NCBI RefSeq assembly: GCF_030389965.1
Contig: NZ_CP128400.1
Span: 1,178,001-1,242,000, forward strand
Source: Candidatus Chlorohelix allophototropha
GTDB lineage: Bacteria > Chloroflexota > Chloroflexia > Chloroheliales > Chloroheliaceae
Length of the DNA: 64,000 bases
Direction: 5' to 3'
Shown here: piece by piece, positions 1 to 64,000 of the stretch
Layout: every line of letters starts with the position of its first letter
How positions within the stretch are numbered: position 1 is the first letter of the stretch
Made by a program: the position numbers and the translations under genes
Notes under the pieces: model-generated
What the model saw: the letters and a program-made list of their open reading frames with translations, nothing else
The model's database searches: none
Told to the model about the DNA's origin: nothing

Positions 1-1
1 G

Positions 2-1180
2 TTAAAGGCAAAGGGCGCGGCGGTACTCTATCACGAAGGTCTGGTGTCTGCACCTTATACTAACCCGCCAAAAAATGTCATCTGCCTCGGTCGCAATTAC
101 TACAAGCATTATTTGGAAGGAGCAGTTGCGCGTGGTGAGAGTGGAGAAAAGCCCCCCGAAGCGCCTATCTATTTCACCAAACCGCCTACCAGCATAACAG
201 GCGCTTTTGACCCCATCCCGCTTGATTATGAGATAACCCAGAAGTACGATTGGGAAGTAGAATTTGGGGTGATTATCGGGGTAGGCGGCAAGAAAATAGC
301 CCAAGAAAATGCCCTTAAGCATGTTTTCGGCTACACTATAATTAATGACCTGAGCGCCAGAGACGTGCAATACAAACACCAGCAATGGTTTAAGGGAAAA
401 GGTTTGGATGGCAGTTGCCCAATTGGTCCGTTTGTTGTAACCCCCGATGAACTGCCCGAATCGTTGCATGTACCTATCAGCCTCAAGGTTAATGGCATTA
501 TCAAACAGGAGGCTAACACCGGACAGTTGATGTTCGATATTCCTACTATCATTGCCGACCTTTCGACAACTATGACGCTTGAACCGGGCGATATTATTTC
601 TACCGGGACACCGGATGGCGTGGGTAACTTCCGCAACCCGCCCGAATACTTAGCACATCGGGATGTGATGGAGACCATTATTGAGGGCATTGGCACGATG
701 CGCCACCTGATTGCTTCCCCTGAGCGGGTGGCATTGGTAGCAGCTTTTGACAGGGCGCGGGACGAATTACTCCAGACTTTAAGTCTGGTACAACCCCAAC
801 ATTATGACCTTGCCACTGTCAATCCGGATTGGTCGGTAAAAGAATTGGTGGCGCATCTGGCAGGTGGTATTACCTTTGCCGCGACCGCCATTCAGCGCCA
901 TCTCGATGGTACTCTTGTAGCCGGAATCCAAGCCATGAATGAGCGCAATGCCAGTCAGGTACAGGAACGCGCCGTAAAGAGTTTGCAAGAATTGGTGGAT
1001 GAACTGGTAAAATCACACTATCAGGTTGCAGATTTATATCTTTCGCTGACTGACGAGCAAACTCAAACTACGTCAACTATGTCCAGTGGCGCAAAGGTTA
1101 CTATTCATGAGCGGTTGCAGCGCTATACTAACCACTATCGAGAACATAGCGCGGAAATCATTCAGGTTATAAAAGCTTAA
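2..1180 (+). CDS. FAH-family hydrolase/isomerase fused to DinB-like domain (5' end cut)
   Basis: The frame is open to the window edge, and its upstream residues continue the usual FAH N-terminus, so the 5' end is missing. A GTG at 44 exists but lies inside the fold. The first ~225 residues form a fumarylacetoacetate hydrolase fold: ICLGRNY near the start, the metal-binding pair WEVEFGV, NDLSARD, and GTPDGVG near the domain end. The last ~150 residues look like a DinB/maleylpyruvate-isomerase-type four-helix domain, with VAHLAGG and a closing HYREH that would supply the metal histidines. FAH enzymes cleave or isomerise acylpyruvates and related diketo acids. The fusion could join an isomerase step to a hydrolase step, but the substrate is unknown. 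The convergent neighbour ends 2 nt away. Confidence 0.85.
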   Translation, partial: LKAKGAAVLYHEGLVSAPYTNPPKNVICLGRNYYKHYLEGAVARGESGEKPPEAPIYFTKPPTSITGAFDPIPLDYEITQKYDWEVEFGVIIGVGGKKIAQENALKHVFGYTIINDLSARDVQYKHQQWFKGKGLDGSCPIGPFVVTPDELPESLHVPISLKVNGIIKQEANTGQLMFDIPTIIADLSTTMTLEPGDIISTGTPDGVGNFRNPPEYLAHRDVMETIIEGIGTMRHLIASPERVALVAAFDRARDELLQTLSLVQPQHYDLATVNPDWSVKELVAHLAGGITFAATAIQRHLDGTLVAGIQAMNERNASQVQERAVKSLQELVDELVKSHYQVADLYLSLTDEQTQTTSTMSSGAKVTIHERLQRYTNHYREHSAEIIQVIKA

Positions 1181-1181
1181 A

Positions 1182-2237
1182 CTACACAGGCAAGCCTAAT
1201 TCCCGGTATTTGGGCTTAACTCGTTCGCTGAATAGTCCGGTTCTATCTAGATTCGTGGCGAGGTGGTTGTAAAAAGTATCGTGCTGGAACTCTATCATTG
1301 CGCTGCTGTTATAAACTTTATGCTCAAATTCGGCGCGGGTTAGTCCGGTACGCCCTTGCGACATCTCCCAGTATTTATTTAACTGGCTGCGGAATCCGCC
1401 TCGTTCTCGTCCGAAAAAGAGAGTGCGACAAAGGCTGTAGGCGTAATCTTCCAGTTCTTGCCGCTCATCCACCAGCATATCGCGTACTTCTTCGGCAATA
1501 CTTTCAATGCCAAAACCTACATGCCGCCCCTCATCCTGCATCACAAAATCGAGTATTTGCAATAAACAGGGGTCGAGTGTAGCTCGCTTTACATAACTAA
1601 AGACACCCATCGCATAGCCTTCTATCAAGATGAGCATACCGATGGCTTTCTTATACCAGTTAGCCGTGCCAAGCAAACTATCAATGATGAACTTGATATT
1701 AACATCGGGCGGTACTACTTTGAGGCTATCCAGATAATGACGGAAAACCTCAGTATGGCGCGCCTCATCCATAACTTGGCTTGCCAGAAATAACTTCCCG
1801 TCCATATCGGGGCGCATATCCACCAGTTGCGCACAAATCAATAACGAACCTTGCTCACCATGCATTAGTTGGCTGATAATCCAACCTAAGTCGTAGCGAT
1901 TCAGTTCCAGTGTTTCTTCCTCAGTCAGCACTTCGGTGAGTCCCATCGAAGCCGCTCCCCAATATTCATCTCGCATCAAGGGTTGGTCTGATGAGGTAAT
2001 TTTATCCCACTCTATGTCGGTTTCCGGATTCCAACCTTTGAGTTTTGCTAGGTCATAGAGCTTGCGTCCTTTAGCGAAATCTGGTTCGTATTCCAGATTC
2101 CAAAGTGCGCTACTTGAACTAGGCGCATTCAGGCGGTTGGTTAACGAACCATTCGCCACATTTGCCACGAAATAACCGAACCTTCGCCCGGTTATTCGAT
2201 AGACATCTTGCAAATATCCCAAACGTTCTTGCCACAT
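1182..2237 (-). CDS. ferritin-like di-iron oxidase (R2-like)
   Basis: This 351-residue helical protein has the two metal-ligand helix pairs of the ribonucleotide-reductase-R2/ferritin superfamily: a Glu in HGEQGSLL, EARH (ExxH) about 40 residues later, a second Glu in ILIEGYAMG, and EGRH (ExxH) in QDEGRHVGF. This carboxylate-bridged di-iron site supports O2-dependent oxidation. It could be an R2-like oxidase, an AurF-like N-oxygenase or a desaturase-like enzyme; the sequence does not decide. Start is ATG at 2237. No R1 reductase subunit lies nearby, so a role in nucleotide reduction is unlikely from context. It converges on the FAH-DinB gene and is divergent from the ABC exporter. Confidence 0.75.
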   Translation of the reverse strand: MWQERLGYLQDVYRITGRRFGYFVANVANGSLTNRLNAPSSSSALWNLEYEPDFAKGRKLYDLAKLKGWNPETDIEWDKITSSDQPLMRDEYWGAASMGLTEVLTEEETLELNRYDLGWIISQLMHGEQGSLLICAQLVDMRPDMDGKLFLASQVMDEARHTEVFRHYLDSLKVVPPDVNIKFIIDSLLGTANWYKKAIGMLILIEGYAMGVFSYVKRATLDPCLLQILDFVMQDEGRHVGFGIESIAEEVRDMLVDERQELEDYAYSLCRTLFFGRERGGFRSQLNKYWEMSQGRTGLTRAEFEHKVYNSSAMIEFQHDTFYNHLATNLDRTGLFSERVKPKYRELGLPV

Positions 2238-2266
2238 ATAAAATACCCTCCACTGCCGGGTTAATT

Positions 2267-2312
2267 TTAAACGCTCAGTTCGATGGTCTATAATGAGATG
2301 AGCTTTATTATA
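2267..2312. promoter_or_regulatory. divergent promoter region with two -10-like boxes
   Basis: Between the di-iron gene (minus) and the ABC exporter (plus) there is a perfect TATAAT at 2289-2294 on the plus strand, with a weak TTAAAC 16 nt upstream. On the minus strand a second perfect TATAAT lies at 2312-2307, without a clear -35 box. They could drive the two divergent genes. The call rests on the boxes alone. Confidence 0.35.
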
Positions 2313-2462
2313 CCCAAAAAATGTCCTACTGAATCGATCACAAAGTCTAAATTACAGCGATAACCGCGCTTAATTTGCGCTGAAGAAACTTCCACCAGCC
2401 GTAAGACGTTTAAAGAACGGATAACTTGAAGCGTAGATTCAATTGGATCAATACTAAAGGAG

Positions 2463-3470
2463 ATGCAAGTTTTGCAAGCTCAATTTCTTAGTAGTGAACA
2501 GGTAGCCGCTCCCTCCGCCGTAATTCGAGTCAATAGCCTCACCAAGCGGTTTAAACGAACCATCGCTGTAGATAAAGCCACGCTGGAAGTACAGAAGGGC
2601 GATGTATTTGGTTTGCTCGGTCCCAATGGGGCGGGCAAAACCACGATAATCCGTATGTTGCTGGGGCTGATTAAGCCTACTGACGGCAATGCTGAGGTTT
2701 TTGGGCTAAATACTTTTCAGCAGCGAGTCGAAGTATCAAAGCGAGTTTCCGCCATAGTAGAATCTCCCGCGCTATACCCCGACCTAACTGGGCGTGATAA
2801 CTTGCGGGCAATGGCGTTGGTAGCAGGGCTTTCCCACCCTGAAAAGAAAATTGATGAGGTGCTGGAGAAAATGGGTTTGGCGGCGCGGGCGAAAGAGCGT
2901 TTTTCGCGCTACTCGCTCGGCATGAAGCAACGCTTGTGCATAGCTTCTGCTCTGCTCACCGATCCCGATATTATCATACTGGATGAGCCAACTAACGGGC
3001 TTGACCCGGCAGGTATGGCTGAGATTCGTCAGTTGATTAAAGAGCTTGCTGCACAGGGTCGCACCGTATTTTTATCCAGCCATCTGTTGTTCGAGGTGCA
3101 ACAGGTTTGTAACCGCGTGGCTATTATCCAGCGCGGGCAGATAATCGGGCAAGGTTTGGTGGAAGAACTACTTTCCGCCAACAGCGCGATATATATCCGG
3201 GTAAGTCAGGAAGAATGGGAAAAAGCTTGGTACACCTTGCAAGCAGCAGGCTACGCCGGGCAACTTAGGGCGGAGGGCTACCATTTGCTGGTAACAGCCC
3301 CCGCTACCGAAAGCGCAACCATAAACCGTGTGCTGGCAACTGCCGGGGTTTACGCCAGCGAGATAATGTCGCGTAGTCAAACCCTTGAGGAATATTATTT
3401 GAACCTAACCAGCTCTAATCAACTACCCGCCGTGAATATCTCAGGAGGTAACAACATTGGCAATCAATAA
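2463..3470 (+). CDS. ABC-2 type transporter ATP-binding protein
   Basis: This ABC ATPase energises the exporter formed with the next gene. Walker A GPNGAGKTT is near residues 53-61, the signature is YSLGMKQRL, Walker B is IIILDEPTNGLDP, and the switch His is in SSHLLFEV. A C-terminal extension of ~80 residues is typical of CcmA/NatA-type ATPases. Start choice: an AAGGAG SD at 2457-2462 touches the ATG at 2463, so the in-frame TTG at 2472, nine bases downstream, may be the real start. The gene overlaps the permease gene by 14 nt, indicating translational coupling. The substrate cannot be told; drug, lipid or peptide export are all known in this class. Confidence 0.92.
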   Translation: MQVLQAQFLSSEQVAAPSAVIRVNSLTKRFKRTIAVDKATLEVQKGDVFGLLGPNGAGKTTIIRMLLGLIKPTDGNAEVFGLNTFQQRVEVSKRVSAIVESPALYPDLTGRDNLRAMALVAGLSHPEKKIDEVLEKMGLAARAKERFSRYSLGMKQRLCIASALLTDPDIIILDEPTNGLDPAGMAEIRQLIKELAAQGRTVFLSSHLLFEVQQVCNRVAIIQRGQIIGQGLVEELLSANSAIYIRVSQEEWEKAWYTLQAAGYAGQLRAEGYHLLVTAPATESATINRVLATAGVYASEIMSRSQTLEEYYLNLTSSNQLPAVNISGGNNIGNQ

Positions 3471-4410
3471 TCTCTCAAGACCTTCTCTGATTAATTCGTA
3501 TCGGCATGAGTTTTTTAAGGGTTCCAAGCTCAAATACTATCGCTATGTGTTATTGCTGCCCCCACTACTAACCGCTGTAATAATGCTGATACAAACGCTG
3601 GTGAAGGTATTTGGCAATCCAAAGTTGAGTCCCAGTAGCCTGACTAACCTTAATGATGTTTACGGGCTTGGCTTGGAAGGGAGCGTGGCTTTTGCCAGTG
3701 GCACCCTTACCCCGCTTTACGGGGTCTTCAGCCTGTTGTTAATCATCGGTTGTGCGCTGATGGTTTCGAACGAATATCGTTGGAACACCATGAAAGTTCT
3801 GGCAACCCGCCAACCTGATCGTATGCGGTTGGTATTGTCAAAGTGGTTTTTTTGTTTTACTTTTATTCTCTGTGCCACTGTATCTTTTATGCTTTGCTGG
3901 CTGCTTTATATTCCCTTTACCCGATACTTTTTTGACCAACCCTTTACTATTACTGCCAGCGATTGGGCAGACTTTGGGGGCGGTCTGAAATATTTCGCCC
4001 TGCAAGGTTTACTGGCTTTTATCTATTCTTCGCTGGCAATTGCGTTGACTTTCCAGTTTAAATCGGTGGTAGCGGGTATTATTGTCTATTTCGTGTATAA
4101 CAGCATTGATGCCTCCTTGAGTTCGCTCAGTACTGTCGCAATTAACGAAAATTTCAATCCTGACGGAATATTTGGGATTTTGGCTGCGATTTTAAAATTC
4201 ATAAATCCGTTTCTGCTCAATAGCAACTTTAACCGCATTATAATGCAGGAAACAACTTTCTTGGGTTCTACCACAGGTATGCCGATACCAAACGAGCAAA
4301 TCGTAATCAGCAACCCAGTGTGGTGGGCATGGATTATGCTGGCTATTTATCTTTTTATTTTCACCGCGCTGGCGGTTTACTTTTTTAGCAGACGTGATAT
4401 CACCGAATAA
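3457..4410 (+). CDS. ABC-2 transporter permease
   Basis: This 317-residue integral membrane protein has about six hydrophobic segments: near residues 28-48, 85-105, 130-155, 180-200, 210-230 and 290-312. The soluble N-terminus and TM layout suit the ABC-2 permease family (MutG/BcrB/YhaP-like). It starts with TTG at 3457 behind the SD AGGAGGT (3443-3449), inside the end of the ATPase gene, so the two are made together and form the exporter. The second half contains a Phe/Asn-rich loop with no recognisable motif. No SD-coupled partner follows, so this is probably the end of the functional operon. Confidence 0.85.
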   Translation: MAINNLSRPSLINSYRHEFFKGSKLKYYRYVLLLPPLLTAVIMLIQTLVKVFGNPKLSPSSLTNLNDVYGLGLEGSVAFASGTLTPLYGVFSLLLIIGCALMVSNEYRWNTMKVLATRQPDRMRLVLSKWFFCFTFILCATVSFMLCWLLYIPFTRYFFDQPFTITASDWADFGGGLKYFALQGLLAFIYSSLAIALTFQFKSVVAGIIVYFVYNSIDASLSSLSTVAINENFNPDGIFGILAAILKFINPFLLNSNFNRIIMQETTFLGSTTGMPIPNEQIVISNPVWWAWIMLAIYLFIFTALAVYFFSRRDITE

Positions 4411-4442
4411 ACCATCTTCGAGGAGGAAGATAAGCCATACGC

Positions 4443-4577
4443 ATGATCGGTTTTTTTGATGGGGGAGCAAATCTGTACCCTGATAGCTTGGCGTTTATCG
4501 ACGGGGATAAGCAATATACTTTCCGTCAGATTCAAACTTGGGAACGTTTCTGGAGCGGTCGAGAGCGCAACATTTAG
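4443..4577 (+). pseudogene. remnant of AMP-binding acyl-CoA synthetase N-terminus
   Basis: A 44-codon frame starts at ATG 4443, 15 nt after an AGGAGGA SD (4421-4427), and ends at TAG 4575. Its first 30 residues read like the N-terminus of AMP-dependent synthetases/ligases: FFDGGAN, LYPDSLAFID, GDKQYTFRQI, equivalent to the usual FDxGAxxYPDxxAxxDGxxxYTYxxL. The last ~12 residues are unrelated, and nothing of the ~500-residue remainder follows. It therefore looks like the end product of a deletion that joined the synthetase start to the region just before the cyclase gene. A functional micro-protein cannot be excluded but has no support. Confidence 0.6.
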
Positions 4578-4594
4578 CCTAAGAAGGGACGATT

Positions 4595-5548
4595 ATGCCG
4601 AAAAATTTGCCATCTTTTGATGAACTTCCAGCAGTAGTAGGCAAACCGCCCCGCTCTGCATGGGGGCTTTGGGGTGATGAAGATGAACTCGGCACGCTTA
4701 ATTTGCTTACTTCCGAACGTGTGGTAGAAGCGGCAAAACTGGTTCGTAGCGGTGACGTTTTTGCCCTGAACTGGGAACTGGAATTGCCCGATCCGCCCTT
4801 CTTTGGTCGCGAGAAGTTGCGCCATCAGATTAAACACAAACGTGCGTGGGTTAATGACGATGTGTACCACGATTTTAATACGCAATCGTCCACCCAGTGG
4901 GATAGTCCTAGCCATTACGGCAACCCTCACTATCATGGCTATTACAACGGGGTGCAAGAGGAACAGATTACCGGGCAAGCGGGGACACGTAACGGAATAC
5001 AGGTGATGGCGCGAAAGGGTATTGCCGGGCGCGGCGTTCTGGTGGATTTCCGACGCTGGGCTACAAAGCATGATATTCACTATAACCCGGGCGAACGCTA
5101 CGAAATATCTTTAGGGGCTTTGCAAGCGGCTGCCTCCGAACAAGGGGTGACATTTCAGACGGGCGATATATTGTTGGTGCGCTCTGGCTTTATCGAGTGG
5201 TATCTGGGCTTGAGCTATGAACAGCGCGTGACGGTGGCGCAAATGCCCCCTACTGCGGTAGGAGTAGCACAGGGCGAGGATACGTTGCGCTTCTTGTGGG
5301 ACAATCACTTTGCGGCGGTAGGCGGCGATACACTTGCTTTCGAGGCATATCCACGCCACGAAATACACGGTTTCATGCATGAAACCATTATAGGGCTTTG
5401 GGGCATGCCAATCGGTGAAATGTTTTTCCTTGAGAAATTGGCAGAGGCTTGCGCCGCCGATGGGTTTTACGAGTTTTTCTTTACCTCTGCACCGCTCAAC
5501 AAATTGGGAGGTATTGCTTCGCCTCCCAACGCGCTGGCAATCAAATAA
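4595..5548 (+). CDS. cyclase-family (kynurenine formamidase-like) hydrolase
   Basis: This 317-residue protein belongs to the PF04199 cyclase family of metal-dependent amidases/cyclases that includes kynurenine formamidase. The metal-site region reads STQWDSPSHYG (near residues 101-111), the variant form found in the longer ~300-residue subgroup in place of HxGTHxDxPxH. Other marks are GRGVLVDF, GDILLVRSGF, and DTLAFEAY followed by HETIIGLWGMPIGEMFFLE, which matches the family C-terminus. ATG 4595 follows the SD AAGAAGGGA (4581-4589). The gene next door once encoded an acyl-CoA synthetase, so an organic-acid degradation locus may have decayed here. The exact substrate is unknown. Confidence 0.8.
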   Translation: MPKNLPSFDELPAVVGKPPRSAWGLWGDEDELGTLNLLTSERVVEAAKLVRSGDVFALNWELELPDPPFFGREKLRHQIKHKRAWVNDDVYHDFNTQSSTQWDSPSHYGNPHYHGYYNGVQEEQITGQAGTRNGIQVMARKGIAGRGVLVDFRRWATKHDIHYNPGERYEISLGALQAAASEQGVTFQTGDILLVRSGFIEWYLGLSYEQRVTVAQMPPTAVGVAQGEDTLRFLWDNHFAAVGGDTLAFEAYPRHEIHGFMHETIIGLWGMPIGEMFFLEKLAEACAADGFYEFFFTSAPLNKLGGIASPPNALAIK

Positions 5549-5557
5549 TGGATGAGT

Positions 5558-7198
5558 TTAGACGCTCAAGCCTGTAACATTCAAATCTGTGGGATGCTCA
5601 ACCGTGAATTGGTAGCTCACTTCGCGTTTGGCTTGCGGTTGCAGAGCCAAAACCCATTCCAGCACGCCCATTTCACCGGGTTGGATTTGCGGGGTGGCTT
5701 TAATCAGACGCACCTTGATTTGCTCGTTGCGGCTGACCGGAATTTGTTCAGTTAGGCGCAAGGTCGTTTCCTGTTCGCGCAAATTGGTTATGCTGATGCG
5801 GTATCCAAAAGTGGTACGACGCTGTCCGCCGATGAACTTCTTATCCACTTCGCGCTCTACCAACTCACGCTCAATTTTCAGGCCTTCGTCAATACCCAGA
5901 TTGAGCTTGAATTCCTGACCGGGTGCGATATTTTCCAGCATGGTTGTGCCTACGAAAGTATTCTCGCGGAAGATGTTGGCTTTACCGGGTAGTAAGGTAA
6001 CGCCCACTGCTCGATTGGTAACTGTTGCTTGTAGATAGGCGAAGCTGACCAACTTGGGAATACTGATAAATTCGATACGAGCAGGGAAATCTTCGTTGAA
6101 AATGGTGGTTTTGTGCGGTGCGCCATCTGAAGGGATGTTACTATCCCGTTCGAGTCGGAAGGTCACTACGCCCCCCTCGCTGGCAACTTCTGCGGAGACA
6201 CTTGCCGCCTTAAATTCGGGCAAAGGTTCTGCCAAATCTGCAAATGCATATGCGCCTGTCGACTCTTCAGAAAATTGCTTGGGTGATGGCGCAGCCATAA
6301 CCATTGCTTGGGGAGCCATTGCCTGAAAGGTGCGTGGTGGGCTTGGGCGATAGCTATCGAGATACCACGGGCTGAGGCGAGGTGGGAGTGTTCCCAATGC
6401 GGGTTTGGCGGTAGAAAGGGTAAGCCGCACCCCCTGCCACTCTTCGCCGCTGCTCTGCTGCACTTCGGCAAGGTAACTCAGATTTACTTTATCTCCGGCG
6501 TTGCTGACTCGTAAATCGTATAGCGGTGTCCATCCGGCGCGACTGACCATATACGAGACTTCTAGTTCAAACTCGCCTTCGCCCGCCGTCTCAATTGAAA
6601 CTACAAGTTTGTAGCTCTCACGCGCACGGGGAATACTAATTCGGTTTATCTCCGCTCGTAATACTTCGATTTGTTTATCCAGTTCCCGGTTAGCCAATTC
6701 CTCTTTTTGCAGGGTAGCTTCATAGCCAGTGCGTTGCTCTCCTATGAAACCTAGCAAATTGCGCACTTCCTCCAATCCAACCCGGCTACGCGCTAGTCCT
6801 TTGGAAAATTCTTCGACGGTGTGTTGGCTAAGGTTTTCAACAAAGCTGCGTTGCATTTCCAGAGTATCGAGCCTGCTCTGAGTTTCCTGCTTGCGAGTTT
6901 CCAGTTCCTCGAGGCGGTGGGTTAATTCGGCAAGTTTTGCACCTACAGGCTCGGTGGTATAGGCATATTCGCTGCGTACTCCGAGCAAGCGTACTGCTAC
7001 TGTTCCCGTTCCGCCTGCTCGGAATGATTCGGTTTGAATGGTGCTGGGCAGATCGCTTACTACCAACTCTTTTTCGCTACCGCTCAGGCTCACCTTGCCA
7101 CGCCGTGTTACCAACGCTTGGGAGGTGTAAACGGTCACTTCAGAGATGCGCGTTTCTACCGATTTGATGGACTCTACGGCTTCGTTGGATTCAGACAT
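5558..7198 (-). CDS. DUF4139 (MuiA-like) protein
   Basis: This 546-residue protein has the layout of the mucoidy-inhibitor-A/DUF4139 family: an N-terminal beta domain (residues ~12-75, ISEVTVYTSQALVTRRG), a coiled coil (~85-190), then a long beta-rich DUF4139 part (~200-545) containing ELEVSYMVSRAGWTPLYDLR and the WQGVRLTLSTAKP strand typical of the family. There is no signal peptide or TM segment, so the location is not clear. ATG 7198 is preferred over the TTG codon just before it because the SD GGAGGG then sits at a normal distance. The biochemical role of the family is unknown. It ends 10 nt from the convergent cyclase gene and is probably cotranscribed with the upstream glycosyltransferase. 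Confidence 0.85.
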   Translation of the reverse strand: MSESNEAVESIKSVETRISEVTVYTSQALVTRRGKVSLSGSEKELVVSDLPSTIQTESFRAGGTGTVAVRLLGVRSEYAYTTEPVGAKLAELTHRLEELETRKQETQSRLDTLEMQRSFVENLSQHTVEEFSKGLARSRVGLEEVRNLLGFIGEQRTGYEATLQKEELANRELDKQIEVLRAEINRISIPRARESYKLVVSIETAGEGEFELEVSYMVSRAGWTPLYDLRVSNAGDKVNLSYLAEVQQSSGEEWQGVRLTLSTAKPALGTLPPRLSPWYLDSYRPSPPRTFQAMAPQAMVMAAPSPKQFSEESTGAYAFADLAEPLPEFKAASVSAEVASEGGVVTFRLERDSNIPSDGAPHKTTIFNEDFPARIEFISIPKLVSFAYLQATVTNRAVGVTLLPGKANIFRENTFVGTTMLENIAPGQEFKLNLGIDEGLKIERELVEREVDKKFIGGQRRTTFGYRISITNLREQETTLRLTEQIPVSRNEQIKVRLIKATPQIQPGEMGVLEWVLALQPQAKREVSYQFTVEHPTDLNVTGLSV

Positions 7199-7210
7199 CA
7201 AATCCCTCCT

Positions 7211-8371
7211 TTAATGCATTTCAGGGGAATAAACCCTGCCTTTCCACTGAACACCACGTTTTCTCCAGCGCACCGAATTAATTCCGATAATAACCATATA
7301 AATTATTGAGAGGGGATGCAGGATAATATCAAGTACTCTGAAACCGAATCGCAATGACACCCCAAATCGGATAATCCAGGTCATTAATATTTGCGCGATT
7401 GGCAGCCATAACCACTCTACGGATGCCGGTTGCCCCGTGACCCAACCTGCCAACAGCCAGAAATATGGTCCTATATACGCCAAAATATTTAATAGCAGGA
7501 AAAGTCCTAACCACCGAACTTTATAGTTAAAAAAGGCGAAAAGATTTTTACTAAAGCCCTGCCATACTTCAAAGATGTTGCGATACATCCGACAGGAGAC
7601 TGAATCGGTACCATCCGGTAATATAACTTTGTATCCGGCTTGCTTGATTCGTCGTGCCATGATGACATCTTCCAGCACGATATTTTTTACCGCCGCATGT
7701 CCGCCGATTTGCTCATAAACATTCCGGGTAAAGAACATATATTGACCGTTGGCGGCGCTGATTGAAGGGCGTGGACTACGACTCACCATCCAGGTAGGTA
7801 ATAACCCAATCAGGTACATCATCATTAGCGGGATTGCCAGACGCTCGGCTAATGAATCAGTTTCCTGTCGTGGGAAAATGCTTAGAAAATCCGCCTCGTT
7901 TTTTTCAAGCGCCGAAATTGCGCTGGAAACTGAGCGTACTCCGTGAACAGTATCTGCATCGGTGAAAAGCAGATAATCCCCTTCGGCATAATGATAAAGC
8001 TGGTAACATGCCCAGTTTTTGCCAAGCCACCCTTCCGGTAATTCCTGCCCACTAACAAGACGTAAACGGTGAGAAAAATCTTCACGGGCAATGCTCTCAA
8101 GGATTGCTACGGTAGCATCATCGCTGCCGTCATCCAGCACAATAATTTCAAGGTTGGGATAATCCTGATTCAGCAAAGAGCGAATACAACGCGCAATATT
8201 TCCGGCTTCATTTCGCGCTGGAACCAACACCGAAATCAGCGCAGCATCCGCTGCCGAAAAACGTCTGTTGTAGCCGTAAGAACCCAGCGCACGTAAGGTA
8301 AAGAAGTTTACCACCAACACCAATAGCATATATACTATAGGCGCTGTGACGATGATTTGGTAGAGTAACAA
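7211..8371 (-). CDS. membrane glycosyltransferase family 2
   Basis: This 386-residue enzyme carries an N-terminal TM helix, then a GT-A domain: VLVPARNEAGNIARC, VLDDGSDDAT, and the metal-binding TDADT (residues ~137-141). The acceptor-side ARRIKQAGYKV follows. Three or four TM helices close the protein (~275-370). This architecture matches GT2 enzymes such as CrtQ-like carotenoid or hopanoid glycosyltransferases, which use nucleotide sugars at the inner membrane face. Translation starts at TTG 8371 behind the SD GGGAGA. It is followed 12 nt later by the DUF4139 gene, so the two probably form an operon. The acceptor is unknown. Confidence 0.85.
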   Translation of the reverse strand: MLLYQIIVTAPIVYMLLVLVVNFFTLRALGSYGYNRRFSAADAALISVLVPARNEAGNIARCIRSLLNQDYPNLEIIVLDDGSDDATVAILESIAREDFSHRLRLVSGQELPEGWLGKNWACYQLYHYAEGDYLLFTDADTVHGVRSVSSAISALEKNEADFLSIFPRQETDSLAERLAIPLMMMYLIGLLPTWMVSRSPRPSISAANGQYMFFTRNVYEQIGGHAAVKNIVLEDVIMARRIKQAGYKVILPDGTDSVSCRMYRNIFEVWQGFSKNLFAFFNYKVRWLGLFLLLNILAYIGPYFWLLAGWVTGQPASVEWLWLPIAQILMTWIIRFGVSLRFGFRVLDIILHPLSIIYMVIIGINSVRWRKRGVQWKGRVYSPEMH

Positions 8372-8499
8372 ATGTATCTCCCGGTTATCAGCAGGTTTTA
8401 ATTGTCTAACCTACTACCCTCTAGACAGAGTATTGTATAATGTCAGATAGACATAACTAAAAAACCGTAATTATACAACCTCGCTAAGGATTAATCATA

Positions 8500-10197
8500 G
8501 TGAAACCACCGAAAAGAGTCAAACTTGCCATCTGGACGGTGCTATGGGCGACTGTAGCCGGTTTAGTGCTGAGCGCTTGTGGCTCCGAGCTACCAACGCC
8601 CCCTCCGGTTACTCCGATAGAACGTCAAATGCCGAATGTTTCACCGATAATTCCACCCACCAAACCGTCGCTGATTACCGCTCAACCCGCCTTACCAGTA
8701 ACGACAACATCTAGTGCAATAAAGCCCGCGAATCCTACCCCTATTGAGAATCGGGCAAGCGGTTCCTCTGAAGACAGTCAGGGATTCGGGCAAATTCAAC
8801 CAACGTTGCTGGCTACCGCGCAAATGGGCTATTTGCAAGCGGGCGATCTTTGGGTTTCAGACGAACGTGGCGGTAATCGAAGGCAGTTAACCCAGAGCGG
8901 CACTATTACTGCTGATAAGGTTTACTGGTCGCCTTTGCATGATAAGGTAGCGGTGATGGACTTGCGCGATGGCTTAGCTCTGTTCGACCTAGCGGGTCGC
9001 AAACTTTCGCTATACCGCCCCGATCCACTATCTCAAACTTTGAATACTGCGGCATGGTCGCCGGATGGGCGTTACCTCGCTTTTGATATGATAGTAGCCA
9101 CTCGCCCGTCTAATGGCAATTTGCCCCAATCGCTTACTACCGATGGGGAAATTTATCTGATTGATACCCAACTGCCCGTTGCAAATTCACCCCGCCTTGA
9201 TGGAACTAGCCAGCAGATTCCTCCGCAGCGTCTTGCCAGTGGTTTCGGTTTTGCATGGTCACCGGATGGGCGGCAGTTAGCCTATGCTACCCACGCACGT
9301 CGCCTTGAGGTGGTTGAGTATGTACCCTTGCAAAGTTCTGCTACCACCTCGCCAACTGGAGCTACTACCAAATCTAGCTTGCCCGCCGGAACGCCGGACG
9401 TAACTACCACTCCGGTCAAGTCTATTTCGCAAGTAAACGCTACACCATTTCCAATTATCAAGCCTCAGCGTTCGGCTACCCCTGAAACCCGCACTTCACC
9501 AACCGCGAATCCCTATTACAATGCCCCTCGCATGTTGGTGCCCTATGATAACGCTTTGGCGATTATGAGTATCGCGGATCGGCGCGAGAATATACTATTC
9601 TACAGCAATCAGTTACCGCCTTACCCTGCCAACGATGGGGCAGCTTATCCAACCGGGGGCAGCGCCGTACAGTATATCAACTGGTCGAGTGATGGGCGCA
9701 ACCTAACTTTTGCAGATAGGTTTTCCTATGTAGGGGTAGCAAGCGTTGCCGGTGGTATTCCCCGCATGCTCTACGGTCAACCGCGCGGTTTTGCTCTGGA
9801 GAAAACACTGTGGTTGCCCGGCGCAAATAACGCGCTGCTGCTAATCTGGCAAAACATTCCCGGCGAGGAACGAGAATTGGCAGGTGTTCTGACTGCTCCC
9901 GGTGTAATCGGTTCGGCTATCAGCGATAAAATGAACTGCGCGGCGCTATCACCAACCGGGCAGCAACTGGCTTACTGGGATAGTAACGATACTATGATTA
10001 TCAAATTGGACGGCTCAACTCTTGGCACTGTAGCAGGGGGTAGTTGTCCCGCTTGGTCGGCGGATGGTTCATTTATTGCCACTTCTCGGCGCGGTTCGGA
10101 TGGTTCGGTGGTGGTGGTAAGCCCTAGTGGTCAAATTATGCGCCAGTTTTTGGGAACTCGCGCCGTAGAACAGGTCTTTTGGTTTGTGCCAAGTTGA
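8500..10197 (+). CDS. WD40-like beta-propeller lipoprotein
   Basis: GTG 8500 follows the SD AAGGA. The N-terminus is a lipoprotein signal (LVLSAC, Cys27), so the mature protein is anchored outside the membrane. A Pro/Thr-rich linker (~30-90) leads to a TolB/PD40-like propeller: repeated blades contain WSP/WSS-DGRxLxF patterns (YWSPLHDKVAV, AWSPDGRYLAF, AWSPDGRQLAY, NWSSDGRNLTF, AWSADGSFIAT). A low-complexity Thr/Pro insertion near residues 280-340 splits the propeller. Such proteins bind partners or polymers in the envelope. No catalytic site is seen. The gene stands alone and is followed by a strong palindromic hairpin. Confidence 0.85.
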   Translation: MKPPKRVKLAIWTVLWATVAGLVLSACGSELPTPPPVTPIERQMPNVSPIIPPTKPSLITAQPALPVTTTSSAIKPANPTPIENRASGSSEDSQGFGQIQPTLLATAQMGYLQAGDLWVSDERGGNRRQLTQSGTITADKVYWSPLHDKVAVMDLRDGLALFDLAGRKLSLYRPDPLSQTLNTAAWSPDGRYLAFDMIVATRPSNGNLPQSLTTDGEIYLIDTQLPVANSPRLDGTSQQIPPQRLASGFGFAWSPDGRQLAYATHARRLEVVEYVPLQSSATTSPTGATTKSSLPAGTPDVTTTPVKSISQVNATPFPIIKPQRSATPETRTSPTANPYYNAPRMLVPYDNALAIMSIADRRENILFYSNQLPPYPANDGAAYPTGGSAVQYINWSSDGRNLTFADRFSYVGVASVAGGIPRMLYGQPRGFALEKTLWLPGANNALLLIWQNIPGEERELAGVLTAPGVIGSAISDKMNCAALSPTGQQLAYWDSNDTMIIKLDGSTLGTVAGGSCPAWSADGSFIATSRRGSDGSVVVVSPSGQIMRQFLGTRAVEQVFWFVPS

Positions 10198-10200
10198 TTT

Positions 10201-10290
10201 CGGTTTCAGAACGGTTTTCAGGCAAGGGGCTTAAGCCCCTTGTTTTGGTACATTTTTCTTTCTACTGTTCTAAGCGAAAGTTCTGATTAA
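10201..10290. repeat. dispersed palindromic repeat, copy A
   Basis: The core at 10223-10242 is a perfect 20-nt palindrome built on CAAGGGGCTTAAGCCCCTTG. Read on the minus strand, the flanks CTTTCGCTTAGAACAGTA (10283-10266) and AAAAATGTACC match copy B at 20031-20101. It lies between the convergent lipoprotein and maf genes and may also act as a bidirectional terminator. Confidence 0.6.
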
Positions 10291-10292
10291 TT

Positions 10293-10943
10293 TCAAAACT
10301 TTCTGAGCTGCTCTATAAGCGGACCTAAAGGCAATCCTACTACATTGTAATAATCACCCCGTACCGCTGCGATTAACGCGCCTCCGTAGCCCTGTATCGC
10401 GTATGCGCCCGCTTTATCTGCCGGTTCACCAGTTGCTACATACCAGTTTATCTCAGCGGCGCTTATATTACGAAATTCTACCTCACTCACAGTATGGCTT
10501 ACCTCTTGACGCTCTATTCCTTTTTGTCGGTTCATAGTGATTACGGCAAATCCGGTGATTACCAGATGAGTTCGCCCACTCAAGCTTTCCAGAAAATTCC
10601 CGGCTTGTGCTGCATCGCGCGGTTTGCCAAAAACTACATTATCCAATACTACAATAGTATCGGCACCGATAACCAGTATATCTCTGCCAGCCTCTTCATT
10701 TTTTTCAAACCAGAGTTTTCCGCCGGCAATTGCTTTAGATAATGCCAACCGTTTTACGTAGTCTAGATAATCTTCGTCTTGGTGCAAGGCTTCATCTACT
10801 TCAGAGACTATGATGTGAAAATTATCGGCTGGAAGCAACCTGCTCAGAAGTTCACGGCGGCGCGGAGAACCACTTGCGAGTATAACTTGAACTTTATCGA
10901 ATATATTGATTTCAGGATATTTTCCGGTCAATGCTTTCTCCAT
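10293..10943 (-). CDS. maf: Maf-type nucleoside triphosphate pyrophosphatase
   Basis: Maf proteins hydrolyse non-canonical or surplus nucleoside triphosphates to monophosphates. The family signature ILASGSPRRRELL is intact, followed by SEVDE, ALSKA, VIGADTIVV, GKPRD, SGRTHLVITG and the C-terminal GAYAIQGYGGALI plus NVVGLPL. ATG 10943 gives 216 residues, close to the usual 190-210. A GTG at 10985 in the same frame would add 14 residues but has no SD. The gene stands alone between two repeats/terminators. It is expected to be cytosolic. The assignment is secure; the exact subfamily (dTTP/UTP versus m7GTP) is not. Confidence 0.93.
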   Translation of the reverse strand: MEKALTGKYPEINIFDKVQVILASGSPRRRELLSRLLPADNFHIIVSEVDEALHQDEDYLDYVKRLALSKAIAGGKLWFEKNEEAGRDILVIGADTIVVLDNVVFGKPRDAAQAGNFLESLSGRTHLVITGFAVITMNRQKGIERQEVSHTVSEVEFRNISAAEINWYVATGEPADKAGAYAIQGYGGALIAAVRGDYYNVVGLPLGPLIEQLRKF

Positions 10944-11118
10944 CTTCTTAAAAAAGTAATTATTTGTGCAAAAAGTGAATTCCACGTTACGGCAGCAAGT
11001 ATTGACATATGTTATTCTAGCAATCGTTGACCAAACTGAATATTCGCATTAGTGAGTAAACACGAAAAGATACTTTTTTACAACTAATAACGTGATTGTC
11101 TTAGAAGAGAGGTTGCCA

Positions 11119-11685
11119 ATGGCAGTACAGCCATGGGAAGTTTCTGAATCTGCTAATTTACATAATGAATCGGAAGTGGAAAAGGGTTTTCATTGGAGCA
11201 TGCGCTTGATGTCGTTGTTAAGTTTGCTTACACTGGCGATTTATACCTACGTGTTGATTGATTGTAAACGTGCAGGGCGTATTAATGCCTCTAGACGTTT
11301 AAGTGATAAACGGCGTTTCACACTATCCGCGATTGCTTTCGGTATGGATTTAGCTATATCCGCCTATTTTGGGGCAATAACTCCAAAACTGATCAAGGTG
11401 GGTGGCTTAACCTACGATGTGAAAAACACCCCTCGTCCTTTGTTTTGGTTCTTTGCTATAACCGGACTTGTGCCAACTGCTTCGATGAGTCTGACTGTAC
11501 TTGGAGCAAGGCGTTGGCATTTGCGGATACGAGAACGCAAGGGCTGGTTGATCTTCCATGCTACCGTAGCGTTGGTAGCTTATGTTTTCTGGTGGCTCGC
11601 TTGCTTACCGGTTTTCTTTATTTCGATTGTAGGGGAGAAAAGAGCATTGAAACTGGCTAAGCGTTGGGGAATGATTAAAGCTTAG
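11119..11685 (+). CDS. four-TM membrane protein of unknown function
   Basis: This 188-residue protein has four predicted TM helices, near residues 32-52, 72-95, 112-132 and 148-175, joined by short basic loops (RAGRINASRRLSDKRR, RRWHLRIRERKG). Start ATG 11119 follows the purine-rich SD AGAAGAGAGG (11104-11113). An in-frame GTG at 11092 would add nine residues but has no SD. No family motif was recognised. It is not in an obvious operon; the acyltransferase gene converges on it 20 nt downstream. Confidence 0.65.
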   Translation: MAVQPWEVSESANLHNESEVEKGFHWSMRLMSLLSLLTLAIYTYVLIDCKRAGRINASRRLSDKRRFTLSAIAFGMDLAISAYFGAITPKLIKVGGLTYDVKNTPRPLFWFFAITGLVPTASMSLTVLGARRWHLRIRERKGWLIFHATVALVAYVFWWLACLPVFFISIVGEKRALKLAKRWGMIKA

Positions 11686-11704
11686 CTAGTTTGATAAAGT
11701 GCGA

Positions 11705-12286
11705 CTAAAAATTATATTGCTTGCCGCAACCCGCACAAATCCAGATGGCTTCCTCTTTGAGGACTAGTGTTCGGTTACACTGACAAATATAACCTCCTAG
11801 AGTGGCAGGATTGCCTTGAAAAAAGGCATAATCGGGTATATTTTGAGTGACAACCGAACCTGCCTCTACAATTGAATATGCTCCAATTACTACACCGGGC
11901 GTAATAATTGTGCCTGTTCCTATAGCGGCTCCCACCTTAACTAAGGTTGGTTGATTATTATTATTGGTTTTTCCTAATAGAATTTTTTTACCGTTGCTGA
12001 AGCAAACGTGCGGTCCGATATGTACATCATTCTCAATAATAACTTCAAGAAAAATTGAAGTGCGATTCTGAATTTTGACATTATCGCCAATCAGAACCTT
12101 ATGATCTATAAAAACGCCTTTACCGATAACACAATTATTGCCAATGGCAACCCCTGAGTTTATTTGGCATTGGTGCCAAATTTGGGTTCCTATACCGATA
12201 AATGCTTCATCTGAAACTTCAGCAGTTTCGTGGATTGCAGTTTTTATTTTGTATTGATTATCTAGTAACATAGATAGAGCGTTCAA
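11705..12286 (-). CDS. left-handed beta-helix N-acetyltransferase (WbpD-like) with Cys4 tail
   Basis: Residues ~15-160 are hexapeptide repeats (IGIGTQIWHQCQI, IGNNCVIGKGV, IGDNVKI, IGPHVCF, IGTGTIITPGVVIGAYSIVEAGSVVTQNI), which fold as a trimeric left-handed beta helix and bind acetyl- or other acyl-CoA. IWHQCQI and FIDHKVLIGDNVKIQN resemble the 3-amino-sugar N-acetyltransferases of the WbpD/WlbB type used for surface polysaccharide sugars. The C-terminus adds a Cys4 knuckle (CQC...CAGC), common in this subgroup and likely a zinc site. The TTG at 12286, eight bases after AAGG, is the start; ATG 12271 is an alternative. No other amino-sugar genes are adjacent. Confidence 0.8.
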   Translation of the reverse strand: MNALSMLLDNQYKIKTAIHETAEVSDEAFIGIGTQIWHQCQINSGVAIGNNCVIGKGVFIDHKVLIGDNVKIQNRTSIFLEVIIENDVHIGPHVCFSNGKKILLGKTNNNNQPTLVKVGAAIGTGTIITPGVVIGAYSIVEAGSVVTQNIPDYAFFQGNPATLGGYICQCNRTLVLKEEAIWICAGCGKQYNF

Positions 12287-12650
12287 CTAATAATACCTTG
12301 ACCTATGATAAAATTTGCTTATAGCTTAGTTTGATTTTAGCAAGCAATGGTTATAGTTAAGTTACAGTCGCCTGAAAGGCTGTTACAATTTGTTTATTTG
12401 CAGTAAGGCTAATTCTAGTCTACAAATAACGTATATTTTGAGACATTTCTTAAAAAACGCCCTAATCTTTATTAGTACGATTCTAAAGATTAACCTCGTA
12501 TAAAATCTACCTGCTAGAAACGTTGTGGAAGGATGAATCGGGAAATTCTCCATGTTGCCAATATATGACAATTCCTGCGATAATAGGGTAATTAAATTTG
12601 AACTCTATGAACAGTTCCTTGCTGTAGCTGATTAAAAACAAGAGAGAAAG
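12287..12650. other. AT-rich intergenic region
   Basis: This 364-bp stretch lies between divergent genes and should carry the promoters of both the acyltransferase (minus) and the S51-like peptidase (plus). A 62-codon minus frame at 12383-12571 lacks an SD and resembles no protein. No repeat, RNA gene or strong promoter pair was recognised. Confidence 0.5.
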
Positions 12651-13406
12651 ATGGAAACTGGTATGACTGCAGGTGCGTTAGCGCTGGTTGGGTCTGGGGA
12701 ATATTTGCCCGTGATGGAAGAAACCGACCGATTTTTGCTTAATACTTTGGGTAATCCCCAAAAAGCTAAGGTTGTTTTAATTCCTACTGCTAGTGGTCTT
12801 GAAGCCGGAATGCCAGCCCGTTGGTCTCAGTTGGGCGTAGAGCATTTCGTAAAAATAGGGGCTAAAGTTGAGCCTGCTATGATTATCAAACGCGAAGATA
12901 CTACCCGACCGGAAATTTTACATAAACTCCGTGATGCCGATTTCTATTATTTTTCCGGCGGCAACCCGATGTATTTAGTGGATACCCTGCTGGATACACC
13001 TGCATGGGAAATTATATTAGACCGACATCGCCAAGGGGCAGTGTTGGCAGGTTGTAGCGCTGGAGCGATGGCGTTTGGAGGTTTCACTCTCAATATGCGC
13101 TCTGCTTTTAAGGGACAATCACCGGAATGGATGAATGCGCTCAACGTAGAACCCTCGTTGGTTACATATCCCCACTTTGATCGCTTGCATAGTTTTGTTA
13201 ATCCTACGCTTTTTACAGCTATTATTTCTAATGCACCTCTCGGAGTGTTGCAACTTGGCATAGATGAAGATACCGCTTTGGTACGTAGTCGCAAAGATAA
13301 TGGCTGGGAGTGGTCTGTAATGGGCAGGCAAAGTGTCACTCTTTTTCGGGGTAAAGATAACCAGCAGATCTTCAGAAGTGGCGAAACTCTCAATTTGGAG
13401 ATTTAA
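12651..13406 (+). CDS. peptidase S51-like (cyanophycinase/dipeptidase E-type) protein
   Basis: The 251-residue protein shows the class-I-glutamine-amidotransferase-like fold of peptidase family S51. It opens with ALVGSGEYLP, has an IPTASG turn, FSGGNPMYLVDTL, and the nucleophile elbow GCSAGAMAFG, in which the Ser is the expected catalytic residue. Family members include cyanophycinase and Asp-dipeptidase. The His of the catalytic relay is probably in TYPHFDR. No signal peptide is seen, so it should act in the cytosol. No cyanophycin synthetase is nearby, so dipeptide or peptide cleavage is the safer guess. Start ATG 12651 follows a GAGAGAAAG purine stretch. Confidence 0.8.
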   Translation: METGMTAGALALVGSGEYLPVMEETDRFLLNTLGNPQKAKVVLIPTASGLEAGMPARWSQLGVEHFVKIGAKVEPAMIIKREDTTRPEILHKLRDADFYYFSGGNPMYLVDTLLDTPAWEIILDRHRQGAVLAGCSAGAMAFGGFTLNMRSAFKGQSPEWMNALNVEPSLVTYPHFDRLHSFVNPTLFTAIISNAPLGVLQLGIDEDTALVRSRKDNGWEWSVMGRQSVTLFRGKDNQQIFRSGETLNLEI

Positions 13407-13412
13407 ACTCGT

Positions 13413-14312
13413 TCATTCACCCAATAATTCGATAATTTTAGGCGTTAATCCGGTAATATCTTTTACAGCACGGAACTTACCTGCATCAGGTCCCACTACC
13501 AATAGCGGCACGGGGTTATAGGTATGCCCTTTAGTCGATAAATCCTCAACATTACCATGATCGCTTGTTACTAATAATGTGGTATCGCCGGAAAGATTTT
13601 GAATAACACTATTTAGAAATCGATCAATCAATTGCAATACGGAGAGCGATAACTCCATATTCTGACTATGCCCTGCAAAATCCGGTAGATAACATTCAAA
13701 AAGCGTAAGATTGTGGTTGCCTCCGATATTAGCCAGCCGTTTTCCTGCTTCGGTAGCCGCAATCGGGCTTATATGTACTTCTCGGTCTGGCATTCGCTCT
13801 CCGGTAATATCCCAGAAAACTGCTTCACCTCTTTCATAGTCTTCGGGCATACGAAAAGGCACTCCGGCAGTAAGCCCTACCAAAGTGCCAACCGAATAAC
13901 GGATTCGGCGCTGTTCCACTGCCCGAAAATAGCCTTGAGAGTAGAGGTTGGCATGCGTAGGTTTTGCACCGATCGCTTTCGCCTGTTTAAAAATCCCGCT
14001 TTCTTCTATCAAAACTCGTAACGAACCATTGGCGAAGCCGGTCATATGTCTACCAAGATAAGCGGGTGCATTCTGTCCGGTGTATAGAGCGGCTTGTCCG
14101 GTAGCGCTTTGTGGTAAACCCGGTATCCCCAATTGAGCATCAATTGATTTGAACAGCAGATTGGTATAATCAGCTTCATAACCGCTTAGAGGTTTACTGC
14201 CTAACAAGCCATTTAAAAAAGGAGTTGCTTCTTTATGAGCAAGCGGATTTTCTGGTGAATCTGTTCCAAGACCCACCCCATCCAGAAAGAGGAATATAAA
14301 ATTTTTTTGCAC
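13413..14312 (-). CDS. metalloenzyme-superfamily phosphatase/mutase-like protein
   Basis: This 299-residue protein belongs to the alkaline-phosphatase/iPGM metalloenzyme superfamily. The first metal site is FLFLDGVGLG, the nucleophile region is QSATGQAALYTG, and the second metal-site elements are LPDFAGHSQ and TSDHGNVEDLS followed by GHTYNPVPLLVVG. It is much shorter than phosphoglycerate mutase or phosphopentomutase, matching a stand-alone metalloenzyme subgroup of unknown substrate. It is the last gene of a minus-strand run that begins upstream with the two-component genes, only 14 nt after the CheY-like gene. Confidence 0.78.
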   Translation of the reverse strand: MQKNFIFLFLDGVGLGTDSPENPLAHKEATPFLNGLLGSKPLSGYEADYTNLLFKSIDAQLGIPGLPQSATGQAALYTGQNAPAYLGRHMTGFANGSLRVLIEESGIFKQAKAIGAKPTHANLYSQGYFRAVEQRRIRYSVGTLVGLTAGVPFRMPEDYERGEAVFWDITGERMPDREVHISPIAATEAGKRLANIGGNHNLTLFECYLPDFAGHSQNMELSLSVLQLIDRFLNSVIQNLSGDTTLLVTSDHGNVEDLSTKGHTYNPVPLLVVGPDAGKFRAVKDITGLTPKIIELLGE

Positions 14313-14326
14313 TTCTTTTATCCGGG

Positions 14327-14692
14327 CTAACCCGTCCCGGTAAGTTCTTTTACTTTAGCCACTAACTCACGGGGCGTGAAGGGTTTTACAATATAATCAG
14401 TTGCACCCGCGCTTAAGCCCTCACCGATTTCGTGGTGTTGCCCCTTGGCGGAGAGGAAAAGTACAGGGGTATTGGTAGTGGCTGGTTCGGAGCGTAAACG
14501 GCGGCAAACTTCATAACCATCCATATAAGGCATCATAACGTCCAAAAGAATCAAATTAGGATTGTGTAGCTTTGCCATTTCTATCGCTTGTTTGCCATCT
14601 ACGGCTTCCACAATTTCAAAGCCCGCTCTCTCCAACGTAAAACTGATCAAGCGCCTTATATCTTTCTCGTCTTCTGCGATAAGAACCTTCAT
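14327..14692 (-). CDS. CheY-like single-domain response regulator
   Basis: This 121-residue receiver domain has no output domain. Visible landmarks are VLIAEDEKD (acidic pocket), the phospho-acceptor Asp in LILLDVMMP, LFLSAKG (Thr/Ser position), and the conserved Lys-Pro in YIVKPFTP. Start ATG 14692 follows the SD GGAG by seven bases; a longer in-frame start at 14746 would overlap the kinase gene. It lies 40 nt after the hybrid kinase-like gene and is probably phosphorylated by it or by a related kinase. It may act by protein-protein contact. Confidence 0.9.
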   Translation of the reverse strand: MKVLIAEDEKDIRRLISFTLERAGFEIVEAVDGKQAIEMAKLHNPNLILLDVMMPYMDGYEVCRRLRSEPATTNTPVLFLSAKGQHHEIGEGLSAGATDYIVKPFTPRELVAKVKELTGTG

Positions 14693-14732
14693 TGAATACT
14701 CCAACGACGTGTAAGAAAACTGGAGACGTTTG

Positions 14733-16487
14733 TCAACTTTTGCCAACTAATCTCTTAGCGAGACTTAAAAAGCGTCGGCGCAAAAAAGGCTTAGGCACGT
14801 GATTGGTATAAGTCTTCGAGTCAAACTTTTCAACATTAGATGTACCGGGTTGGTAATCCGGAACTACCGTTTGCATTATATAATCGGGTGGCACAAATAT
14901 CAATGAGAGAGTTTTCCTAAGTAATGGGTCTTCGTTTAGTGCTTCGAATAAAGCCCCGCTTACTTTTTTCCCATTATTTAAATCCACCAACATGAAAGAG
15001 GGGCGGTATCTACGTGCTAACGCCAGTGCATCATATTCCATAGTTGCACGATATACTTTAGTAAAGCCTGCATCTCGTAACAACTTGTCAAGGTTTCGAA
15101 GATTTGAACTAACTTGGCTAACCAATAAGATAGTCTCGGTAGCTCGATAGGATTCAGCTAAAACCTCCGGTACTTCAGTGCCGATAATTTGCAAAATATA
15201 TTCGAGAGTGGCGCTATCTGAAGCAGGATAGGGTAGTACGGCAACTGCTCCTTCTGCCAACACCATCATTTCCAATTCCGAAAGCGACACCTGTAATAAC
15301 GGCACACTTCCAATTACCGGATTTTTATTCTCAGAAATTATGGCATTTCCATCTGCAAGGATTAAATCAGGAATCCAAGCAGGCATAGGAGACGATATTA
15401 CCGAGTAATCTTCTGTTACAACCACCTGAAATCCACTATCCGACAGCACCTCTTCCGCAAATTTAGCAAACATAGGGTTTTGGGTTATTACCAGTACGGC
15501 GTGCTGTACCTCGATATTTCCGGTAAGTTCTGTAACTTTGTGTGGTTGTGGTGTAATCAGGAGCGGCAATGTTATAGTGAAGGTATTGGTTCCGGCAGGG
15601 TTGGGTACAACACTAACATTACCGTCGTGCATTTCGGCGATTGCCTTTACAAGCGCTAAACTTAATCCGGGGCTACCTGTTTCTCTCCATGCTGGATTTT
15701 CGGATTGCCAGAATTTAGTGAAAAGAGCGGGAATCTCATGTTGGTTGATAGGAGGACTTTGATCAGTAATGCTGATTATAGCCTGCATATCGGCTTCATC
15801 CGCTTGAACACTAAACTTTACTGTACCTCCATTGGGGGTATAGCGCGTCGAGTTGCTAAGCAATACTTTGATAGCTTGAATCAATCTGTCCGGGTCAACG
15901 TTAACTTCCAGAACCCCGTGTCGGGTTAAAGCTACAGGTAATTCAATCACAAAATTAATAGATTTTGCTTCAAACTGCGCTTTGGTAGCTTCAATTGCTT
16001 GTTCTGCAATCTCACGTAGGCTACGAGGACCGGGGTTAAAGCTTAATCGTCCCGATTCGAGACGCGAAACATCCAGCAAATCGCTTATTATACGAGCGAG
16101 TTTTTCATTATTCGCACCTACCACGCATAAAAATTCATTTTGTAATTCGGTCAGGTCTCCGGCTTCACCTTCTAATAATAAATCCACATAACCTTTGATA
16201 GAGGTGAGGGGGCTGCGAAGTTCATGGGCTACATTTGAAATGAATTCAGCCCGTTCTTTTTCACTTACGTGGCTATTGCTTAAACGTTCTCTCAATTGCT
16301 CATTCTGAAGATGTAATGACCGCAGTTCTGCCTCATATTCGGCAAGTCGCTGCCTCAGCAAAATCACCTCAGACTCAAGCGAAATGTCCGCACCTTTTTT
16401 TGAATTATTCGAGGAGCGATTAGGCGTGGTAGAAGTATCTGAACTCGCCTTTGATCGGTCACGGTTGTAAGCATCAGAGATGCTCAT
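14733..16487 (-). CDS. hybrid sensor-kinase-like protein with degraded ATP-lid motifs
   Basis: 584 residues, no TM segment. The order is: a charged N-terminus, a coiled coil (~35-75), HisKA with the phospho-His in NVAHELRSPL (~87), and an HATPase-like domain (~140-310). Two receiver-like domains follow (~330-430 and ~445-565), with candidate Asp residues in DLILADG and FMLVDLN. The N-box is present (LLSNSTRYTP). The G1 box DxGxG reads DQSPP and the G2 box reads GSPGLSL, so ATP binding may be impaired. The gene is placed between an OmpR-type regulator and a CheY-like gene, so it belongs to a three-gene signalling operon. It is cytosolic, and the input signal is unknown. Confidence 0.85.
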   Translation of the reverse strand: MSISDAYNRDRSKASSDTSTTPNRSSNNSKKGADISLESEVILLRQRLAEYEAELRSLHLQNEQLRERLSNSHVSEKERAEFISNVAHELRSPLTSIKGYVDLLLEGEAGDLTELQNEFLCVVGANNEKLARIISDLLDVSRLESGRLSFNPGPRSLREIAEQAIEATKAQFEAKSINFVIELPVALTRHGVLEVNVDPDRLIQAIKVLLSNSTRYTPNGGTVKFSVQADEADMQAIISITDQSPPINQHEIPALFTKFWQSENPAWRETGSPGLSLALVKAIAEMHDGNVSVVPNPAGTNTFTITLPLLITPQPHKVTELTGNIEVQHAVLVITQNPMFAKFAEEVLSDSGFQVVVTEDYSVISSPMPAWIPDLILADGNAIISENKNPVIGSVPLLQVSLSELEMMVLAEGAVAVLPYPASDSATLEYILQIIGTEVPEVLAESYRATETILLVSQVSSNLRNLDKLLRDAGFTKVYRATMEYDALALARRYRPSFMLVDLNNGKKVSGALFEALNEDPLLRKTLSLIFVPPDYIMQTVVPDYQPGTSNVEKFDSKTYTNHVPKPFLRRRFLSLAKRLVGKS

Positions 16488-16575
16488 ACTTTTTCATCTC
16501 TCTTTTTGTGAAGGCAGTTTATGTGCTTTGAACATAACTGTGATTGTAATGGATTTTGAGGTATTGAGATTTTGG

Positions 16576-17370
16576 TTAGGGAAGCGCTAATGCATCATTT
16601 TCGCTCTCTGAAATCCCCTCTTTTTTTTCGTCGCTACCCTCTTCTTTTATTTCGGTTTCATTTTCCTGATTGTTACTGAAGGTTTTGAAACGATACCCAA
16701 CCCCTCGTTCGGTAAGTATATAGCTAGGCTTACCGGGATCTGGTTCTATTTTCTCACGGAGGCGGCGGATATGTACTCGCAAGCCTTCTACATAGACTTC
16801 TTCATCGGAACTCCATACTCTCGCCAGTAGTGAGTCGGTAGTTAGAACCTGCCCGGCATGCCGTATGAGCATATGTAATAACTTCGATTCGGTTGGGGTA
16901 AGTTCTTGTTTGTTGCCGCGCACTTCTGCCCAATGTTGTCCAAAATTGATTTTGAGTTCTTGGTCAACCACTACTTCGGCTGAAGAGCTGGTGGATTGTA
17001 CATCTCCGAAGCGCCGCAAAACCCGGCGTACCCGCGCTGCAAGTTCACGCGCGTTGAAGGGCTTGGTAATATAGTCTTCAGCGTAAGAATTGATACCTTC
17101 TACAATAGTATCTTCGGAGTCAACTCCGGTGAGCATTATTACCGGGATTATGGCATATTGCTGCAACCTGCGGCAAACTTCAAAGCCGTGAATATCCGGC
17201 AAATTGAGATCGACAATTGCAAGGCTAGGCAATTCTTTGGTTATTTTAGTCAGGGCTTGCTGTCCGGTAATAGCGGTGCTTACGTCAAGATTTTCAGCTT
17301 CCAGCGCGCTCCGTACCAGTTTAAGGATATTTGGGTCATCATCCACCACTAATATGGTAGGTCTGTTCAT
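16576..17370 (-). CDS. OmpR/PhoB-family response regulator
   Basis: 264 residues. The N-terminal receiver has ILVVDDDPN, phospho-acceptor Asp in LAIVDLNLPD, and ITKPFNARE. A winged-helix DNA-binding domain follows (~130-230) with LTPTESKLLHML, LARVWSSDEEVYVEGLRVHIRRLR and a terminal RGVGYRF. A ~35-residue acidic tail rich in Glu and Lys is unusual. Start ATG 17370 follows a G-rich SD. It lies 12 nt after guaA and ahead of the kinase-like gene, so these genes are likely cotranscribed. It is a DNA-binding transcriptional regulator; targets are unknown. Confidence 0.92.
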   Translation of the reverse strand: MNRPTILVVDDDPNILKLVRSALEAENLDVSTAITGQQALTKITKELPSLAIVDLNLPDIHGFEVCRRLQQYAIIPVIMLTGVDSEDTIVEGINSYAEDYITKPFNARELAARVRRVLRRFGDVQSTSSSAEVVVDQELKINFGQHWAEVRGNKQELTPTESKLLHMLIRHAGQVLTTDSLLARVWSSDEEVYVEGLRVHIRRLREKIEPDPGKPSYILTERGVGYRFKTFSNNQENETEIKEEGSDEKKEGISESENDALALP

Positions 17371-17382
17371 GCTAATATCCCC

Positions 17383-18984
17383 CTATTCCCATTCGATGGT
17401 GGCAGGCGGTTTACTGGTAATGTCATACACTACTCTGTTTACGCCCTTTACTTCATTGACTATGCGATTACTGATACGCGCCAGTAATTCATGCGGCAAA
17501 CGCGCCCAATCGGCTGTCATACCATCGCGGCTACTGACAGCGCGCACTGCCAGTACATTATTATAAGTTCGCCCATCTCCCATAACGCCGACGCTTTGCA
17601 AGGGGGTCAGAACGGCAAAGTATTGCCAAACTGCCCCTTCACCATCCAGCCCTGCATTCACAATTTCTTCGCGTACAATTGCATCCGCTGCTCTTAAAAT
17701 AACCAAGCGGTTTTCATCGACTGCACCGATTACCCGCACTGCTAAACCGGGTCCGGGGAAAGGTTGCCGCCAAACTATCTCTCGTGACAATCCCAGTTCC
17801 AGCCCAACTTGGCGCACCTCATCTTTGAAGAGATAACGCAGCGGTTCAATCAGTTTGAATTGCATGTCCGGGGGTAAGCCTCCCACATTATGGTGGGTTT
17901 TGATGCGACTGGCATTTTTGGTTTCGGGCGTAGCGCTTTCGATTACATCGGGATAAAGCGTGCCTTGTACCAGCCAATCAACCGGTCCGATTTTACGGGC
18001 TTCTTCTTCAAAGATACGAATAAATTCGTTGCCGATGATCTTACGTTTTTCTTCCGGGTCTTCTACACCTGCCAACCGCTCAAGAAAACGAGCGGAAGCA
18101 TCTACATAGTCTAGCTTCAAGCCCATTTTATTGCCAAAAGTGTTGAGGACACTCTCCGGTTCGCCCTGCCTTAATAAGCCATTATTCACGAAAATACAGG
18201 TAAGGCGATCTCCCAACGCTTTGGATATGAGGGTGGCTGCAACTGCCGAATCGACTCCTCCGCTAAGCGCACAAATTGCTTTCCCTTCAGGTCCGACCGT
18301 TTCCTGAATACGGCTAATAGCAGTTTGGATGAATGAGTCGGGAGTCCAGTTTCCTGAACAATGGCAAATCTGAAACAGGAAATGCTGAATAATTTCTGCG
18401 CCATGAGCTGTGTGGTTTACTTCAGGATGAAACTGCAACCCGATTGCAAGTGCGCCCGTAGCAGGCAGCGTGCCAAGCATTGCCGCAACAGGGCTGTTTT
18501 CCGTATGGGCAATGATCTCAAAATTAGGTGGCGCTGCCTCAATATGATCGCCATGACTCATCCAAACGCTAAGAGGACTAGGTAAGCCCGCGAATATGAG
18601 GTTGCGCTGATCGATTTGTACATCAGCTTGTCCGTATTCGCGAAGTTCGGCAGGTTGCACATTGCCGCCGAGGGCACGTGCCAATAATCCCATACCGTAG
18701 CAGATACCCAGTACGGGTACACCATAATCTAGGATGTAGCTGGCGAGTTGGGGCGATCCCTCTTCGTAAACGCTGGCAGGTCCACCACTCAAAATGAACC
18801 CGCGTGGGTTAAGGGCATCGATTTGCTCTTTGGGGGCATCGGCAGGCAGAATTTCACAATAGACATGTGCTTCACGTATCCGGCGCGCAATAAGTCGGGT
18901 AAATTGAGAGCCGAAATCAAAGATGATAATGGACTCATTCGCTGGCGCGGTATAAGACCTGCTGGTTGGTACTGTGCCGGACAT
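17383..18984 (-). CDS. guaA: GMP synthase (glutamine-hydrolysing)
   Basis: This enzyme makes GMP from XMP with ATP and glutamine. 533 residues, the normal length. The N-terminal class-I amidotransferase has [19 protein letters not shown], the nucleophile Cys in GICYGMG, and [11 protein letters not shown]. The PP-loop ATP pyrophosphatase domain has [12 protein letters not shown]. The C-terminal dimerisation domain contains the family signature [12 protein letters not shown] and ends in KPPATIEWE, the conserved XMP-binding end. ATG 18984 follows the SD AAGGAG. It is the first large gene of a minus-strand run leading into the two-component genes. Confidence 0.98.
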
Positions 18985-19033
18985 CGGGGCTATTCTCCTT
19001 TAGTTGACCATTTTGTGATGGCTTAGTTCTTAG

Positions 19034-19528
19034 TCAGTTTCCAACTTTCTTAACTTGCGCCGGGTTATCTTCCAACAACACATATTGTTCGTCGAAGACC
19101 CAGTCGTTTACTCCTTCAAGGAAAACTTCAACACGAGGGTCGAGAGGGTCAATCCGCTTTTGAAGGTGTATTTCGACTACCCGGTTATCGTTAAGATGTA
19201 AAGCCTCACATAGCGCATCAAGGGCAATTTTTAAACCGCCATCCAAATCCCGACGGTGGGGGGAAGGAAAGAAGAATTGCATAAATACCGATAAATAATT
19301 TTGCGTAAAAGCTGTAAGCATCTCGTCGGTGAGAACTTCTTCCTCTTCCATTTGTTCGACTCGTCGTTCGACCTGCCGTTTCCATTTTCGGGCGGTTTCT
19401 GTCAGAGTACGCTTCCCTTCAACCGTTGCATACTGAACATTAATACTTGGAGGTAGAGGCAAAGTTATTTCAAGAGTCGGTAATTTGTTTCCTCTGGTGT
19501 TACCCGACTCCTTACTCTTTTTAATCAT
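19034..19528 (-). CDS. RusA-family Holliday junction resolvase-like endonuclease
   Basis: This 164-residue protein matches the RusA family. The N-terminal LPLPPSINVQY resembles the family PxPxxNxxY start. The central metal-binding signature RRDLDGGLKIALDALCEAL contains the conserved Asp residues, and LNDNRVVEIHLQKR is the DDxxV/K strand. RusA enzymes resolve four-way junctions as dimers and are often, but not always, prophage-borne; no phage genes surround this copy. An N-terminal basic tail (IKKSKESGNTRGNK) may contact DNA. ATG 19528 has no obvious SD. It lies just upstream of guaA. Confidence 0.82.
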   Translation of the reverse strand: MIKKSKESGNTRGNKLPTLEITLPLPPSINVQYATVEGKRTLTETARKWKRQVERRVEQMEEEEVLTDEMLTAFTQNYLSVFMQFFFPSPHRRDLDGGLKIALDALCEALHLNDNRVVEIHLQKRIDPLDPRVEVFLEGVNDWVFDEQYVLLEDNPAQVKKVGN

Positions 19529-20224
19529 GACATAATTATATTAAAGAAATACTTTTTTGTCACTAATAAATCAACTCAAATTAATAGCACTTCAAGTTAA
19601 GCATTTATTCTAAAAATAATGGCATTAGCGGGTGCTTTCTAAAATATCCAATCCTCTTTAGCTTAGTTTTATTATTTCACTCTTGTTTTTGAACAGAAAA
19701 TACATTCTGGCTTGCAAACTGTATAGCTTTTTGCTATTATAGCGACATGTTGTATTGAGGTTGCGGTGAGCCTACATCGCATTTATAATCTCTCCCTATG
19801 CACATAAAATGTCCCGGCTGCTGAGGAAGTTACAAGGGTTGACCACACTCATATTCATAAGATTCTATTTTGCAATACCTGGTAATTTTACAAAGCAACA
19901 GGACTCGCATCGTATTGGTGCGAATGGGTATAAGCTTTCTGTTTTCAATACGAAAAAAACCAATCCTGATCTTAGTTCATTTGCCAAACAATTTGCTTGA
20001 GCATATGGCAAGATTGCCATTTAAATTAGAGCTTTCGCTTGGAACAGTAAAAATGTACCTAGAGACAAGGGGCTTAAGTCCTTTGCCTGAAGCGAAAGTC
20101 CTAAAGGTAACTGGCTTTAACTAGGATATTCCGTTGTAAAATCGGAGTCGGCTATTAACCTTTCGAATTAGCGTGACCTTAACCAAATATCATAATTGGT
20201 TACCCTATCTCAGGAGGAGAATGA
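19529..20224. other. long intergenic region upstream of the opp operon
   Basis: About 700 bp without a supported gene. It holds repeat copy B near its right end and an AT-rich left half. Frames of 63 and 84 codons at 19809-20000 and 19870-20124 overlap each other and the repeat, lack SD sites and resemble no protein. The promoter of oppA should lie here. The AGGAGG SD of oppA is at 20212-20217. Confidence 0.5.
20031..20101. repeat. dispersed palindromic repeat, copy B
   Basis: The ends are inverted repeats (CTTTCGCTT at 20032-20040 and AAGCGAAAG at 20090-20098). The centre is ACAAGGGGCTTAAGTCCTTT. It shares the flanks GAACAGTA and AAAATGTACC with copy A read on the minus strand. The size (~71 bp), inverted ends and intergenic location resemble a small non-autonomous mobile element or REP-like element. 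Confidence 0.6.
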
Positions 20225-22057
20225 ATGATACTTAAGAAGAAATTGCATCTTTTAGTGGTGGGCATTTTCATTGCTGCGCTGGTATCGGCTTGCGGTGATA
20301 ACACTGCAACTCCCGTGCCTGCTACCACTACCGCTGCTGCCACTACCGCCGCTGCTACCACTGCATCGGCAGCTACCACCGCTGCGGCAGCTACTACTGC
20401 GTCGGCAGCCACTACTGCGGCAGCTACCACTGCGGCAGCTACTACCGCTGCGGCTGCGGCTAGCGGTACTTTCCGCGACCGCTGGGCTAGCGAACCCAAA
20501 ACCCTTGACCCCGGTTTAATCACCGATGAAATCAGTATTCGCTACGGTCAGAACATTTTCCAAGGTTTGGTTGAATTTGATAATAACCTTCAGGTAGTTC
20601 CGGCGGCGGCTGAAGCCCTGCCCACCGTTTCGGCGGACGGCAAGACTTATACCTACAAGCTGAAAAAGGGTCTCAAGTGGAGCAACGGCGATGCGTTGAC
20701 CATGAAGGACTTTGTGTACGGTTGGAACCGGGTCGCTCAGTTGGGCGTATTGGCTCAGTACGCTTTCATTTTCTCCTTGATTGATGGCTTTGATGCGGTC
20801 AGTACTGAGAAGGATGATGCCAAGCGCCAGGCGGCTACCGTTTCCGGTATCAAACTGGTAGATGATTATACTGCCACTATTACGCTCACCGATGCTGCTT
20901 CTTACTTCTTGACCGAGAACGCATTATGGGCTTACTGGCCCGTAAACCAGAAAGCAGTAGAGAGCAATGGTAATAAGTTTGATGATAAAAACACATGGTC
21001 ACTTGATGCTTCCAAGATTGTTACAAACGGACCTTTTATTATTACTGACTGGAAGCACGATGTCAGTATGGCTTTCGCCCCGAACCCTAATTATGTGGGT
21101 GATAACAAGCCAAAAATCAGCAAGGTAACTGTGGACATTATTAAAGAAGATGCCACCGCCAAACTGAAGTTTGATAACGGCGAACTCGATGACACTATTG
21201 TGCCGGTATCCGATATCCAGGCAACCAAGAAAGATGCGAAGTACAAGGATTCGTACCACGAATTCCCGCAGGCTCGTATTAGCTGGTTGGCTTTCAATAT
21301 GAGTGGTGACAACGTTTTTGCCAAGAACCTGAAGTTGCGCCAAGCTTTCTCCTATGCGATTGACCGCCAGTTAATCACTGACGGCGCTTTGCAGGGTTCG
21401 GCTCTGCCTTCTACTATCTTGCTGCCAGCCGGTATTCCGGGCGCTAAACAACTTGATAGCTATGCTTTTAGCGCAGACAAAGCCAAGCAGACGCTTAAGG
21501 ATGCTGGCTATGACACCGCTGACAAGGTGAAAGCGCTTGAAGATACCATCAACGGTTACGGTGGCGGCAAGAGCGGCGGTATTGCTTTCAATAATGACTC
21601 CAGTGCTGCCAAAGCTTGGATGGAAAATGTCCAGCAGCAGATTAAGACCAATCTGGGTCTGAGTCTCAACCTGAACCCGGTAGCAACCTTCAAGGAATTC
21701 CTAGAACGCCGCGACACCAACCATGAGTTCCAGGGAATCTATCGCGGTAGCTGGGGTGCTGACTACCCGGACGCTCAGAATTTCTACACCGCACTGTTCC
21801 AGTCCAAGTCGGGTACCAACCAGAGCCAGTACAAGAGTGCTGCGTTCGATGCTTTGGTATTAAAGGCTGATTTGGGTAAGACTCCGGCGGAACGGGCTGA
21901 GTTCTATCAGCAGGCAGAAGCTCTGCTTCAAGCAGATGCAGCTTACATACCGAATTTTTCCGGTATTGTTGTACGCTTGATCAATCCTAAGCTTCAGGGC
22001 TATGGTTACAATGCGCAAAGCCCTTACCAGTGGAAGTATATGACTATCAAGCCATAA
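20225..22057 (+). CDS. oppA: oligopeptide ABC transporter substrate-binding lipoprotein
   Basis: This family-5 extracellular solute-binding protein captures peptides for the importer encoded downstream. The lipobox is LVSAC (Cys23). Residues ~31-78 are an almost pure Ala/Thr linker. The binding domain then shows the family signature (SEPKTLDPGLITD; NIFQGLVEFD; the ADGKTYTYKLKKGLKWSNGD pattern) and QAFSYAIDRQ. The total of 610 residues is normal once the linker is counted. ATG 20225 follows the SD AGGAGG. The order oppA-B-C-D-F with short gaps indicates one transport system. A hairpin after the gene probably reduces readthrough so that more binding protein than permease is made. Confidence 0.94.
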   Translation: MILKKKLHLLVVGIFIAALVSACGDNTATPVPATTTAAATTAAATTASAATTAAAATTASAATTAAATTAAATTAAAAASGTFRDRWASEPKTLDPGLITDEISIRYGQNIFQGLVEFDNNLQVVPAAAEALPTVSADGKTYTYKLKKGLKWSNGDALTMKDFVYGWNRVAQLGVLAQYAFIFSLIDGFDAVSTEKDDAKRQAATVSGIKLVDDYTATITLTDAASYFLTENALWAYWPVNQKAVESNGNKFDDKNTWSLDASKIVTNGPFIITDWKHDVSMAFAPNPNYVGDNKPKISKVTVDIIKEDATAKLKFDNGELDDTIVPVSDIQATKKDAKYKDSYHEFPQARISWLAFNMSGDNVFAKNLKLRQAFSYAIDRQLITDGALQGSALPSTILLPAGIPGAKQLDSYAFSADKAKQTLKDAGYDTADKVKALEDTINGYGGGKSGGIAFNNDSSAAKAWMENVQQQIKTNLGLSLNLNPVATFKEFLERRDTNHEFQGIYRGSWGADYPDAQNFYTALFQSKSGTNQSQYKSAAFDALVLKADLGKTPAERAEFYQQAEALLQADAAYIPNFSGIVVRLINPKLQGYGYNAQSPYQWKYMTIKP

Positions 22058-22078
22058 TTTCTAAACTGGTGAATTTTG

Positions 22079-22107
22079 AAGCGCCGATCTGCTTTAGATC
22101 GGCGCTT
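22079..22107 (+). terminator. hairpin after oppA
   Basis: A perfect 12-bp stem (AAGCGCCGATCT / AGATCGGCGCTT) with a five-base loop lies 22 nt after the oppA stop. Only a weak T-rich tail follows. It is likely an attenuating hairpin or mRNA stabiliser between oppA and oppB rather than a full stop. Confidence 0.7.
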
Positions 22108-22159
22108 CTTAAATTAAGATTATAGGGATTGCAACTATAAACAGGTTTTATCTGGCTAT

Positions 22160-22205
22160 AGAAAAACAAGGGGCTTACGCCCTTTATCTGTTTATCTGAA
22201 ATCGG
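22160..22205. repeat. dispersed repeat, partial copy C
   Basis: The core ACAAGGGGCTTACGCCCTTT repeats the centre of copies A and B with a few changes. The flanks are less conserved and the CTTTCGCTT ends are absent. It lies between oppA and oppB. Confidence 0.45.
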
Positions 22206-22286
22206 TTTTATGTTGCAAATTAGAGGGAATCCTGCTAAATTTGTTCACACTAACTTGCAAATAAATCCTTTGTCCGGAAGAAATAC

Positions 22287-23234
22287 ATGATTAAATATTT
22301 TATTCGCCGCATTCTCTGGATAATCCCGGTCTTTTTGGGGGTAACACTCATTACCTCTACCTTTATGCACTTGTTACCGGGAAACCCCTTTACCAGCGAC
22401 AAATTGTCCGCTGATGCCCAGCACCGAATCCTTGCTGCGTACGGTCTTGATAAACCAATCTGGGAACAATACCTAATTTATGTATTCAACTTTGTGCGTG
22501 GGGACTGGGGTGTAAGTCTATCGCTCCAAATGGGTCGCCCAATTAGTACAATTATCGCGGAGCATATAGGCTTTAGCCTACAGGTAGCCGTGATTGCTAT
22601 CTCCACTGTAATTGTAATCGGTGTACCCTTCGGTATTATTGCCGCTCTGAACCATAACAAATGGCTGGATTATGTGGCTACCGGGGTATCCCTTTTCTTC
22701 TACTCTATTCCTTCTTTTGTTCTCGGTATCCTGACCCTAATCCTGATTCTGTGGTCGAATAATACTTTCGGTTGGACTACGAAATTGACCAATACAAACC
22801 CGACTTTTATTGATTTGTTGATTCCGGGTATTGTACTTGGTATTCGCCCTGCCAGCATCGTCACTCGCCTTACTCGCTCAAGTATGCTTGAAGTATTGGG
22901 ACAGGATTATATTCGCACTGCCGGGGCAAAAGGTTTGAGTCGTGGAATGATAATTACCCGTCACGCGCTCAAAAATGCCCTTATTCCGATTGTAACGGTA
23001 CTGGGTGACGAGTTCGGGGGGTTGGCGGTGGGTAGTGTAACCATTGAAACAGTGTTTGCCATTCCCGGCATCGGCGCTTATCTAGTTTCCAGTATTGAAG
23101 CCCGTGACTATGCAATGATTTTGATTACCACTTCGCTATATGCAATGATTGTAGTAGTGATAAATCTAGTAGTAGATTTACTTTACGGGTTTATCGACCC
23201 TCGCATTAAATATACTACGAGGAAGGTGGGATAG
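22287..23234 (+). CDS. oppB: oligopeptide ABC transporter permease OppB
   Basis: 315 residues with six TM helices, typical of the DppB/OppB family. The N-terminus YFIRRILWIIPVFLGVTLIT is the classic first helix. GNPF, DRPxWEQY-like KPIWEQYLIYV and the cytoplasmic EAA loop (LDYIRTAGAKGLSRGMIITRHALKNA, split by GL) that docks on the ATPase are present. The C-terminus LVVDLLYGFIDPRIKY is also characteristic. The stop codon is directly followed by the oppC ATG. It forms the membrane channel with OppC. Confidence 0.95.
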   Translation: MIKYFIRRILWIIPVFLGVTLITSTFMHLLPGNPFTSDKLSADAQHRILAAYGLDKPIWEQYLIYVFNFVRGDWGVSLSLQMGRPISTIIAEHIGFSLQVAVIAISTVIVIGVPFGIIAALNHNKWLDYVATGVSLFFYSIPSFVLGILTLILILWSNNTFGWTTKLTNTNPTFIDLLIPGIVLGIRPASIVTRLTRSSMLEVLGQDYIRTAGAKGLSRGMIITRHALKNALIPIVTVLGDEFGGLAVGSVTIETVFAIPGIGAYLVSSIEARDYAMILITTSLYAMIVVVINLVVDLLYGFIDPRIKYTTRKVG

Positions 23235-24218
23235 ATGGCAGAAGTACACACGCCAAAAGGCACAGTGGTTGAAGAACAACCCAATCTAGATGCGGCAGCC
23301 ATCGCCGCTCAAACGCTGGGAGCGCCCAAAAGCGCGAAACCTTCCAGCCTGTGGCGAGATGCCCGTCGCCGCTTCATAAAAAACAAACTGGCGATTGCCG
23401 GGATTGTGATAATGCTGATAATTGTTATCCCGGTGATCGGGGCAGATGTTTTCCAGCGCTATGATCCCACCATTTCGCAATACAATCGTGCACCGGGCGC
23501 TCCAAGATTGTTTGACCAGAACTATCAAGCTCCCTCAGAAAAATTTTGGTTCGGTACTGATGGGCAAGATCGGGACCTGTGGGCGCGTATGCTGCATGGT
23601 GGGCGCGTCTCGTTACTCGTTGGTGTTTTTGTTCAGGTTATGGTACTTACTCTCGGTGTACCTTTAGGTTTGATATCGGGCTTTTTCGGCGGGAAAATTG
23701 ACACATTTATAATGTTTATAGTCAACATATTTTATGCCTTTCCCTCTATTCTTGCCGGTTTGCTTTTCTTGTCCGCCTTTGGCAGTAGTATCATCTGGGT
23801 GTTGATAGCAGTAGGTATTGGGCTTTGGCCCCCGATGGCGCGCCTTATTCGTGGTCAGGTGTTGAGCTTGCGCGAAAAAGAATTTGTAGAAGCCGCTCGT
23901 GCTATTGGTGTGAAAAATTCAAAGCTGATGTTCCGGCACATCTTCCCCAATACGCTCGGTCCAATAATCGTGTCGGTGAGCTTTGGCGTACCGCAAGCAA
24001 TCCAGATAGAAGCTTTCTACGGTTTCATCGGCATCAGCGTGCCACCTCCGGCTACTAGCTGGGGTCAACTCGTAAATGAAGGTTTCAGGGCATTTCAGTC
24101 CAACCCTATTACCATTTTGTTAATTCCGGCGATGGCAATTGCCTTAACCTGTATGTCGCTGAACTTTATCGGCGACGGTTTGCGCGATGCCTTTGACCCC
24201 AAGACTAAGAACAAATAA
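23235..24218 (+). CDS. oppC: oligopeptide ABC transporter permease OppC
   Basis: 327 residues. A ~40-residue cytosolic N-terminus precedes RDARRRFIKNKLAIAGIVIM, the usual OppC first TM start. WFGTDGQDRDLWARMLHGGRVSL is the DppC/OppC signature, and the EAA loop reads EFVEAARAIGVKNSKLMFRH. The C-terminal GDGLRDAFDPKTK is diagnostic. ATG immediately follows the oppB stop, so translation is coupled. It forms the heterodimeric channel with OppB in the cytoplasmic membrane. Confidence 0.95.
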   Translation: MAEVHTPKGTVVEEQPNLDAAAIAAQTLGAPKSAKPSSLWRDARRRFIKNKLAIAGIVIMLIIVIPVIGADVFQRYDPTISQYNRAPGAPRLFDQNYQAPSEKFWFGTDGQDRDLWARMLHGGRVSLLVGVFVQVMVLTLGVPLGLISGFFGGKIDTFIMFIVNIFYAFPSILAGLLFLSAFGSSIIWVLIAVGIGLWPPMARLIRGQVLSLREKEFVEAARAIGVKNSKLMFRHIFPNTLGPIIVSVSFGVPQAIQIEAFYGFIGISVPPPATSWGQLVNEGFRAFQSNPITILLIPAMAIALTCMSLNFIGDGLRDAFDPKTKNK

Positions 24219-24234
24219 AGCAGGAGTAGTTTGG

Positions 24235-25260
24235 ATGGCTCAACCTCTTCTCGAAGTTAAAAACCTAAAAGTTAACTTTAAAACCGATGATGGCATGGTT
24301 AAAGCCGTCAATGATGTATCCTTTTACTTAAACGAGGGCGAAACACTGGGTATTGTAGGCGAGAGCGGTTCCGGTAAGTCGGTAACCAGCCTTGCAATTA
24401 TGCGCCTATTGCCTAGTCCTCCTTCTCGTATTGATCCTACCAGTCAGCTTATTTTTCGAGGTCGTGATCTGCTCAAGCTCAAAGAGGATGAAATGCGGAA
24501 GGTGCGTGGCAGGGAAATTGCCATGATTTTCCAAGACCCTATGACCAGCCTCAACCCGGTGCTTACCATCGGCAAGCAGATTACCGAAAGTCTTAAGCTT
24601 CATTTGAAAATGACCGATATTCAGGCTAAAAACCGTGCCGTTGAGTTGCTTAAATTGGTAGGTATTCCTTCCGCCGATAAACGCCTAGGCGATTATCCCC
24701 ATCAGTTTTCCGGCGGTATGCGTCAGCGGGTGATGATTGCTATGGCGATTAGCTGTGACCCAAAATTACTGATAGCGGATGAGCCGACCACTGCTTTGGA
24801 TGTGACTATTCAGGCGCAAATCCTTGAATTGTTAAAGAAACTTCGCAATGAGCTTGGTAGTTCGATTATACTGATTACCCACGACCTCGGTGTTGTGGCG
24901 GGTATGTGCGATCGGATTCAGGTGATGTATGCCGGACGCATCGTTGAAACTGCTAAAGCAAAGCCACTCTATGTGAATCCGCGCCATCCCTATACTATCG
25001 GGTTACTTAATTCTATCCCTCGCTTGGATGAGCATCGTGCCGCCCGATTGGTACCGATTATAGGGTTGCCGCCCGATATGATCACTATGCCGCCCGGTTG
25101 TTCTTTTGAACCACGCTGTGCCTACCGCAATAGCGCGGTGTGCCAGAGCAAAACTCCCGAATTGCGCGAAGTGGAAGCCGAGCATAATTCGGCTTGTTTG
25201 TTCGATATAACTAAAGAATCTCCTACCACCGTTAATCTAGCTGAAAAGGTGATTGCATAA
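24235..25260 (+). CDS. oppD: oligopeptide ABC transporter ATP-binding protein OppD
   Basis: This 341-residue ATPase powers peptide import. Walker A is [10 protein letters not shown], the Q-loop is [11 protein letters not shown], the signature is FSGGMRQRV, Walker B is [11 protein letters not shown], and the switch His is in [10 protein letters not shown]. The C-terminal oligopeptide/dipeptide domain includes [20 protein letters not shown] with its Cys residues, which in this family can hold an Fe-S cluster. ATG 24235 has a good SD (AGGAG at 24222); the frame extends upstream to 24187 but that would overlap oppC. It pairs with OppF. Confidence 0.95.
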
Positions 25261-25371
25261 ATTATTTAGGCGATCTCAAGAGCGATATTTCCTGTAAATA
25301 ACTAGAAATAGTACAGATTCCCCGCATGGGGCTTATAATTTTGAGATTCAGCCACTGGAGAAATAGCAGGA

Positions 25372-26424
25372 ATGACAATAGGAACGCAACAGTCCGGATC
25401 ATCTTCCGGGTCGATAAAAGCCGAGGATAATCTGGTTGAAGTCACCAATTTGGAAATGCACTTTCCCATTTCGGAAGGTATTATTTTCCAGCGTCGTGTG
25501 GGTACCGTCAAAGCGGTGGACGGAATTTCTTTTAATGTGAAGAAGGGTGAAACGCTTGGTCTAGTGGGAGAATCTGGTTGTGGCAAAAGCACTACCGGGC
25601 GGGCAATTCTTCAACTTTATCGCCCTACCGCTGGTTCGGTTAAGTATAAGGGACTTGAACTGACCGAGCTAAAAGGCGAGACTTTGCGCAAGATGCGTAA
25701 GCAAATGCAAATCATCTTCCAAGACCCCTATGCCTCTCTTAATCCGCGTATGACGGTTGGTAGTATCGTAGGTGAGCCACTCGAAGTTCACAATCTTGCC
25801 AAAGGTAAGGAAAAGCTTGAAAGGGTGCGCGAGCTTTTGCGTATAGTAGGCTTGAACCCGAACTATGTGAATCGTTATCCGCACGAGTTTAGCGGTGGTC
25901 AGCGACAGCGTATCGGTATTGCCCGCGCTTTGGCAGTTCAGCCTGATTTTATCGTGGCAGACGAACCTATTTCCGCATTGGACGTATCAATTCAAGCGCA
26001 GGTTATCAACTTGCTGGAAGATTTGCAAGCCCAGTTTGGCTTAACCTATCTTTTCATTGCCCACGACCTTTCGGTAGTGCGCCATATTAGCGATCGTATT
26101 GCAGTTATGTATTTGGGCAAGGTAGTGGAATTGGCAGACCGAAACAAGCTTTACAGTGAGCCGATGCATCCATATACGAAAGCCTTGCTATCGGCTGTTC
26201 CTGTGCCTGATCCGATAATAGAAGAAAAGCGCAAGCGTATTATTCTTGAAGGTGATGTGCCTAGTCCGATCAATCCACCTAGCGGTTGTCATTTCCGTAC
26301 TCGCTGTCCGTTAGCGCAGGAGATCTGCAAGACAGAACCTCCCTTTGTGGAGAAACGCCCCAACCATTTAGTGGCATGCCATTTTGCAGAGAAAGCCCTC
26401 GAAACGTTGCCACAGCCTGACTAA
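25372..26424 (+). CDS. oppF: oligopeptide ABC transporter ATP-binding protein OppF
   Basis: 350 residues. Walker A is [10 protein letters not shown]-loop [16 protein letters not shown], signature FSGGQRQRI, Walker [12 protein letters not shown], and H-loop [10 protein letters not shown]. The family C-terminal domain has [19 protein letters not shown], with the conserved Cys group. The region before the core ([11 protein letters not shown]) is the usual OppF start. A 111-nt gap separates it from oppD. It is the last gene of the importer operon, closed by a strong terminator. Confidence 0.95.
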
Positions 26425-26438
26425 TAAAGAAATTACTT

Positions 26439-26470
26439 TCCCCCTTCAATAACCAGAAGGGGGATTTTTT
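26439..26470 (+). terminator. rho-independent terminator of the opp operon
   Basis: A stem TCCCCCTTC / GAAGGGGGA with an eight-base loop, followed directly by six T residues, lies 15 nt after the oppF stop. It also faces the end of the convergent CobT-like gene. Confidence 0.9.
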
Positions 26471-26471
26471 A

Positions 26472-27638
26472 TTAAAGACATAGCTGTTCGTAGGAACGCT
26501 CAATGTAAGGAAGAAATTCATCTGGGTCAAGGTTCTTTGTTAGCATTGCCGCTAACGCTGCTGCGCCTGCTCCGACCCCTTCCTTAACAAATCCAAGCTC
26601 GTATTGACGCATTCCGGGATATTTAGATTGGCTGAAGTCAAGGTTTGCGGACATATAGCAGACCGGAAATGGTCCAAATTTCGTTTCGATCGCTGCGCCT
26701 AGCCCGGATAAATCGGCGGTTGCATCTTCACTGACCCACCGGGTTGTAACCAGTGCAATATTTTCAGGCTTAATTCGAGTTCTATCAACCTCTCCATTTT
26801 TTACTAGAGCCGCCGCCAGCGCCACTACTGCCGCCATCTGAGTACCTCCGCCCAACATTACCGGACAATGTATAGATGCGCCCATTGCCATACCTGCTAC
26901 TGCCGGTTGCATTGTATCCCCTAAAGCGGCAACACCTGCCAGTGGTGTTTTGGCAAAAGCGCCCTTTTCTTTACCTAACGCTTGGAATCCTTGTTTAACG
27001 GCTTCCAGCTTCAAATGGTGTGCATTGCCTGGCATCGAACTGCTCACCAGTTCTTCAGCATTAATTCCCAACGCCAGTAACAAACCGAGGGCGGTGGTAG
27101 TTCCTCCCGGTATAGTTTCCGCTATGATCAGATAATGTCCACTATTAGCACACTCGCTGCCGAGTTTTACCCCTAGTTTCCAGCCGGAATAAAATAACTT
27201 TTGCGCTTGTGCCTCGTTTTCCAACGCTTGACCGCTGGAAACTGCCTTAGCCTGTGAAGCGCCTTCTAACTTAACAATTGATTTTACGGCTGGCATTATT
27301 TTTAAACCAACATCAATAGGAAGATAAGTCATTTCCGGTATCAGTTTGAAAGCTGCATGGGTTATGATAGAGGGTCCAGGCGCACCGGACGGGTTAGACG
27401 GTACTCCTTCCTGTAAGCAAACTGCTTTACCAAGTGCCAGAATCTCTACATCTGCGGTAGCAGTCAGTTCCCGTAATTCTGAGGTTATACCAGCGCCACT
27501 AACTCCCGGAATTTGTACAGTCGCGGTGTAAGCAGCAACTAATGAAAAATAGGGAGTTAACCCGTTAATGCTGTTAAGGAAGTCGTTAATGATTTCTAAA
27601 TGATATACACCTATTAATTTTTTATTAATATTCACCAT
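26472..27638 (-). CDS. CobT-like nicotinate-nucleotide phosphoribosyltransferase family protein (TIGR00303-type)
   Basis: 388 residues. It resembles the archaeal/cyanobacterial TIGR00303 branch of the CobT family, which includes proteins proposed to activate the lower ligand base of cobamides with nicotinate mononucleotide. Features seen: GVSGAGITSELRELTATAD, ETIPGGTTTALGLLLALG, MPGNAHHLK, LGDTMQPAVAGMA and MLGGGTQMAAVVALAAAL, all glycine-rich elements of that branch. ATG 27638 follows AGGT. No other cobalamin gene adjoins it, though a divergent CbiD-like gene lies 27 kb away. The substrate base is not predictable. Confidence 0.75.
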   Translation of the reverse strand: MVNINKKLIGVYHLEIINDFLNSINGLTPYFSLVAAYTATVQIPGVSGAGITSELRELTATADVEILALGKAVCLQEGVPSNPSGAPGPSIITHAAFKLIPEMTYLPIDVGLKIMPAVKSIVKLEGASQAKAVSSGQALENEAQAQKLFYSGWKLGVKLGSECANSGHYLIIAETIPGGTTTALGLLLALGINAEELVSSSMPGNAHHLKLEAVKQGFQALGKEKGAFAKTPLAGVAALGDTMQPAVAGMAMGASIHCPVMLGGGTQMAAVVALAAALVKNGEVDRTRIKPENIALVTTRWVSEDATADLSGLGAAIETKFGPFPVCYMSANLDFSQSKYPGMRQYELGFVKEGVGAGAAALAAMLTKNLDPDEFLPYIERSYEQLCL

Positions 27639-27864
27639 GATTTACCTGAATTTTATCCTTACTATAGTATGTTATTTTTAATACAAATTAAATTGGTGTG
27701 TTATAACTTTTGATTTCCTATTGTTAGGATTGGAACATAAATAAATCAACTAGTCTTCTATTCGGTTGATATTCGTTATTTTGGCATAATTGCACTTAAA
27801 CAATTGCAATGCCAACTTGTTAGTATCCTAATAGCACATTATTATAACCTATAAGAGAGTAAAT

Positions 27865-29220
27865 ATGCCTAGAAGTAATCACAAAAACAAAATCTTCAAT
27901 AGTAATGGCTTATCAGTAGGGTTACGAATTAAAGAAGCCCGACGTACTCTCCAAATGACACAGGAAGACCTGAGTAAAGATATTCTTTCCAAAAGTTATG
28001 TATCTGCCGTAGAATTGGGTAAGATGCAGCCTTCTATCAAGGCGTTGGGTTTATTGGCAGAACGTTTGGGTTTGCCCGTTTCGTTTTTCCTTGATACAAA
28101 TCATACAGTGAAAAATAAGGCTACGGCTGATCTTCAATTTGCTCGCTTACGGTTTATTCTTTCTAACCCTCTTACAATATGTGATGAGAGTTACGCAATT
28201 ATTATAAATGACTTGAAAAGGGAAGAATTAAAGGATACTGAGAAAGCGGAACTACTTTATCTTGAGGGGCGGTTTTTACTTTCTCATAACCAGTTGGTAG
28301 CAGCTACTAAATGTTTTGAGGAATCGCTAGAATTTTGGGAAAAAATAGGCGAAACCGAATGGGTCGCACGTTTGCTATTTAATCAAGCGCTGCTTTTTAT
28401 CCAGCAGAATAACTGGCATTCTTCACTTGCTTGTCTCGAAAAAGCCAGAAATATCGGTAAAATTAGCTCGCCTGAGTTGAGATTGAGAATCTTAACATTG
28501 CTTATGCGCGTTTATTATCTTCTGGCTGATAAAGAGAATGTCCAGAAGCTACTTGGGGAATGCCTTGAATTAGCCTCTAATATCAATAGCGTAGAAGATT
28601 TAAGGCAATATTATTTGCAGGAAGCCTGCAATCTTGAAGAGTGTGGCGAGATTAATAAAGCGGTTGAACTTCTGGAGAAAGGTCATGCTTTGATCAACAG
28701 TTTGACTACCGGCTATGCAATTCGTAGCTCTTTATACGAAGTGAGCAGAGAATATCTGCGCCAAGGACAAACTGAAGAAGCATTAACTATTTATCAACGG
28801 GTGATAGGCTCAATTGCAAATTTCATGCCTGACCCAATGCCGCTGTTAGCGCTTAACGATATTGCACGCCTGAACTTTGAGTCGGGAAATGATCAAAAAG
28901 CGTTGGAAGTAATTAGTATGGCGAACGCATTAATTCCAGATGGTCGCTTTATGCATGAAGAAGGACGGTTATTTGTTACTGCTGGCTCAATCTATGAGAA
29001 AGCGGGAGACCGGAAACAAGCAGATACTTTCTTTGAACAGGGCTTGAACTTATTGGAAAAAAGTTCCAGATTTACCGAATTGGCTGAAGCTTACTATACT
29101 TACGGGAAATTATTGGTGGAAAGAGGCGACTCAAACAACGGTATGAAATACCTGTCTCTGGCTTTTAACACCCGCAACAAGGCAAATCGCTATCAATTTC
29201 TAGAAAAATATGAGCTTTGA
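27865..29220 (+). CDS. XRE-family regulator with C-terminal TPR domain (RRNPP-like layout)
   Basis: 451 residues. Residues ~18-72 are a Cro/CI-type helix-turn-helix (IKEARRTLQMTQEDLSKDIL, SYVSAVELGKMQPSI, LGLPVSFFLD). The rest is an all-helical repeat domain with TPR-like pairs (EKAELLYLEGRFLLS, AVELLEKGHALIN, EEALTIYQRVI, KALEVISMANAL, QADTFFEQGLNLLEK). This order matches regulators of the RRNPP type, in which the TPR domain binds a short peptide. The neighbouring Opp importer would supply peptides, so peptide sensing is a reasonable inference. No signal-peptide pro-gene was found next to it. ATG 27865 follows GAGAG. Confidence 0.85.
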   Translation: MPRSNHKNKIFNSNGLSVGLRIKEARRTLQMTQEDLSKDILSKSYVSAVELGKMQPSIKALGLLAERLGLPVSFFLDTNHTVKNKATADLQFARLRFILSNPLTICDESYAIIINDLKREELKDTEKAELLYLEGRFLLSHNQLVAATKCFEESLEFWEKIGETEWVARLLFNQALLFIQQNNWHSSLACLEKARNIGKISSPELRLRILTLLMRVYYLLADKENVQKLLGECLELASNINSVEDLRQYYLQEACNLEECGEINKAVELLEKGHALINSLTTGYAIRSSLYEVSREYLRQGQTEEALTIYQRVIGSIANFMPDPMPLLALNDIARLNFESGNDQKALEVISMANALIPDGRFMHEEGRLFVTAGSIYEKAGDRKQADTFFEQGLNLLEKSSRFTELAEAYYTYGKLLVERGDSNNGMKYLSLAFNTRNKANRYQFLEKYEL

Positions 29221-29254
29221 GAATTTAACTCAAAGCTCATTCGGTTCAGTTTAA

Positions 29255-29458
29255 TTATATTTCAGGAACTTTGAGTTCGTCGTATGTAGCTTTGTTGATA
29301 AACTTAGTTAGTTTTACACTATCTCCTTTGTGAGTAACTTCGGCTACAGCAGCGTAACGGATACGCCCCTCACCTTCCCCACTGTTAAACTTGCGTTTTT
29401 TTATGTCGTTGTCAGGCACATTAATTTTTTCGCGGTGCTTTACGCTGTAGAACTCCAT
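29255..29458 (-). CDS. small basic protein of unknown function
   Basis: 67 residues, rich in Lys and Glu, no signal peptide or TM helix (starts EFYSVKHREKINVPD; contains RIRYAAVAEVTHKGDSVKLTKFI). The gene is supported by a strong SD (GGAGGT, eight bases before ATG 29458) and by a consensus promoter and two dyads upstream. The central part could be a small beta-barrel. No family was recognised. It converges on the XRE-TPR gene. Confidence 0.7.
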   Translation of the reverse strand: MEFYSVKHREKINVPDNDIKKRKFNSGEGEGRIRYAAVAEVTHKGDSVKLTKFINKATYDELKVPEI

Positions 29459-29960
29459 CGTATTCTACCTCCGATTTGTAAATGGCGAGTCGCATGTAAG
29501 GTTGACTCACGCCATTAATAAAAAAACTAACTCACAAAAACTGAACCAAACAAAGTGAAATGTTCATCTCACTGTGCCTGATTTTTATGTTAGCAAACAG
29601 GTTTGAACTTGTCAAGAATTCTGAAGGTCAGGAAATGACAAAATTGCTGCATCTTATTATGCAAATAATCTTAGTAGGTTTTAATAATTGTTTTTAGGGG
29701 CTTATTAAGATATAAAACTTCTGCGCTTGTCTGGTTCTATGCTTGTGTTGTAGGCTTACTCGGAGGCTGCTTCCAAGTCGGCAAGTGTAATGCTATTAGG
29801 CGCTGGTTTGCGGGTTGGCAAGGCGTACTCAATCGGAAATCACATGATTGTATGTAAAGGTAAAGTTAGTAAAGCTATACTAGAACTGCTGTACAATCTT
29901 TCTTGGAGTGTTTGGTACTTTGGGCGAAAGAAGAAGCGGTAGATTAATAATCCGTGGCGC
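29459..29960. other. intergenic region upstream of the 67-aa gene
   Basis: About 500 bp. The left third carries the promoter and dyads listed separately. The rest (29620-29960) is downstream of the mrp-like gene. A short minus-strand stretch near 29850-29755 reads LPTRKPAPNSITLADLEAAS before a stop, but it is broken by a stop upstream and has no start, so it may be a decayed gene end. Confidence 0.4.
29554..29615 (-). promoter_or_regulatory. promoter with operator-like dyads for the 67-aa gene
   Basis: On the minus strand TTGACA (29615-29610), a 17-nt spacer and TAACAT (29592-29587) form a near-consensus promoter. The spacer holds an inverted repeat CAAAC-AG-GTTTG (29594-29605). Just after the expected start site lies a near-perfect 20-nt palindrome AGTGAAATGTTCATCTCACT (29554-29573). 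Both are well placed to be repressor sites. Confidence 0.75.
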
Positions 29961-31040
29961 TCAATCTTTGGCAGGTTCGGTTGTATCCCGAATTACCAAT
30001 GTACGTTTCTTCATTTGCGGTTCGGCATATTTCAGAAAGTTTTGCACCAGTTCGTCTGTTTCAATTGAGCGATACTCTTCCACTCGCCCCTCATCAATCA
30101 ACAAGCGCGCCTGCGGGTCTAGCGGCAACCGTCCCAAAAGCGGGGCATTTGCCGAAGTTGCCAGTTCCTCCCCTTGCGATGTCCCGAATAACTCCAGCTT
30201 TTTATCGCTGCCGGGCATTACAAACCAACTCATATTTTCGGCTACACCCAAAATGGGGGTATGCATTTTATCAGCCATACGTATGGCTTTGCGAACAATA
30301 CTGTTGGCAAGCAATTGTGGTGAGCTTACCAGAATTATGCCTTTTACATCCAGTGATTGCATTACGGTCAGAGGCGCGTCACTAGTACCGGGGGGTAAAT
30401 CCACTAAGAGGTAATCGAGTTCTCCCCAGAGCGTATTATTGTAAAAATTATCTCGGATCATGCGGGTAATCAACGGTCCACGCCAAATAACTGCCTCATC
30501 TTCATCTGCTACAAAGAAAAGGCTGGACATAATTTTGATACCTTGAGAGCTAATCACTGGAATAATTTTGCCGTTATCCTGTAAAGCTGGTCTTGCCAGA
30601 ATACCAAAAGTGCGCGGAATGCTTGGGCCCGTTACATCAGCATCGAGTATCCCCACTTTTTTGCCCATTCGGTTCAGCCCAACCGCCAGCATGCTGGTGA
30701 CATAGGATTTCCCCACGCCCCCCTTACCGCTCACTATTGCGACAACATTTTTTATCAGACCGGTAGTTTCAAATTCGCTGCCGGGTGTGCTAGGCATCAA
30801 GCCGCCTGCTTCGATTTCGGGAAAAGCAGCAGGGTTTTCCAGCACCAAATTTAAATCAGCCAACAATGGTTCGAGCTTTATTTTGTGAGCGCGCGCACCC
30901 TTTTCAACTGTATCCAGCCCGGCAATGTGGCAAGTAGCGCATCCCAACCCGTGTTTGGCAAAAACCCGGATTGTGTCGGGATACTCCGTTACCACTGTTT
31001 TAATAGTCATGTCAGACTGGATTTTTTGAAATTCTGCCAT
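29961..31040 (-). CDS. Mrp/NBP35-type P-loop Fe-S carrier with N-terminal DUF1858 domain
   Basis: 359 residues. Residues ~11-70 are a DUF1858 domain with HGLGCATCHIAGLDT. Residues ~95-355 are the Mrp ATPase: VSGKGGVGKSYVTS (deviant Walker A), ILDADVTGPSIPR, IMSSLFFV, VIWRGPLITRMI, LDYLLVDLPPGTSDAPLT and VAENMSWFV. The CxxC that normally follows NMSxF is missing (VMPGSDKK). Mrp proteins carry Fe-S clusters to apo-proteins. Here the only CxxC is in the DUF1858 part. ATG 31040 is used; ATG 31010 is possible but has no SD. It lies 38 nt after the exonuclease-helicase gene. Confidence 0.88.
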   Translation of the reverse strand: MAEFQKIQSDMTIKTVVTEYPDTIRVFAKHGLGCATCHIAGLDTVEKGARAHKIKLEPLLADLNLVLENPAAFPEIEAGGLMPSTPGSEFETTGLIKNVVAIVSGKGGVGKSYVTSMLAVGLNRMGKKVGILDADVTGPSIPRTFGILARPALQDNGKIIPVISSQGIKIMSSLFFVADEDEAVIWRGPLITRMIRDNFYNNTLWGELDYLLVDLPPGTSDAPLTVMQSLDVKGIILVSSPQLLANSIVRKAIRMADKMHTPILGVAENMSWFVMPGSDKKLELFGTSQGEELATSANAPLLGRLPLDPQARLLIDEGRVEEYRSIETDELVQNFLKYAEPQMKKRTLVIRDTTEPAKD

Positions 31041-31077
31041 CTAGCTATAATACCTCGAAGAACATGTAATAAGTTTC

Positions 31078-34032
31078 TTAGGATAATTCCAGCCAATTTC
31101 TCAATTCTGGCACCAAATGCGTCAGTGTATCATGTTTGGTACGCAGCGCCGGAAGCGAGTTTAGGAAAGTCGGACCATATGCGCGACGAGTCAAGCGACT
31201 ATCTAAAACCACTACTACCCCACGTCCCGGCATTGCCTCTAGTAGTCGTTCGTAGGCTTGTTTGAACCTCAGAATGGTACGCGGCAAACTGTATTGCAGA
31301 AATGGGTCATTATATTGCCTGCTTTCGATACGGGCAGCAAATACAGGGTCACTGGGCGGGTCGAAAGGTAACTTTGTAATGGCGAGTACCGAGAAAGATA
31401 ATGCGCTGTTTTCTTCATCGTTAAAAAGCTCTGGGTTATCCCAATGTCCCAATGTGCTGAGCAGAAGGGCATGGGGCGTGTTTTTGAAACGATTAAGCAC
31501 GCTGCGGCGAGTACCGTCTAGTCCCATACCCAGCACCAGAATATTCTGCTGTTCCAGCGGGCGTTGTACAGCTTTATAGGTCATTCGCAACGAGCTATTG
31601 GAAGTGAACAATGCCAGCATGCGCCCCTCACACCCTTTTACCATGTCGATGATATGCTGGTCGATTGATTTCTGGTAACCCGGTTGTGAAGGCTCAGGCA
31701 TATCGTTGGGTAGATAGAGCAGGGTGGTAGCCGCATAATCACGCTCAGGATGTAATCTCAGTTCTTTTGCTTCATGCAAGCCTAATCGATTTCTCAAGAA
31801 CTTGAAATCCCCATCGGTGGTCATGGTTGGGGAAGCCAGCACCACACTTTTTTTATGGTTGAAGAGCATATGCCGCAAACCCGAATCGACCTGTAACGGT
31901 GCGCTAAAAATCCCGACCAGTTGGGTACGCGGATGCAAAGCCATCCAATGAACCTGAGCATTGTCAGAACCGTCAAAGGCGGGAGAAAGACGGTTGAGAA
32001 GATAGTTTGCCTGATTGATGTAATAATTCAAATCTAGCATCATTTCTTCGGTATTGAGCAGCGCCCCTTTGAAATTATGCGCTTCGTCGCGCAAATCGCG
32101 CAAATGATAATATAGCTCTTCCCAATCCTGTTTGAACACTTCCCACGTTCCGGCAATGCTGCCCCATTCTGGGCTGCTGTAGAATTTGCCATCTAAGCGG
32201 ATACGCCCATCCCCTTGCCCCGAATCCTGATTAATTTGGTTAACCAACTCGGTTAGGTCTCGAAGCAAATTGTCGGTAGAGCTACGGCAAATCTCGATAT
32301 GGGAAATTGCAGCGGAAAGTTTGCTATTTATGGGTTCTTTGATTTCTGTACTGGTATCATCACCAAAGTAACGGAAGAAAGTGGATAGGAAACCGCTACT
32401 TCCTCCTTCGGTTTTCCAGGTTACAGGACGGTATATCCAATCTAGGAAATCGAATAGCGTATTGGGGGTGATGGCTGAACCGAATTGGCGACCTGCCTCA
32501 TCTTCAAGGTGATGCGCGTCGTCAATGAGGGTGTAATCAAAATGAGGCAACGTTCCTGCTTGCCCTGCTGCATCGGCAAGCACCAACGCTTGATCGGTTA
32601 CGATGATGTGCGAGGCTTCTGCCCGGTCGCGCGCCTTGAAATAAAAGCACTGGTGGCGCTGATTATACTGACAGTGTGAGGCAAGGCAAAGCCCCTTCTG
32701 GGTGTTTATGCGCGACCACAACCTTTCCTGTTGCATTATGCGCAATTCCGCGCCGTCGCCGTTTGTCGTATTAGGCAACCACAAAAGCACTTTGATTAGC
32801 AACTTTAACTCATCTGAGGTCAGCCCTTCCATATTGCGGAAGTTTTCCCAACGGCGCAAGCATATATAGGAGTTTTGATGTTTGACGGTGTTGGCAATAA
32901 AAGTTGGTTTTTCTTCACTCCGCCGTCGCCGCTTTTCTTTAGTAGCAATGAAATTGTCATCCGGTGTTTCCTGCGTTGCCAGAAGTTTTTGCAATTCCGG
33001 AATCGCTTTGTTGAGCATACGATCTCGTTGGGTTTCGCTATTGGCAGCGATAACCACGCTTTGACCGCTCTGGACGGCTACTTCTATTGCCGGCGCTAAT
33101 AAGCCCATGGCGCGGGTATGGTCATTTCCGGGCATCTCAAGGAGCATGTGCTGGTTTGAATCGAGTATAGCGCGTATCGGCAAACTGGCGCTGGCAACTC
33201 GCTCGTTTAATTCCGAATAGGGAAATTTAAAATCTGGACGTGGCTGGAGCGGTTGCGGCTTGTCCTCTGAAACCAGAAAGATTAAATCATTATCGCTACC
33301 TTGCTTTTCAGAAAGTTGTTGCTTGAGCAAAGCGCCGAGGCTGCCTAACCCGCCACTATTGCGTTCTTGCCGCGCCAGAATTTCTGAAGCTTCCTCAAAA
33401 AGACGGCGTAGGGGCCACTCTTGCAAATTTGAGGCAATCCGATTTACCTCATTTATTACTTTACGGGGGAGTTCTTCCAACTTACCTAGCAACGCTGCAA
33501 AAACATTCATTGCCATGTAAGTATCGGCAAGGGCGCGATGCGCTTCACCGTTAGCCTGAATTTCCAGCGCATTGGCAACTGCTACCAAGCTGTAATTGCC
33601 CATTTGTGGCAGAATCAGGGTAGCCAATTCGTAGGTATCTAAGGGAATATTCGAGACTCGAAATTCTTGGCGTGACAGAAAAGCGAAATCACTCTCGATG
33701 GAATGCCCAACTAATGGGAAATTGCCCAGAAATTGTTGTAATTTGTCTCGGATTTCACTAAAGGTAGGGGCGTGCTCTACATCCGTTTGACGTATGCCCG
33801 TCAAGTGGGAGATTTTGTAAGGGATGGGGTTGCGCGGGCGTACCAGCGTTTGCCAGCGTTCCAAAACCCGTGCTACACTACCTTCCTCCAAACGGAAGCG
33901 TATAGCCGCAACCTCGATTATTTCGCCCTGATCAGCTTCGCCACCCCCGGTACTTTCGATATCCAGCGCCACATACACACGCGCAGGGTGATTATCGCGG
34001 TAGCCCTGTTTTTTGTTTCTGTCCACACTCAT
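31078..34032 (-). CDS. DEDDh exonuclease fused to a degenerate DinG-like helicase
   Basis: 984 residues from ATG 34032, which has a clear SD (GGAG, eight bases); an in-frame ATG 34065 would overlap the next gene. The exonuclease is intact: DIEST (D24, E26), SIESDF (D115), HRALAD (H165, D170). The DinG-like part (~280-970) has lost its motifs. Where Walker A belongs it reads MPGNDHTR, the DEAH box is DDAH, the SAT-like motif is ASPT, and the final GRLIR-like arginine motif is ERLLE. Cys residues of the Fe-S region remain (CLASHC, QCFYF). The protein may be a 3'-5' exonuclease with a DNA-binding but ATPase-dead scaffold. Confidence 0.85.
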   Translation of the reverse strand: MSVDRNKKQGYRDNHPARVYVALDIESTGGGEADQGEIIEVAAIRFRLEEGSVARVLERWQTLVRPRNPIPYKISHLTGIRQTDVEHAPTFSEIRDKLQQFLGNFPLVGHSIESDFAFLSRQEFRVSNIPLDTYELATLILPQMGNYSLVAVANALEIQANGEAHRALADTYMAMNVFAALLGKLEELPRKVINEVNRIASNLQEWPLRRLFEEASEILARQERNSGGLGSLGALLKQQLSEKQGSDNDLIFLVSEDKPQPLQPRPDFKFPYSELNERVASASLPIRAILDSNQHMLLEMPGNDHTRAMGLLAPAIEVAVQSGQSVVIAANSETQRDRMLNKAIPELQKLLATQETPDDNFIATKEKRRRRSEEKPTFIANTVKHQNSYICLRRWENFRNMEGLTSDELKLLIKVLLWLPNTTNGDGAELRIMQQERLWSRINTQKGLCLASHCQYNQRHQCFYFKARDRAEASHIIVTDQALVLADAAGQAGTLPHFDYTLIDDAHHLEDEAGRQFGSAITPNTLFDFLDWIYRPVTWKTEGGSSGFLSTFFRYFGDDTSTEIKEPINSKLSAAISHIEICRSSTDNLLRDLTELVNQINQDSGQGDGRIRLDGKFYSSPEWGSIAGTWEVFKQDWEELYYHLRDLRDEAHNFKGALLNTEEMMLDLNYYINQANYLLNRLSPAFDGSDNAQVHWMALHPRTQLVGIFSAPLQVDSGLRHMLFNHKKSVVLASPTMTTDGDFKFLRNRLGLHEAKELRLHPERDYAATTLLYLPNDMPEPSQPGYQKSIDQHIIDMVKGCEGRMLALFTSNSSLRMTYKAVQRPLEQQNILVLGMGLDGTRRSVLNRFKNTPHALLLSTLGHWDNPELFNDEENSALSFSVLAITKLPFDPPSDPVFAARIESRQYNDPFLQYSLPRTILRFKQAYERLLEAMPGRGVVVVLDSRLTRRAYGPTFLNSLPALRTKHDTLTHLVPELRNWLELS

Positions 34033-34036
34033 TCTT

Positions 34037-34852
34037 TTACTCCGCGTCCGCTTGCTTATTTCCAAAACCGGGGGCTACCACGGAAACTCCGTGTTCCAGA
34101 TACTTCCACATACTATCTAGGTTTTCAATTTTGATTTTGTTCGCTTGATTGTTCGGGTCACCGGGTGGCGCAAAGCGAAGCGCCTGTCCTTGCCGTTCCA
34201 ACCAAAGCGCCGCCATACCTACTGACCACGCGCCTAGAATATCCGCCGTATAGCTGTCTCCAATATGTATCGCTTTGTCAGGGGTGACATCCAAATTATG
34301 CAATGCTATTTCAAAGAATTCTCGGCGAGGTTTGGCGTAACCCACTCGCGCAGAAGCGCCTATATACTTGAAGTATCGGGCAATACCTAAATGTTCCAGC
34401 AATTCCGGCAAGTGCCAACTCCAATTGCTGATAATTCCCATCCGGTAGCCTGTTTCTTCTAGACGTTGTAATGTTTCCATTACATCCGGGTAGAGCATAT
34501 ATGTTTCGGGATTCTCGAAGGCTTCAATAATTTGCCAGAACAGTTCTTCGTGAATATCTGGGTGTATATTGAGTTTATCCATTACCCGCTGCTCTACAGC
34601 CCTTTGCCATAGCCTATTACCTTCAAGGCTACGCTCAAACTCAGCATGTGGGTCTTGTTTGGCGACAATATCCCAGCTATATGAAACCGCTTCTTCTACT
34701 TCGCCGATAGGTAAATCATACCCGGCTCGTTGAAAAACTTGGTGGTAGACTTTTGTGAATGAGGGGGTCACGCCCACCAGTGTAGAACCTATATCAAAGA
34801 AAACCACATCGTAGCGTTGGGAACCAACTTTAAATTCAGGAGTTAAAGACAA
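34037..34852 (-). CDS. HAD-superfamily hydrolase (subfamily IA)
   Basis: 271 residues. Motif I FFDIGSTLV has the nucleophile Asp but Gly at the second acid position, as in some HAD phosphatases. Motif II is GIISNWSW, motif III Lys is in YAKPRREFF, and motif IV is HIGDSYTADILGA. A helical cap domain fills ~20-100. Such enzymes dephosphorylate small metabolites; the substrate is unknown. The frame starts at TTG 34852 with no clear SD. Its stop codon lies 5 nt before the exonuclease-helicase start, so the two are coupled. Confidence 0.85.
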   Translation of the reverse strand: MSLTPEFKVGSQRYDVVFFDIGSTLVGVTPSFTKVYHQVFQRAGYDLPIGEVEEAVSYSWDIVAKQDPHAEFERSLEGNRLWQRAVEQRVMDKLNIHPDIHEELFWQIIEAFENPETYMLYPDVMETLQRLEETGYRMGIISNWSWHLPELLEHLGIARYFKYIGASARVGYAKPRREFFEIALHNLDVTPDKAIHIGDSYTADILGAWSVGMAALWLERQGQALRFAPPGDPNNQANKIKIENLDSMWKYLEHGVSVVAPGFGNKQADAE

Positions 34853-34993
34853 TGAGGAAGAAATCCAATCTAGGTCAAGCGACAGTAGCGCCCAACAGAT
34901 TCATCCACAATAGCATTTGTACAATCTTAGTACCTTTCTAATGTTCAATATATCCCAAAGCCCCCTCTTAGTCAATTGATTTTTAGAAAAGTA

Positions 34994-35059
34994 TTGACAG
35001 AAATATTTAACAATGCTACAAATGAAGATACAAAATGTTACCACTATTTGGTAGTAACA
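34994..35059 (+). promoter_or_regulatory. promoter and operator-like dyad of the dioxygenase gene
   Basis: TTGACA (34994-34999), a 17-nt spacer and TACAAA (35017-35022) form a good promoter. Just downstream is the inverted repeat TGTTACCAC-N6-GTAGTAACA (35036-35059), eight of nine positions paired. It lies in the transcribed leader before the SD at 35073-35078 and could bind a dimeric regulator. Confidence 0.65.
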
Positions 35060-35087
35060 GTTATTGATTGCAAAGGAGCTTTCAATT

Positions 35088-36239
35088 ATGGGAAAGTTAT
35101 TAAGAACCGATAATAGCAGCGCCTTGTCTGCTAGAAACGACGAATTTTTTCCGATACAAAGCATAGATTACGTTGAATTCTACGTTGGCAACGCTAAACA
35201 AGCCGCTTACTACTATCAAACCGCTTTTGGTTTTACTCCTGTTGCGTTTTGTGGGTTGGAAACAGGGGTACGTGACTGTACCAGTTATGTGTTGCGTCAA
35301 GGTAATATCACTTTTGTTTTGACCTCTGCGCTTGCACCTGATAGCCCGATAGCCGAGCATGTGCGTTTGCATGGCGATGGCGTGAAAGATATCTGTTTCA
35401 GAGTACCGGATGTTGATTATGCCTACCACATAGTTACCAAACATGGGGCAAAGGCTACTGCCGCGCCTGTTACTCTTGAGGATGAATTCGGTTCTGTACG
35501 TAAAGTCTCAATTGAAGTTTACGGCGATACCACCCATACTTTCCTTACCCGTACCGATTATATCGGCGCTTTCATGCCCGGTTTTCACAGCTTACCACAT
35601 GCTCCCGAAAGTCTTAAACCCACCCATGGTACCGGACTTGCCGCACTTGATCATATTGTGGCTAATGTTGATTGGAACCAAATGGATAAAACCGTTGAGT
35701 TTTATAGTGAGGTGCTAGGATTTCACCAATTGGTTCACTATGATGATAAAGACATCTCCACCGAATATAGCGCTTTGATGAGCAAGGTAATGACCAACAA
35801 CAGTGGCTTGATTAAATTGCCAATTAATGAACCGGCGCGAGGACTCAAAAAATCTCAAATCGAGGAATACCTTGATTATTATCATGGTCCGGGCGTGCAA
35901 CATCTGGCGCTTATAACCGGAAATATACTCAATACCGTGAGTGAGTTGCGCAAACGAGGCGTGGAATTCATTACTGTGCCTGAGTCTTATTATGCTGAAC
36001 TCGAAGAAAGGGTAGGGAACATCAAAGAGCCTCTAGAAGAGGTCAAGCGACTTGGCTTGTTGGTTGATCGGGATGATTCAGGCTATTTGCTTCAGATTTT
36101 TACCCGACCTTTGCAAGATCGCCCCACCTTCTTTATTGAAATTATCCAGCGACATCATGCCCGTAGTTTCGGTAAGGGTAATTTCAAGGCATTATTCGAA
36201 GCTATTGAACGTGATCAAGCGCTTAGAGGCAATCTTTAA
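35088..36239 (+). CDS. hppD: 4-hydroxyphenylpyruvate dioxygenase
   Basis: This non-haem Fe(II) enzyme converts 4-hydroxyphenylpyruvate to homogentisate, the committed step of tyrosine degradation. 383 residues with two VOC halves. The C-terminal half carries the Fe ligands: His in ALDHIVANV, His in GPGVQHLALIT and Glu in TFFIEIIQR. The family end GKGNFKALFEAIERDQALRG is present. ATG 35088 follows the SD AAGGAG; an ATG-equivalent at 35064 would precede the SD. The VOC gene downstream is cotranscribed (24-nt gap). An FAH-family gene lies 34 kb away, but no homogentisate dioxygenase is seen in this window. Confidence 0.95.
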   Translation: MGKLLRTDNSSALSARNDEFFPIQSIDYVEFYVGNAKQAAYYYQTAFGFTPVAFCGLETGVRDCTSYVLRQGNITFVLTSALAPDSPIAEHVRLHGDGVKDICFRVPDVDYAYHIVTKHGAKATAAPVTLEDEFGSVRKVSIEVYGDTTHTFLTRTDYIGAFMPGFHSLPHAPESLKPTHGTGLAALDHIVANVDWNQMDKTVEFYSEVLGFHQLVHYDDKDISTEYSALMSKVMTNNSGLIKLPINEPARGLKKSQIEEYLDYYHGPGVQHLALITGNILNTVSELRKRGVEFITVPESYYAELEERVGNIKEPLEEVKRLGLLVDRDDSGYLLQIFTRPLQDRPTFFIEIIQRHHARSFGKGNFKALFEAIERDQALRGNL

Positions 36240-36263
36240 GCCGTTAGAAAGGAGCAAGTTAGT

Positions 36264-36773
36264 ATGAAAACTCCTCGTATGATTCATCATGCCGCTTATA
36301 TGACTTGGAATATGCCCGAAACTATCAAGTTCTATACCGAGGTACTCAAGTTTAAACTGGTCGAGCATTTTGAGGAAGAGCGGTTGCCGAGCACCGGCGA
36401 CCCGTTCCCCTATTTTCATGCTTTTTTTGAATTGCCGGATGGCAGTGTAATTGCTTTTTTTGAGGTTCCCAGCTTGCCAAACCCTGAGCCGCGTGGGGCA
36501 ATAGACAAACTATTCGTGCATCTCGCTTTTGTAGTGGACAGCCTCGAAGATTTATATACGGCGAAGGCTGAATTGGAAAAATGCGGGCACTCGGTTGTAG
36601 GCATAACTGACCATAGTGCTTTTAAGTCCATCTACTTCTATGACCCGAATGGGCTTCGGCTTGAATTTGCCTGCCAAGTACGTGCCTTGACCGAAGAGGA
36701 TTCCCACCGAGCGTATCAGGCTGCCGCAGAATGGGCTATCAAGCGCGAGAAAATTCTGATGGCAAAGGCATAA
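36264..36773 (+). CDS. VOC (glyoxalase/dioxygenase superfamily) protein
   Basis: 169 residues. It starts with a VOC strand (IHHAAYMTWNMPETIKFYTEVL) and contains FFELPDGSVIAFFEVP, a Glu-containing metal strand, then a second His region (HLAFVVDSLEDLYTAK) and YFYDPNGLRLEFACQV, the usual end with the last Glu ligand. It may be a single-domain lyase, isomerase or dioxygenase. Adjacent to hppD, so aromatic-acid metabolism is the natural guess. SD AAAGGAG precedes ATG 36264. A terminator follows. Confidence 0.85.
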   Translation: MKTPRMIHHAAYMTWNMPETIKFYTEVLKFKLVEHFEEERLPSTGDPFPYFHAFFELPDGSVIAFFEVPSLPNPEPRGAIDKLFVHLAFVVDSLEDLYTAKAELEKCGHSVVGITDHSAFKSIYFYDPNGLRLEFACQVRALTEEDSHRAYQAAAEWAIKREKILMAKA

Positions 36774-36796
36774 ACAGAGGATAGGTTAAATACTTC

Positions 36797-36830
36797 GAGC
36801 AGCTTGGCAGAAATGCTAAGCTGCTCTTTT
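36797..36830 (+). terminator. terminator after the hppD-VOC operon
   Basis: A 12-bp stem GAGCAGCTTGGC / GCTAAGCTGCTC (one mismatch/wobble) with a short loop is followed by TTTT. It separates the operon from the convergent peptidase gene. Confidence 0.85.
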
Positions 36831-36834
36831 GTTA

Positions 36835-38286
36835 TTAGTGAGTAAGATAATCATCAGAATAGTATTCGGGTGGTGGTGGCGATTTTACTGATCGAATTTG
36901 TCTATAATACTTAGATTGAAAAGGTGGCAATGTTATATCGAAAAAATTGTTATCTTTTGCAGATTCCAATGCTCTTTGTCGGTCGGCTTTGCGGCGGGCG
37001 TGTCTTGTTGTATAAAAGATCAAGAAAAATAGAATCACCAGCGTCAATACCCCACCGCCAAAAAACATTTCCCAGCGCAGCCCGCTAACCGTAACACTGT
37101 TTATTTTATCACTGGAAAGAAAAGCACTGACCTTGCCGCTAAGTAGAGGAGTAGGTAATGTTATGGGTTTACCGATAATATTGTTATGCCACTGTTGCTC
37201 AATCTCGGAAAAGGATACTCCATAGGTTGCTTTGAAAGCATCGTTGAAGGCTTTAGTACGCAACTGATCTAGCAGGTTGATGAATGCAGCATCTCCCAAC
37301 TTATTTATTAAAAAGGTAATGAAGCTTACACTTTGCGCATAAGCCAGTTCTGCCAGTTTTGAATCAACCGGAAATCCGTGTGTTATTGAATCGAATCCTA
37401 AAAGGGTATTGTTCTGTACTGCATCTTTAACTATTTTTAGATAATTCGGATTTTGGGTATTCTGGTTGAATACCGCAAAGCCCTCATCGAACCAGTGTGG
37501 TACGCTTTTGCGTACAAACTGATAAAGCGCCATATGAGCCATTTCATGAGGTATGCCATAGCCGATATATTGGCTGGCGTTGCTATCCAGTGCTGCAATT
37601 AGCAGCACCTCCCCCGTTTCAGGATATGCAACCCCACCTGCCCATGCTGGTATTCGCCCATCCACCGCTTCAAAGAAATCACTATCGCTGGCGTAAATCG
37701 AAATGTAGATATGATCTGAGATAATCATATTGAAACGCTTTTCATTAGTAGCCAGTGAATCGGTGGCAACATTATACATTAGGTTCCCATAGCTGTTATC
37801 ACCCGAATACCAGCGAATAGTGACGTTTTTCCCTTCAAGTTGGTTCCAAGTTTTAGTATCTTGGTAAACAACAATGTTTTGGTTAGAAATGGCGTGCGCC
37901 CCATTATCGAGGGTTAAATCCCAGCTATATAATAGGGGTATACCGGTGGGCATATTGGTACTATTATGCAGGACAGTATAATCTGCATTAACCTGCGTTC
38001 CGGTTTGTATATCAACCGAATAAGTGCGCTCGGTTCCTTGTCGCCCAAACCTTACCTTTAACTCAAGTTTGTCAGATAAAGCGTTGGATACCTGTGCTTT
38101 AAGGTTGAATTTAACACCCACTTTGTAACGTGCTTGGGCGGATGTATCGGTAAATTCTACCACCGGAGTTTTTACTTGCGCCAGTGCGGGCGGCGCTGTA
38201 AATAGAATCAGGACATTGTAAAGCACTAAAATAGTGATGGCGAAAACAAAAGGATAGCTTTTGTGAGGATATATTAATGATTTCAA
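36835..38286 (-). CDS. membrane-anchored peptidase MA-like metallopeptidase
   Basis: 483 residues. An N-terminal signal/TM (~12-36) is followed by a beta-rich domain (~45-165) and a gluzincin-type peptidase domain. PHEMAHMAL holds HExxH, and WFDEG about 20 residues later gives the third ligand. A C-terminal TM helix (~407-428) and a basic cytosolic tail close the protein, so the protease faces outside. This is the PF13485-type layout common in Chloroflexota. TTG 38286 follows the SD GGGAG, and the upstream SpoIIE-like gene ends 3 nt before it, indicating coupling. Confidence 0.8.
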   Translation of the reverse strand: MKSLIYPHKSYPFVFAITILVLYNVLILFTAPPALAQVKTPVVEFTDTSAQARYKVGVKFNLKAQVSNALSDKLELKVRFGRQGTERTYSVDIQTGTQVNADYTVLHNSTNMPTGIPLLYSWDLTLDNGAHAISNQNIVVYQDTKTWNQLEGKNVTIRWYSGDNSYGNLMYNVATDSLATNEKRFNMIISDHIYISIYASDSDFFEAVDGRIPAWAGGVAYPETGEVLLIAALDSNASQYIGYGIPHEMAHMALYQFVRKSVPHWFDEGFAVFNQNTQNPNYLKIVKDAVQNNTLLGFDSITHGFPVDSKLAELAYAQSVSFITFLINKLGDAAFINLLDQLRTKAFNDAFKATYGVSFSEIEQQWHNNIIGKPITLPTPLLSGKVSAFLSSDKINSVTVSGLRWEMFFGGGVLTLVILFFLIFYTTRHARRKADRQRALESAKDNNFFDITLPPFQSKYYRQIRSVKSPPPPEYYSDDYLTH

Positions 38287-38289
38287 CTC

Positions 38290-39045
38290 TTAGCTCCCGA
38301 TAACAGGCAAATAAGGAATATTCATGGAAATGCGTCGGGGAATTGAGTCGCCATCTTCACCAGACCCATTCTTGACCGCCATCACCACTACACTCATATC
38401 ATCCGCAGGTCTTCGCTGGTCATAACTTATTGCCAATTCAAGTAAGGCATCAGCGCAGCTTTGAGCATTTGCATCTTCCTGAGAGATTAGGTTGGTAATT
38501 ACGGTTGGTAGGTCAATTGATTTATTATAACGCGATCCTGCCCCAGTAATCCCATCGGTGAAAGCGAAAGCCCACCAACCGGGTTCGAGCGGGTACTCAT
38601 ATATATGGGGGCGAGTACGTGGATAAATTCCAATAGGGGTGACTTCTAGTTTCAATGTTACTAATTCTGACGCGGTTTTTTCGGACGGGCGGACTACATA
38701 GGCTGGTATGGGGTTGTTACAGGTTATAACCATTGTATTGGTGGCGAAATCGGCTGATAGTATATTTAAGGTGGCTGAGACTTGCCCATATCGTAACGAA
38801 TATAGGTAATCGCTGGCGGCTCGCGCCGCAACGCCATCTCGTGCCCCATCCTTGATTAAGGAAAGACATTTTCCCGCCACAAGGTTGCTTATAGCTTTAG
38901 CCGCGCGACCGCTGCCCTGCCCGTCTACCAGAATAGCGGTAAAACCGCCCGCCATTCCCGGTTTTTCAACAATTTCAAGGGTATCTCCGCTCTCGCGGCT
39001 GGCATATTTATTCACTTTAGCCGTAGCTATTTGTACTTCCAGCAT
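38290..39045 (-). CDS. SpoIIE-family (PP2C-like) protein phosphatase
   Basis: 251 residues matching a stand-alone PPM/SpoIIE catalytic domain, similar in size to RsbX. Metal-binding acidic sites appear in AILVDGQGSGRAA, in AFTDGITGAG and in RPADDMSVVVMAV. There is no sensor domain. Such enzymes dephosphorylate Ser/Thr on regulatory proteins such as anti-sigma antagonists. It is cotranscribed with the metallopeptidase gene. The start ATG at 39045 has no clear SD. The promoter of the divergent tRNA gene begins 4 nt away. Confidence 0.8.
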   Translation of the reverse strand: MLEVQIATAKVNKYASRESGDTLEIVEKPGMAGGFTAILVDGQGSGRAAKAISNLVAGKCLSLIKDGARDGVAARAASDYLYSLRYGQVSATLNILSADFATNTMVITCNNPIPAYVVRPSEKTASELVTLKLEVTPIGIYPRTRPHIYEYPLEPGWWAFAFTDGITGAGSRYNKSIDLPTVITNLISQEDANAQSCADALLELAISYDQRRPADDMSVVVMAVKNGSGEDGDSIPRRISMNIPYLPVIGS

Positions 39046-39048
39046 AAG

Positions 39049-39077
39049 TTGAAAACTGTCTTCAAATCGGCTATAAT
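39049..39077 (+). promoter_or_regulatory. promoter of the tRNA gene
   Basis: TTGAAA (39049-39054), a 17-nt spacer and a perfect TATAAT (39072-39077), ending 22 nt before the tRNA. Confidence 0.8.
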
Positions 39078-39099
39078 CCGTATACTTTTTGAGATGTAG

Positions 39100-39172
39100 G
39101 GGCCCATAGCGCAGCGGTTAGCGCAATCGACTCATAATCGACAGGTCGCAGGTTCGAATCCTGCTGGGCCCA
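39100..39172 (+). tRNA. tRNA with CAT anticodon (Ile2-type or elongator Met)
   Basis: A 73-nt cloverleaf. The acceptor stem is GGGCCCA/TGGGCCC, the D stem GCGC/GCGC, the anticodon loop CTCATAA, and the T arm GCAGG-TTCGAAT-CCTGC. The anticodon stem has one A-C mismatch at its top. No CCA is encoded. C4-G69 and C5-G68 pairs match the TilS identity elements of tRNA-Ile2 (lysidine-modified), so it may decode AUA rather than AUG. Confidence 0.95.
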
Positions 39173-39257
39173 TCTTCCTTCTTTCTCAATCTACCACACT
39201 GTTGTGGTCAAATTATAGCATAATTCCCGTTGTATAAATAGAAGGAAAAATCAATAG

Positions 39258-40703
39258 GTGAAGCTTTTCAAGGCTTTAGTAAAGCTTAAAGTTTGGTTTG
39301 CTTTTGTGTTATCGGTGGTTGTTTTAGGAATAGTGGTTTCGATAATTTTATCACAGCCTAGCAATAAAATCGAAACCGTTATTATTAATACATCCTTACC
39401 AACTGCAACTTCAACGCTTGAGTCAACTATTGAAGTACTTACTGCTACGCCTACTGCTACCGCTACTCCAAAGCCAACGCCTAGTCCAACTCCATTGCCT
39501 ACTGTTACCCCATTGCCTTTTTCTAACCGTTTTTATTATAAACCCAAAGATGTAGTAAGCCAAATAAGACCCGGTGTAGTTTATATCAGACGCGAACTTA
39601 CCTCACCGGGACCACTGAAAATAAATATAATGCTATTCGATTTGACTGCGCCCGAATTTGACTTGCGTGTGGTTATGAAGAACGGTTACCTCAGCGGAGT
39701 TGCGCCAACCAGTAAACTGCTAAAGGAATTTAATGGTTTAGCGGCGGTAAACGGTGATTTGTTCAGCGGTCAGGGGTTGCCTCAAGGTTTGGTGATTTCA
39801 GATGGCAAAGTAGCGATGGCTCCGAAATATCGGGCTACTTTTGGCTGGACAAAAGATCGGCAGCCCTTTATTGGCTATTTTACCCAGGATTGGACATGGC
39901 CCTCCACAGTTTCTACTGCTAAAGGCGAAAAACATAGCCTTCAGCTGCTTAATACCTCGTGTAGTGGTGGGCGAGGCGAAGATTTGCTATGTATCTACAA
40001 TGAAATGGCGCGGACAGTATCAGGGCGCAGCGGCGATTTAAAGGTGATGGTTTCACCAAACAATATGGTTATAGATATTGACGATACCGGCAAGGATTGG
40101 AAAATCACCGAAGGTTACAATGTGCTCTTGGCACGTCAGGGGACAGATTCTTGGCGTTGGCTCAAACAAAATGCTGTAAAATATGAGCCACTTTACATAA
40201 TGATTAATACAAATTATAATCTGGGACTTTTCCAACAAGCGGTGAGTGGCGGTCCTATCTTCTTAAAAGATGGCGACTTTGTTCAGGACTGTCTGTGCAA
40301 TCTGACAGATTGCAGCCAAGTAACTCAAAAGCAATATCAAGGTGCGCGCTGTGAAGAGTTTGACCTTGAATGGAAAATGAGCCACTATCTAACCACTCGC
40401 ATGCCTCGCACGGGTATTGGTTATAACGATAAGAAAACCCTGCTAGTGGTGGCACAATCTGATGGCTATCAGCCCGGCTTCAGTATTGGTATGACTCAGA
40501 AGGAATTTGCCGACCTGTTTCTTGAGTTTGGCGCGACTACTGCTATGGAATTGGATGGTGGTGGTAGCAGTACAATGGCATTGGATGGTAAGTTGGTAAG
40601 TCGTCCCAGTGACGGAAGCGGTTTGGTGGAACGTCAGGTTCCAAACGCCGTAGTATTTTACTGGAAAGATCCACCGCTTCCTCGAAATATCGGAAGCCGC
40701 TAG
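39258..40703 (+). CDS. phosphodiester glycosidase-family (NAGPA-like) membrane protein
   Basis: 481 residues. There is an N-terminal TM anchor (~10-32), then a Thr/Pro-rich wall or spacer segment (~45-85), then a PF09992-type domain (~110-470). The domain hallmarks are AVNGDLFS near its start, RMPRTGIGY, and the C-terminal TTAMELDGGGSSTMALDG, which is the signature region of uncovering-enzyme (NAGPA)-like hydrolases. They cut phosphodiester-linked sugars, probably in the envelope. GTG 39258 follows an AGAAGG SD. It is single, between the tRNA and an AT-rich gap. Confidence 0.85.
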   Translation: MKLFKALVKLKVWFAFVLSVVVLGIVVSIILSQPSNKIETVIINTSLPTATSTLESTIEVLTATPTATATPKPTPSPTPLPTVTPLPFSNRFYYKPKDVVSQIRPGVVYIRRELTSPGPLKINIMLFDLTAPEFDLRVVMKNGYLSGVAPTSKLLKEFNGLAAVNGDLFSGQGLPQGLVISDGKVAMAPKYRATFGWTKDRQPFIGYFTQDWTWPSTVSTAKGEKHSLQLLNTSCSGGRGEDLLCIYNEMARTVSGRSGDLKVMVSPNNMVIDIDDTGKDWKITEGYNVLLARQGTDSWRWLKQNAVKYEPLYIMINTNYNLGLFQQAVSGGPIFLKDGDFVQDCLCNLTDCSQVTQKQYQGARCEEFDLEWKMSHYLTTRMPRTGIGYNDKKTLLVVAQSDGYQPGFSIGMTQKEFADLFLEFGATTAMELDGGGSSTMALDGKLVSRPSDGSGLVERQVPNAVVFYWKDPPLPRNIGSR

Positions 40704-41012
40704 AGAAATTTGAAACCCCGTTACTTTGAACCTAGTAAGTGGTCTCATAAATATTTTAGATTCGCTGTGAACTAGCTGTAGAACCCCCGCTTTAGCCTGA
40801 CACCATACTCAAGGTTTGTAATAGTACAGTAAATTGGAAATAAAACGGTAGTAGCAAGCCCGGAAAGTGCGACCAGTAAAAGTTCCCTTGAAAGGGTTCA
40901 CTAACGCTCGGTTGAAATAATCAACTAGCACATAACGGTACGGCAGTCTCGCAGCGTATAGTTATGGGTGACGTAGATTTAAAATAATTTAGCCAGAGCT
41001 TAACAACTATTA
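40704..41012. other. intergenic region, possible RNA hairpins
   Basis: 309 bp between convergent genes. No ORF of note. It holds a hairpin GTTGA-AATAA-TCAAC (40911-40925) and a short CCCTT/AAGGG dyad at 40884-40895. No poly-T terminator was seen. A small RNA could be here but nothing matches a known family. Confidence 0.3.
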
Positions 41013-41474
41013 TTATCGAGTAGGTGTTGGCGTGACACGGGGCGGGATTTTCAGTTTTTGCCCGACTAAAAGTGAGTTAGGGTCATTCAAATTATTGAGC
41101 GATATTAGATCATCAATATCAACTTTAAGGCGTACTGCAATTCCGGTTAAGGTGTCTCCTGCCTGCACCACATAAACATCACCGCTTACCGATAGGGTTG
41201 GCGTAGAGGAAGGCGTACCTTTAATAGTAGTAGTTGGGCGAGGGGTTTGTGCCGGTGTAGCTGTTGGCAAAGGAGTCGCTGTAGGTAAGGCTTGAAAGGT
41301 TGACTGCGCATTTACAGTAAGGCGTTCATAGGATAGGGTGGGCGTGACAATAACAATATAAGGTGTTTGAAGTGTTCCACCGATAGGGGTAGAATATCCA
41401 CAAGCAGTAAGAGTAGCTAAGGATAGCAGGAGAATAAAACAAGTTACAAGTTGTGCCCGCAATTTGATTTTCAT
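41013..41474 (-). CDS. LysM-domain lipoprotein
   Basis: 153 residues from ATG 41474. The lipobox is LTAC (Cys25), preceded by a hydrophobic stretch. A Thr/Pro-rich linker (~50-95) leads to one C-terminal LysM domain (YVVQAGDTLTGIAVRLKVD, NNLNDPNSLLVGQKLKIP), which binds N-acetylglucosamine polymers such as peptidoglycan. A longer in-frame start at 41546 would put 24 residues in front of the signal peptide and is unlikely. No catalytic domain is attached. It is single. Confidence 0.85.
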   Translation of the reverse strand: MKIKLRAQLVTCFILLLSLATLTACGYSTPIGGTLQTPYIVIVTPTLSYERLTVNAQSTFQALPTATPLPTATPAQTPRPTTTIKGTPSSTPTLSVSGDVYVVQAGDTLTGIAVRLKVDIDDLISLNNLNDPNSLLVGQKLKIPPRVTPTPTR

Positions 41475-41617
41475 ATTCAGAATATACCCCCACAACTCGA
41501 TCGAGTCAAGTTTCCAGATTGAGAAACGAGTAACGAATGATTTCAAAATCCACTCGATACCCGTTGCTCTTGACTGGAAATGCCCTACTCTTGTCGGGAG
41601 GAAGGACGGGTGAAACC

Positions 41618-43720
41618 TTATTTACTCCAGTAGTCGCCTATTTTTGCATCGGCGACGATTGGAACTTCTTTAAGAATTTCATGACCGGCGCGTATCATTT
41701 CATGTTCTACCAGTTTACAAACTTCTTCTGCCTGATCTTCGCGCACTTCCACTACAATTTCGTCGTGTACAGTGTTAACTACTTTGGCATCATAGGCTAC
41801 CAGACGTTCGCGCAAAAATACCAGCGCCATCTTAGTCATATCGGCATTACAGCCCTGAATAGGGGCGTTCTTACCCTGCCGCTCGATTTCAGAAGAACGC
41901 TTTCGGTAATCCGGGTCATCTGAAGATGGCAGATTATAATAACGTTTGCGCCCCAGAGGGGTAGGGCTATATCCCTTTTTCACCGAGTCGCGCCCGGCTT
42001 TATCCAGCCATTTTTGTACACCACTGAAGGCTTTAAAATAGGCGCTAATCAATTCGCGTGCTTCATCCACTGTTTTATCAATGCGTACTGCTAACCCTTG
42101 CGGACCCATCCCATAAGCCAGCCCAAAGTTAATTGCTTTAGCGGCATTGCGCTGTTCTTTTGATACATCTTCTACGCGAACCTGGAACATTTGACTGGCT
42201 GCTAACTTATGCAAATCTCCGCCTGTGCGGAAAGCTTCAAGGAAGGCGGGGTCACTGCTCAGTTCTGCCAGAATACGCAACTCTGCTTGAGAATAGTCGC
42301 AGGTAATCAGCTTGTAGCCTTCTTGTGCGATGAAGCAGGAGCGGAAATCGGAAGTGGCGGGAATTTGCTGCACATTGGGGTTCGAGCAGCTAAAACGCCC
42401 TGTATCTGCGCCATACTGGATAAAATCAGGATGAATGCGTCCGGTTTCGGTTCTGACTTGCGCCAATAAGCCCTCGCCGAAGGATCCAAGCGTTTTTTCG
42501 TGGCTGCGATATTCCAAGAGCTTTTTAACTGCAGGGTGATTATATTTATTCAACGTGGCTTCAGAGGTATCTTCCAGCACGATACCTAGCTTACCGAACT
42601 CGGTCATAATTTGCTGACTGCTGTTCAGGTTGATCAAATATTCATCGTTTCCGAACATTGAGCCTTGTTTGGTAGCGCCTCCGGGTAGCATTGACATTAA
42701 CTCGTCCCGCGCTAGATCACGTTTCTTTTCTACTTCTGCGAGGATGGCGCGCCATTTATTGGTATCCAACTTACAACCTGCCAGTTCGAGATCGCCTACT
42801 GCGGCTACACAACGGAATTCAAGATCAGCGACCTTGAACATCTTTTCCTCTTTAAGTTTGGCGAGTTGTTGGGCATATATTGGGAAAAGGCACAGTGCGT
42901 CACGGGCAGCATAAGCTAGCTGATCTTGCGAAACATGCCCGACGGAATTAGCCCCATAGAAGGTTTTTCGCACCTCCTTATCCATAATCTCCCCGGTATA
43001 GCGTTTTACCAGCGCTGCCAAATTATTTTCTTTGCTGACACCGGCGGTTAGCAAGCGTTCTGCCAACATTGTGTCATAGATATTTTCCAGCACGATATCG
43101 GCGCGCTCTTTCAGCATTTCATAATCGAACTTGGCGTTTTGTAAAATCTTCAGGATGCGCGGGTTCTCTAGCAAACGTTTTAAGGGTGTCAGACGTACTT
43201 TGGTAGCGTCGATAATGTAGCATATTTGTGGAGAGGCAACCTGTACCAGTAGCAATTTGGAGGTAAAAGGATCCAAACCGCTAGTTTCAGTGTCAATTCC
43301 CAACAATTGCTCATGGAGAAGTAGGTCTATTACTTGTTCTAACCGCAAATTGTCCGAAATCAGCTCGAATTTGATCGGTGGCATCCCATCGGACTGAATG
43401 ACCGGGTAGGTAGTAGTGCCGAAGTTCTCGGCTATATTGCTATGGTCAACTTTGTTATAGGCTACTCGTGGTTTAGGTTCGGTGGGTGTAGGCACAGTTT
43501 TTACAGGCGCTTTTTTCTTCGTTTCTTCGAGCGCTACTAACTGGGCAGCTTTACGCGCGGAAGTTTCTTCCGTATATTGCTTCAGTATCTCTAGATACTC
43601 ATTTTCACTACGGAAAGTAATTTCAGGATTACTTGAACTTTTGCTAACAGTAGGAAGCAATTCTTCGAAGGCGGGTAATTCTGATTTGTCTTGCTTTAGT
43701 GATTCGTCCAGTTTTAACAT
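41618..43720 (-). CDS. DNA polymerase I without 5'-nuclease domain
   Basis: 700 residues. Residues ~1-115 are a poorly conserved Lys/Pro-rich N-terminus. A 3'-5' exonuclease-like domain follows (~120-310), with the intact first motif GIDTETSG and a YAARDALC end motif. The family-A polymerase domain (~330-700) has LITCDYSQAELRI (motif A), RNAAKAINFGLAYGMG (motif B) and NTVHDEIVVEV (motif C). The 5' nuclease found in full-length PolA is absent. Such shortened family-A enzymes occur in Chloroflexota and elsewhere. It probably replicates or repairs DNA with proofreading. Confidence 0.9.
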   Translation of the reverse strand: MLKLDESLKQDKSELPAFEELLPTVSKSSSNPEITFRSENEYLEILKQYTEETSARKAAQLVALEETKKKAPVKTVPTPTEPKPRVAYNKVDHSNIAENFGTTTYPVIQSDGMPPIKFELISDNLRLEQVIDLLLHEQLLGIDTETSGLDPFTSKLLLVQVASPQICYIIDATKVRLTPLKRLLENPRILKILQNAKFDYEMLKERADIVLENIYDTMLAERLLTAGVSKENNLAALVKRYTGEIMDKEVRKTFYGANSVGHVSQDQLAYAARDALCLFPIYAQQLAKLKEEKMFKVADLEFRCVAAVGDLELAGCKLDTNKWRAILAEVEKKRDLARDELMSMLPGGATKQGSMFGNDEYLINLNSSQQIMTEFGKLGIVLEDTSEATLNKYNHPAVKKLLEYRSHEKTLGSFGEGLLAQVRTETGRIHPDFIQYGADTGRFSCSNPNVQQIPATSDFRSCFIAQEGYKLITCDYSQAELRILAELSSDPAFLEAFRTGGDLHKLAASQMFQVRVEDVSKEQRNAAKAINFGLAYGMGPQGLAVRIDKTVDEARELISAYFKAFSGVQKWLDKAGRDSVKKGYSPTPLGRKRYYNLPSSDDPDYRKRSSEIERQGKNAPIQGCNADMTKMALVFLRERLVAYDAKVVNTVHDEIVVEVREDQAEEVCKLVEHEMIRAGHEILKEVPIVADAKIGDYWSK

Positions 43721-43932
43721 TTATGTAGTTTTTGATTCCTGTAAGAGTTTTTAGAACAATTTTACGATGTTTATTTTATAATAATTCATCAAAAAAGTTA
43801 ATCCCTTTATCCACCAATTTTATCCACTACTTTTCCACCGTTCTCCACATATGCACAGTTGCGTTAAGGTTTAAAGTGCCGTAATATCGCTAAGAAGTTC
43901 AATGTTAAAAATAAGAAGGAGCTAATATACGT

Positions 43933-44919
43933 ATGAAAGTACTTGTGACCGGTGGTGCAGGCTATATCGGGGCGCATACCGTGCGCGAATTGGTCAATCG
44001 TGGTTACGAAGTGGTTGTGTTAGATAATATGGAATACGGCTACGAAAAAGCCTTACTGGGTCAGGCAAAACTGGTACGTGGAAACATTGCCGATTCAGCT
44101 TTATTGGATAGCCTTTTCCAGACAGAAAAACCCGATGGAGTAATGCACTTCGCTGCTTACAAAAATGTGGGTGAATCGGTTGCAAACCCCTCCAAATATT
44201 TCAATAACAATGTGACCGGAACTTTGAGCTTGTTAGATGCAATGGTACGCAATAACATAAACTATTTTATTTTTTCTTCAAGTTGCTCGGTGTATGGTAC
44301 ACCTCAAAACTTGCCCGCCAGCGAAACTAATAACCCTTTTAACCCTGAAAGCCCTTACGCCTTGTCCAAATATATGGTGGAACAGATTTTGAAGTGGTAC
44401 GACCATTCTTTTGGACTACGTTCTATTAGCCTTCGCTATTTTAATGCTGCCGGAGCATCTTTTGATTCTAAAATCGGGGAAGACTGGACGATGTCATTAA
44501 ATCTGGTGCCGGTGGTGTTGAAAGCGGCGTTGGGTGTAACTCCCAAAGTGTTGATTTTCGGCAATGATTACCCTACCCGTGATGGCACATGTATCCGGGA
44601 TTATATCCATGTGGTTGATCTCGCCGATGCACATGTGGCAGCGCTCGAACACCTGCGTGCAACCAATCAGACTACTGCGTATAATCTTGGTACTGGAGAG
44701 GGCAGCACAGTACAGGATGTAGTTGATTTGGCAAAGCGTATCAGTGGCGTAGATTTTGTAGCGGAAGTGGTTCCCCGGCGATTAGGCGATCCGGTTGGTA
44801 TTTGGGCGGATACCTCGAAAGCAGAAATTGAGTTGAACTGGAAAGCTAAATACAGACTTGAAGAAATAATTCGTACTGCTTGGGAATGGCACAGTACACA
44901 TCCAAACGGGTATAAATAA
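43933..44919 (+). CDS. galE: UDP-glucose 4-epimerase
   Basis: 328 residues, extended SDR fold. NAD-binding VTGGAGYIGAHT is at the N-terminus, NMEYGYEKA in the second strand, SSCSVYG carries the Ser/Thr part, and SPYALSKYMVEQ supplies the catalytic Tyr-Lys pair. DGTCIRDYIHVVDLADAH is the typical GalE sugar-binding segment. It interconverts UDP-glucose and UDP-galactose for cell-surface polymers. ATG 43933 follows AAGGAG by 12 nt. It is single and closed by a strong hairpin. Confidence 0.95.
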   Translation: MKVLVTGGAGYIGAHTVRELVNRGYEVVVLDNMEYGYEKALLGQAKLVRGNIADSALLDSLFQTEKPDGVMHFAAYKNVGESVANPSKYFNNNVTGTLSLLDAMVRNNINYFIFSSSCSVYGTPQNLPASETNNPFNPESPYALSKYMVEQILKWYDHSFGLRSISLRYFNAAGASFDSKIGEDWTMSLNLVPVVLKAALGVTPKVLIFGNDYPTRDGTCIRDYIHVVDLADAHVAALEHLRATNQTTAYNLGTGEGSTVQDVVDLAKRISGVDFVAEVVPRRLGDPVGIWADTSKAEIELNWKAKYRLEEIIRTAWEWHSTHPNGYK

Positions 44920-44922
44920 GCT

Positions 44923-44954
44923 AAAAGACCCTCCCAATGTCGGGAGGGTCTTTT
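44923..44954. terminator. bidirectional terminator between galE and trxA
   Basis: A GACCCTCCC / GGGAGGGTC stem with a six-base loop, flanked by AAAA on the left and TTTT on the right. It serves the convergent galE and thioredoxin genes. Confidence 0.9.
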
Positions 44955-44972
44955 AATTACTACGGTTCTGCT

Positions 44973-45305
44973 TTAAGAGAGTAGCGGGTCAATCTGGGAA
45001 AGAATGCGTGCCTTGGGCTGATTACCTACCAGTTGAGCGGCAGGCTTGCCGTTCTTGAACAAAATCATAGTAGGAATGCTCAGGATACCGAATTTGCTGG
45101 CAACTTCCGGATTGTCGTCCACATCCATCTTAACGACTTTAAGTTTACCGATTTTCTCATCTGCAATCTGTTCAAGGGTCGGTGAAAGCATTTTGCACGG
45201 ACCACACCAAGTTGCCCAGAAATCTACCAACACCGGTTGCTCGTTGCTGGCGTTGATAACTTCCTGCTGGAAGGTATTGTCGGAAACTACTGCTGGTTTA
45301 GCCAT
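44973..45305 (-). CDS. trxA: thioredoxin
   Basis: 110 residues, full-length thioredoxin. The redox-active site is WATWCGPCKM, the cis-Pro loop is SIPTMILFKNG, and VDFWA plus KVVKMDVDDNP are typical. ATG 45305 follows GAGGAG. It reduces disulfides in cytosolic proteins with thioredoxin reductase. A close paralogue lies 70 nt upstream on the same strand, so the pair is probably one operon from a tandem duplication. Confidence 0.96.
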   Translation of the reverse strand: MAKPAVVSDNTFQQEVINASNEQPVLVDFWATWCGPCKMLSPTLEQIADEKIGKLKVVKMDVDDNPEVASKFGILSIPTMILFKNGKPAAQLVGNQPKARILSQIDPLLS

Positions 45306-45374
45306 TTTTTAATAACTCCTCTAATTTGCTAAATAATCTGATTATAAGAGCGTTGTGATTGCTACCACTTTGCC

Positions 45375-45713
45375 CTAGTTTTTAATAAATTGTTCGATTT
45401 GGGCTAAAATCTGATCTTTTGGTCGGTTACCTACAATTTGTTTGACGGCTTTGCCATCCTTGAAGAGTATCAAGGTTGGAATACCCATTATACCCAAATT
45501 TCGTGCAGTTTGCGGGTTTTCGTCCACATTTAACTTTACTATTCTGAGTCTATCGGAATTTTCATTGGCAATTTGTTCAAGCGTTGGCGCTATCATTTTA
45601 CAGGGACCACACCATTCAGCCCAGAAATCTACCAAAACAGGTTTGTCACTGCTGCTGGCGATAACATCCTGTGAAAAAGAATTGTCACTGATTGTTAAGG
45701 GTTTAACCGCCAT
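45375..45713 (-). CDS. trxA: thioredoxin (tandem paralogue)
   Basis: 112 residues from ATG 45713, preceded by GAGGAG. The active site is WAEWCGPCKM (Glu before Trp in place of Thr), and GIPTLILFKDG holds the cis-Pro. About two thirds of residues match the neighbour, and both begin with an unusual ...SDN(S/T)FxQ(D/E)VI start. A longer in-frame start at 45743 has no SD in place. The different residues around the active site could give another redox potential or partner. Confidence 0.95.
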   Translation of the reverse strand: MAVKPLTISDNSFSQDVIASSSDKPVLVDFWAEWCGPCKMIAPTLEQIANENSDRLRIVKLNVDENPQTARNLGIMGIPTLILFKDGKAVKQIVGNRPKDQILAQIEQFIKN

Positions 45714-45942
45714 AAAAAAAGGACTCCTCGTTTGATCAAACACTTTTAATTATTACACATACTAATACTTTTACGTAAAAGTAAGGGTAAAGTTTTATAT
45801 ATAAACCATATTAATTCGGCTAACAATCTAGTATAGCTATCCCTATTTACTATGTCAATATATTCACAATCTTCATATCCCTTCTCTATGCAGCTAAAAA
45901 GCGCCGAATTTAGCCCAGTAGTTGGATAAGAATCGATGTGGT

Positions 45943-45972
45943 TTGCCTCACATTGTGAAATTGTGATATAAT
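45943..45972 (+). promoter_or_regulatory. promoter of ubiE-rex with dyad
   Basis: TTGCCT (45943-45948), an 18-nt spacer, and perfect TATAAT (45967-45972). The spacer holds TCACA-T-TGTGA (45948-45958), followed by another TTGTGA. It could be a repressor site; it does not match the usual Rex dyad (TTGTGA-N6-TCACAA). Confidence 0.6.
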
Positions 45973-46015
45973 TATCGATGATCATTCAAATTTATGGAGA
46001 GTAAGAAGTAGGTTC

Positions 46016-46783
46016 ATGAACAGGGAAACAAAAGATTCGGTTGAACATGTAATTCCAACCGAGCGCCTTCCGGGATTTAAATCCGAAGCTAAGTCAACTT
46101 ATGTAAATCGTATGTTTGGGCAAATTGCTCCGAAATATGATTTGATGAATCGTTTAATGACTTTCGGGCTAGATCAGGGCTGGCGTAAGGTGGTAGTGCA
46201 AGAGTCACGGCTTACGCCCGGTGGCATTGCGCTAGATGTTGCAACCGGAACGGGCGACATCGCGCTTGCGCTTGCAGAGGCAGTTGGGCAGACTGGCAAG
46301 ATTATAGCTAGTGACTTCAGCCTTGAGATGATGCGTCCGGGTCCTGGAAAGGCTGACAAAAAAGGTGTAGGCAAGGTGATACAGTTCATGGCAGCCGACG
46401 CTCTTGATCTGCCTTACCTTAATAACACTTTTGACGCAATTACAACCGGTTTTGCTATGCGCAATGTGTCGGACATTGAACGGGCGTTTTCCGAAATGTG
46501 CCGGGTGGTTAAACCGGGTGGTCGCGTAGTTTGCCTCGAAGTAGCCAAGCCAAAGTTTGCGTTGGTGCGGTGGGGACACCAATTGTATTTTAACCGTATA
46601 GTACCCATTATCGGTGGTCTTATTAGTGGGCACAGGGAAGCTTATACTTATCTCCCCGAATCAGCTAAGAACTTCCCTCCGCCGGAACAGCTTAAACAGA
46701 TAATGGAAAAAGCGGGACTACGTGATGTGCGATTCAAGCTGTATGGCTTAGGCGCAGTTGCTATACACGTTGCCTCTAAATAG
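46016..46783 (+). CDS. ubiE: demethylmenaquinone/ubiquinone C-methyltransferase
   Basis: 255 residues. SAM-dependent methyltransferase of quinone synthesis. Family signatures are YDLMNRLMTFGLDQGWR near the N-terminus, the SAM site LDVATGTGDIA, and the C-terminal NFPPPEQLKQIMEKAG. The other signature, RVVKPGGRVVCLEVAKP, is also present. Bacteria such as this probably use menaquinone, so MenG/UbiE methylates demethylmenaquinone. It is followed by rex 77 nt later; the pair plausibly couples quinone supply and redox control. Confidence 0.95.
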   Translation: MNRETKDSVEHVIPTERLPGFKSEAKSTYVNRMFGQIAPKYDLMNRLMTFGLDQGWRKVVVQESRLTPGGIALDVATGTGDIALALAEAVGQTGKIIASDFSLEMMRPGPGKADKKGVGKVIQFMAADALDLPYLNNTFDAITTGFAMRNVSDIERAFSEMCRVVKPGGRVVCLEVAKPKFALVRWGHQLYFNRIVPIIGGLISGHREAYTYLPESAKNFPPPEQLKQIMEKAGLRDVRFKLYGLGAVAIHVASK

Positions 46784-46860
46784 CAACCTATGTGTGGATA
46801 GATAGCACAGACCGGCTTATCCGGCGAAGGTGCAGGTTGACGTGAAAGGATGCTAGCTCC

Positions 46861-47529
46861 ATGTCCATAAATGACCCGGAGATACCGGATATTGTTATCA
46901 GAAGACTGCCGATTTATGCTCAAACTTTGACCTATTTAACAGGTGAAGGCGTAACTACTGTAAGTAGTAGTGAGCTTGGCGCTAGAATTGGCGTAACGGC
47001 TGCTCAAATCCGACGTGACCTGAGCTATTTTGGTGAATTTGGCAAGCAGGGCAAAGGCTATAATGTCCAGTTTTTATTAAACCAAGTTCGCGATATTTTA
47101 CATCTTGGGCACTCTTGGGGAGTGGCGTTGGTCGGTGTTGGTTTACTAGGCAAAGCAATTGTTCATTACACCGGATTTAAAGATAAAGGCTTTGAGATAA
47201 AAGCTCTTTTCGACTCTGATACCCGCAAACTGGGCGGTGAAGAGATGGGAATGACTGTAAACCACTTTTCTAAAATCCCCGAAATTATTCCCGAACTAGG
47301 GCTGAACGTGGCAATTGTGGCTGTGCCTGCTCATAGCGCTCAGGAGGTAGTCGATCTGCTGATAAAAGCTGGAGTAAAAGCCATTCTCAATTATGCACCC
47401 ATCACGGTTCAGGTTCCGGCGGATGTGCGTATTCGTTCGCTAGACCCGGTTGCAGCGCTTCAAAGTATGACTTATTACCTCAACCCTGACCCTAAAGCGC
47501 GTAGCAGAAACGGAAAACACAGCAAATAA
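46861..47529 (+). CDS. rex: redox-sensing transcriptional repressor Rex
   Basis: 222 residues. N-terminal winged helix with VIRRLPIYAQTL, GVTAAQIRRDLSYFGEFGKQGKGYNV, the strongly conserved DNA-binding segment. The Rossmann domain has VGVGLLGKAI and FDSDTRKLG. Rex binds NADH at high NADH/NAD and leaves DNA, which induces fermentative and respiratory genes. It lies with ubiE and the promoter noted upstream. A strong terminator follows. Confidence 0.96.
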   Translation: MSINDPEIPDIVIRRLPIYAQTLTYLTGEGVTTVSSSELGARIGVTAAQIRRDLSYFGEFGKQGKGYNVQFLLNQVRDILHLGHSWGVALVGVGLLGKAIVHYTGFKDKGFEIKALFDSDTRKLGGEEMGMTVNHFSKIPEIIPELGLNVAIVAVPAHSAQEVVDLLIKAGVKAILNYAPITVQVPADVRIRSLDPVAALQSMTYYLNPDPKARSRNGKHSK

Positions 47530-47530
47530 A

Positions 47531-47558
47531 AAAAGGCGGGTTGCAAAACCCGCTTTTT
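47531..47558 (+). terminator. terminator of rex
   Basis: A GCGGGTT-GCAA-AACCCGC stem-loop with a five-T tail directly follows the rex stop. Confidence 0.9.
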
Positions 47559-47572
47559 CTTTGCCTAACTTT

Positions 47573-48925
47573 TTACTGGTTTAAGCGCATAGCCAGAAAT
47601 GGCACAAGCATCTCCGCGCGTGTAAGTCCGCCATGTACCCCTACAAGGAAGCTCAGACGGTCAACGCCCTTGAGTCTTTGCCTGACTTGCCAATTATCCA
47701 ACGGGCATAATACAAGGTCACCTACCCGGTCGAGGCATTGCTGAGAGGGTTCTTTCTCAGGTTCACCAAATAGCCCGGCAGCCAATGCCTCGTTGCGGGT
47801 CAATGCTACTACTTGCCCCTTGAATTTGGCTTCAATGTAGGCGCGCGTTCGTTCCAGTACCCCTGTTCCGTTACGTAGATGTAAATAGGTAGCGCGACTT
47901 TCTCCGGTAACAGGCGTAATCAGTGCGCTGGTAAGCGCGGCGTGATCATTCAGCCACACAATACGGTCGTCGGGACCATGAATTTGCCCATGATCGGCAG
48001 TTATGATCAAAAGTACATCCTCGCGCTGCAAACGCGAGAGTATTTCACGCTTTAGCGAAAAGTCAATCGCTGCCAGTTCCGCCTCATAGTTAGGCTGAAG
48101 TGGACCGTAAGCGTGTGCAGTAGTGTCAATAGTGGAGATATAGGCATAGGTATAACTTTTCTGCTTACCCCCGACAGGTAATTGTTCGATTGATTGGCGT
48201 ATAGTTGCCATTGCATCGGCAGGCGTATAATACCCGTTATATTTTGCCTTCGACCCTGAAGAGGTGAAACGGCTGATGCCAGAATTCTCAAAAGCGTAAT
48301 AATTTATCTGCGAAGTTTTGATGCCTTTACGCTCTAGCATGGTAAAAATATTCGGTACAGGCACAAGCGTTTCCTGATTCAGATGTTGGGTAGAAATGGA
48401 AAGAGAAGAATCGAAAGCAGCAGCGAAGCGAATCAAGTTCACACTTACACCCAAATCTGGAAAGAAGTTATAAGTCCCCATAATGCCATGATCTTGAGGT
48501 GCGCGTGCAGTTGCTACCGAAGTCAGGGCGGTGGTGGTGGTACTGGGATAAACCGAAGTGATGGGCGCATAGAAATTATGTGGGTTTTGGGTCACTTGCT
48601 CGAAGCTCGGCACTTTGCCCGCTTTGATCTGGTTTTCAAGTTGGTCATACCCAAGCGCATCTATTAACAAAACTACAATATGATTAATCGGGCTTTGTTT
48701 CGTCAATTGTTCAAAAGCGCCGCTTATCTCATTGGAGTTATACATTGTCGGGTTATAAGCCGGAACGGTTGCGCCCTCTGCCCCAAGTAATTTCAAGGCA
48801 AGCGCGGGAATATTAGTCAGCCCCAAGCCGTCATAACTAGGGCGAACCATATCGGAACCAAAAAAATCCGGTAACTGCTGTTTTTGCAGCAAATTTCTCT
48901 CTGCAATTTCTTTGAGATTACTCAT
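47573..48925 (-). CDS. alkaline-phosphatase-superfamily (nucleotide pyrophosphatase/phosphodiesterase-like) protein
   Basis: 450 residues. Metal-binding IVVLLIDALGYDQL near residue 85, nucleophile loop YPSTTTTALTSVATA (Thr/Ser), then TIDTTAHAYGP and ITADHGQIHG supply the second metal. This layout is that of type I phosphodiesterase/nucleotide pyrophosphatase-like enzymes. There is no signal peptide, so it acts inside the cell. The substrate is unknown. ATG 48925 follows the SD AGGAG. It converges on rex. Confidence 0.82.
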   Translation of the reverse strand: MSNLKEIAERNLLQKQQLPDFFGSDMVRPSYDGLGLTNIPALALKLLGAEGATVPAYNPTMYNSNEISGAFEQLTKQSPINHIVVLLIDALGYDQLENQIKAGKVPSFEQVTQNPHNFYAPITSVYPSTTTTALTSVATARAPQDHGIMGTYNFFPDLGVSVNLIRFAAAFDSSLSISTQHLNQETLVPVPNIFTMLERKGIKTSQINYYAFENSGISRFTSSGSKAKYNGYYTPADAMATIRQSIEQLPVGGKQKSYTYAYISTIDTTAHAYGPLQPNYEAELAAIDFSLKREILSRLQREDVLLIITADHGQIHGPDDRIVWLNDHAALTSALITPVTGESRATYLHLRNGTGVLERTRAYIEAKFKGQVVALTRNEALAAGLFGEPEKEPSQQCLDRVGDLVLCPLDNWQVRQRLKGVDRLSFLVGVHGGLTRAEMLVPFLAMRLNQ

Positions 48926-49289
48926 CTATCTACTCCTGATCAAACTCCAGTCGAATTATCGCGTTTCAATTTTAGCAGTATTCGACCTCTTTTTATAGTT
49001 CTATTGTTCTAGACTTTAACAGGGAATGGTGCAACCAGTTTTAGCAGAAATCAACTCAGGTTTTAGAAAGCAACAAAACCTAATCGGAAAACTAAGCTTT
49101 TCGCTATGCCCCTTGTTGACATATTAAATAATGTGTATAATGGCACAGGCAAAATATTAAAACAATGTTCGGACAAAAAGCTGAGCAGGTTTTTTGCTAA
49201 ATCATAGTAGTAATTTGTTAAGTCAGAAAACAAGAACAGACTTTAACAGAGAGAAAGAGATAAGAACACGGACGGCGTGATGCAGAGGA
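48926..49289. other. intergenic region upstream of hisC
   Basis: 364 bp between divergent genes. It includes the possible promoter TTGTTG (49113-49118), 17-nt spacer, TATAAT (49136-49141) on the plus strand (TTGACA is also present but only 14 nt away). The left part should hold the minus-strand promoter. No RNA or repeat is seen. Confidence 0.45.
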
Positions 49290-50417
49290 GTGGCTCACAT
49301 ATTGCCTTCTGAACCATATGAGGTGGATATAGAGGCATTAGTCCGCCCAGATATAGTGGAGATGGAGAGCCATCTGCCGGGGGATTCGTTAGAGGTCGCC
49401 AGTAGACGATTGGGTTTTGAGCCTGAAGAAATCATTAAGCTGGATGCTAACGAAAACCCATTTGGTTGTTCGGTACGGGTACAGGAATTATTAGCCAGTT
49501 TCGACGCTTATCATCGTTACCCGGACACATTGATGACCGGGTTGCGCAGCAGGTTGGAAGCTTATACCGGTATACGTCGAGAGCGAATACTGCTGACAAA
49601 TGGCGTGAGCGAACTGGCAGACCTCGTGATGCGGGTTTTGCTAAAACCGGGTGATGAGGTCATAATTTGTCCTCCAACTGTGCAATTTTACCGCTTCTAT
49701 GCTAATTTGGCGGGAGCACAGGTAGTGGAGGTGCCGCGCAATTCTAGCACTTTTGAAGTGCAAGTTGAACACGTATTGGCGGCAGTAAGCGAGCGCACCA
49801 AGTTAGTAGTGATCGGCTCGCCGAATAATCCCACCGGCAACTTAATATCTCCACTCGAGGTGGTAAAACTCCTTAAAACTGGAGTGGTCGTACTCGTAGA
49901 TGAAAGTTTCTACGAATTTGCAGGAAATAGTGTTGCCAACCTGGTTACGGAATTTGAGAACCTAGTAGTAGCCCGAAGCTTTAGTCATTGGGCTGGGTTG
50001 GCTGGAATGCGTGTTGCTTACGGTCTCTTTTCACAAGAGATTCTCAAGCACGTTTGGAAGTTGCGTGCAGTTTACAAGCTTGACGCTGCGCAGCAGTTAG
50101 CCATAGAGGCTGTTCTGGATGATCCACGCTACTATGAGACCGTAATTGGCTGGATAAAGAATGAGCGTGGTCGCTTGTTCCGCCAATTGCGCAAGTTAAA
50201 TTTTCTGCAACCGTACCCCTCAAATGCAAATTTCGTCCTCTGCAAGGTAGTCCGGGGTGATGCTTTTAAAATAAAAAAGCGTTTAGAGAGGCAAGGTATT
50301 TTTGTCAGATACCTGAACCTCCCTGGTTTACCTGAATATCTCCGTATCTCCGTGGGGCGCGCCGAAGACACCGACGCGCTTATGCGATGCCTGTTCGCAA
50401 TGGCGGAGGAACTTTGA
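49290..50417 (+). CDS. hisC: histidinol-phosphate aminotransferase-like PLP enzyme
   Basis: 375 residues, fold type I aminotransferase. The HisC-type landmarks include LDANENPFGCS, YPD, the LTNGVSELADLVMRVLLKPGDEV start, SPNNPTG, LVDESFYEF, and the PLP-lysine segment as ARSFSHWAGLAGMRVAYG, where the expected Lys position reads His (SFSHWAGL in place of SFSKxxGL). If so the catalytic Lys is missing. GTG 49290 overlaps its SD (GAGGAG, 49285-49290); TTG 49302 is a better-spaced start. No other his gene adjoins it. Confidence 0.8.
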   Translation: MAHILPSEPYEVDIEALVRPDIVEMESHLPGDSLEVASRRLGFEPEEIIKLDANENPFGCSVRVQELLASFDAYHRYPDTLMTGLRSRLEAYTGIRRERILLTNGVSELADLVMRVLLKPGDEVIICPPTVQFYRFYANLAGAQVVEVPRNSSTFEVQVEHVLAAVSERTKLVVIGSPNNPTGNLISPLEVVKLLKTGVVVLVDESFYEFAGNSVANLVTEFENLVVARSFSHWAGLAGMRVAYGLFSQEILKHVWKLRAVYKLDAAQQLAIEAVLDDPRYYETVIGWIKNERGRLFRQLRKLNFLQPYPSNANFVLCKVVRGDAFKIKKRLERQGIFVRYLNLPGLPEYLRISVGRAEDTDALMRCLFAMAEEL

Positions 50418-50459
50418 ACGTTGTACCTGAAAATCAAAAAAGTTGGGCTTGCTCCGGGC

Positions 50460-51206
50460 TTATGCCTCGGAGATAGCTTGCTTCTGGATTTCAAAAAGTT
50501 CACGAATACCCTTTTCAGCAAGGCTCAGCATGGCATCAATGTCGTTCCGGCTGAACGGACTACCTTCTGCTGTCCCCTGTACTTCTACGAATTCGCCGCT
50601 GTCCAACATCACAACATTGAAATCTACCGCCGCCGCGCTATCTTCACTGTAATTAAGATCAAGGACATGTTGTCCCTGTACAATCCCTACGCTCACCGCG
50701 GCGATTGCGTTAGTAAGAGGAAAAGTATCTATAAGACCCTTTTTTTGCAACCACTTGCAGGCAAGCGCGAGCGCCACGTAACCGCCCGTTATCGAAGCGG
50801 TACGAGTTCCTCCGTCGGCTTGCAAAACGTCACAATCAACAATAATTTGCCTCTCTCCGAGGCTGACAAAATTAACAATACCTCTCAGGCTACGCCCGAT
50901 GAGGCGCTGAATTTCCTGGGTTCGACCGCTGACCTTTCCAACCGCCGCTTCACGAGGGGTTCGGGAGTGAGTCGCCCGTGGCAGCATCGAATATTCAGCA
51001 GTAACCCAACCAATCCCTTTGCCCGCACGGTAGGGCGGAACCTTCTCGTCTACGCTGGCAGTGCAAAGCACCCGGGTTTTTCCAAACTCAACCAAAGCAG
51101 AACCTTCCGCCCACTCCACAACATTGGGTGTAATACGTACTCCGCGCAATTGGTCGAGCAATCGCTCATCGCCTCGCCCGACCTTTTTTATTCTGGAATT
51201 AGACAA
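50460..51206 (-). CDS. rph: ribonuclease PH
   Basis: 248 residues, normal length. The phosphorolytic exoribonuclease trims tRNA 3' ends. Landmarks are [18 protein letters not shown], the phosphate-binding [26 protein letters not shown] (split by conserved Arg), [18 protein letters not shown], and the C-terminal [24 protein letters not shown] 51206 is the start, behind a G-rich SD. It is divergent from the NYN-LOTUS gene, so two RNA-active proteins share one promoter region. Confidence 0.96.
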
Positions 51207-51348
51207 CTTAAGTACCCCCTATCATTTGTCCGAAAGAATGTTACAAAAAACACGGCTTCTATATATGCAGTATCAAGTATAGACACGGCAATGAAGCGGG
51301 TCAACTCTATTGAGAGTTTGCTAGAGGCTTGAAAGGATTAGATTTAAC

Positions 51349-53715
51349 ATGGCAATATATCCAAATATATATAACCGCAAGGAAGAAGAAACAGATCAGG
51401 TAGCCTTATTCATAGATTGGGATAACCTTGTAATTAGTAATTATGCCGACCGTGGCAGCAATCGTCCTAATCTCGACGTGCTGATTGCAAAGGCACAATC
51501 TTATGGCACTTTGGTGCTTGCCCGTGCTTACGCCGAATGGTCAAATACCGTTGATCGTCTTGAAGTTTACAAAGCTGGCGTTGAAACCGTTTACGCTCCC
51601 GTTTTTCACGCTGATCGTGATTTGAGCGGACAAACCGGTAAGGGCAAGAGCCTTGCAGACCCGGTGATGGTGACCGATTGTGTGGACTTCTTACATTTGA
51701 TGCCCAGTGTCCGCACTTACGTACTTGTAACCGGTGATAAAGATATGATGCCGGTGGTGCGCCTTGCTAAAATGCGTGGGCGGCGGGTAGTTGTTGTCGG
51801 ACCGGATTATGTGGCAAATGTTTTGCAGCAAATTTGTGATGAGTTTGTGCCTTACCGCGTATTGTTGGCGCAAGCTTCGCTGCCTTCCGACCCGTATGCT
51901 GCCTATTATCAAGGGGTTTATTCACAGCAATCATCTGCACAGCAATATTACCAACAACAGCCCACCCCACCCCAAAACCAACAGCAAACCACTGTTGTAG
52001 GGCGAAATGGACGACGCTTGGCAGGAAATCGACGTGGTACTCCTCCGCCGACAAGCGTGGGTCAACCCTATATGCAGGTTCCTATCCCGCAGCAGCAACA
52101 GCCTTCCTATCCTGCTCCGACCGCTTATACTGGACAATATCAACCAGCAACATCAGGTAACTATCCTGTTGTGACAAACTCTTACCAACCTGTTCAGCAA
52201 CCGCAGCCTCAGCCTGTGCAGGCTCCGGTTCAAGCAGTTCCGGTAGTAACAACTCCGCCACCTGCCCCAACCAAGCCTGCTGCCTCGACTAACGCACAGG
52301 CAACTTCGCATGCTTCCAATTTTGAGGATATTAAAGAAGTAATCCGCAATATTCTGTCCCAACGTTCTACCAGTGGTAGAGCGCAAATGCGCGCCCGCGA
52401 TCTCAAAGAAGATTTGCTACGCCGAATACCTAGTTTTAATGAACGCCGCTATGGATTCAGCAAATTCAAAGCCCTACTTTCAGCTTTAGAGCTTGCTAAT
52501 ATCCTGCAAATGGATCAAATCGGACATATTTTATGGGTTTCTATGCCGGGCACACCTCGAATGGATGCTTCCGAGAGTGGGTATGATGATACCGATGGGG
52601 TTAACGATGGCGAGTCTTCCATAGATATGGATTCCGAAGAAAACTATGAGGTTGCCGGTGAAGAAACGGTAACTGAAGCAGTTGCTGAAACGGCTGAGAA
52701 CTTGTCGGATGACTATCAATCGGGGACACCTGAAGTTCAATTGGACGTAGCCACTGAAGCGCCTGCTCCTGTCGTTGAATCAGAAGAACAGGAAGCGGCG
52801 GCGATTACTTCCAGCAACCGCGGACGTTCGGTTTCATCCTTCCATAAGGAAACGAGCGTATCACCTTTTGGACCTAAACCTACATTACTTGACCAACCTC
52901 ACTTCCAGGAAGTTATTGTTTTGATAGAGGGTTTACGCCATCGCAATCGCTGGCTTGGTTACGAATTATTGCTTTCCAACGTTCGCGACTATTTAAATAA
53001 ACATGGTATGAACGAGAATGAAGCCAAGAGCCACGCCGGAACAATACTCTCTCGTCTTTTAAGTGAAGGTGTCTTGAAAATGGCGGTGGAAGTGCATTCC
53101 CGTGGCGCTCGCAAGATGCGCGTACAGGTAGCACATTTGCAGGAAGATCACAAAGCGGTTAAATATGCAATGTTGGCAGCAGCAGAAGCACAATCGCATA
53201 TGGAGCAGATGCCTGACGAATTGAATGCCGCGCCCATGGTTGCGCCGCATCCTGAAATGACTGCTACTCAGGAAATTGCGCAAGATGAAATTGTCGAGCA
53301 AGTAGCCGAAGTTGAGTCGGCTCCAGAAATCGAAGCTTCATCCCCAAGCGTGCCTGATACCTTTGGTTATTTCGGGCTTTTGAGCTACTCCGCTGAACCG
53401 TTGCCGGAACTTCCGACTGATGAAGTGGATGTAGCAGAGGTGGAACAGCCGGAGCAAGTGGTAGAGGTAGAAGATCAGACCGAAGAAGGGGTAGATGATA
53501 TCGAAGTAGCTACTGAGGAAGGCGCGGTTGAGGATGAGGTTATGTCTGCTGATACGGCAGATAGTTTGGAAGCGACTCCACGCCCTCGCCGTCGTCCACC
53601 GCTCAGGGTTAAACTCGATATGGACGGCAAGCCTTTTCCACGTCGTCGTCGTCCAATAAAGATACCGCATGGAAACGGTTCTGAAAATGCCGAAGGCGGA
53701 AATTCAGAAAACTAA
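51349..53715 (+). CDS. NYN-domain ribonuclease-like protein with LOTUS/OST-HTH domains
   Basis: 788 residues. N-terminal NYN (PIN-like) domain (~15-170) with acidic site residues in FIDWDNL, VTDCVDF and VTGDKDMMPV. A Gln/Pro-rich linker (~185-315) follows. A LOTUS/OST-HTH-like domain spans ~325-405 (IRNILSQ...ARDLKEDLLRRIPSFNERRYGFSKFKALL). A second winged-helix-like domain is near 520-605, separated by very acidic segments. The end is Arg-rich (PRPRRRPP, PRRRRPIK). In known families NYN-LOTUS proteins bind and cut RNA. It is divergent from rph. A strong terminator follows. Confidence 0.85.
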   Translation: MAIYPNIYNRKEEETDQVALFIDWDNLVISNYADRGSNRPNLDVLIAKAQSYGTLVLARAYAEWSNTVDRLEVYKAGVETVYAPVFHADRDLSGQTGKGKSLADPVMVTDCVDFLHLMPSVRTYVLVTGDKDMMPVVRLAKMRGRRVVVVGPDYVANVLQQICDEFVPYRVLLAQASLPSDPYAAYYQGVYSQQSSAQQYYQQQPTPPQNQQQTTVVGRNGRRLAGNRRGTPPPTSVGQPYMQVPIPQQQQPSYPAPTAYTGQYQPATSGNYPVVTNSYQPVQQPQPQPVQAPVQAVPVVTTPPPAPTKPAASTNAQATSHASNFEDIKEVIRNILSQRSTSGRAQMRARDLKEDLLRRIPSFNERRYGFSKFKALLSALELANILQMDQIGHILWVSMPGTPRMDASESGYDDTDGVNDGESSIDMDSEENYEVAGEETVTEAVAETAENLSDDYQSGTPEVQLDVATEAPAPVVESEEQEAAAITSSNRGRSVSSFHKETSVSPFGPKPTLLDQPHFQEVIVLIEGLRHRNRWLGYELLLSNVRDYLNKHGMNENEAKSHAGTILSRLLSEGVLKMAVEVHSRGARKMRVQVAHLQEDHKAVKYAMLAAAEAQSHMEQMPDELNAAPMVAPHPEMTATQEIAQDEIVEQVAEVESAPEIEASSPSVPDTFGYFGLLSYSAEPLPELPTDEVDVAEVEQPEQVVEVEDQTEEGVDDIEVATEEGAVEDEVMSADTADSLEATPRPRRRPPLRVKLDMDGKPFPRRRRPIKIPHGNGSENAEGGNSEN

Positions 53716-53727
53716 AATAGCCTTTTC

Positions 53728-53763
53728 AAAACCCCCTCTTCTATTCAAAAAGAGGGGGTTTTT
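53728..53763 (+). terminator. terminator of the NYN-LOTUS gene
   Basis: AAAACCCCCTCTT / AAGAGGGGGTTTT stem with a short loop, followed by T residues. Confidence 0.92.
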
Positions 53764-54470
53764 GATAATAAAGTCTAATCAGAGTTAATACCAATTAATA
53801 TTGACATTGCTTCCCCCCATGAGTTATACTTTATTTAATCTTAATGGATTCCTCACTCTTTTATAACGAATCCTTTCGGATTTCTTAATTAATCATTTAC
53901 AACATAGTATGATTTGAACCTAAATTTCTCAATCTAGAGAAGCTCTAAATGATTAATATAAAGAATGAAGAATTAACAAATCGTTAAGAGGAATTCTAAC
54001 AACAGCGATGAAATAGAGACGGCAGGTAACGATACCTGATACGGACTCTAAACGGGTAATATTTGAACGATTGCTTGGCTTAAAAATGTTATTTGCAAGG
54101 TTGCAAATGACTCCAACAAAACTGGAATCGGTAATTTGATGTTATATATTAATTTATTACCAAATCTGGTAGTGGTTGGTTTAGCCGAATTTTATTTTTG
54201 AAAATTGCAGTTTTAAAAGTGTTCCAGCAAGCCAAAATATTGATGCTTGTTCCGGTAAGAAAATGATGTCGAAGTATAATGAGAATTGCGGAGTTGAGTC
54301 CACTCGTAATTCTTGCGATGCATCTGGACGTTAACACAATTAAGAATTAGGCAATTATTTAGGAAATCAAGCTATGCCTTGTTCCAGCCATTACCTTTCG
54401 ATGATGCAGGTAAGCTAAGCTAAATCGAGTAGGGTGTACTTAACTCAAGGGCTCAGAAAGAAGAAATCTT
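53764..54470 (+). other. long untranslated region with candidate structured leader
   Basis: No gene is supported in these 707 bp. A near-consensus promoter lies at the left end, and several dyads follow: TAGAG(54014)...CTCTA enclosing CAGGTA-ACGA-TACCTG; ATTTGCAA-GG-TTGCAAAT (54091-54108); GGTAAT/ATTACC (54130-54161); AGAATT..GAGT/ACTC..AATTCT (54282-54313). It could be a long 5' leader or an independent small RNA. Confidence 0.4.
53801..53829 (+). promoter_or_regulatory. promoter upstream of the CbiD-like gene
   Basis: Perfect TTGACA (53801-53806), a 17-nt spacer containing CCCCCC, and TTATAC (53824-53829). The next gene begins 640 nt later. Confidence 0.65.
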
Positions 54471-55643
54471 ATGGGACGCGAAATCAGAAAAGATGCGTCC
54501 AGAGCGGATATCGGTGGTTCGCAAAGTGATATTGTCCATCTGACGGCTGCTGCCGCCGCTAAAGCCGCTGCTACTGCATTATTAACAAATCAGGTTATAA
54601 AAAGGGTGCGAATGAATGTGCCCGGTGGTGGTGTAGCACATTTCAAAGTCCAAAAATGCGTTATTGAATCCGGAAGTGCACTGTGCTCAATTATTGGTAC
54701 CCCTGAAGCATTGCCCGAAACTGAAACCCCAGAAGTTTGGGTTAGAGTTATGTGGGAACATAGCCTTAGCCCGGTTGTAGATTCAGCACTTGAACCTGTT
54801 CCAGCTTTAGATCCCCGCGTTGAATTACACTGGCTTACTCTTTCTCCTGTAAATACTGATGAATCCACCGCACTCCAAGCAGTGCCGTTATTGCTTCACT
54901 TTATCGCCTCCACTCATGAAGAAGAAAAAGCATTAAGCCTAATTCCACGTGAACTGGTAGCTAGTGCGATCACCGAAGCTATTAACTCAATATCTCCCGA
55001 CAGGCTGGAGCGCGGAGTGCGAGTTATGATTGGATTGGCTCATGAGAGTTCCTTCAAATTACCTAACCTGCAAACCAAGTTAGAACAGTCATACCAATAT
55101 AACGATGGGGTGAATTTGTCCGATCTGGATAACACTACGGCTCTAACTCACCTCGCTTTATCGCTCGATTCGGTCGGTAGCGGTATCTTACCTATGCTTA
55201 ACAATTCAAATGAAGTATTCATAGATTTGTCTCAGCATAATTTGTCGCTACAAGCTGCCCTGAATCATGCTTTTTCATTTGAATTACTTGATTCTATAAC
55301 GATTTGCGGTAATTTTAATTCGATTCAGCAAATTGCACTTGGGGGACAGGCAGAGCAGAATAATACCGAATTTGATACCAGCCTAGTAACTCAACTGGCA
55401 ACTCGTTTTAATTTACCGATAGGAACGGTTCAGAGCTTGCGAGAAGCCTTCAGCTTATCAAACCTGATGAAACTCATAAACCATGACGGTCTTGGTTGGA
55501 TATTCGATAAAATTTGCGAAGGCGCTTGCGCTGAACTACGCAAGAGTGTTTCGCAGAAAATCCGCCTTACTGTGATTATATTCGGTAGTAGCGGGGCAAT
55601 ACTCGGTCGCACGACCTTTGAGCCGGGAATTTTGCAGTTATAA
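54471..55643 (+). CDS. divergent CbiD-like protein
   Basis: 390 residues. The start IVHLTAAAAAKAAATALLT resembles the TTGxCAxAAAKAA opening of CbiD (cobalt-precorrin-5B C1-methyltransferase). SGILPMLNNSNE parallels the CbiD SGIVxPMSEEA turn. LLDSITICGNFNSIQQIALGG parallels the GHxGKLxKxAxG element, and the helical end (LATRFNLPIGTVQSL) also fits. However, the KDAGDDPDVT segment and the GxGVGxVT glycine loop are not recognisable, so substrate or cofactor binding is probably different. ATG 54471 follows AAGAAG. It may be a paralogue with a new role. Confidence 0.6.
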   Translation: MGREIRKDASRADIGGSQSDIVHLTAAAAAKAAATALLTNQVIKRVRMNVPGGGVAHFKVQKCVIESGSALCSIIGTPEALPETETPEVWVRVMWEHSLSPVVDSALEPVPALDPRVELHWLTLSPVNTDESTALQAVPLLLHFIASTHEEEKALSLIPRELVASAITEAINSISPDRLERGVRVMIGLAHESSFKLPNLQTKLEQSYQYNDGVNLSDLDNTTALTHLALSLDSVGSGILPMLNNSNEVFIDLSQHNLSLQAALNHAFSFELLDSITICGNFNSIQQIALGGQAEQNNTEFDTSLVTQLATRFNLPIGTVQSLREAFSLSNLMKLINHDGLGWIFDKICEGACAELRKSVSQKIRLTVIIFGSSGAILGRTTFEPGILQL

Positions 55644-55654
55644 TAATTTCTCAA

Positions 55655-55693
55655 GAAAAAGGGGGACGGTTCTAAAAACCGCCCCCCTTTTTT
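55655..55693. terminator. bidirectional terminator after the CbiD-like gene
   Basis: An A-rich stretch, GGGGG-A-CGGT / ACCG-CCCCCC stem with a seven-base loop, then TTTTTT. The convergent FdhA-like gene ends 20 nt to the right. Confidence 0.9.
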
Positions 55694-55712
55694 AATTTTA
55701 TTCCAAACTAGA

Positions 55713-58649
55713 TTATGAGCGGCTTGGTACTACCTGTAAACCTTCTGCAGTTTGCAGCAATCCGGCAAGGCTTTTCCGCACGAATTGTACCGAAACAGCG
55801 GTATTTTTAAGCTCAGGAGAACCGCTACGCTCGTCAGTAGCGCGGCTTGTGACCACGAAACCGGGCGCTTCACGGAACATCCAAGGCATAAATACATAAC
55901 CTCGCGGTTGAGTGTCGGTGACTTTAGCTTTGATTTCAATTGCACCATAAGCCGAAGCAACTTTTACAATATCGCCACTTTCGATATTGAGTTTCTTCGC
56001 TTCAACCTCATTAATCTCCAACTCCGGTTCAGGATCGAGCGCTTCAGGCACGTAATTGCGGCGCAGCATTACCCCGCTGCGGTCGTTGGCGTAGGAAGCA
56101 CGCCCTACCGACAGGATTAGCGGGTAATCACGGCTTACGGTTGTTTTGCTGGCATTGTAGCGCGCTACTACAAACCTTGCTTTACCCGATGCCGTTGCAA
56201 ATTTGTCTTTGAACAGGATCGGTGTACCGTCTTCGGCTACTCCCTCGGTGCTAACCGGAGTCTGTGGACCAAAGCGGGTTAAAGCATAAGGATATTTGCG
56301 ACTATAATCTGCTCCCGGGAACAACAAACCCGGCTTGAAGGTGGAAATAGTGCGACTTCGCTCTAATTTCTGGAGTGTAACACCTTGATACAACCTGTTC
56401 GTCCGTGCAATTTCTTCGAGAATGTCGGCTGCCGATTTATAGTTATTGGCGAAACCGGGACGATTTAGCAGTTCGGTCAGGATTTTCCAGTCCGGTTTCG
56501 CAATTCCCGGAGCTGACAATGCTTTGCGAACTCGGCTGACTCGGCGTTCGGTACTTGTATAAGTACCATCTTTCTCGGCATGACCAGCGGCAGGGAGAAT
56601 GAAATCGGCAAATTTGGCAGTTTCACTCATGAAAAGGTCTTGTACAATTAACAGTTCTACCTTTTCGAGTGCCCTTTGTATCAATTGCAGATTAGGCGCA
56701 GTTACCAGCGGGTTCTCACCTACAATGTACAATGCTTTAACTTGTCCGGCTTCGGCGGCTTTGAAAATATCCATAAATTTCAAGCCCGGTTTAGCCGGTA
56801 TAGCTTCATTGGCTTGTCCGAACCATAGGGTTTCCAGTACCGCGCGACCTTCATTGTTGGTAACGGGTACATAGCCGGGCAAGAAATCCGGTAAGCATCC
56901 CATATCCGCAGCACCCTGATCATTTGCTTGATCAAGAATACCGTTCAAACCGCCGCCTTGTCGTCCAAGGTTTCCGGTTAACAGGGTTAGGTTTGCCAAC
57001 GTATGCACATTCTCAACGCCATTAGTCCATTGTGTAATGCCAGTACCGTAGACTATGGCAGATGCTGGATATTTCCCATCCTTGCCCGTGTTGCCTTTAC
57101 CAGCACCTCCGGTAGCATATAGACGCGCCGCTTCCAGCAATTTAGCCGCCGGAACACCAGTAATCGCGCTTACTTTCTCTGGCGTGTATTCAGACAGCGA
57201 GGATTTCCAAGCTTCAAAGTCGGTGGTACGTGCCGAGATAAAATCAGTGTTTAACAAGTTTTCTTTGAAGATGATGTAGGCGAGACCGTTAAACAGCGCG
57301 GCATCAGTTCCCGGCTTGATTTGCAACCACAGATGGGCGCGTTCAGTCCAGCGGGAAGGGCGTGGGTCAACCACTATAACTTTCAAAGCTTTGCGCCGTT
57401 GTACTGCTTCTTGCCAGTGGTAGCTAATAACCGGAGCGGTATTTTCTAGGTCTGAACCAGCGATAAGCATGCAACCGGAATAATCTTTCACATCGTGTAC
57501 GGTGTTGGTCATTCCAAACATACCGAACTGGCTTAGCAGCGCGTTTATTGATGCCCCGTGATTGAACCGGATTGAGTTGTCGATATTATTCGAGTTCATC
57601 ACGCCACGAGTGAATTTTTGGAGAAGATAATTCTCTTCGTTGGTGAGTTTCCCGCTGGCAATTGCCGCGAATTGATCACCCTTATATTTGTTGAGGCGAT
57701 TTAGAATTTCGTTATAAGCCTGATCCCAGCTTATTTCGACAAATTCTTCGCCCTTGCGCATCAACGGTGAGGTCAAACGGTCTTTGCTATTGATATATTG
57801 GTGTCCGTAGCGACCTTTTACGCATGAGCGTCCATCGCCTACGCCTGCTGCTTCGTTGAAGGTTATTTTTTCTATCAGCCCGGTATTTACCTCGGCTTCA
57901 AGATTCACTTGGCAACCTGTACTGCAATAGTTACAAGTAGTGGGCGTGCGTTTGAGATTCCAGTTCAAGAAGGTATTTTCAAATTGCACATGCATCAGAC
58001 AACCTACCGGGCAAACTTCTACGCACATACCGCAACTGGTGCAGGGGGTTGTAGTGGTGAGGTCTCCGCCCCAAGCTGAGTCGATGTAAGATTCAATACC
58101 GCGATTGGCGAAACACAGGGCTTTTGCACCGACCAGTTCTTCGCAAACACGCACACATTGCCCGCAATTCACGCAGCGATCGCGCTTGATAACAATAGCA
58201 GGGCTGAGATAATCCACCTCATACCAGTCTTTTGGACGTGCCAGGCGGTTTTCGCTTATGCCATAGTGCCAAGTTGCATTTTGTAGATCGCATGCGCCGC
58301 TGGAAGGGCAAATGGGGCAATCGAGCGGGTGGTCTATCAATAGAGATTCGAGAATAAACTGCTTGACTTCGCGTACTTGGTCATTGCTGTTTTCGGTAAA
58401 GATTACCATGCCGTCTTTGCACTCTAAGGCGCAGGAGATTTCAAAGTCAAACCCCCACTTGCTAACTGTACCTACCGTGCACATACGGCAAGAGCCGAAG
58501 GGACGTACATCGGGGTGAGCGCACATGTTGGATATATAAATACCCGCTCTCTTAGCCGCTTCAATCGCGAATGTACCTTTCGGCACACTTACCTCGACAT
58601 TATCTATAGTTACTTTGACCAGTTGCACACCCTGGGTCGCATCAGCCAT
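55713..58649 (-). CDS. FdhA/NuoG-like molybdopterin oxidoreductase large subunit
   Basis: 978 residues from ATG 58649 (SD GAGGAG at ten bases). The order is: N-terminal [2Fe-2S] ferredoxin, the HPLDCPICPSSGACDLQ His-Cys box, two [4Fe-4S] motifs (CVNCGQCVRVC; CTSCGMCVEVC), CNYCSTGC for the Mo-domain cluster, then the molybdopterin domains. In formate dehydrogenases the Mo-ligating Cys or Sec lies before HxxS (RxCHxxS). Here the codon at 57561-57563 is AAT, so residue 363 is Asn (RFNHGAS). The subunit may reduce another substrate or act as an electron-transfer scaffold. It follows the NuoF- and NuoE-like genes in one operon. Confidence 0.85.
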   Translation of the reverse strand: MADATQGVQLVKVTIDNVEVSVPKGTFAIEAAKRAGIYISNMCAHPDVRPFGSCRMCTVGTVSKWGFDFEISCALECKDGMVIFTENSNDQVREVKQFILESLLIDHPLDCPICPSSGACDLQNATWHYGISENRLARPKDWYEVDYLSPAIVIKRDRCVNCGQCVRVCEELVGAKALCFANRGIESYIDSAWGGDLTTTTPCTSCGMCVEVCPVGCLMHVQFENTFLNWNLKRTPTTCNYCSTGCQVNLEAEVNTGLIEKITFNEAAGVGDGRSCVKGRYGHQYINSKDRLTSPLMRKGEEFVEISWDQAYNEILNRLNKYKGDQFAAIASGKLTNEENYLLQKFTRGVMNSNNIDNSIRFNHGASINALLSQFGMFGMTNTVHDVKDYSGCMLIAGSDLENTAPVISYHWQEAVQRRKALKVIVVDPRPSRWTERAHLWLQIKPGTDAALFNGLAYIIFKENLLNTDFISARTTDFEAWKSSLSEYTPEKVSAITGVPAAKLLEAARLYATGGAGKGNTGKDGKYPASAIVYGTGITQWTNGVENVHTLANLTLLTGNLGRQGGGLNGILDQANDQGAADMGCLPDFLPGYVPVTNNEGRAVLETLWFGQANEAIPAKPGLKFMDIFKAAEAGQVKALYIVGENPLVTAPNLQLIQRALEKVELLIVQDLFMSETAKFADFILPAAGHAEKDGTYTSTERRVSRVRKALSAPGIAKPDWKILTELLNRPGFANNYKSAADILEEIARTNRLYQGVTLQKLERSRTISTFKPGLLFPGADYSRKYPYALTRFGPQTPVSTEGVAEDGTPILFKDKFATASGKARFVVARYNASKTTVSRDYPLILSVGRASYANDRSGVMLRRNYVPEALDPEPELEINEVEAKKLNIESGDIVKVASAYGAIEIKAKVTDTQPRGYVFMPWMFREAPGFVVTSRATDERSGSPELKNTAVSVQFVRKSLAGLLQTAEGLQVVPSRS

Positions 58650-58755
58650 AAATATCAAACTCCTCTAAGGGTTTTTCAGTACACTACTGATTCTTGTTTG
58701 ACTGTAAAATTGTACGGGGCGGGAAGAAATCGTATCTTCCAAGCCCCTTTTATCA

Positions 58756-60558
58756 TTATTTATACTGGTGATTTGCTCGTACCCCGGTACCGAAACCGAG
58801 CATTTTGAAATTAGAGTGTTCCATCGAGCAAACATTGGAACGACAGCGCTTGTTGATTATATGTTCCATCAACTCTGCTTTGAACTCTGGAATCTTGAGC
58901 ATGTTGCGGATTGGCAGCGGCGCTGCTTGTCCTAAACCGCAGATTGAGTGTTCAATAACTAGGTCGGAGATTTGGAGCATTTTTTCCACATCTTCTTCCT
59001 TGCCGTCGCCATTCTTGATACGCCAGAGCATTTCGGTTAGCCCTTCGTTGCCAATACGACAAGGGACGCATTTGCCGCAACTTTCGTCGCGATTATAGCG
59101 AAGCACATAGTATGCTGCGTCCACGAGACACTGCTGATCGGTATAGGCAGTGAAGCTACCGCTACCCAACAAACAGTCCCATTTGCCAAAAGCATCAATA
59201 TCAAAGGGTATATTGAACATAGAAGGAGGGAAACAACCACCCGAAACCGAACCAGTTTGCACTGCTCTAATCGGATGTTTGGGATCTGATGAACCGCCGC
59301 CGACGATGTTAATCGAGTCGGAGATAGGACCGCCAAAGGGGACTTCTGCTAGGCACTGCCGCTTGAAAGGTCCTGAAAGCATAATTAGCTTAGTACCTTT
59401 GCTTTTCTCGCTACCAAACCCGGCATACCAAGCGCCGCCTCTCAGAATGATTTCCGGCACGTTGTTGAAAGATTCCACGTTGTTAACGGTAGTTGGCTGC
59501 GCCCACAAACCTGCTTCGTAGGAACGAGGCGGCTTTACACGGGGCATACCACGTAAGCCTTGAATACCGTAGAGCATTGCACTTGCTTCACCGGAGATAT
59601 AGCAGCCTGCCGCGATAATTACCTTTACATCGCAGCTAAAATTGCTACCCAGAATGTTCTTACCTAATAAGCCTACTTTGCGCGCCTGTTCCACCGCGAT
59701 GCCAATACGTTTGAAGGCTAGGGGGTGTTCAGAACCGACATAGATGTAAGCATCTCCAGTTCCGGCAGCATAGCAGCCCAGAAGTAATCCTTCGAGGGTG
59801 GAATGAGGGTCACCTTCAAACAGGCGGCGATCTTTGAATACGTTTGGTTCGCCTTCATGCCCGTTTACCACCACATACTTTGGCATGCGGGTTTCATCGT
59901 GGGTTGATTGCCATTTAGTACCGACTGAAAAACCTGCACCACCACGTCCACGCAATTTGGAGGCTTTAACCTCGTCAATAACCTTTTGCGGATCCATATC
60001 GAGTAACGCTTTTTCCAGCGATTTGTAGCCGCCGATTGCGATATAGTCCTCGATGTCTTCGGGGTCAATAAAGCCTAGGTTGCGCCCAGAAATGCGCTGT
60101 TGTAACTTGCCCCATTCGGTGCGACCGATCGGCAAGATGCCTCGCCATTCTTCATCAGGGGCTTTTGCCCAAGCGAAATCTGGATAGTGATAGGGGTCAT
60201 TTGAAACCCAACCAAGCGACCAATTAGCGCAAGGGTCATCACCTAGTACAAATCTGGTGAGCAATTCACCTGCTCGTTTGGTATCTACAAATCCATAAAG
60301 GACTCTTGGACCACCGGGTTTGCTGATGAAAACGGTAGGATCAGCCCACATAGCGCCAAAACTACCCACCATTTTGACCACCACGTTTTTCAGTCCGCGA
60401 CTGACAATTTCCTTTTGAAAATACTCATATGTCTGTTTGGCACCTGAAAGGATTGAACCGCCATCCATCATAACCTGAATGACGGTGTTATTTTCAAAAA
60501 GCGCCTTACGCTGTCCAGCCAGACGGGCTTGCAGCTCATGAAATTGTTGGCGGTTCAT
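58756..60558 (-). CDS. NuoF-like flavoprotein subunit
   Basis: 600 residues. An N-terminal thioredoxin-like part (~20-120), with no Cys cluster motif, precedes the FMN/NAD(H) domain: LRGRGGAGFSVGTKW (~202-216), VVNGHEGEPNVFKDR (~230-244), GEASAMLYGIQGLRGMP (~323-339). A [4Fe-4S] C-terminus has ESCGKCVPCRIGNEG and a later ICGLGQAAPLP. In well-studied NuoF/Nqo1 proteins these read NADEGDPG and GEETAL, so two acidic residues near FMN/NADH are changed here (D to H, E to A). Electrons would pass to the FdhA-like subunit. ATG 60558 follows GAGGAG. Confidence 0.88.
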   Translation of the reverse strand: MNRQQFHELQARLAGQRKALFENNTVIQVMMDGGSILSGAKQTYEYFQKEIVSRGLKNVVVKMVGSFGAMWADPTVFISKPGGPRVLYGFVDTKRAGELLTRFVLGDDPCANWSLGWVSNDPYHYPDFAWAKAPDEEWRGILPIGRTEWGKLQQRISGRNLGFIDPEDIEDYIAIGGYKSLEKALLDMDPQKVIDEVKASKLRGRGGAGFSVGTKWQSTHDETRMPKYVVVNGHEGEPNVFKDRRLFEGDPHSTLEGLLLGCYAAGTGDAYIYVGSEHPLAFKRIGIAVEQARKVGLLGKNILGSNFSCDVKVIIAAGCYISGEASAMLYGIQGLRGMPRVKPPRSYEAGLWAQPTTVNNVESFNNVPEIILRGGAWYAGFGSEKSKGTKLIMLSGPFKRQCLAEVPFGGPISDSINIVGGGSSDPKHPIRAVQTGSVSGGCFPPSMFNIPFDIDAFGKWDCLLGSGSFTAYTDQQCLVDAAYYVLRYNRDESCGKCVPCRIGNEGLTEMLWRIKNGDGKEEDVEKMLQISDLVIEHSICGLGQAAPLPIRNMLKIPEFKAELMEHIINKRCRSNVCSMEHSNFKMLGFGTGVRANHQYK

Positions 60559-60575
60559 TTATTCGATGCACTCCT

Positions 60576-61115
60576 CTAGTGATGATGCTCTTTAATTTTG
60601 CCTGCATTGATATCATCAATCAATTGGCTTAGCTTTTCAGCAGTCACATTGCCATAAACCGTGTGATCAATTTCTACTATCGGCATCAAGTTGCATGCCC
60701 CAAAGCACCAGTTAGCCCGCTCAACCGTCCACTTTCCGTCTGGAGTAACTTCGGTATGTTCGATACCTAGTTTTTCCTTAACGAGCTTACCTAGCCCCTT
60801 CGAACCACACATATAACATGCAATGCCTTCGCACAGCAGGATACGATGTTCGGCTTTCTGGAGAACTTTAAAGTCAGTGTAGAAAGTAGCTACCCCATAG
60901 ATTTCAGGAAGGGTAAGATCCAATCGCTGACCGATAAGAGCAGCAATTGGCGCGGGAATGTAACCATATTCGTGCTGGAAATCCTGAAGAACTGGTATTA
61001 AAGCTTCGCGTTTGATATCCCACGAATCGTACTTATCCAGTATAGCATTGGCTTTGGCAAGCTCTATACTACTGCCGGCACCACCATTGTTGAAAACTGT
61101 GAGAGACAACACCAC
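60576..61115 (-). CDS. NuoE-like [2Fe-2S] subunit
   Basis: 179 residues. Helical N-terminus with LIPVLQDFQHEYGYIPAP, then the thioredoxin-like fold with four cluster Cys residues: CEGIACYMCGSKG and CFGACNLMPIVEID. It accepts electrons from the flavin subunit. A C-terminal KEHHH tail is present. The start lies in GTG-GTG-TTG after GGAGG; GTG 61115 is nearly adjacent to the SD, so GTG 61112 or TTG 61109 is more likely. It opens the three-gene operon, 17 nt before the NuoF-like gene. Confidence 0.9.
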   Translation of the reverse strand: MVLSLTVFNNGGAGSSIELAKANAILDKYDSWDIKREALIPVLQDFQHEYGYIPAPIAALIGQRLDLTLPEIYGVATFYTDFKVLQKAEHRILLCEGIACYMCGSKGLGKLVKEKLGIEHTEVTPDGKWTVERANWCFGACNLMPIVEIDHTVYGNVTAEKLSQLIDDINAGKIKEHHH

Positions 61116-61314
61116 ACCTCCAAAGGAAAGGAATTGGTTTTATTTATTTGGTGATTATGCATGGGGTTTTACTCCCACGCTATGGGAACATTTTAAGCAG
61201 ATATAAGCGTGCTAAGAAAAGGCGCTCACGTAAAAAAAATTAAGCGTGCCTGTTTCTCCATTTTCACTTCACGTATTATAGCACAAATTGGAAAATGCTT
61301 TGTGAAAATTTTGG

Positions 61315-61863
61315 TTAGTTTACCGTTTGCAATAGGCTCATCAGCAAATCGATTTTTTCCTGTCGATTTTTCCCTGCGAGTTGTCGTGGTAAATTACGAA
61401 CTGTGGCTGGGCTTAATCCTAAATTAAATAGGGTCGTTTGGTGGGGGTCAAGCTCTTTATCGGATACTTCCGATTTTCCTTCCGACGTTGCAGGTTCTCC
61501 AACTGATTCTAGCTTTTTGTTTCCTAGAAGCCCACCGATTGATTGTGCCAGAGTTCTTACCGCACTGAACATGATGGCATGCTGCGGCGCTTCTGACTCA
61601 TTTAACAGAGGGTTAGAAAGCGCTATTATCGCTAGCACCACTTGTTTTACCAGCCCATACTCATAGTCCGGCGCGCCTTCCAATTCAGTATCGGATGTGG
61701 CATTCGAATATTTATTTTCCAGCCGTTGGTATAGATAGTTCGAAGCCCAGTCCAGCACAGGCTGAGCTTCTTCGTCGGTCAGGTCGGCGCGTAGCATTTC
61801 ATCTTCGTAGACTCGCTCGACCACCTGTTGAATTTCCGAGTCGAAATCTTCTTTGCTTCGCAT
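61315..61863 (-). CDS. acidic helical protein of unknown function
   Basis: 182 residues, helix-rich and acidic, with no signal peptide. The N-terminal half (DFDSEIQQVVERVYEDEML) and a hydrophobic helix (YGLVKQVVLAIIALSNPLL) are the only notable segments; the C-terminus carries a Lys/Gln helix (LAGKNRQEKIDLLMSLL). No family was recognised. Start ATG 61863 lies 4 nt after the SDR gene stop, without its own strong SD, so it is translated by coupling. It may serve with the SDR protein. Confidence 0.65.
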   Translation of the reverse strand: MRSKEDFDSEIQQVVERVYEDEMLRADLTDEEAQPVLDWASNYLYQRLENKYSNATSDTELEGAPDYEYGLVKQVVLAIIALSNPLLNESEAPQHAIMFSAVRTLAQSIGGLLGNKKLESVGEPATSEGKSEVSDKELDPHQTTLFNLGLSPATVRNLPRQLAGKNRQEKIDLLMSLLQTVN

Positions 61864-61867
61864 TTGC

Positions 61868-62659
61868 TTAAATTAAGCCCTTAATGAAACCACCGTCCAC
61901 CTGTAAGGATACCCCGGTGATATAGCTGGCTCGTTCGCTTGCCAGAAAAGCAACAGTTGCGCCAAACTCTTCAGGCTCAGCCATGCGACCAATTGGAATG
62001 GAGCGTTCAATTTCAGTGCGTATATCTTCTTCGGTGCGGTTCTCTCGCTTGGCGCGTGCTTTCTGAATTTCCAACACGCGATCGGTAGCTGTCCAGCCCG
62101 GTAAAACACAATTGACTGTAATGTTGTGTTTTGCCAGTTCGTTTGATAGGGTTTTTGCCAAACCTGTTACGCCTGCCCTGACCGAGTTGGAGAGTACAAA
62201 GCCTTCAAGAGGTTGCTTTACGGTCATCGAGGTAATATTAATAATACGCCCAGCCCCTGTTTTCTTCATGTGCGGTAATACTTCGCGAGTTAAGCGAACT
62301 GTACTTAGCAGGTTAAGCTCGATGGCTTTAGCCCACTCTTCATCGTTGAACGATTCGAATGCCCCGGTTGGTGGGCCTCCCGCGTTGTTGACCAGAATAT
62401 CTATCTGCCCGAACCGTGCCACTGTTTTGTTAACCAAACTTTCCACATCTGAAGCTTTGGTGACATCCGCCGGAACTGCCAGTATTTCGACTCCGGTGGC
62501 AGCGCTGATTTCCTGTGCTGCTGCCAATAATCGCGCCTCGTTGCGTGCGCACAAACTCAGCTTAGCTCCTTCTTTTGCAAGTTCCATTGCAACCGCTTTG
62601 CCAATTCCGCTACTTGATGCAACTACAAGCGCCACTTTGCCTTTTATTCCAAAGTCCAT
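61868..62659 (-). CDS. SDR-family oxidoreductase lacking the usual catalytic Tyr-Lys pair
   Basis: 263 residues. The NAD(P)-binding start is ALVVASSSGIGKAVAMEL, DVTKASDV, and VNNAGGPPTGAF is the NNAG motif. The active-site region reads ITSMTVKQPLEGFVLSNSVRAGVTGL, in which YxxxK is replaced by FVLSNSVR. This matches the known 'LSN-S-VRAGV' SDR branch. It may be catalytically altered. ATG 62659 follows GGGAG. It is cotranscribed with the unknown 182-residue protein. Confidence 0.85.
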   Translation of the reverse strand: MDFGIKGKVALVVASSSGIGKAVAMELAKEGAKLSLCARNEARLLAAAQEISAATGVEILAVPADVTKASDVESLVNKTVARFGQIDILVNNAGGPPTGAFESFNDEEWAKAIELNLLSTVRLTREVLPHMKKTGAGRIINITSMTVKQPLEGFVLSNSVRAGVTGLAKTLSNELAKHNITVNCVLPGWTATDRVLEIQKARAKRENRTEEDIRTEIERSIPIGRMAEPEEFGATVAFLASERASYITGVSLQVDGGFIKGLI

Positions 62660-62700
62660 TTTTTAATCTCCCTATGCTGATTATATAGCAGGGCTTGGCA

Positions 62701-62913
62701 CTATTTGAGGTATTTGCTTACAACTTCTGCTACAGCACGCGCCATAAATTTGCGATCTGCCATAGATAGCGCATTTACCCGTACCATATTTGTATCTATA
62801 CCGGGATGCGCTTCTTCAAATTCTTGGATAGCATCGGGAATGAATTCGAAAAGCTCACTTTCGTGTTCTCTCATCCAATCGTTTAATTCTTTTTCTAACT
62901 GTTGGGCGTCCAT
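62701..62913 (-). CDS. small acidic protein of unknown function
   Basis: 70 residues, helical and Glu-rich, ending in SKYLK. ATG 62913 has a strong SD (AGGAGA at eight bases), which supports it as a real gene despite its size. No family was recognised. It precedes the SDR gene by 41 nt and may be part of the same operon. Confidence 0.6.
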   Translation of the reverse strand: MDAQQLEKELNDWMREHESELFEFIPDAIQEFEEAHPGIDTNMVRVNALSMADRKFMARAVAEVVSKYLK

Positions 62914-63030
62914 AATATATTTCTCCTAGTTGAAAATAACGATAAAGTGTGTTCGTAATCTTAACCTTTAGGAATAACTTTGTAAAGCCCAAGTAGTTTC
63001 AAAGCGAAAATTCAAGCTCTAGTAAAAGCA

Positions 63031-63055
63031 AAAAAGGCGAATTTGCACGCCTTTT
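63031..63055 (-). terminator. terminator of the MATE transporter gene
   Basis: On the minus strand AAAAGGCG-TGCAAATT-CGCCTTTT with further T residues, 20 nt after the transporter stop. Confidence 0.85.
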
Positions 63056-63074
63056 CAGGATAACCCAACCTTCT

Positions 63075-64000
63075 TTATTCATTAGCAGAAGATTGGATGG
63101 CTGCAAGTTGGGGAAGTGAAGATTCCTCTAGTTGTTCGGGTTCGTCTTTGATGGCGCTTTGCCATCGTCCGCTTTTGAAACGCCATACCACCATTATTGA
63201 TAGCACAACCGAGTCCAAACCCATAGCTAGACGCGCTCCATATAAGCTCAACCCGATCAATTCAATAAAGATGTACCCGAGGATGAAGCGTACTCCACAG
63301 GATGAAATTATCCGGGCGTACATCGGATAGCGGGTATCGCCTGCGCCACGTAGCACGCCGATGAAGATAAAGACGGTTGCCAGCAACGGGTCAAACATTC
63401 CCGCAATGCGTAGAGGATTGGTAGCGGCTTCGATTACATTGGGGTCGTTTACCAATATACTTAGAAAAAATTGAGGGAAAAGTACAAAGGTGATACCCAT
63501 AAATGTCATAAAAACCAGTCCCAACTGGTAAGAGGTGATAGCATAGCGTTTTGCCAGATCGGGACGGTTTGCTCCTAGGCATTGCCCTACCAGCACCGTA
63601 GCTGCTATCCCAAAACCCATACCCGGTAAAAAAGCTATGCTATCTATACTGATTATGGCATTATGGGCGGCATAGTTAGTGGTTCCCAACCCAACTACCA
63701 TGCGGGCGAAGAAGAAAATTCCGAATTGGAAAGCGAGTTGTTCTCCTAGCGTAGGGAGTCCAATCCTGAGCATAGCTAGAATTGTGGCTGCCTCAAGTTT
63801 AACTCCGAAGGGAATATAAAGTGCCCCTATATTTCCCAGTCGCGGTGCTTTATACAAGCGGATAGCCACCGCCAACCCTCCCACTGTCCAAGCGGTAGCG
63901 GCTGCCATAGCTGCTCCTCTAATGCCCATTATAGGGAAGCCAAGCGTACCGTTTACCAGTAGCGCCGAACCGACAATATTTATGCTATTCACCAGTAGCA
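63075..64000 (-). CDS. MATE-family multidrug/Na+ efflux transporter (5' end cut)
   Basis: The frame runs to the window edge, so the gene's first part lies outside. The visible ~308 residues contain about eight TM helices, matching the C-terminal two-thirds of a MATE exporter: GLPTLGEQLAFQFGIFFFAR, AAHNAIISIDSIAFLPGMGFGIAATVLVGQ (split by conserved Gly) and ALATNPLRIAGMFDPLL-type segments, then GVLRGAGDTRYPMYARI. MATE proteins export cationic drugs or metabolites against Na+ or H+. The C-terminal tail is Ser/Glu rich. Confidence 0.85.
   Translation of the reverse strand, partial: LLVNSINIVGSALLVNGTLGFPIMGIRGAAMAAATAWTVGGLAVAIRLYKAPRLGNIGALYIPFGVKLEAATILAMLRIGLPTLGEQLAFQFGIFFFARMVVGLGTTNYAAHNAIISIDSIAFLPGMGFGIAATVLVGQCLGANRPDLAKRYAITSYQLGLVFMTFMGITFVLFPQFFLSILVNDPNVIEAATNPLRIAGMFDPLLATVFIFIGVLRGAGDTRYPMYARIISSCGVRFILGYIFIELIGLSLYGARLAMGLDSVVLSIMVVWRFKSGRWQSAIKDEPEQLEESSLPQLAAIQSSANE

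Follow-up and report, generated by a model that had tools for sequence, protein, structure and literature searches.

Structures are known for the S. aureus fusion of a DEDDh exonuclease with a DinG-type helicase (8zef, 9ii8), and fusions with this architecture have also been investigated in B. subtilis and Listeria. In the S. aureus protein the exonuclease is followed by motor domain 1, an Fe-S-type domain, the arch and motor domain 2. The enzyme keeps its P-loop, the DEAH box and the sequence QGLGRLIR, unwinds DNA and is without the Fe-S cysteines (PMC12345164). Its residues K801, F804, F823, R858 and Y864 contact single-stranded DNA (ssDNA) and their mutation abolishes unwinding; single-stranded parts of a substrate are digested without ATP, whereas ATP is needed to enter the duplex (PMC12345164). 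In B. subtilis DinG the degradation of ssDNA does not depend on the ATPase (PMC12525004). The variants of these ExoDinGs known so far have lost the Fe-S cysteines but not the motor (PMC11981726, PMC12345164). E. coli DinG (6fwr, 6fws) and the YoaA/XPD family have a comparable Fe-S SF2 core fold with four cysteines, but they are active ATP-driven helicases and have no exonuclease domain. Outside these families, human XPF is without ATP-binding residues, whereas archaeal Hef uses ATP to unwind DNA; cleavage by XPF drops strongly when its helicase domain is removed (PMC6320978).

The window that we analysed is a stretch of 64,000 nucleotides from a genome of 6.09 Mb, which has a photosystem-I-type PsaA/PsaB match and whose family includes Ca. 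Chloroheliaceae MAG L227-5C. Both suggest that the organism is probably Ca. Chlorohelix or closely related to it. All window features given below lie on the minus strand. An open frame runs from an ATG at 34032 down to 31078 and encodes 984 amino acids with no stop or frameshift; an alternative TTG start at 34065 would add 11 amino acids. A plus-strand gene at 31078-34032 was rejected, as the frame read on that strand is interrupted by many stops. Pfam places the DEDDh exonuclease domain at residues 21-178 (33499..33972; RNase_T, E 5e-23) and Helicase_C_2 at residues 795-961 (E 3e-19), and found no match for the N-terminal DinG helicase domain. The NCBIfam matches to a DinG-type helicase (1.5e-132) and a DnaQ/DinG fusion (3e-90) all stay under the trusted cut-offs. 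The family profile matched S. aureus DinG (8zef) over its whole length with an E-value of 1.6e-93 and E. coli DinG (6fwr) with 5.7e-55. Because of the domain matches and the full-length profile match to S. aureus DinG we identify the protein as an ExoDinG in the sense of PMC11981726, that is, a DEDDh exonuclease joined to a DinG/XPD-type SF2 core. The N-terminal DEDDh 3'-5' exonuclease domain has its complete catalytic set in all five members of the order to which the genome belongs (probably Chloroheliales). Two motor domains, an arch and an Fe-S-type domain are found in one fold, in a model of moderate confidence. Common descent is supported by full-length homology and by placement among the ExoDinGs of the class, in a tree without a non-ExoDinG outgroup.

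The AlphaFold2 model, which was built from eight sequences, reached a pLDDT of 72.7 and a pTM of 0.55. Its best match was S. aureus DinG with ssDNA (8zef; Foldseek E 9.7e-39), and VIA-align superposed 841 residues on S. aureus DinG (Z 21.3, rmsd 5.5) and 596 residues on E. coli DinG (Z 24.3, rmsd 7.3). According to this model the overall DinG fold is retained, as an earlier note made from the sequence alone had expected; at its modest confidence it does not reveal whether the ATP pocket is closed.

What sets the protein apart is the state of its ATP site. The P-loop, AGTGTGKS in relatives, aligns with MPGNDHTR (residues 300-307, 33112..33135), and GxGK is found in 108 of 108 relatives and in none of the five order members. 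Motif V (residues 859-868, 31429..31458), which reads GTxSFWEGVD in relatives, is STLGHWDNPE. Motif VI (residues 925-932, 31237..31260) reads QAYERLLE in place of QGFGRLIR: Q925 and R929 are kept and the second arginine is lost. The alignment further shows the DEAH box as DDAH (residues 504-507, 32512..32523) and the SAT motif as ASPT (residues 733-736, 31825..31836). The earlier note had read MPGNDHTR, DDAH, ASPT and ERLLE (928-932), all correctly. It had also called every helicase motif degraded. For the P-loop, motif V and motif VI this is true of all five order members, whereas the changes in motifs II and III are lineage-specific: DEAH is kept in one member (L005) and SAT in three (L006-L008), with SST in another. 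In the window protein itself motif IV (FTSN), Q925, R929 and the DNA contacts of motor domain 2 are likewise kept. Changes in the order members also affect the Q-motif stretch and the motif VI finger, and all five have a G-[NS]-x-x-x-[RK] stretch in the place of the P-loop. L008 retains the K-S of the P-loop and its ExoDinG may still bind some nucleotide. The combination of Walker A, motif V and motif VI (QxxGRxxR) that marks an active SF2 DinG/XPD helicase is absent from all five proteins, and we infer from these motifs that the ATPase activity of the order's ExoDinG has been lost.

The remaining functional sites present a different picture. The DEDDh residues D24, E26, D115, H165 and D170, all reported as kept in the earlier note, are indeed present, H110 is present too, and the catalytic residues are kept in all five order members. 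The core of the Fe-S domain (32647..32862), judged by alignment and conservation counts, retains C391, C449, C454 and C462, and these predicted [4Fe-4S] ligands occur in all five proteins; the earlier note had not mentioned the four cysteines. On motor domain 2, K887 and F890 (31363..31374; S. aureus K801 and F804, for which mutant data are given in PMC12345164), F911 (31300..31302; F823), R946 (31195..31197; R858) and Y952 (31177..31179; Y864) correspond to the ssDNA contacts of the S. aureus groove and are kept in five of five members. The window protein is thus identical to S. aureus DinG at the exonuclease residues and at these five contacts and shares its domain order, but is its reverse with respect to motor and cysteines. 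The DNA side of motor domain 1 is less complete. K384 is kept from the pair that corresponds to S. aureus K336/K338 and its partner is Q or E, and the residues T330, N480, H481, G385 and R386 of the relatives' consensus are lost. The groove is altered in part by these losses, and ssDNA binding may be weaker.

We then compared regions by counting the positions whose conservation among the 108 intact relatives reaches 95% or more and which all five members share. In the exonuclease 22 of 22 such positions are kept, in the Fe-S region 22 of 30 (including all four cysteines) and in motor domain 2 45 of 69; the ATP-site half of motor domain 1 keeps only 7 of 25. The excess divergence z, which measures the distance from the relatives scaled to how far these differ among themselves, was -10.4 for the ATP-site half compared to -1.5 for the exonuclease, -3.6 for the Fe-S region and -3.9 for motor domain 2. 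The loss is therefore selective: the ATP site is gone, and the nuclease site and the groove are retained.

All five genomes of the order, which represent one family and three genera, carry an ExoDinG with a motor of this kind, the other four at 52-57% identity to the window protein. A single-protein query against the genome contigs gave no match; the alignment-based contig search recovered the four order members and three intact relatives. This search for homologues with the same substitutions, which the earlier note had suggested, thus returned four further proteins in which the P-loop, motif V and motif VI are lost. Homologues with an intact Walker A, which together with sequencing errors the note had regarded as evidence against its reading, do abound, but since the same loss is seen in four independent relatives it is not a sequencing error. 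Within Chloroflexota, to which our survey refers, both the P-loop and motif VI were intact in 108 of 108 relatives (105 from the same class, three from outside). Among a further 60 ExoDinGs from other Chloroflexota classes the P-loop was intact in all 60 and motif VI in 59 of the 59 whose contig reaches it, so that the P-loop is absent in 0 of 168 other Chloroflexota ExoDinGs. Three outside-class proteins had been scored as lacking Walker A by a regular-expression count; this was rejected because the alignment shows an intact APTGxGKS. The intact ExoDinGs of Chloroflexia and Chloroflexota (e.g. L021 and G089) have the same architecture, are ~30-40% identical over the full length and in most cases carry the Fe-S cysteines, but they differ from the order's proteins in having the P-loop (168/168) and motif VI (every one covered). 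The full four-cysteine set is missing in 14 of the 60 outside-class ExoDinGs, the reverse of the window's case. Outside the class, at least one Fe-S cysteine is seemingly lost with the P-loop intact in the Chloroflexota ExoDinGs L137, L149-L151, L156, L162, L163, L171, L174, L182, L185, L190, L192 and L193.

A tree of 76 proteins groups the five members in one clade with a support of 100. The stem of this clade, with 1.19 changes per site, is the longest inner branch of the tree, whereas the branches within the clade are of ordinary length. One clade on a long stem with ordinary inner branches implies one origin with a burst of change followed by constraint, and on this tree the loss of the motor motifs arose once, in the ancestor of the order.

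To quantify the constraint we computed pairwise NG86 dN/dS values, restricted to pairs within the genus g2 (dS 0.8-1.2) since dS is saturated between genera. The value for the whole gene was about 0.09 (0.08-0.10), compared to a median of 0.117 for 67 intact pairs. The dN/dS check proposed in the earlier note thus upheld its statement that the changes are not random decay: the gene is conserved across the order under purifying selection. For the regional values we used the dS of the whole gene. The g2 means were 0.038 for the exonuclease, 0.052 for the Fe-S region, 0.055 for motor domain 2, 0.141 for the arch and 0.19 for the ATP-site half, compared to medians of 0.113, 0.087, 0.075, 0.143 and 0.084, respectively, for the 67 intact pairs. 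The ratio of the ATP-site half to the exonuclease was 4.9 and is the only value out of range (intact median 1.0, maximum 4.8). Hence the dead ATP-site half is relaxed yet far below 1, and the remainder is constrained like the intact enzymes.

The ExoDinG gene is directly preceded, with a gap of 4 bases, by a gene for a HAD-family hydrolase (34037..34852). This upstream linkage occurs in five of five order members, and no such hydrolase was seen next to the ExoDinG in intact relatives from the class, over flanks of ~1.5 kb. Directly downstream, after 37 bases, lies a gene for a DUF1858-Mrp/NUBPL-type Fe-S carrier NTPase (29961..31040), which adjoins a gene whose product keeps Fe-S cysteines. 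In L046 an Mrp/NUBPL-type NTPase is found 1.8 kb downstream, and in L047-L049 it does not adjoin the ExoDinG.

A second helicase of the DinG type, stand-alone and intact, with P-loop, DEGH, SAT, QxxGRLMR and four cysteines, is encoded in all five genomes. In the genome of the window this gene (L002, G000:C1:404870-406849) is located on another contig and is unlinked to the ExoDinG. Among 158 genomes of the class we detected a full-length stand-alone relative (47-60% identity) only in these five and in the sister genome G089 (family f8, C30:4228-6189); the remaining matches were mostly ExoDinGs. As the ExoDinG of G089 is itself intact, this distribution suggests that the second helicase was gained before the motor was lost and may have freed the fusion from unwinding. 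Five genomes with one origin amount to a single event and not to a tested correlation, and the suggested order rests on this one event.

The reading that we favour, with a probability of roughly 0.7, is that of a 3'-5' exonuclease carried by a passive scaffold that is braced by its Fe-S domain and binds ssDNA, whose motor was lost once and for which a separate helicase unwinds. ATP binding and hydrolysis would have disappeared in the ancestor of the order and the core would have been kept as a passive platform. With its [4Fe-4S] domain and the groove of motor domain 2, the core would hold single-stranded nucleic acid so that the 3' end reaches the exonuclease, which would degrade the strand in the 3' to 5' direction without ATP; unwinding, where needed, would fall to the separate intact DinG-type helicase that the cell also encodes. 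Exonuclease activity, cluster occupancy, ssDNA binding and the division of labour with the second helicase are in this scheme all predicted from conserved residues and gene content. The earlier proposal of a nuclease on an ATP-independent DNA clamp agrees with the scheme in so far as the pattern fits a DNA-binding scaffold; the clamp itself would be a reading of the sequence. With the motor removed and the iron-sulphur site conserved, the cluster could serve DNA binding, stability or redox gating independently of translocation, an extension that we offer tentatively and at somewhat less than even odds.

Alternatively, the dead core could mainly be a protein-protein platform that docks the exonuclease onto the separate DinG helicase or another repair complex, with DNA binding secondary. 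RecC, which acts as a protein platform in RecBCD, would be a parallel. The co-occurrence of the second helicase in all five genomes and in G089 would fit such a role, as would the long stem with its many lineage-specific changes and the subsequent constraint, and the helicase-like domain of XPF is known to bind SLX4 (PMC6320978). However, precisely the ssDNA contacts of motor domain 2 and the Fe-S cysteines are kept, which would be superfluous in a surface used for docking alone, and the second helicase gene is not linked to the ExoDinG. We consider this reading unlikely. Rather improbable as well is a main substrate of RNA or RNA-DNA hybrids (R-loops, unprocessed rRNA), for which a helicase would be dispensable. 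In Listeria, DinG acts on immature rRNA as a 3'-5' exoribonuclease (PMC12774634), and the B. subtilis enzyme degrades the RNA of hybrids (PMC12525004), but the sequence gives no sign of a preference for RNA or DNA, and no linked RNA-processing genes were seen in the neighbourhood. An RNA substrate is compatible with a passive platform but alters its biological role.

It is very improbable that an unusual pocket still binds a nucleotide which regulates, rather than fuels, the exonuclease. ATP does lower the DNA affinity and the nuclease activity of S. aureus DinG (PMC12345164), and both the shared G-[NS]-x-x-x-[RK] stretch and the K-S in L008 would fit such a site; yet the P-loop glycines are gone, the Q-motif stretch is altered, as is the motif VI finger, and the ATP-site half is the least constrained segment of the motor. 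A pseudogene, an assembly error or chance drift, to which the loss of several motifs invariant in relatives and the ~5 times faster evolution of the ATP-site half compared to the exonuclease could point, is refuted for practical purposes by five open frames from independent assemblies, the low dN/dS of ~0.09, the shared losses and the conserved upstream gene.

The principle behind the passive, ssDNA-binding scaffold is already known. The earlier note had described the form as one not known from the literature, which does not hold in view of XPF beside the active Hef (PMC6320978): XPF is likewise an active nuclease on an SF2 fold without ATP-binding residues and has a helicase-active homologue. 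Unlike the window protein, XPF has an unrelated ERCC4 endonuclease placed after the helicase-like domain and no Fe-S domain, and with no ERCC4 or HhH match in the window protein (Pfam) the principle alone is shared. An ATP-dead ExoDinG that keeps the Fe-S cysteines was not found in the literature searched, which covered few subscription journals. The case bears on the role that the helicase core has for the nuclease of ExoDinGs and on whether the Fe-S cluster of the DinG/XPD family matters for unwinding alone. In Bacilli the cluster was lost and the motor kept, whereas in this order the motor was lost and the cluster sites were kept; together these two natural experiments open a direct way to test which part of the core is required by the exonuclease. 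The order thereby provides a counterpart to XPF in bacteria, one that can be compared with close relatives whose helicase is intact.

Two further observations concern related genes elsewhere. A DinG-like helicase core was encountered inside very long frames of ~1800-2000 amino acids at G052:C11:195249-197210, G090:C1:19379-21454 and G089:C355:1288-3513. In the genome of the window, the locus L003 (G000:C2:893812-894297) appears to encode a protein of ~740 amino acids with a DnaQ-type exonuclease and a UvrC-like (GIY-YIG) region, and this putative fusion also occurs in the four remaining genomes from the order.
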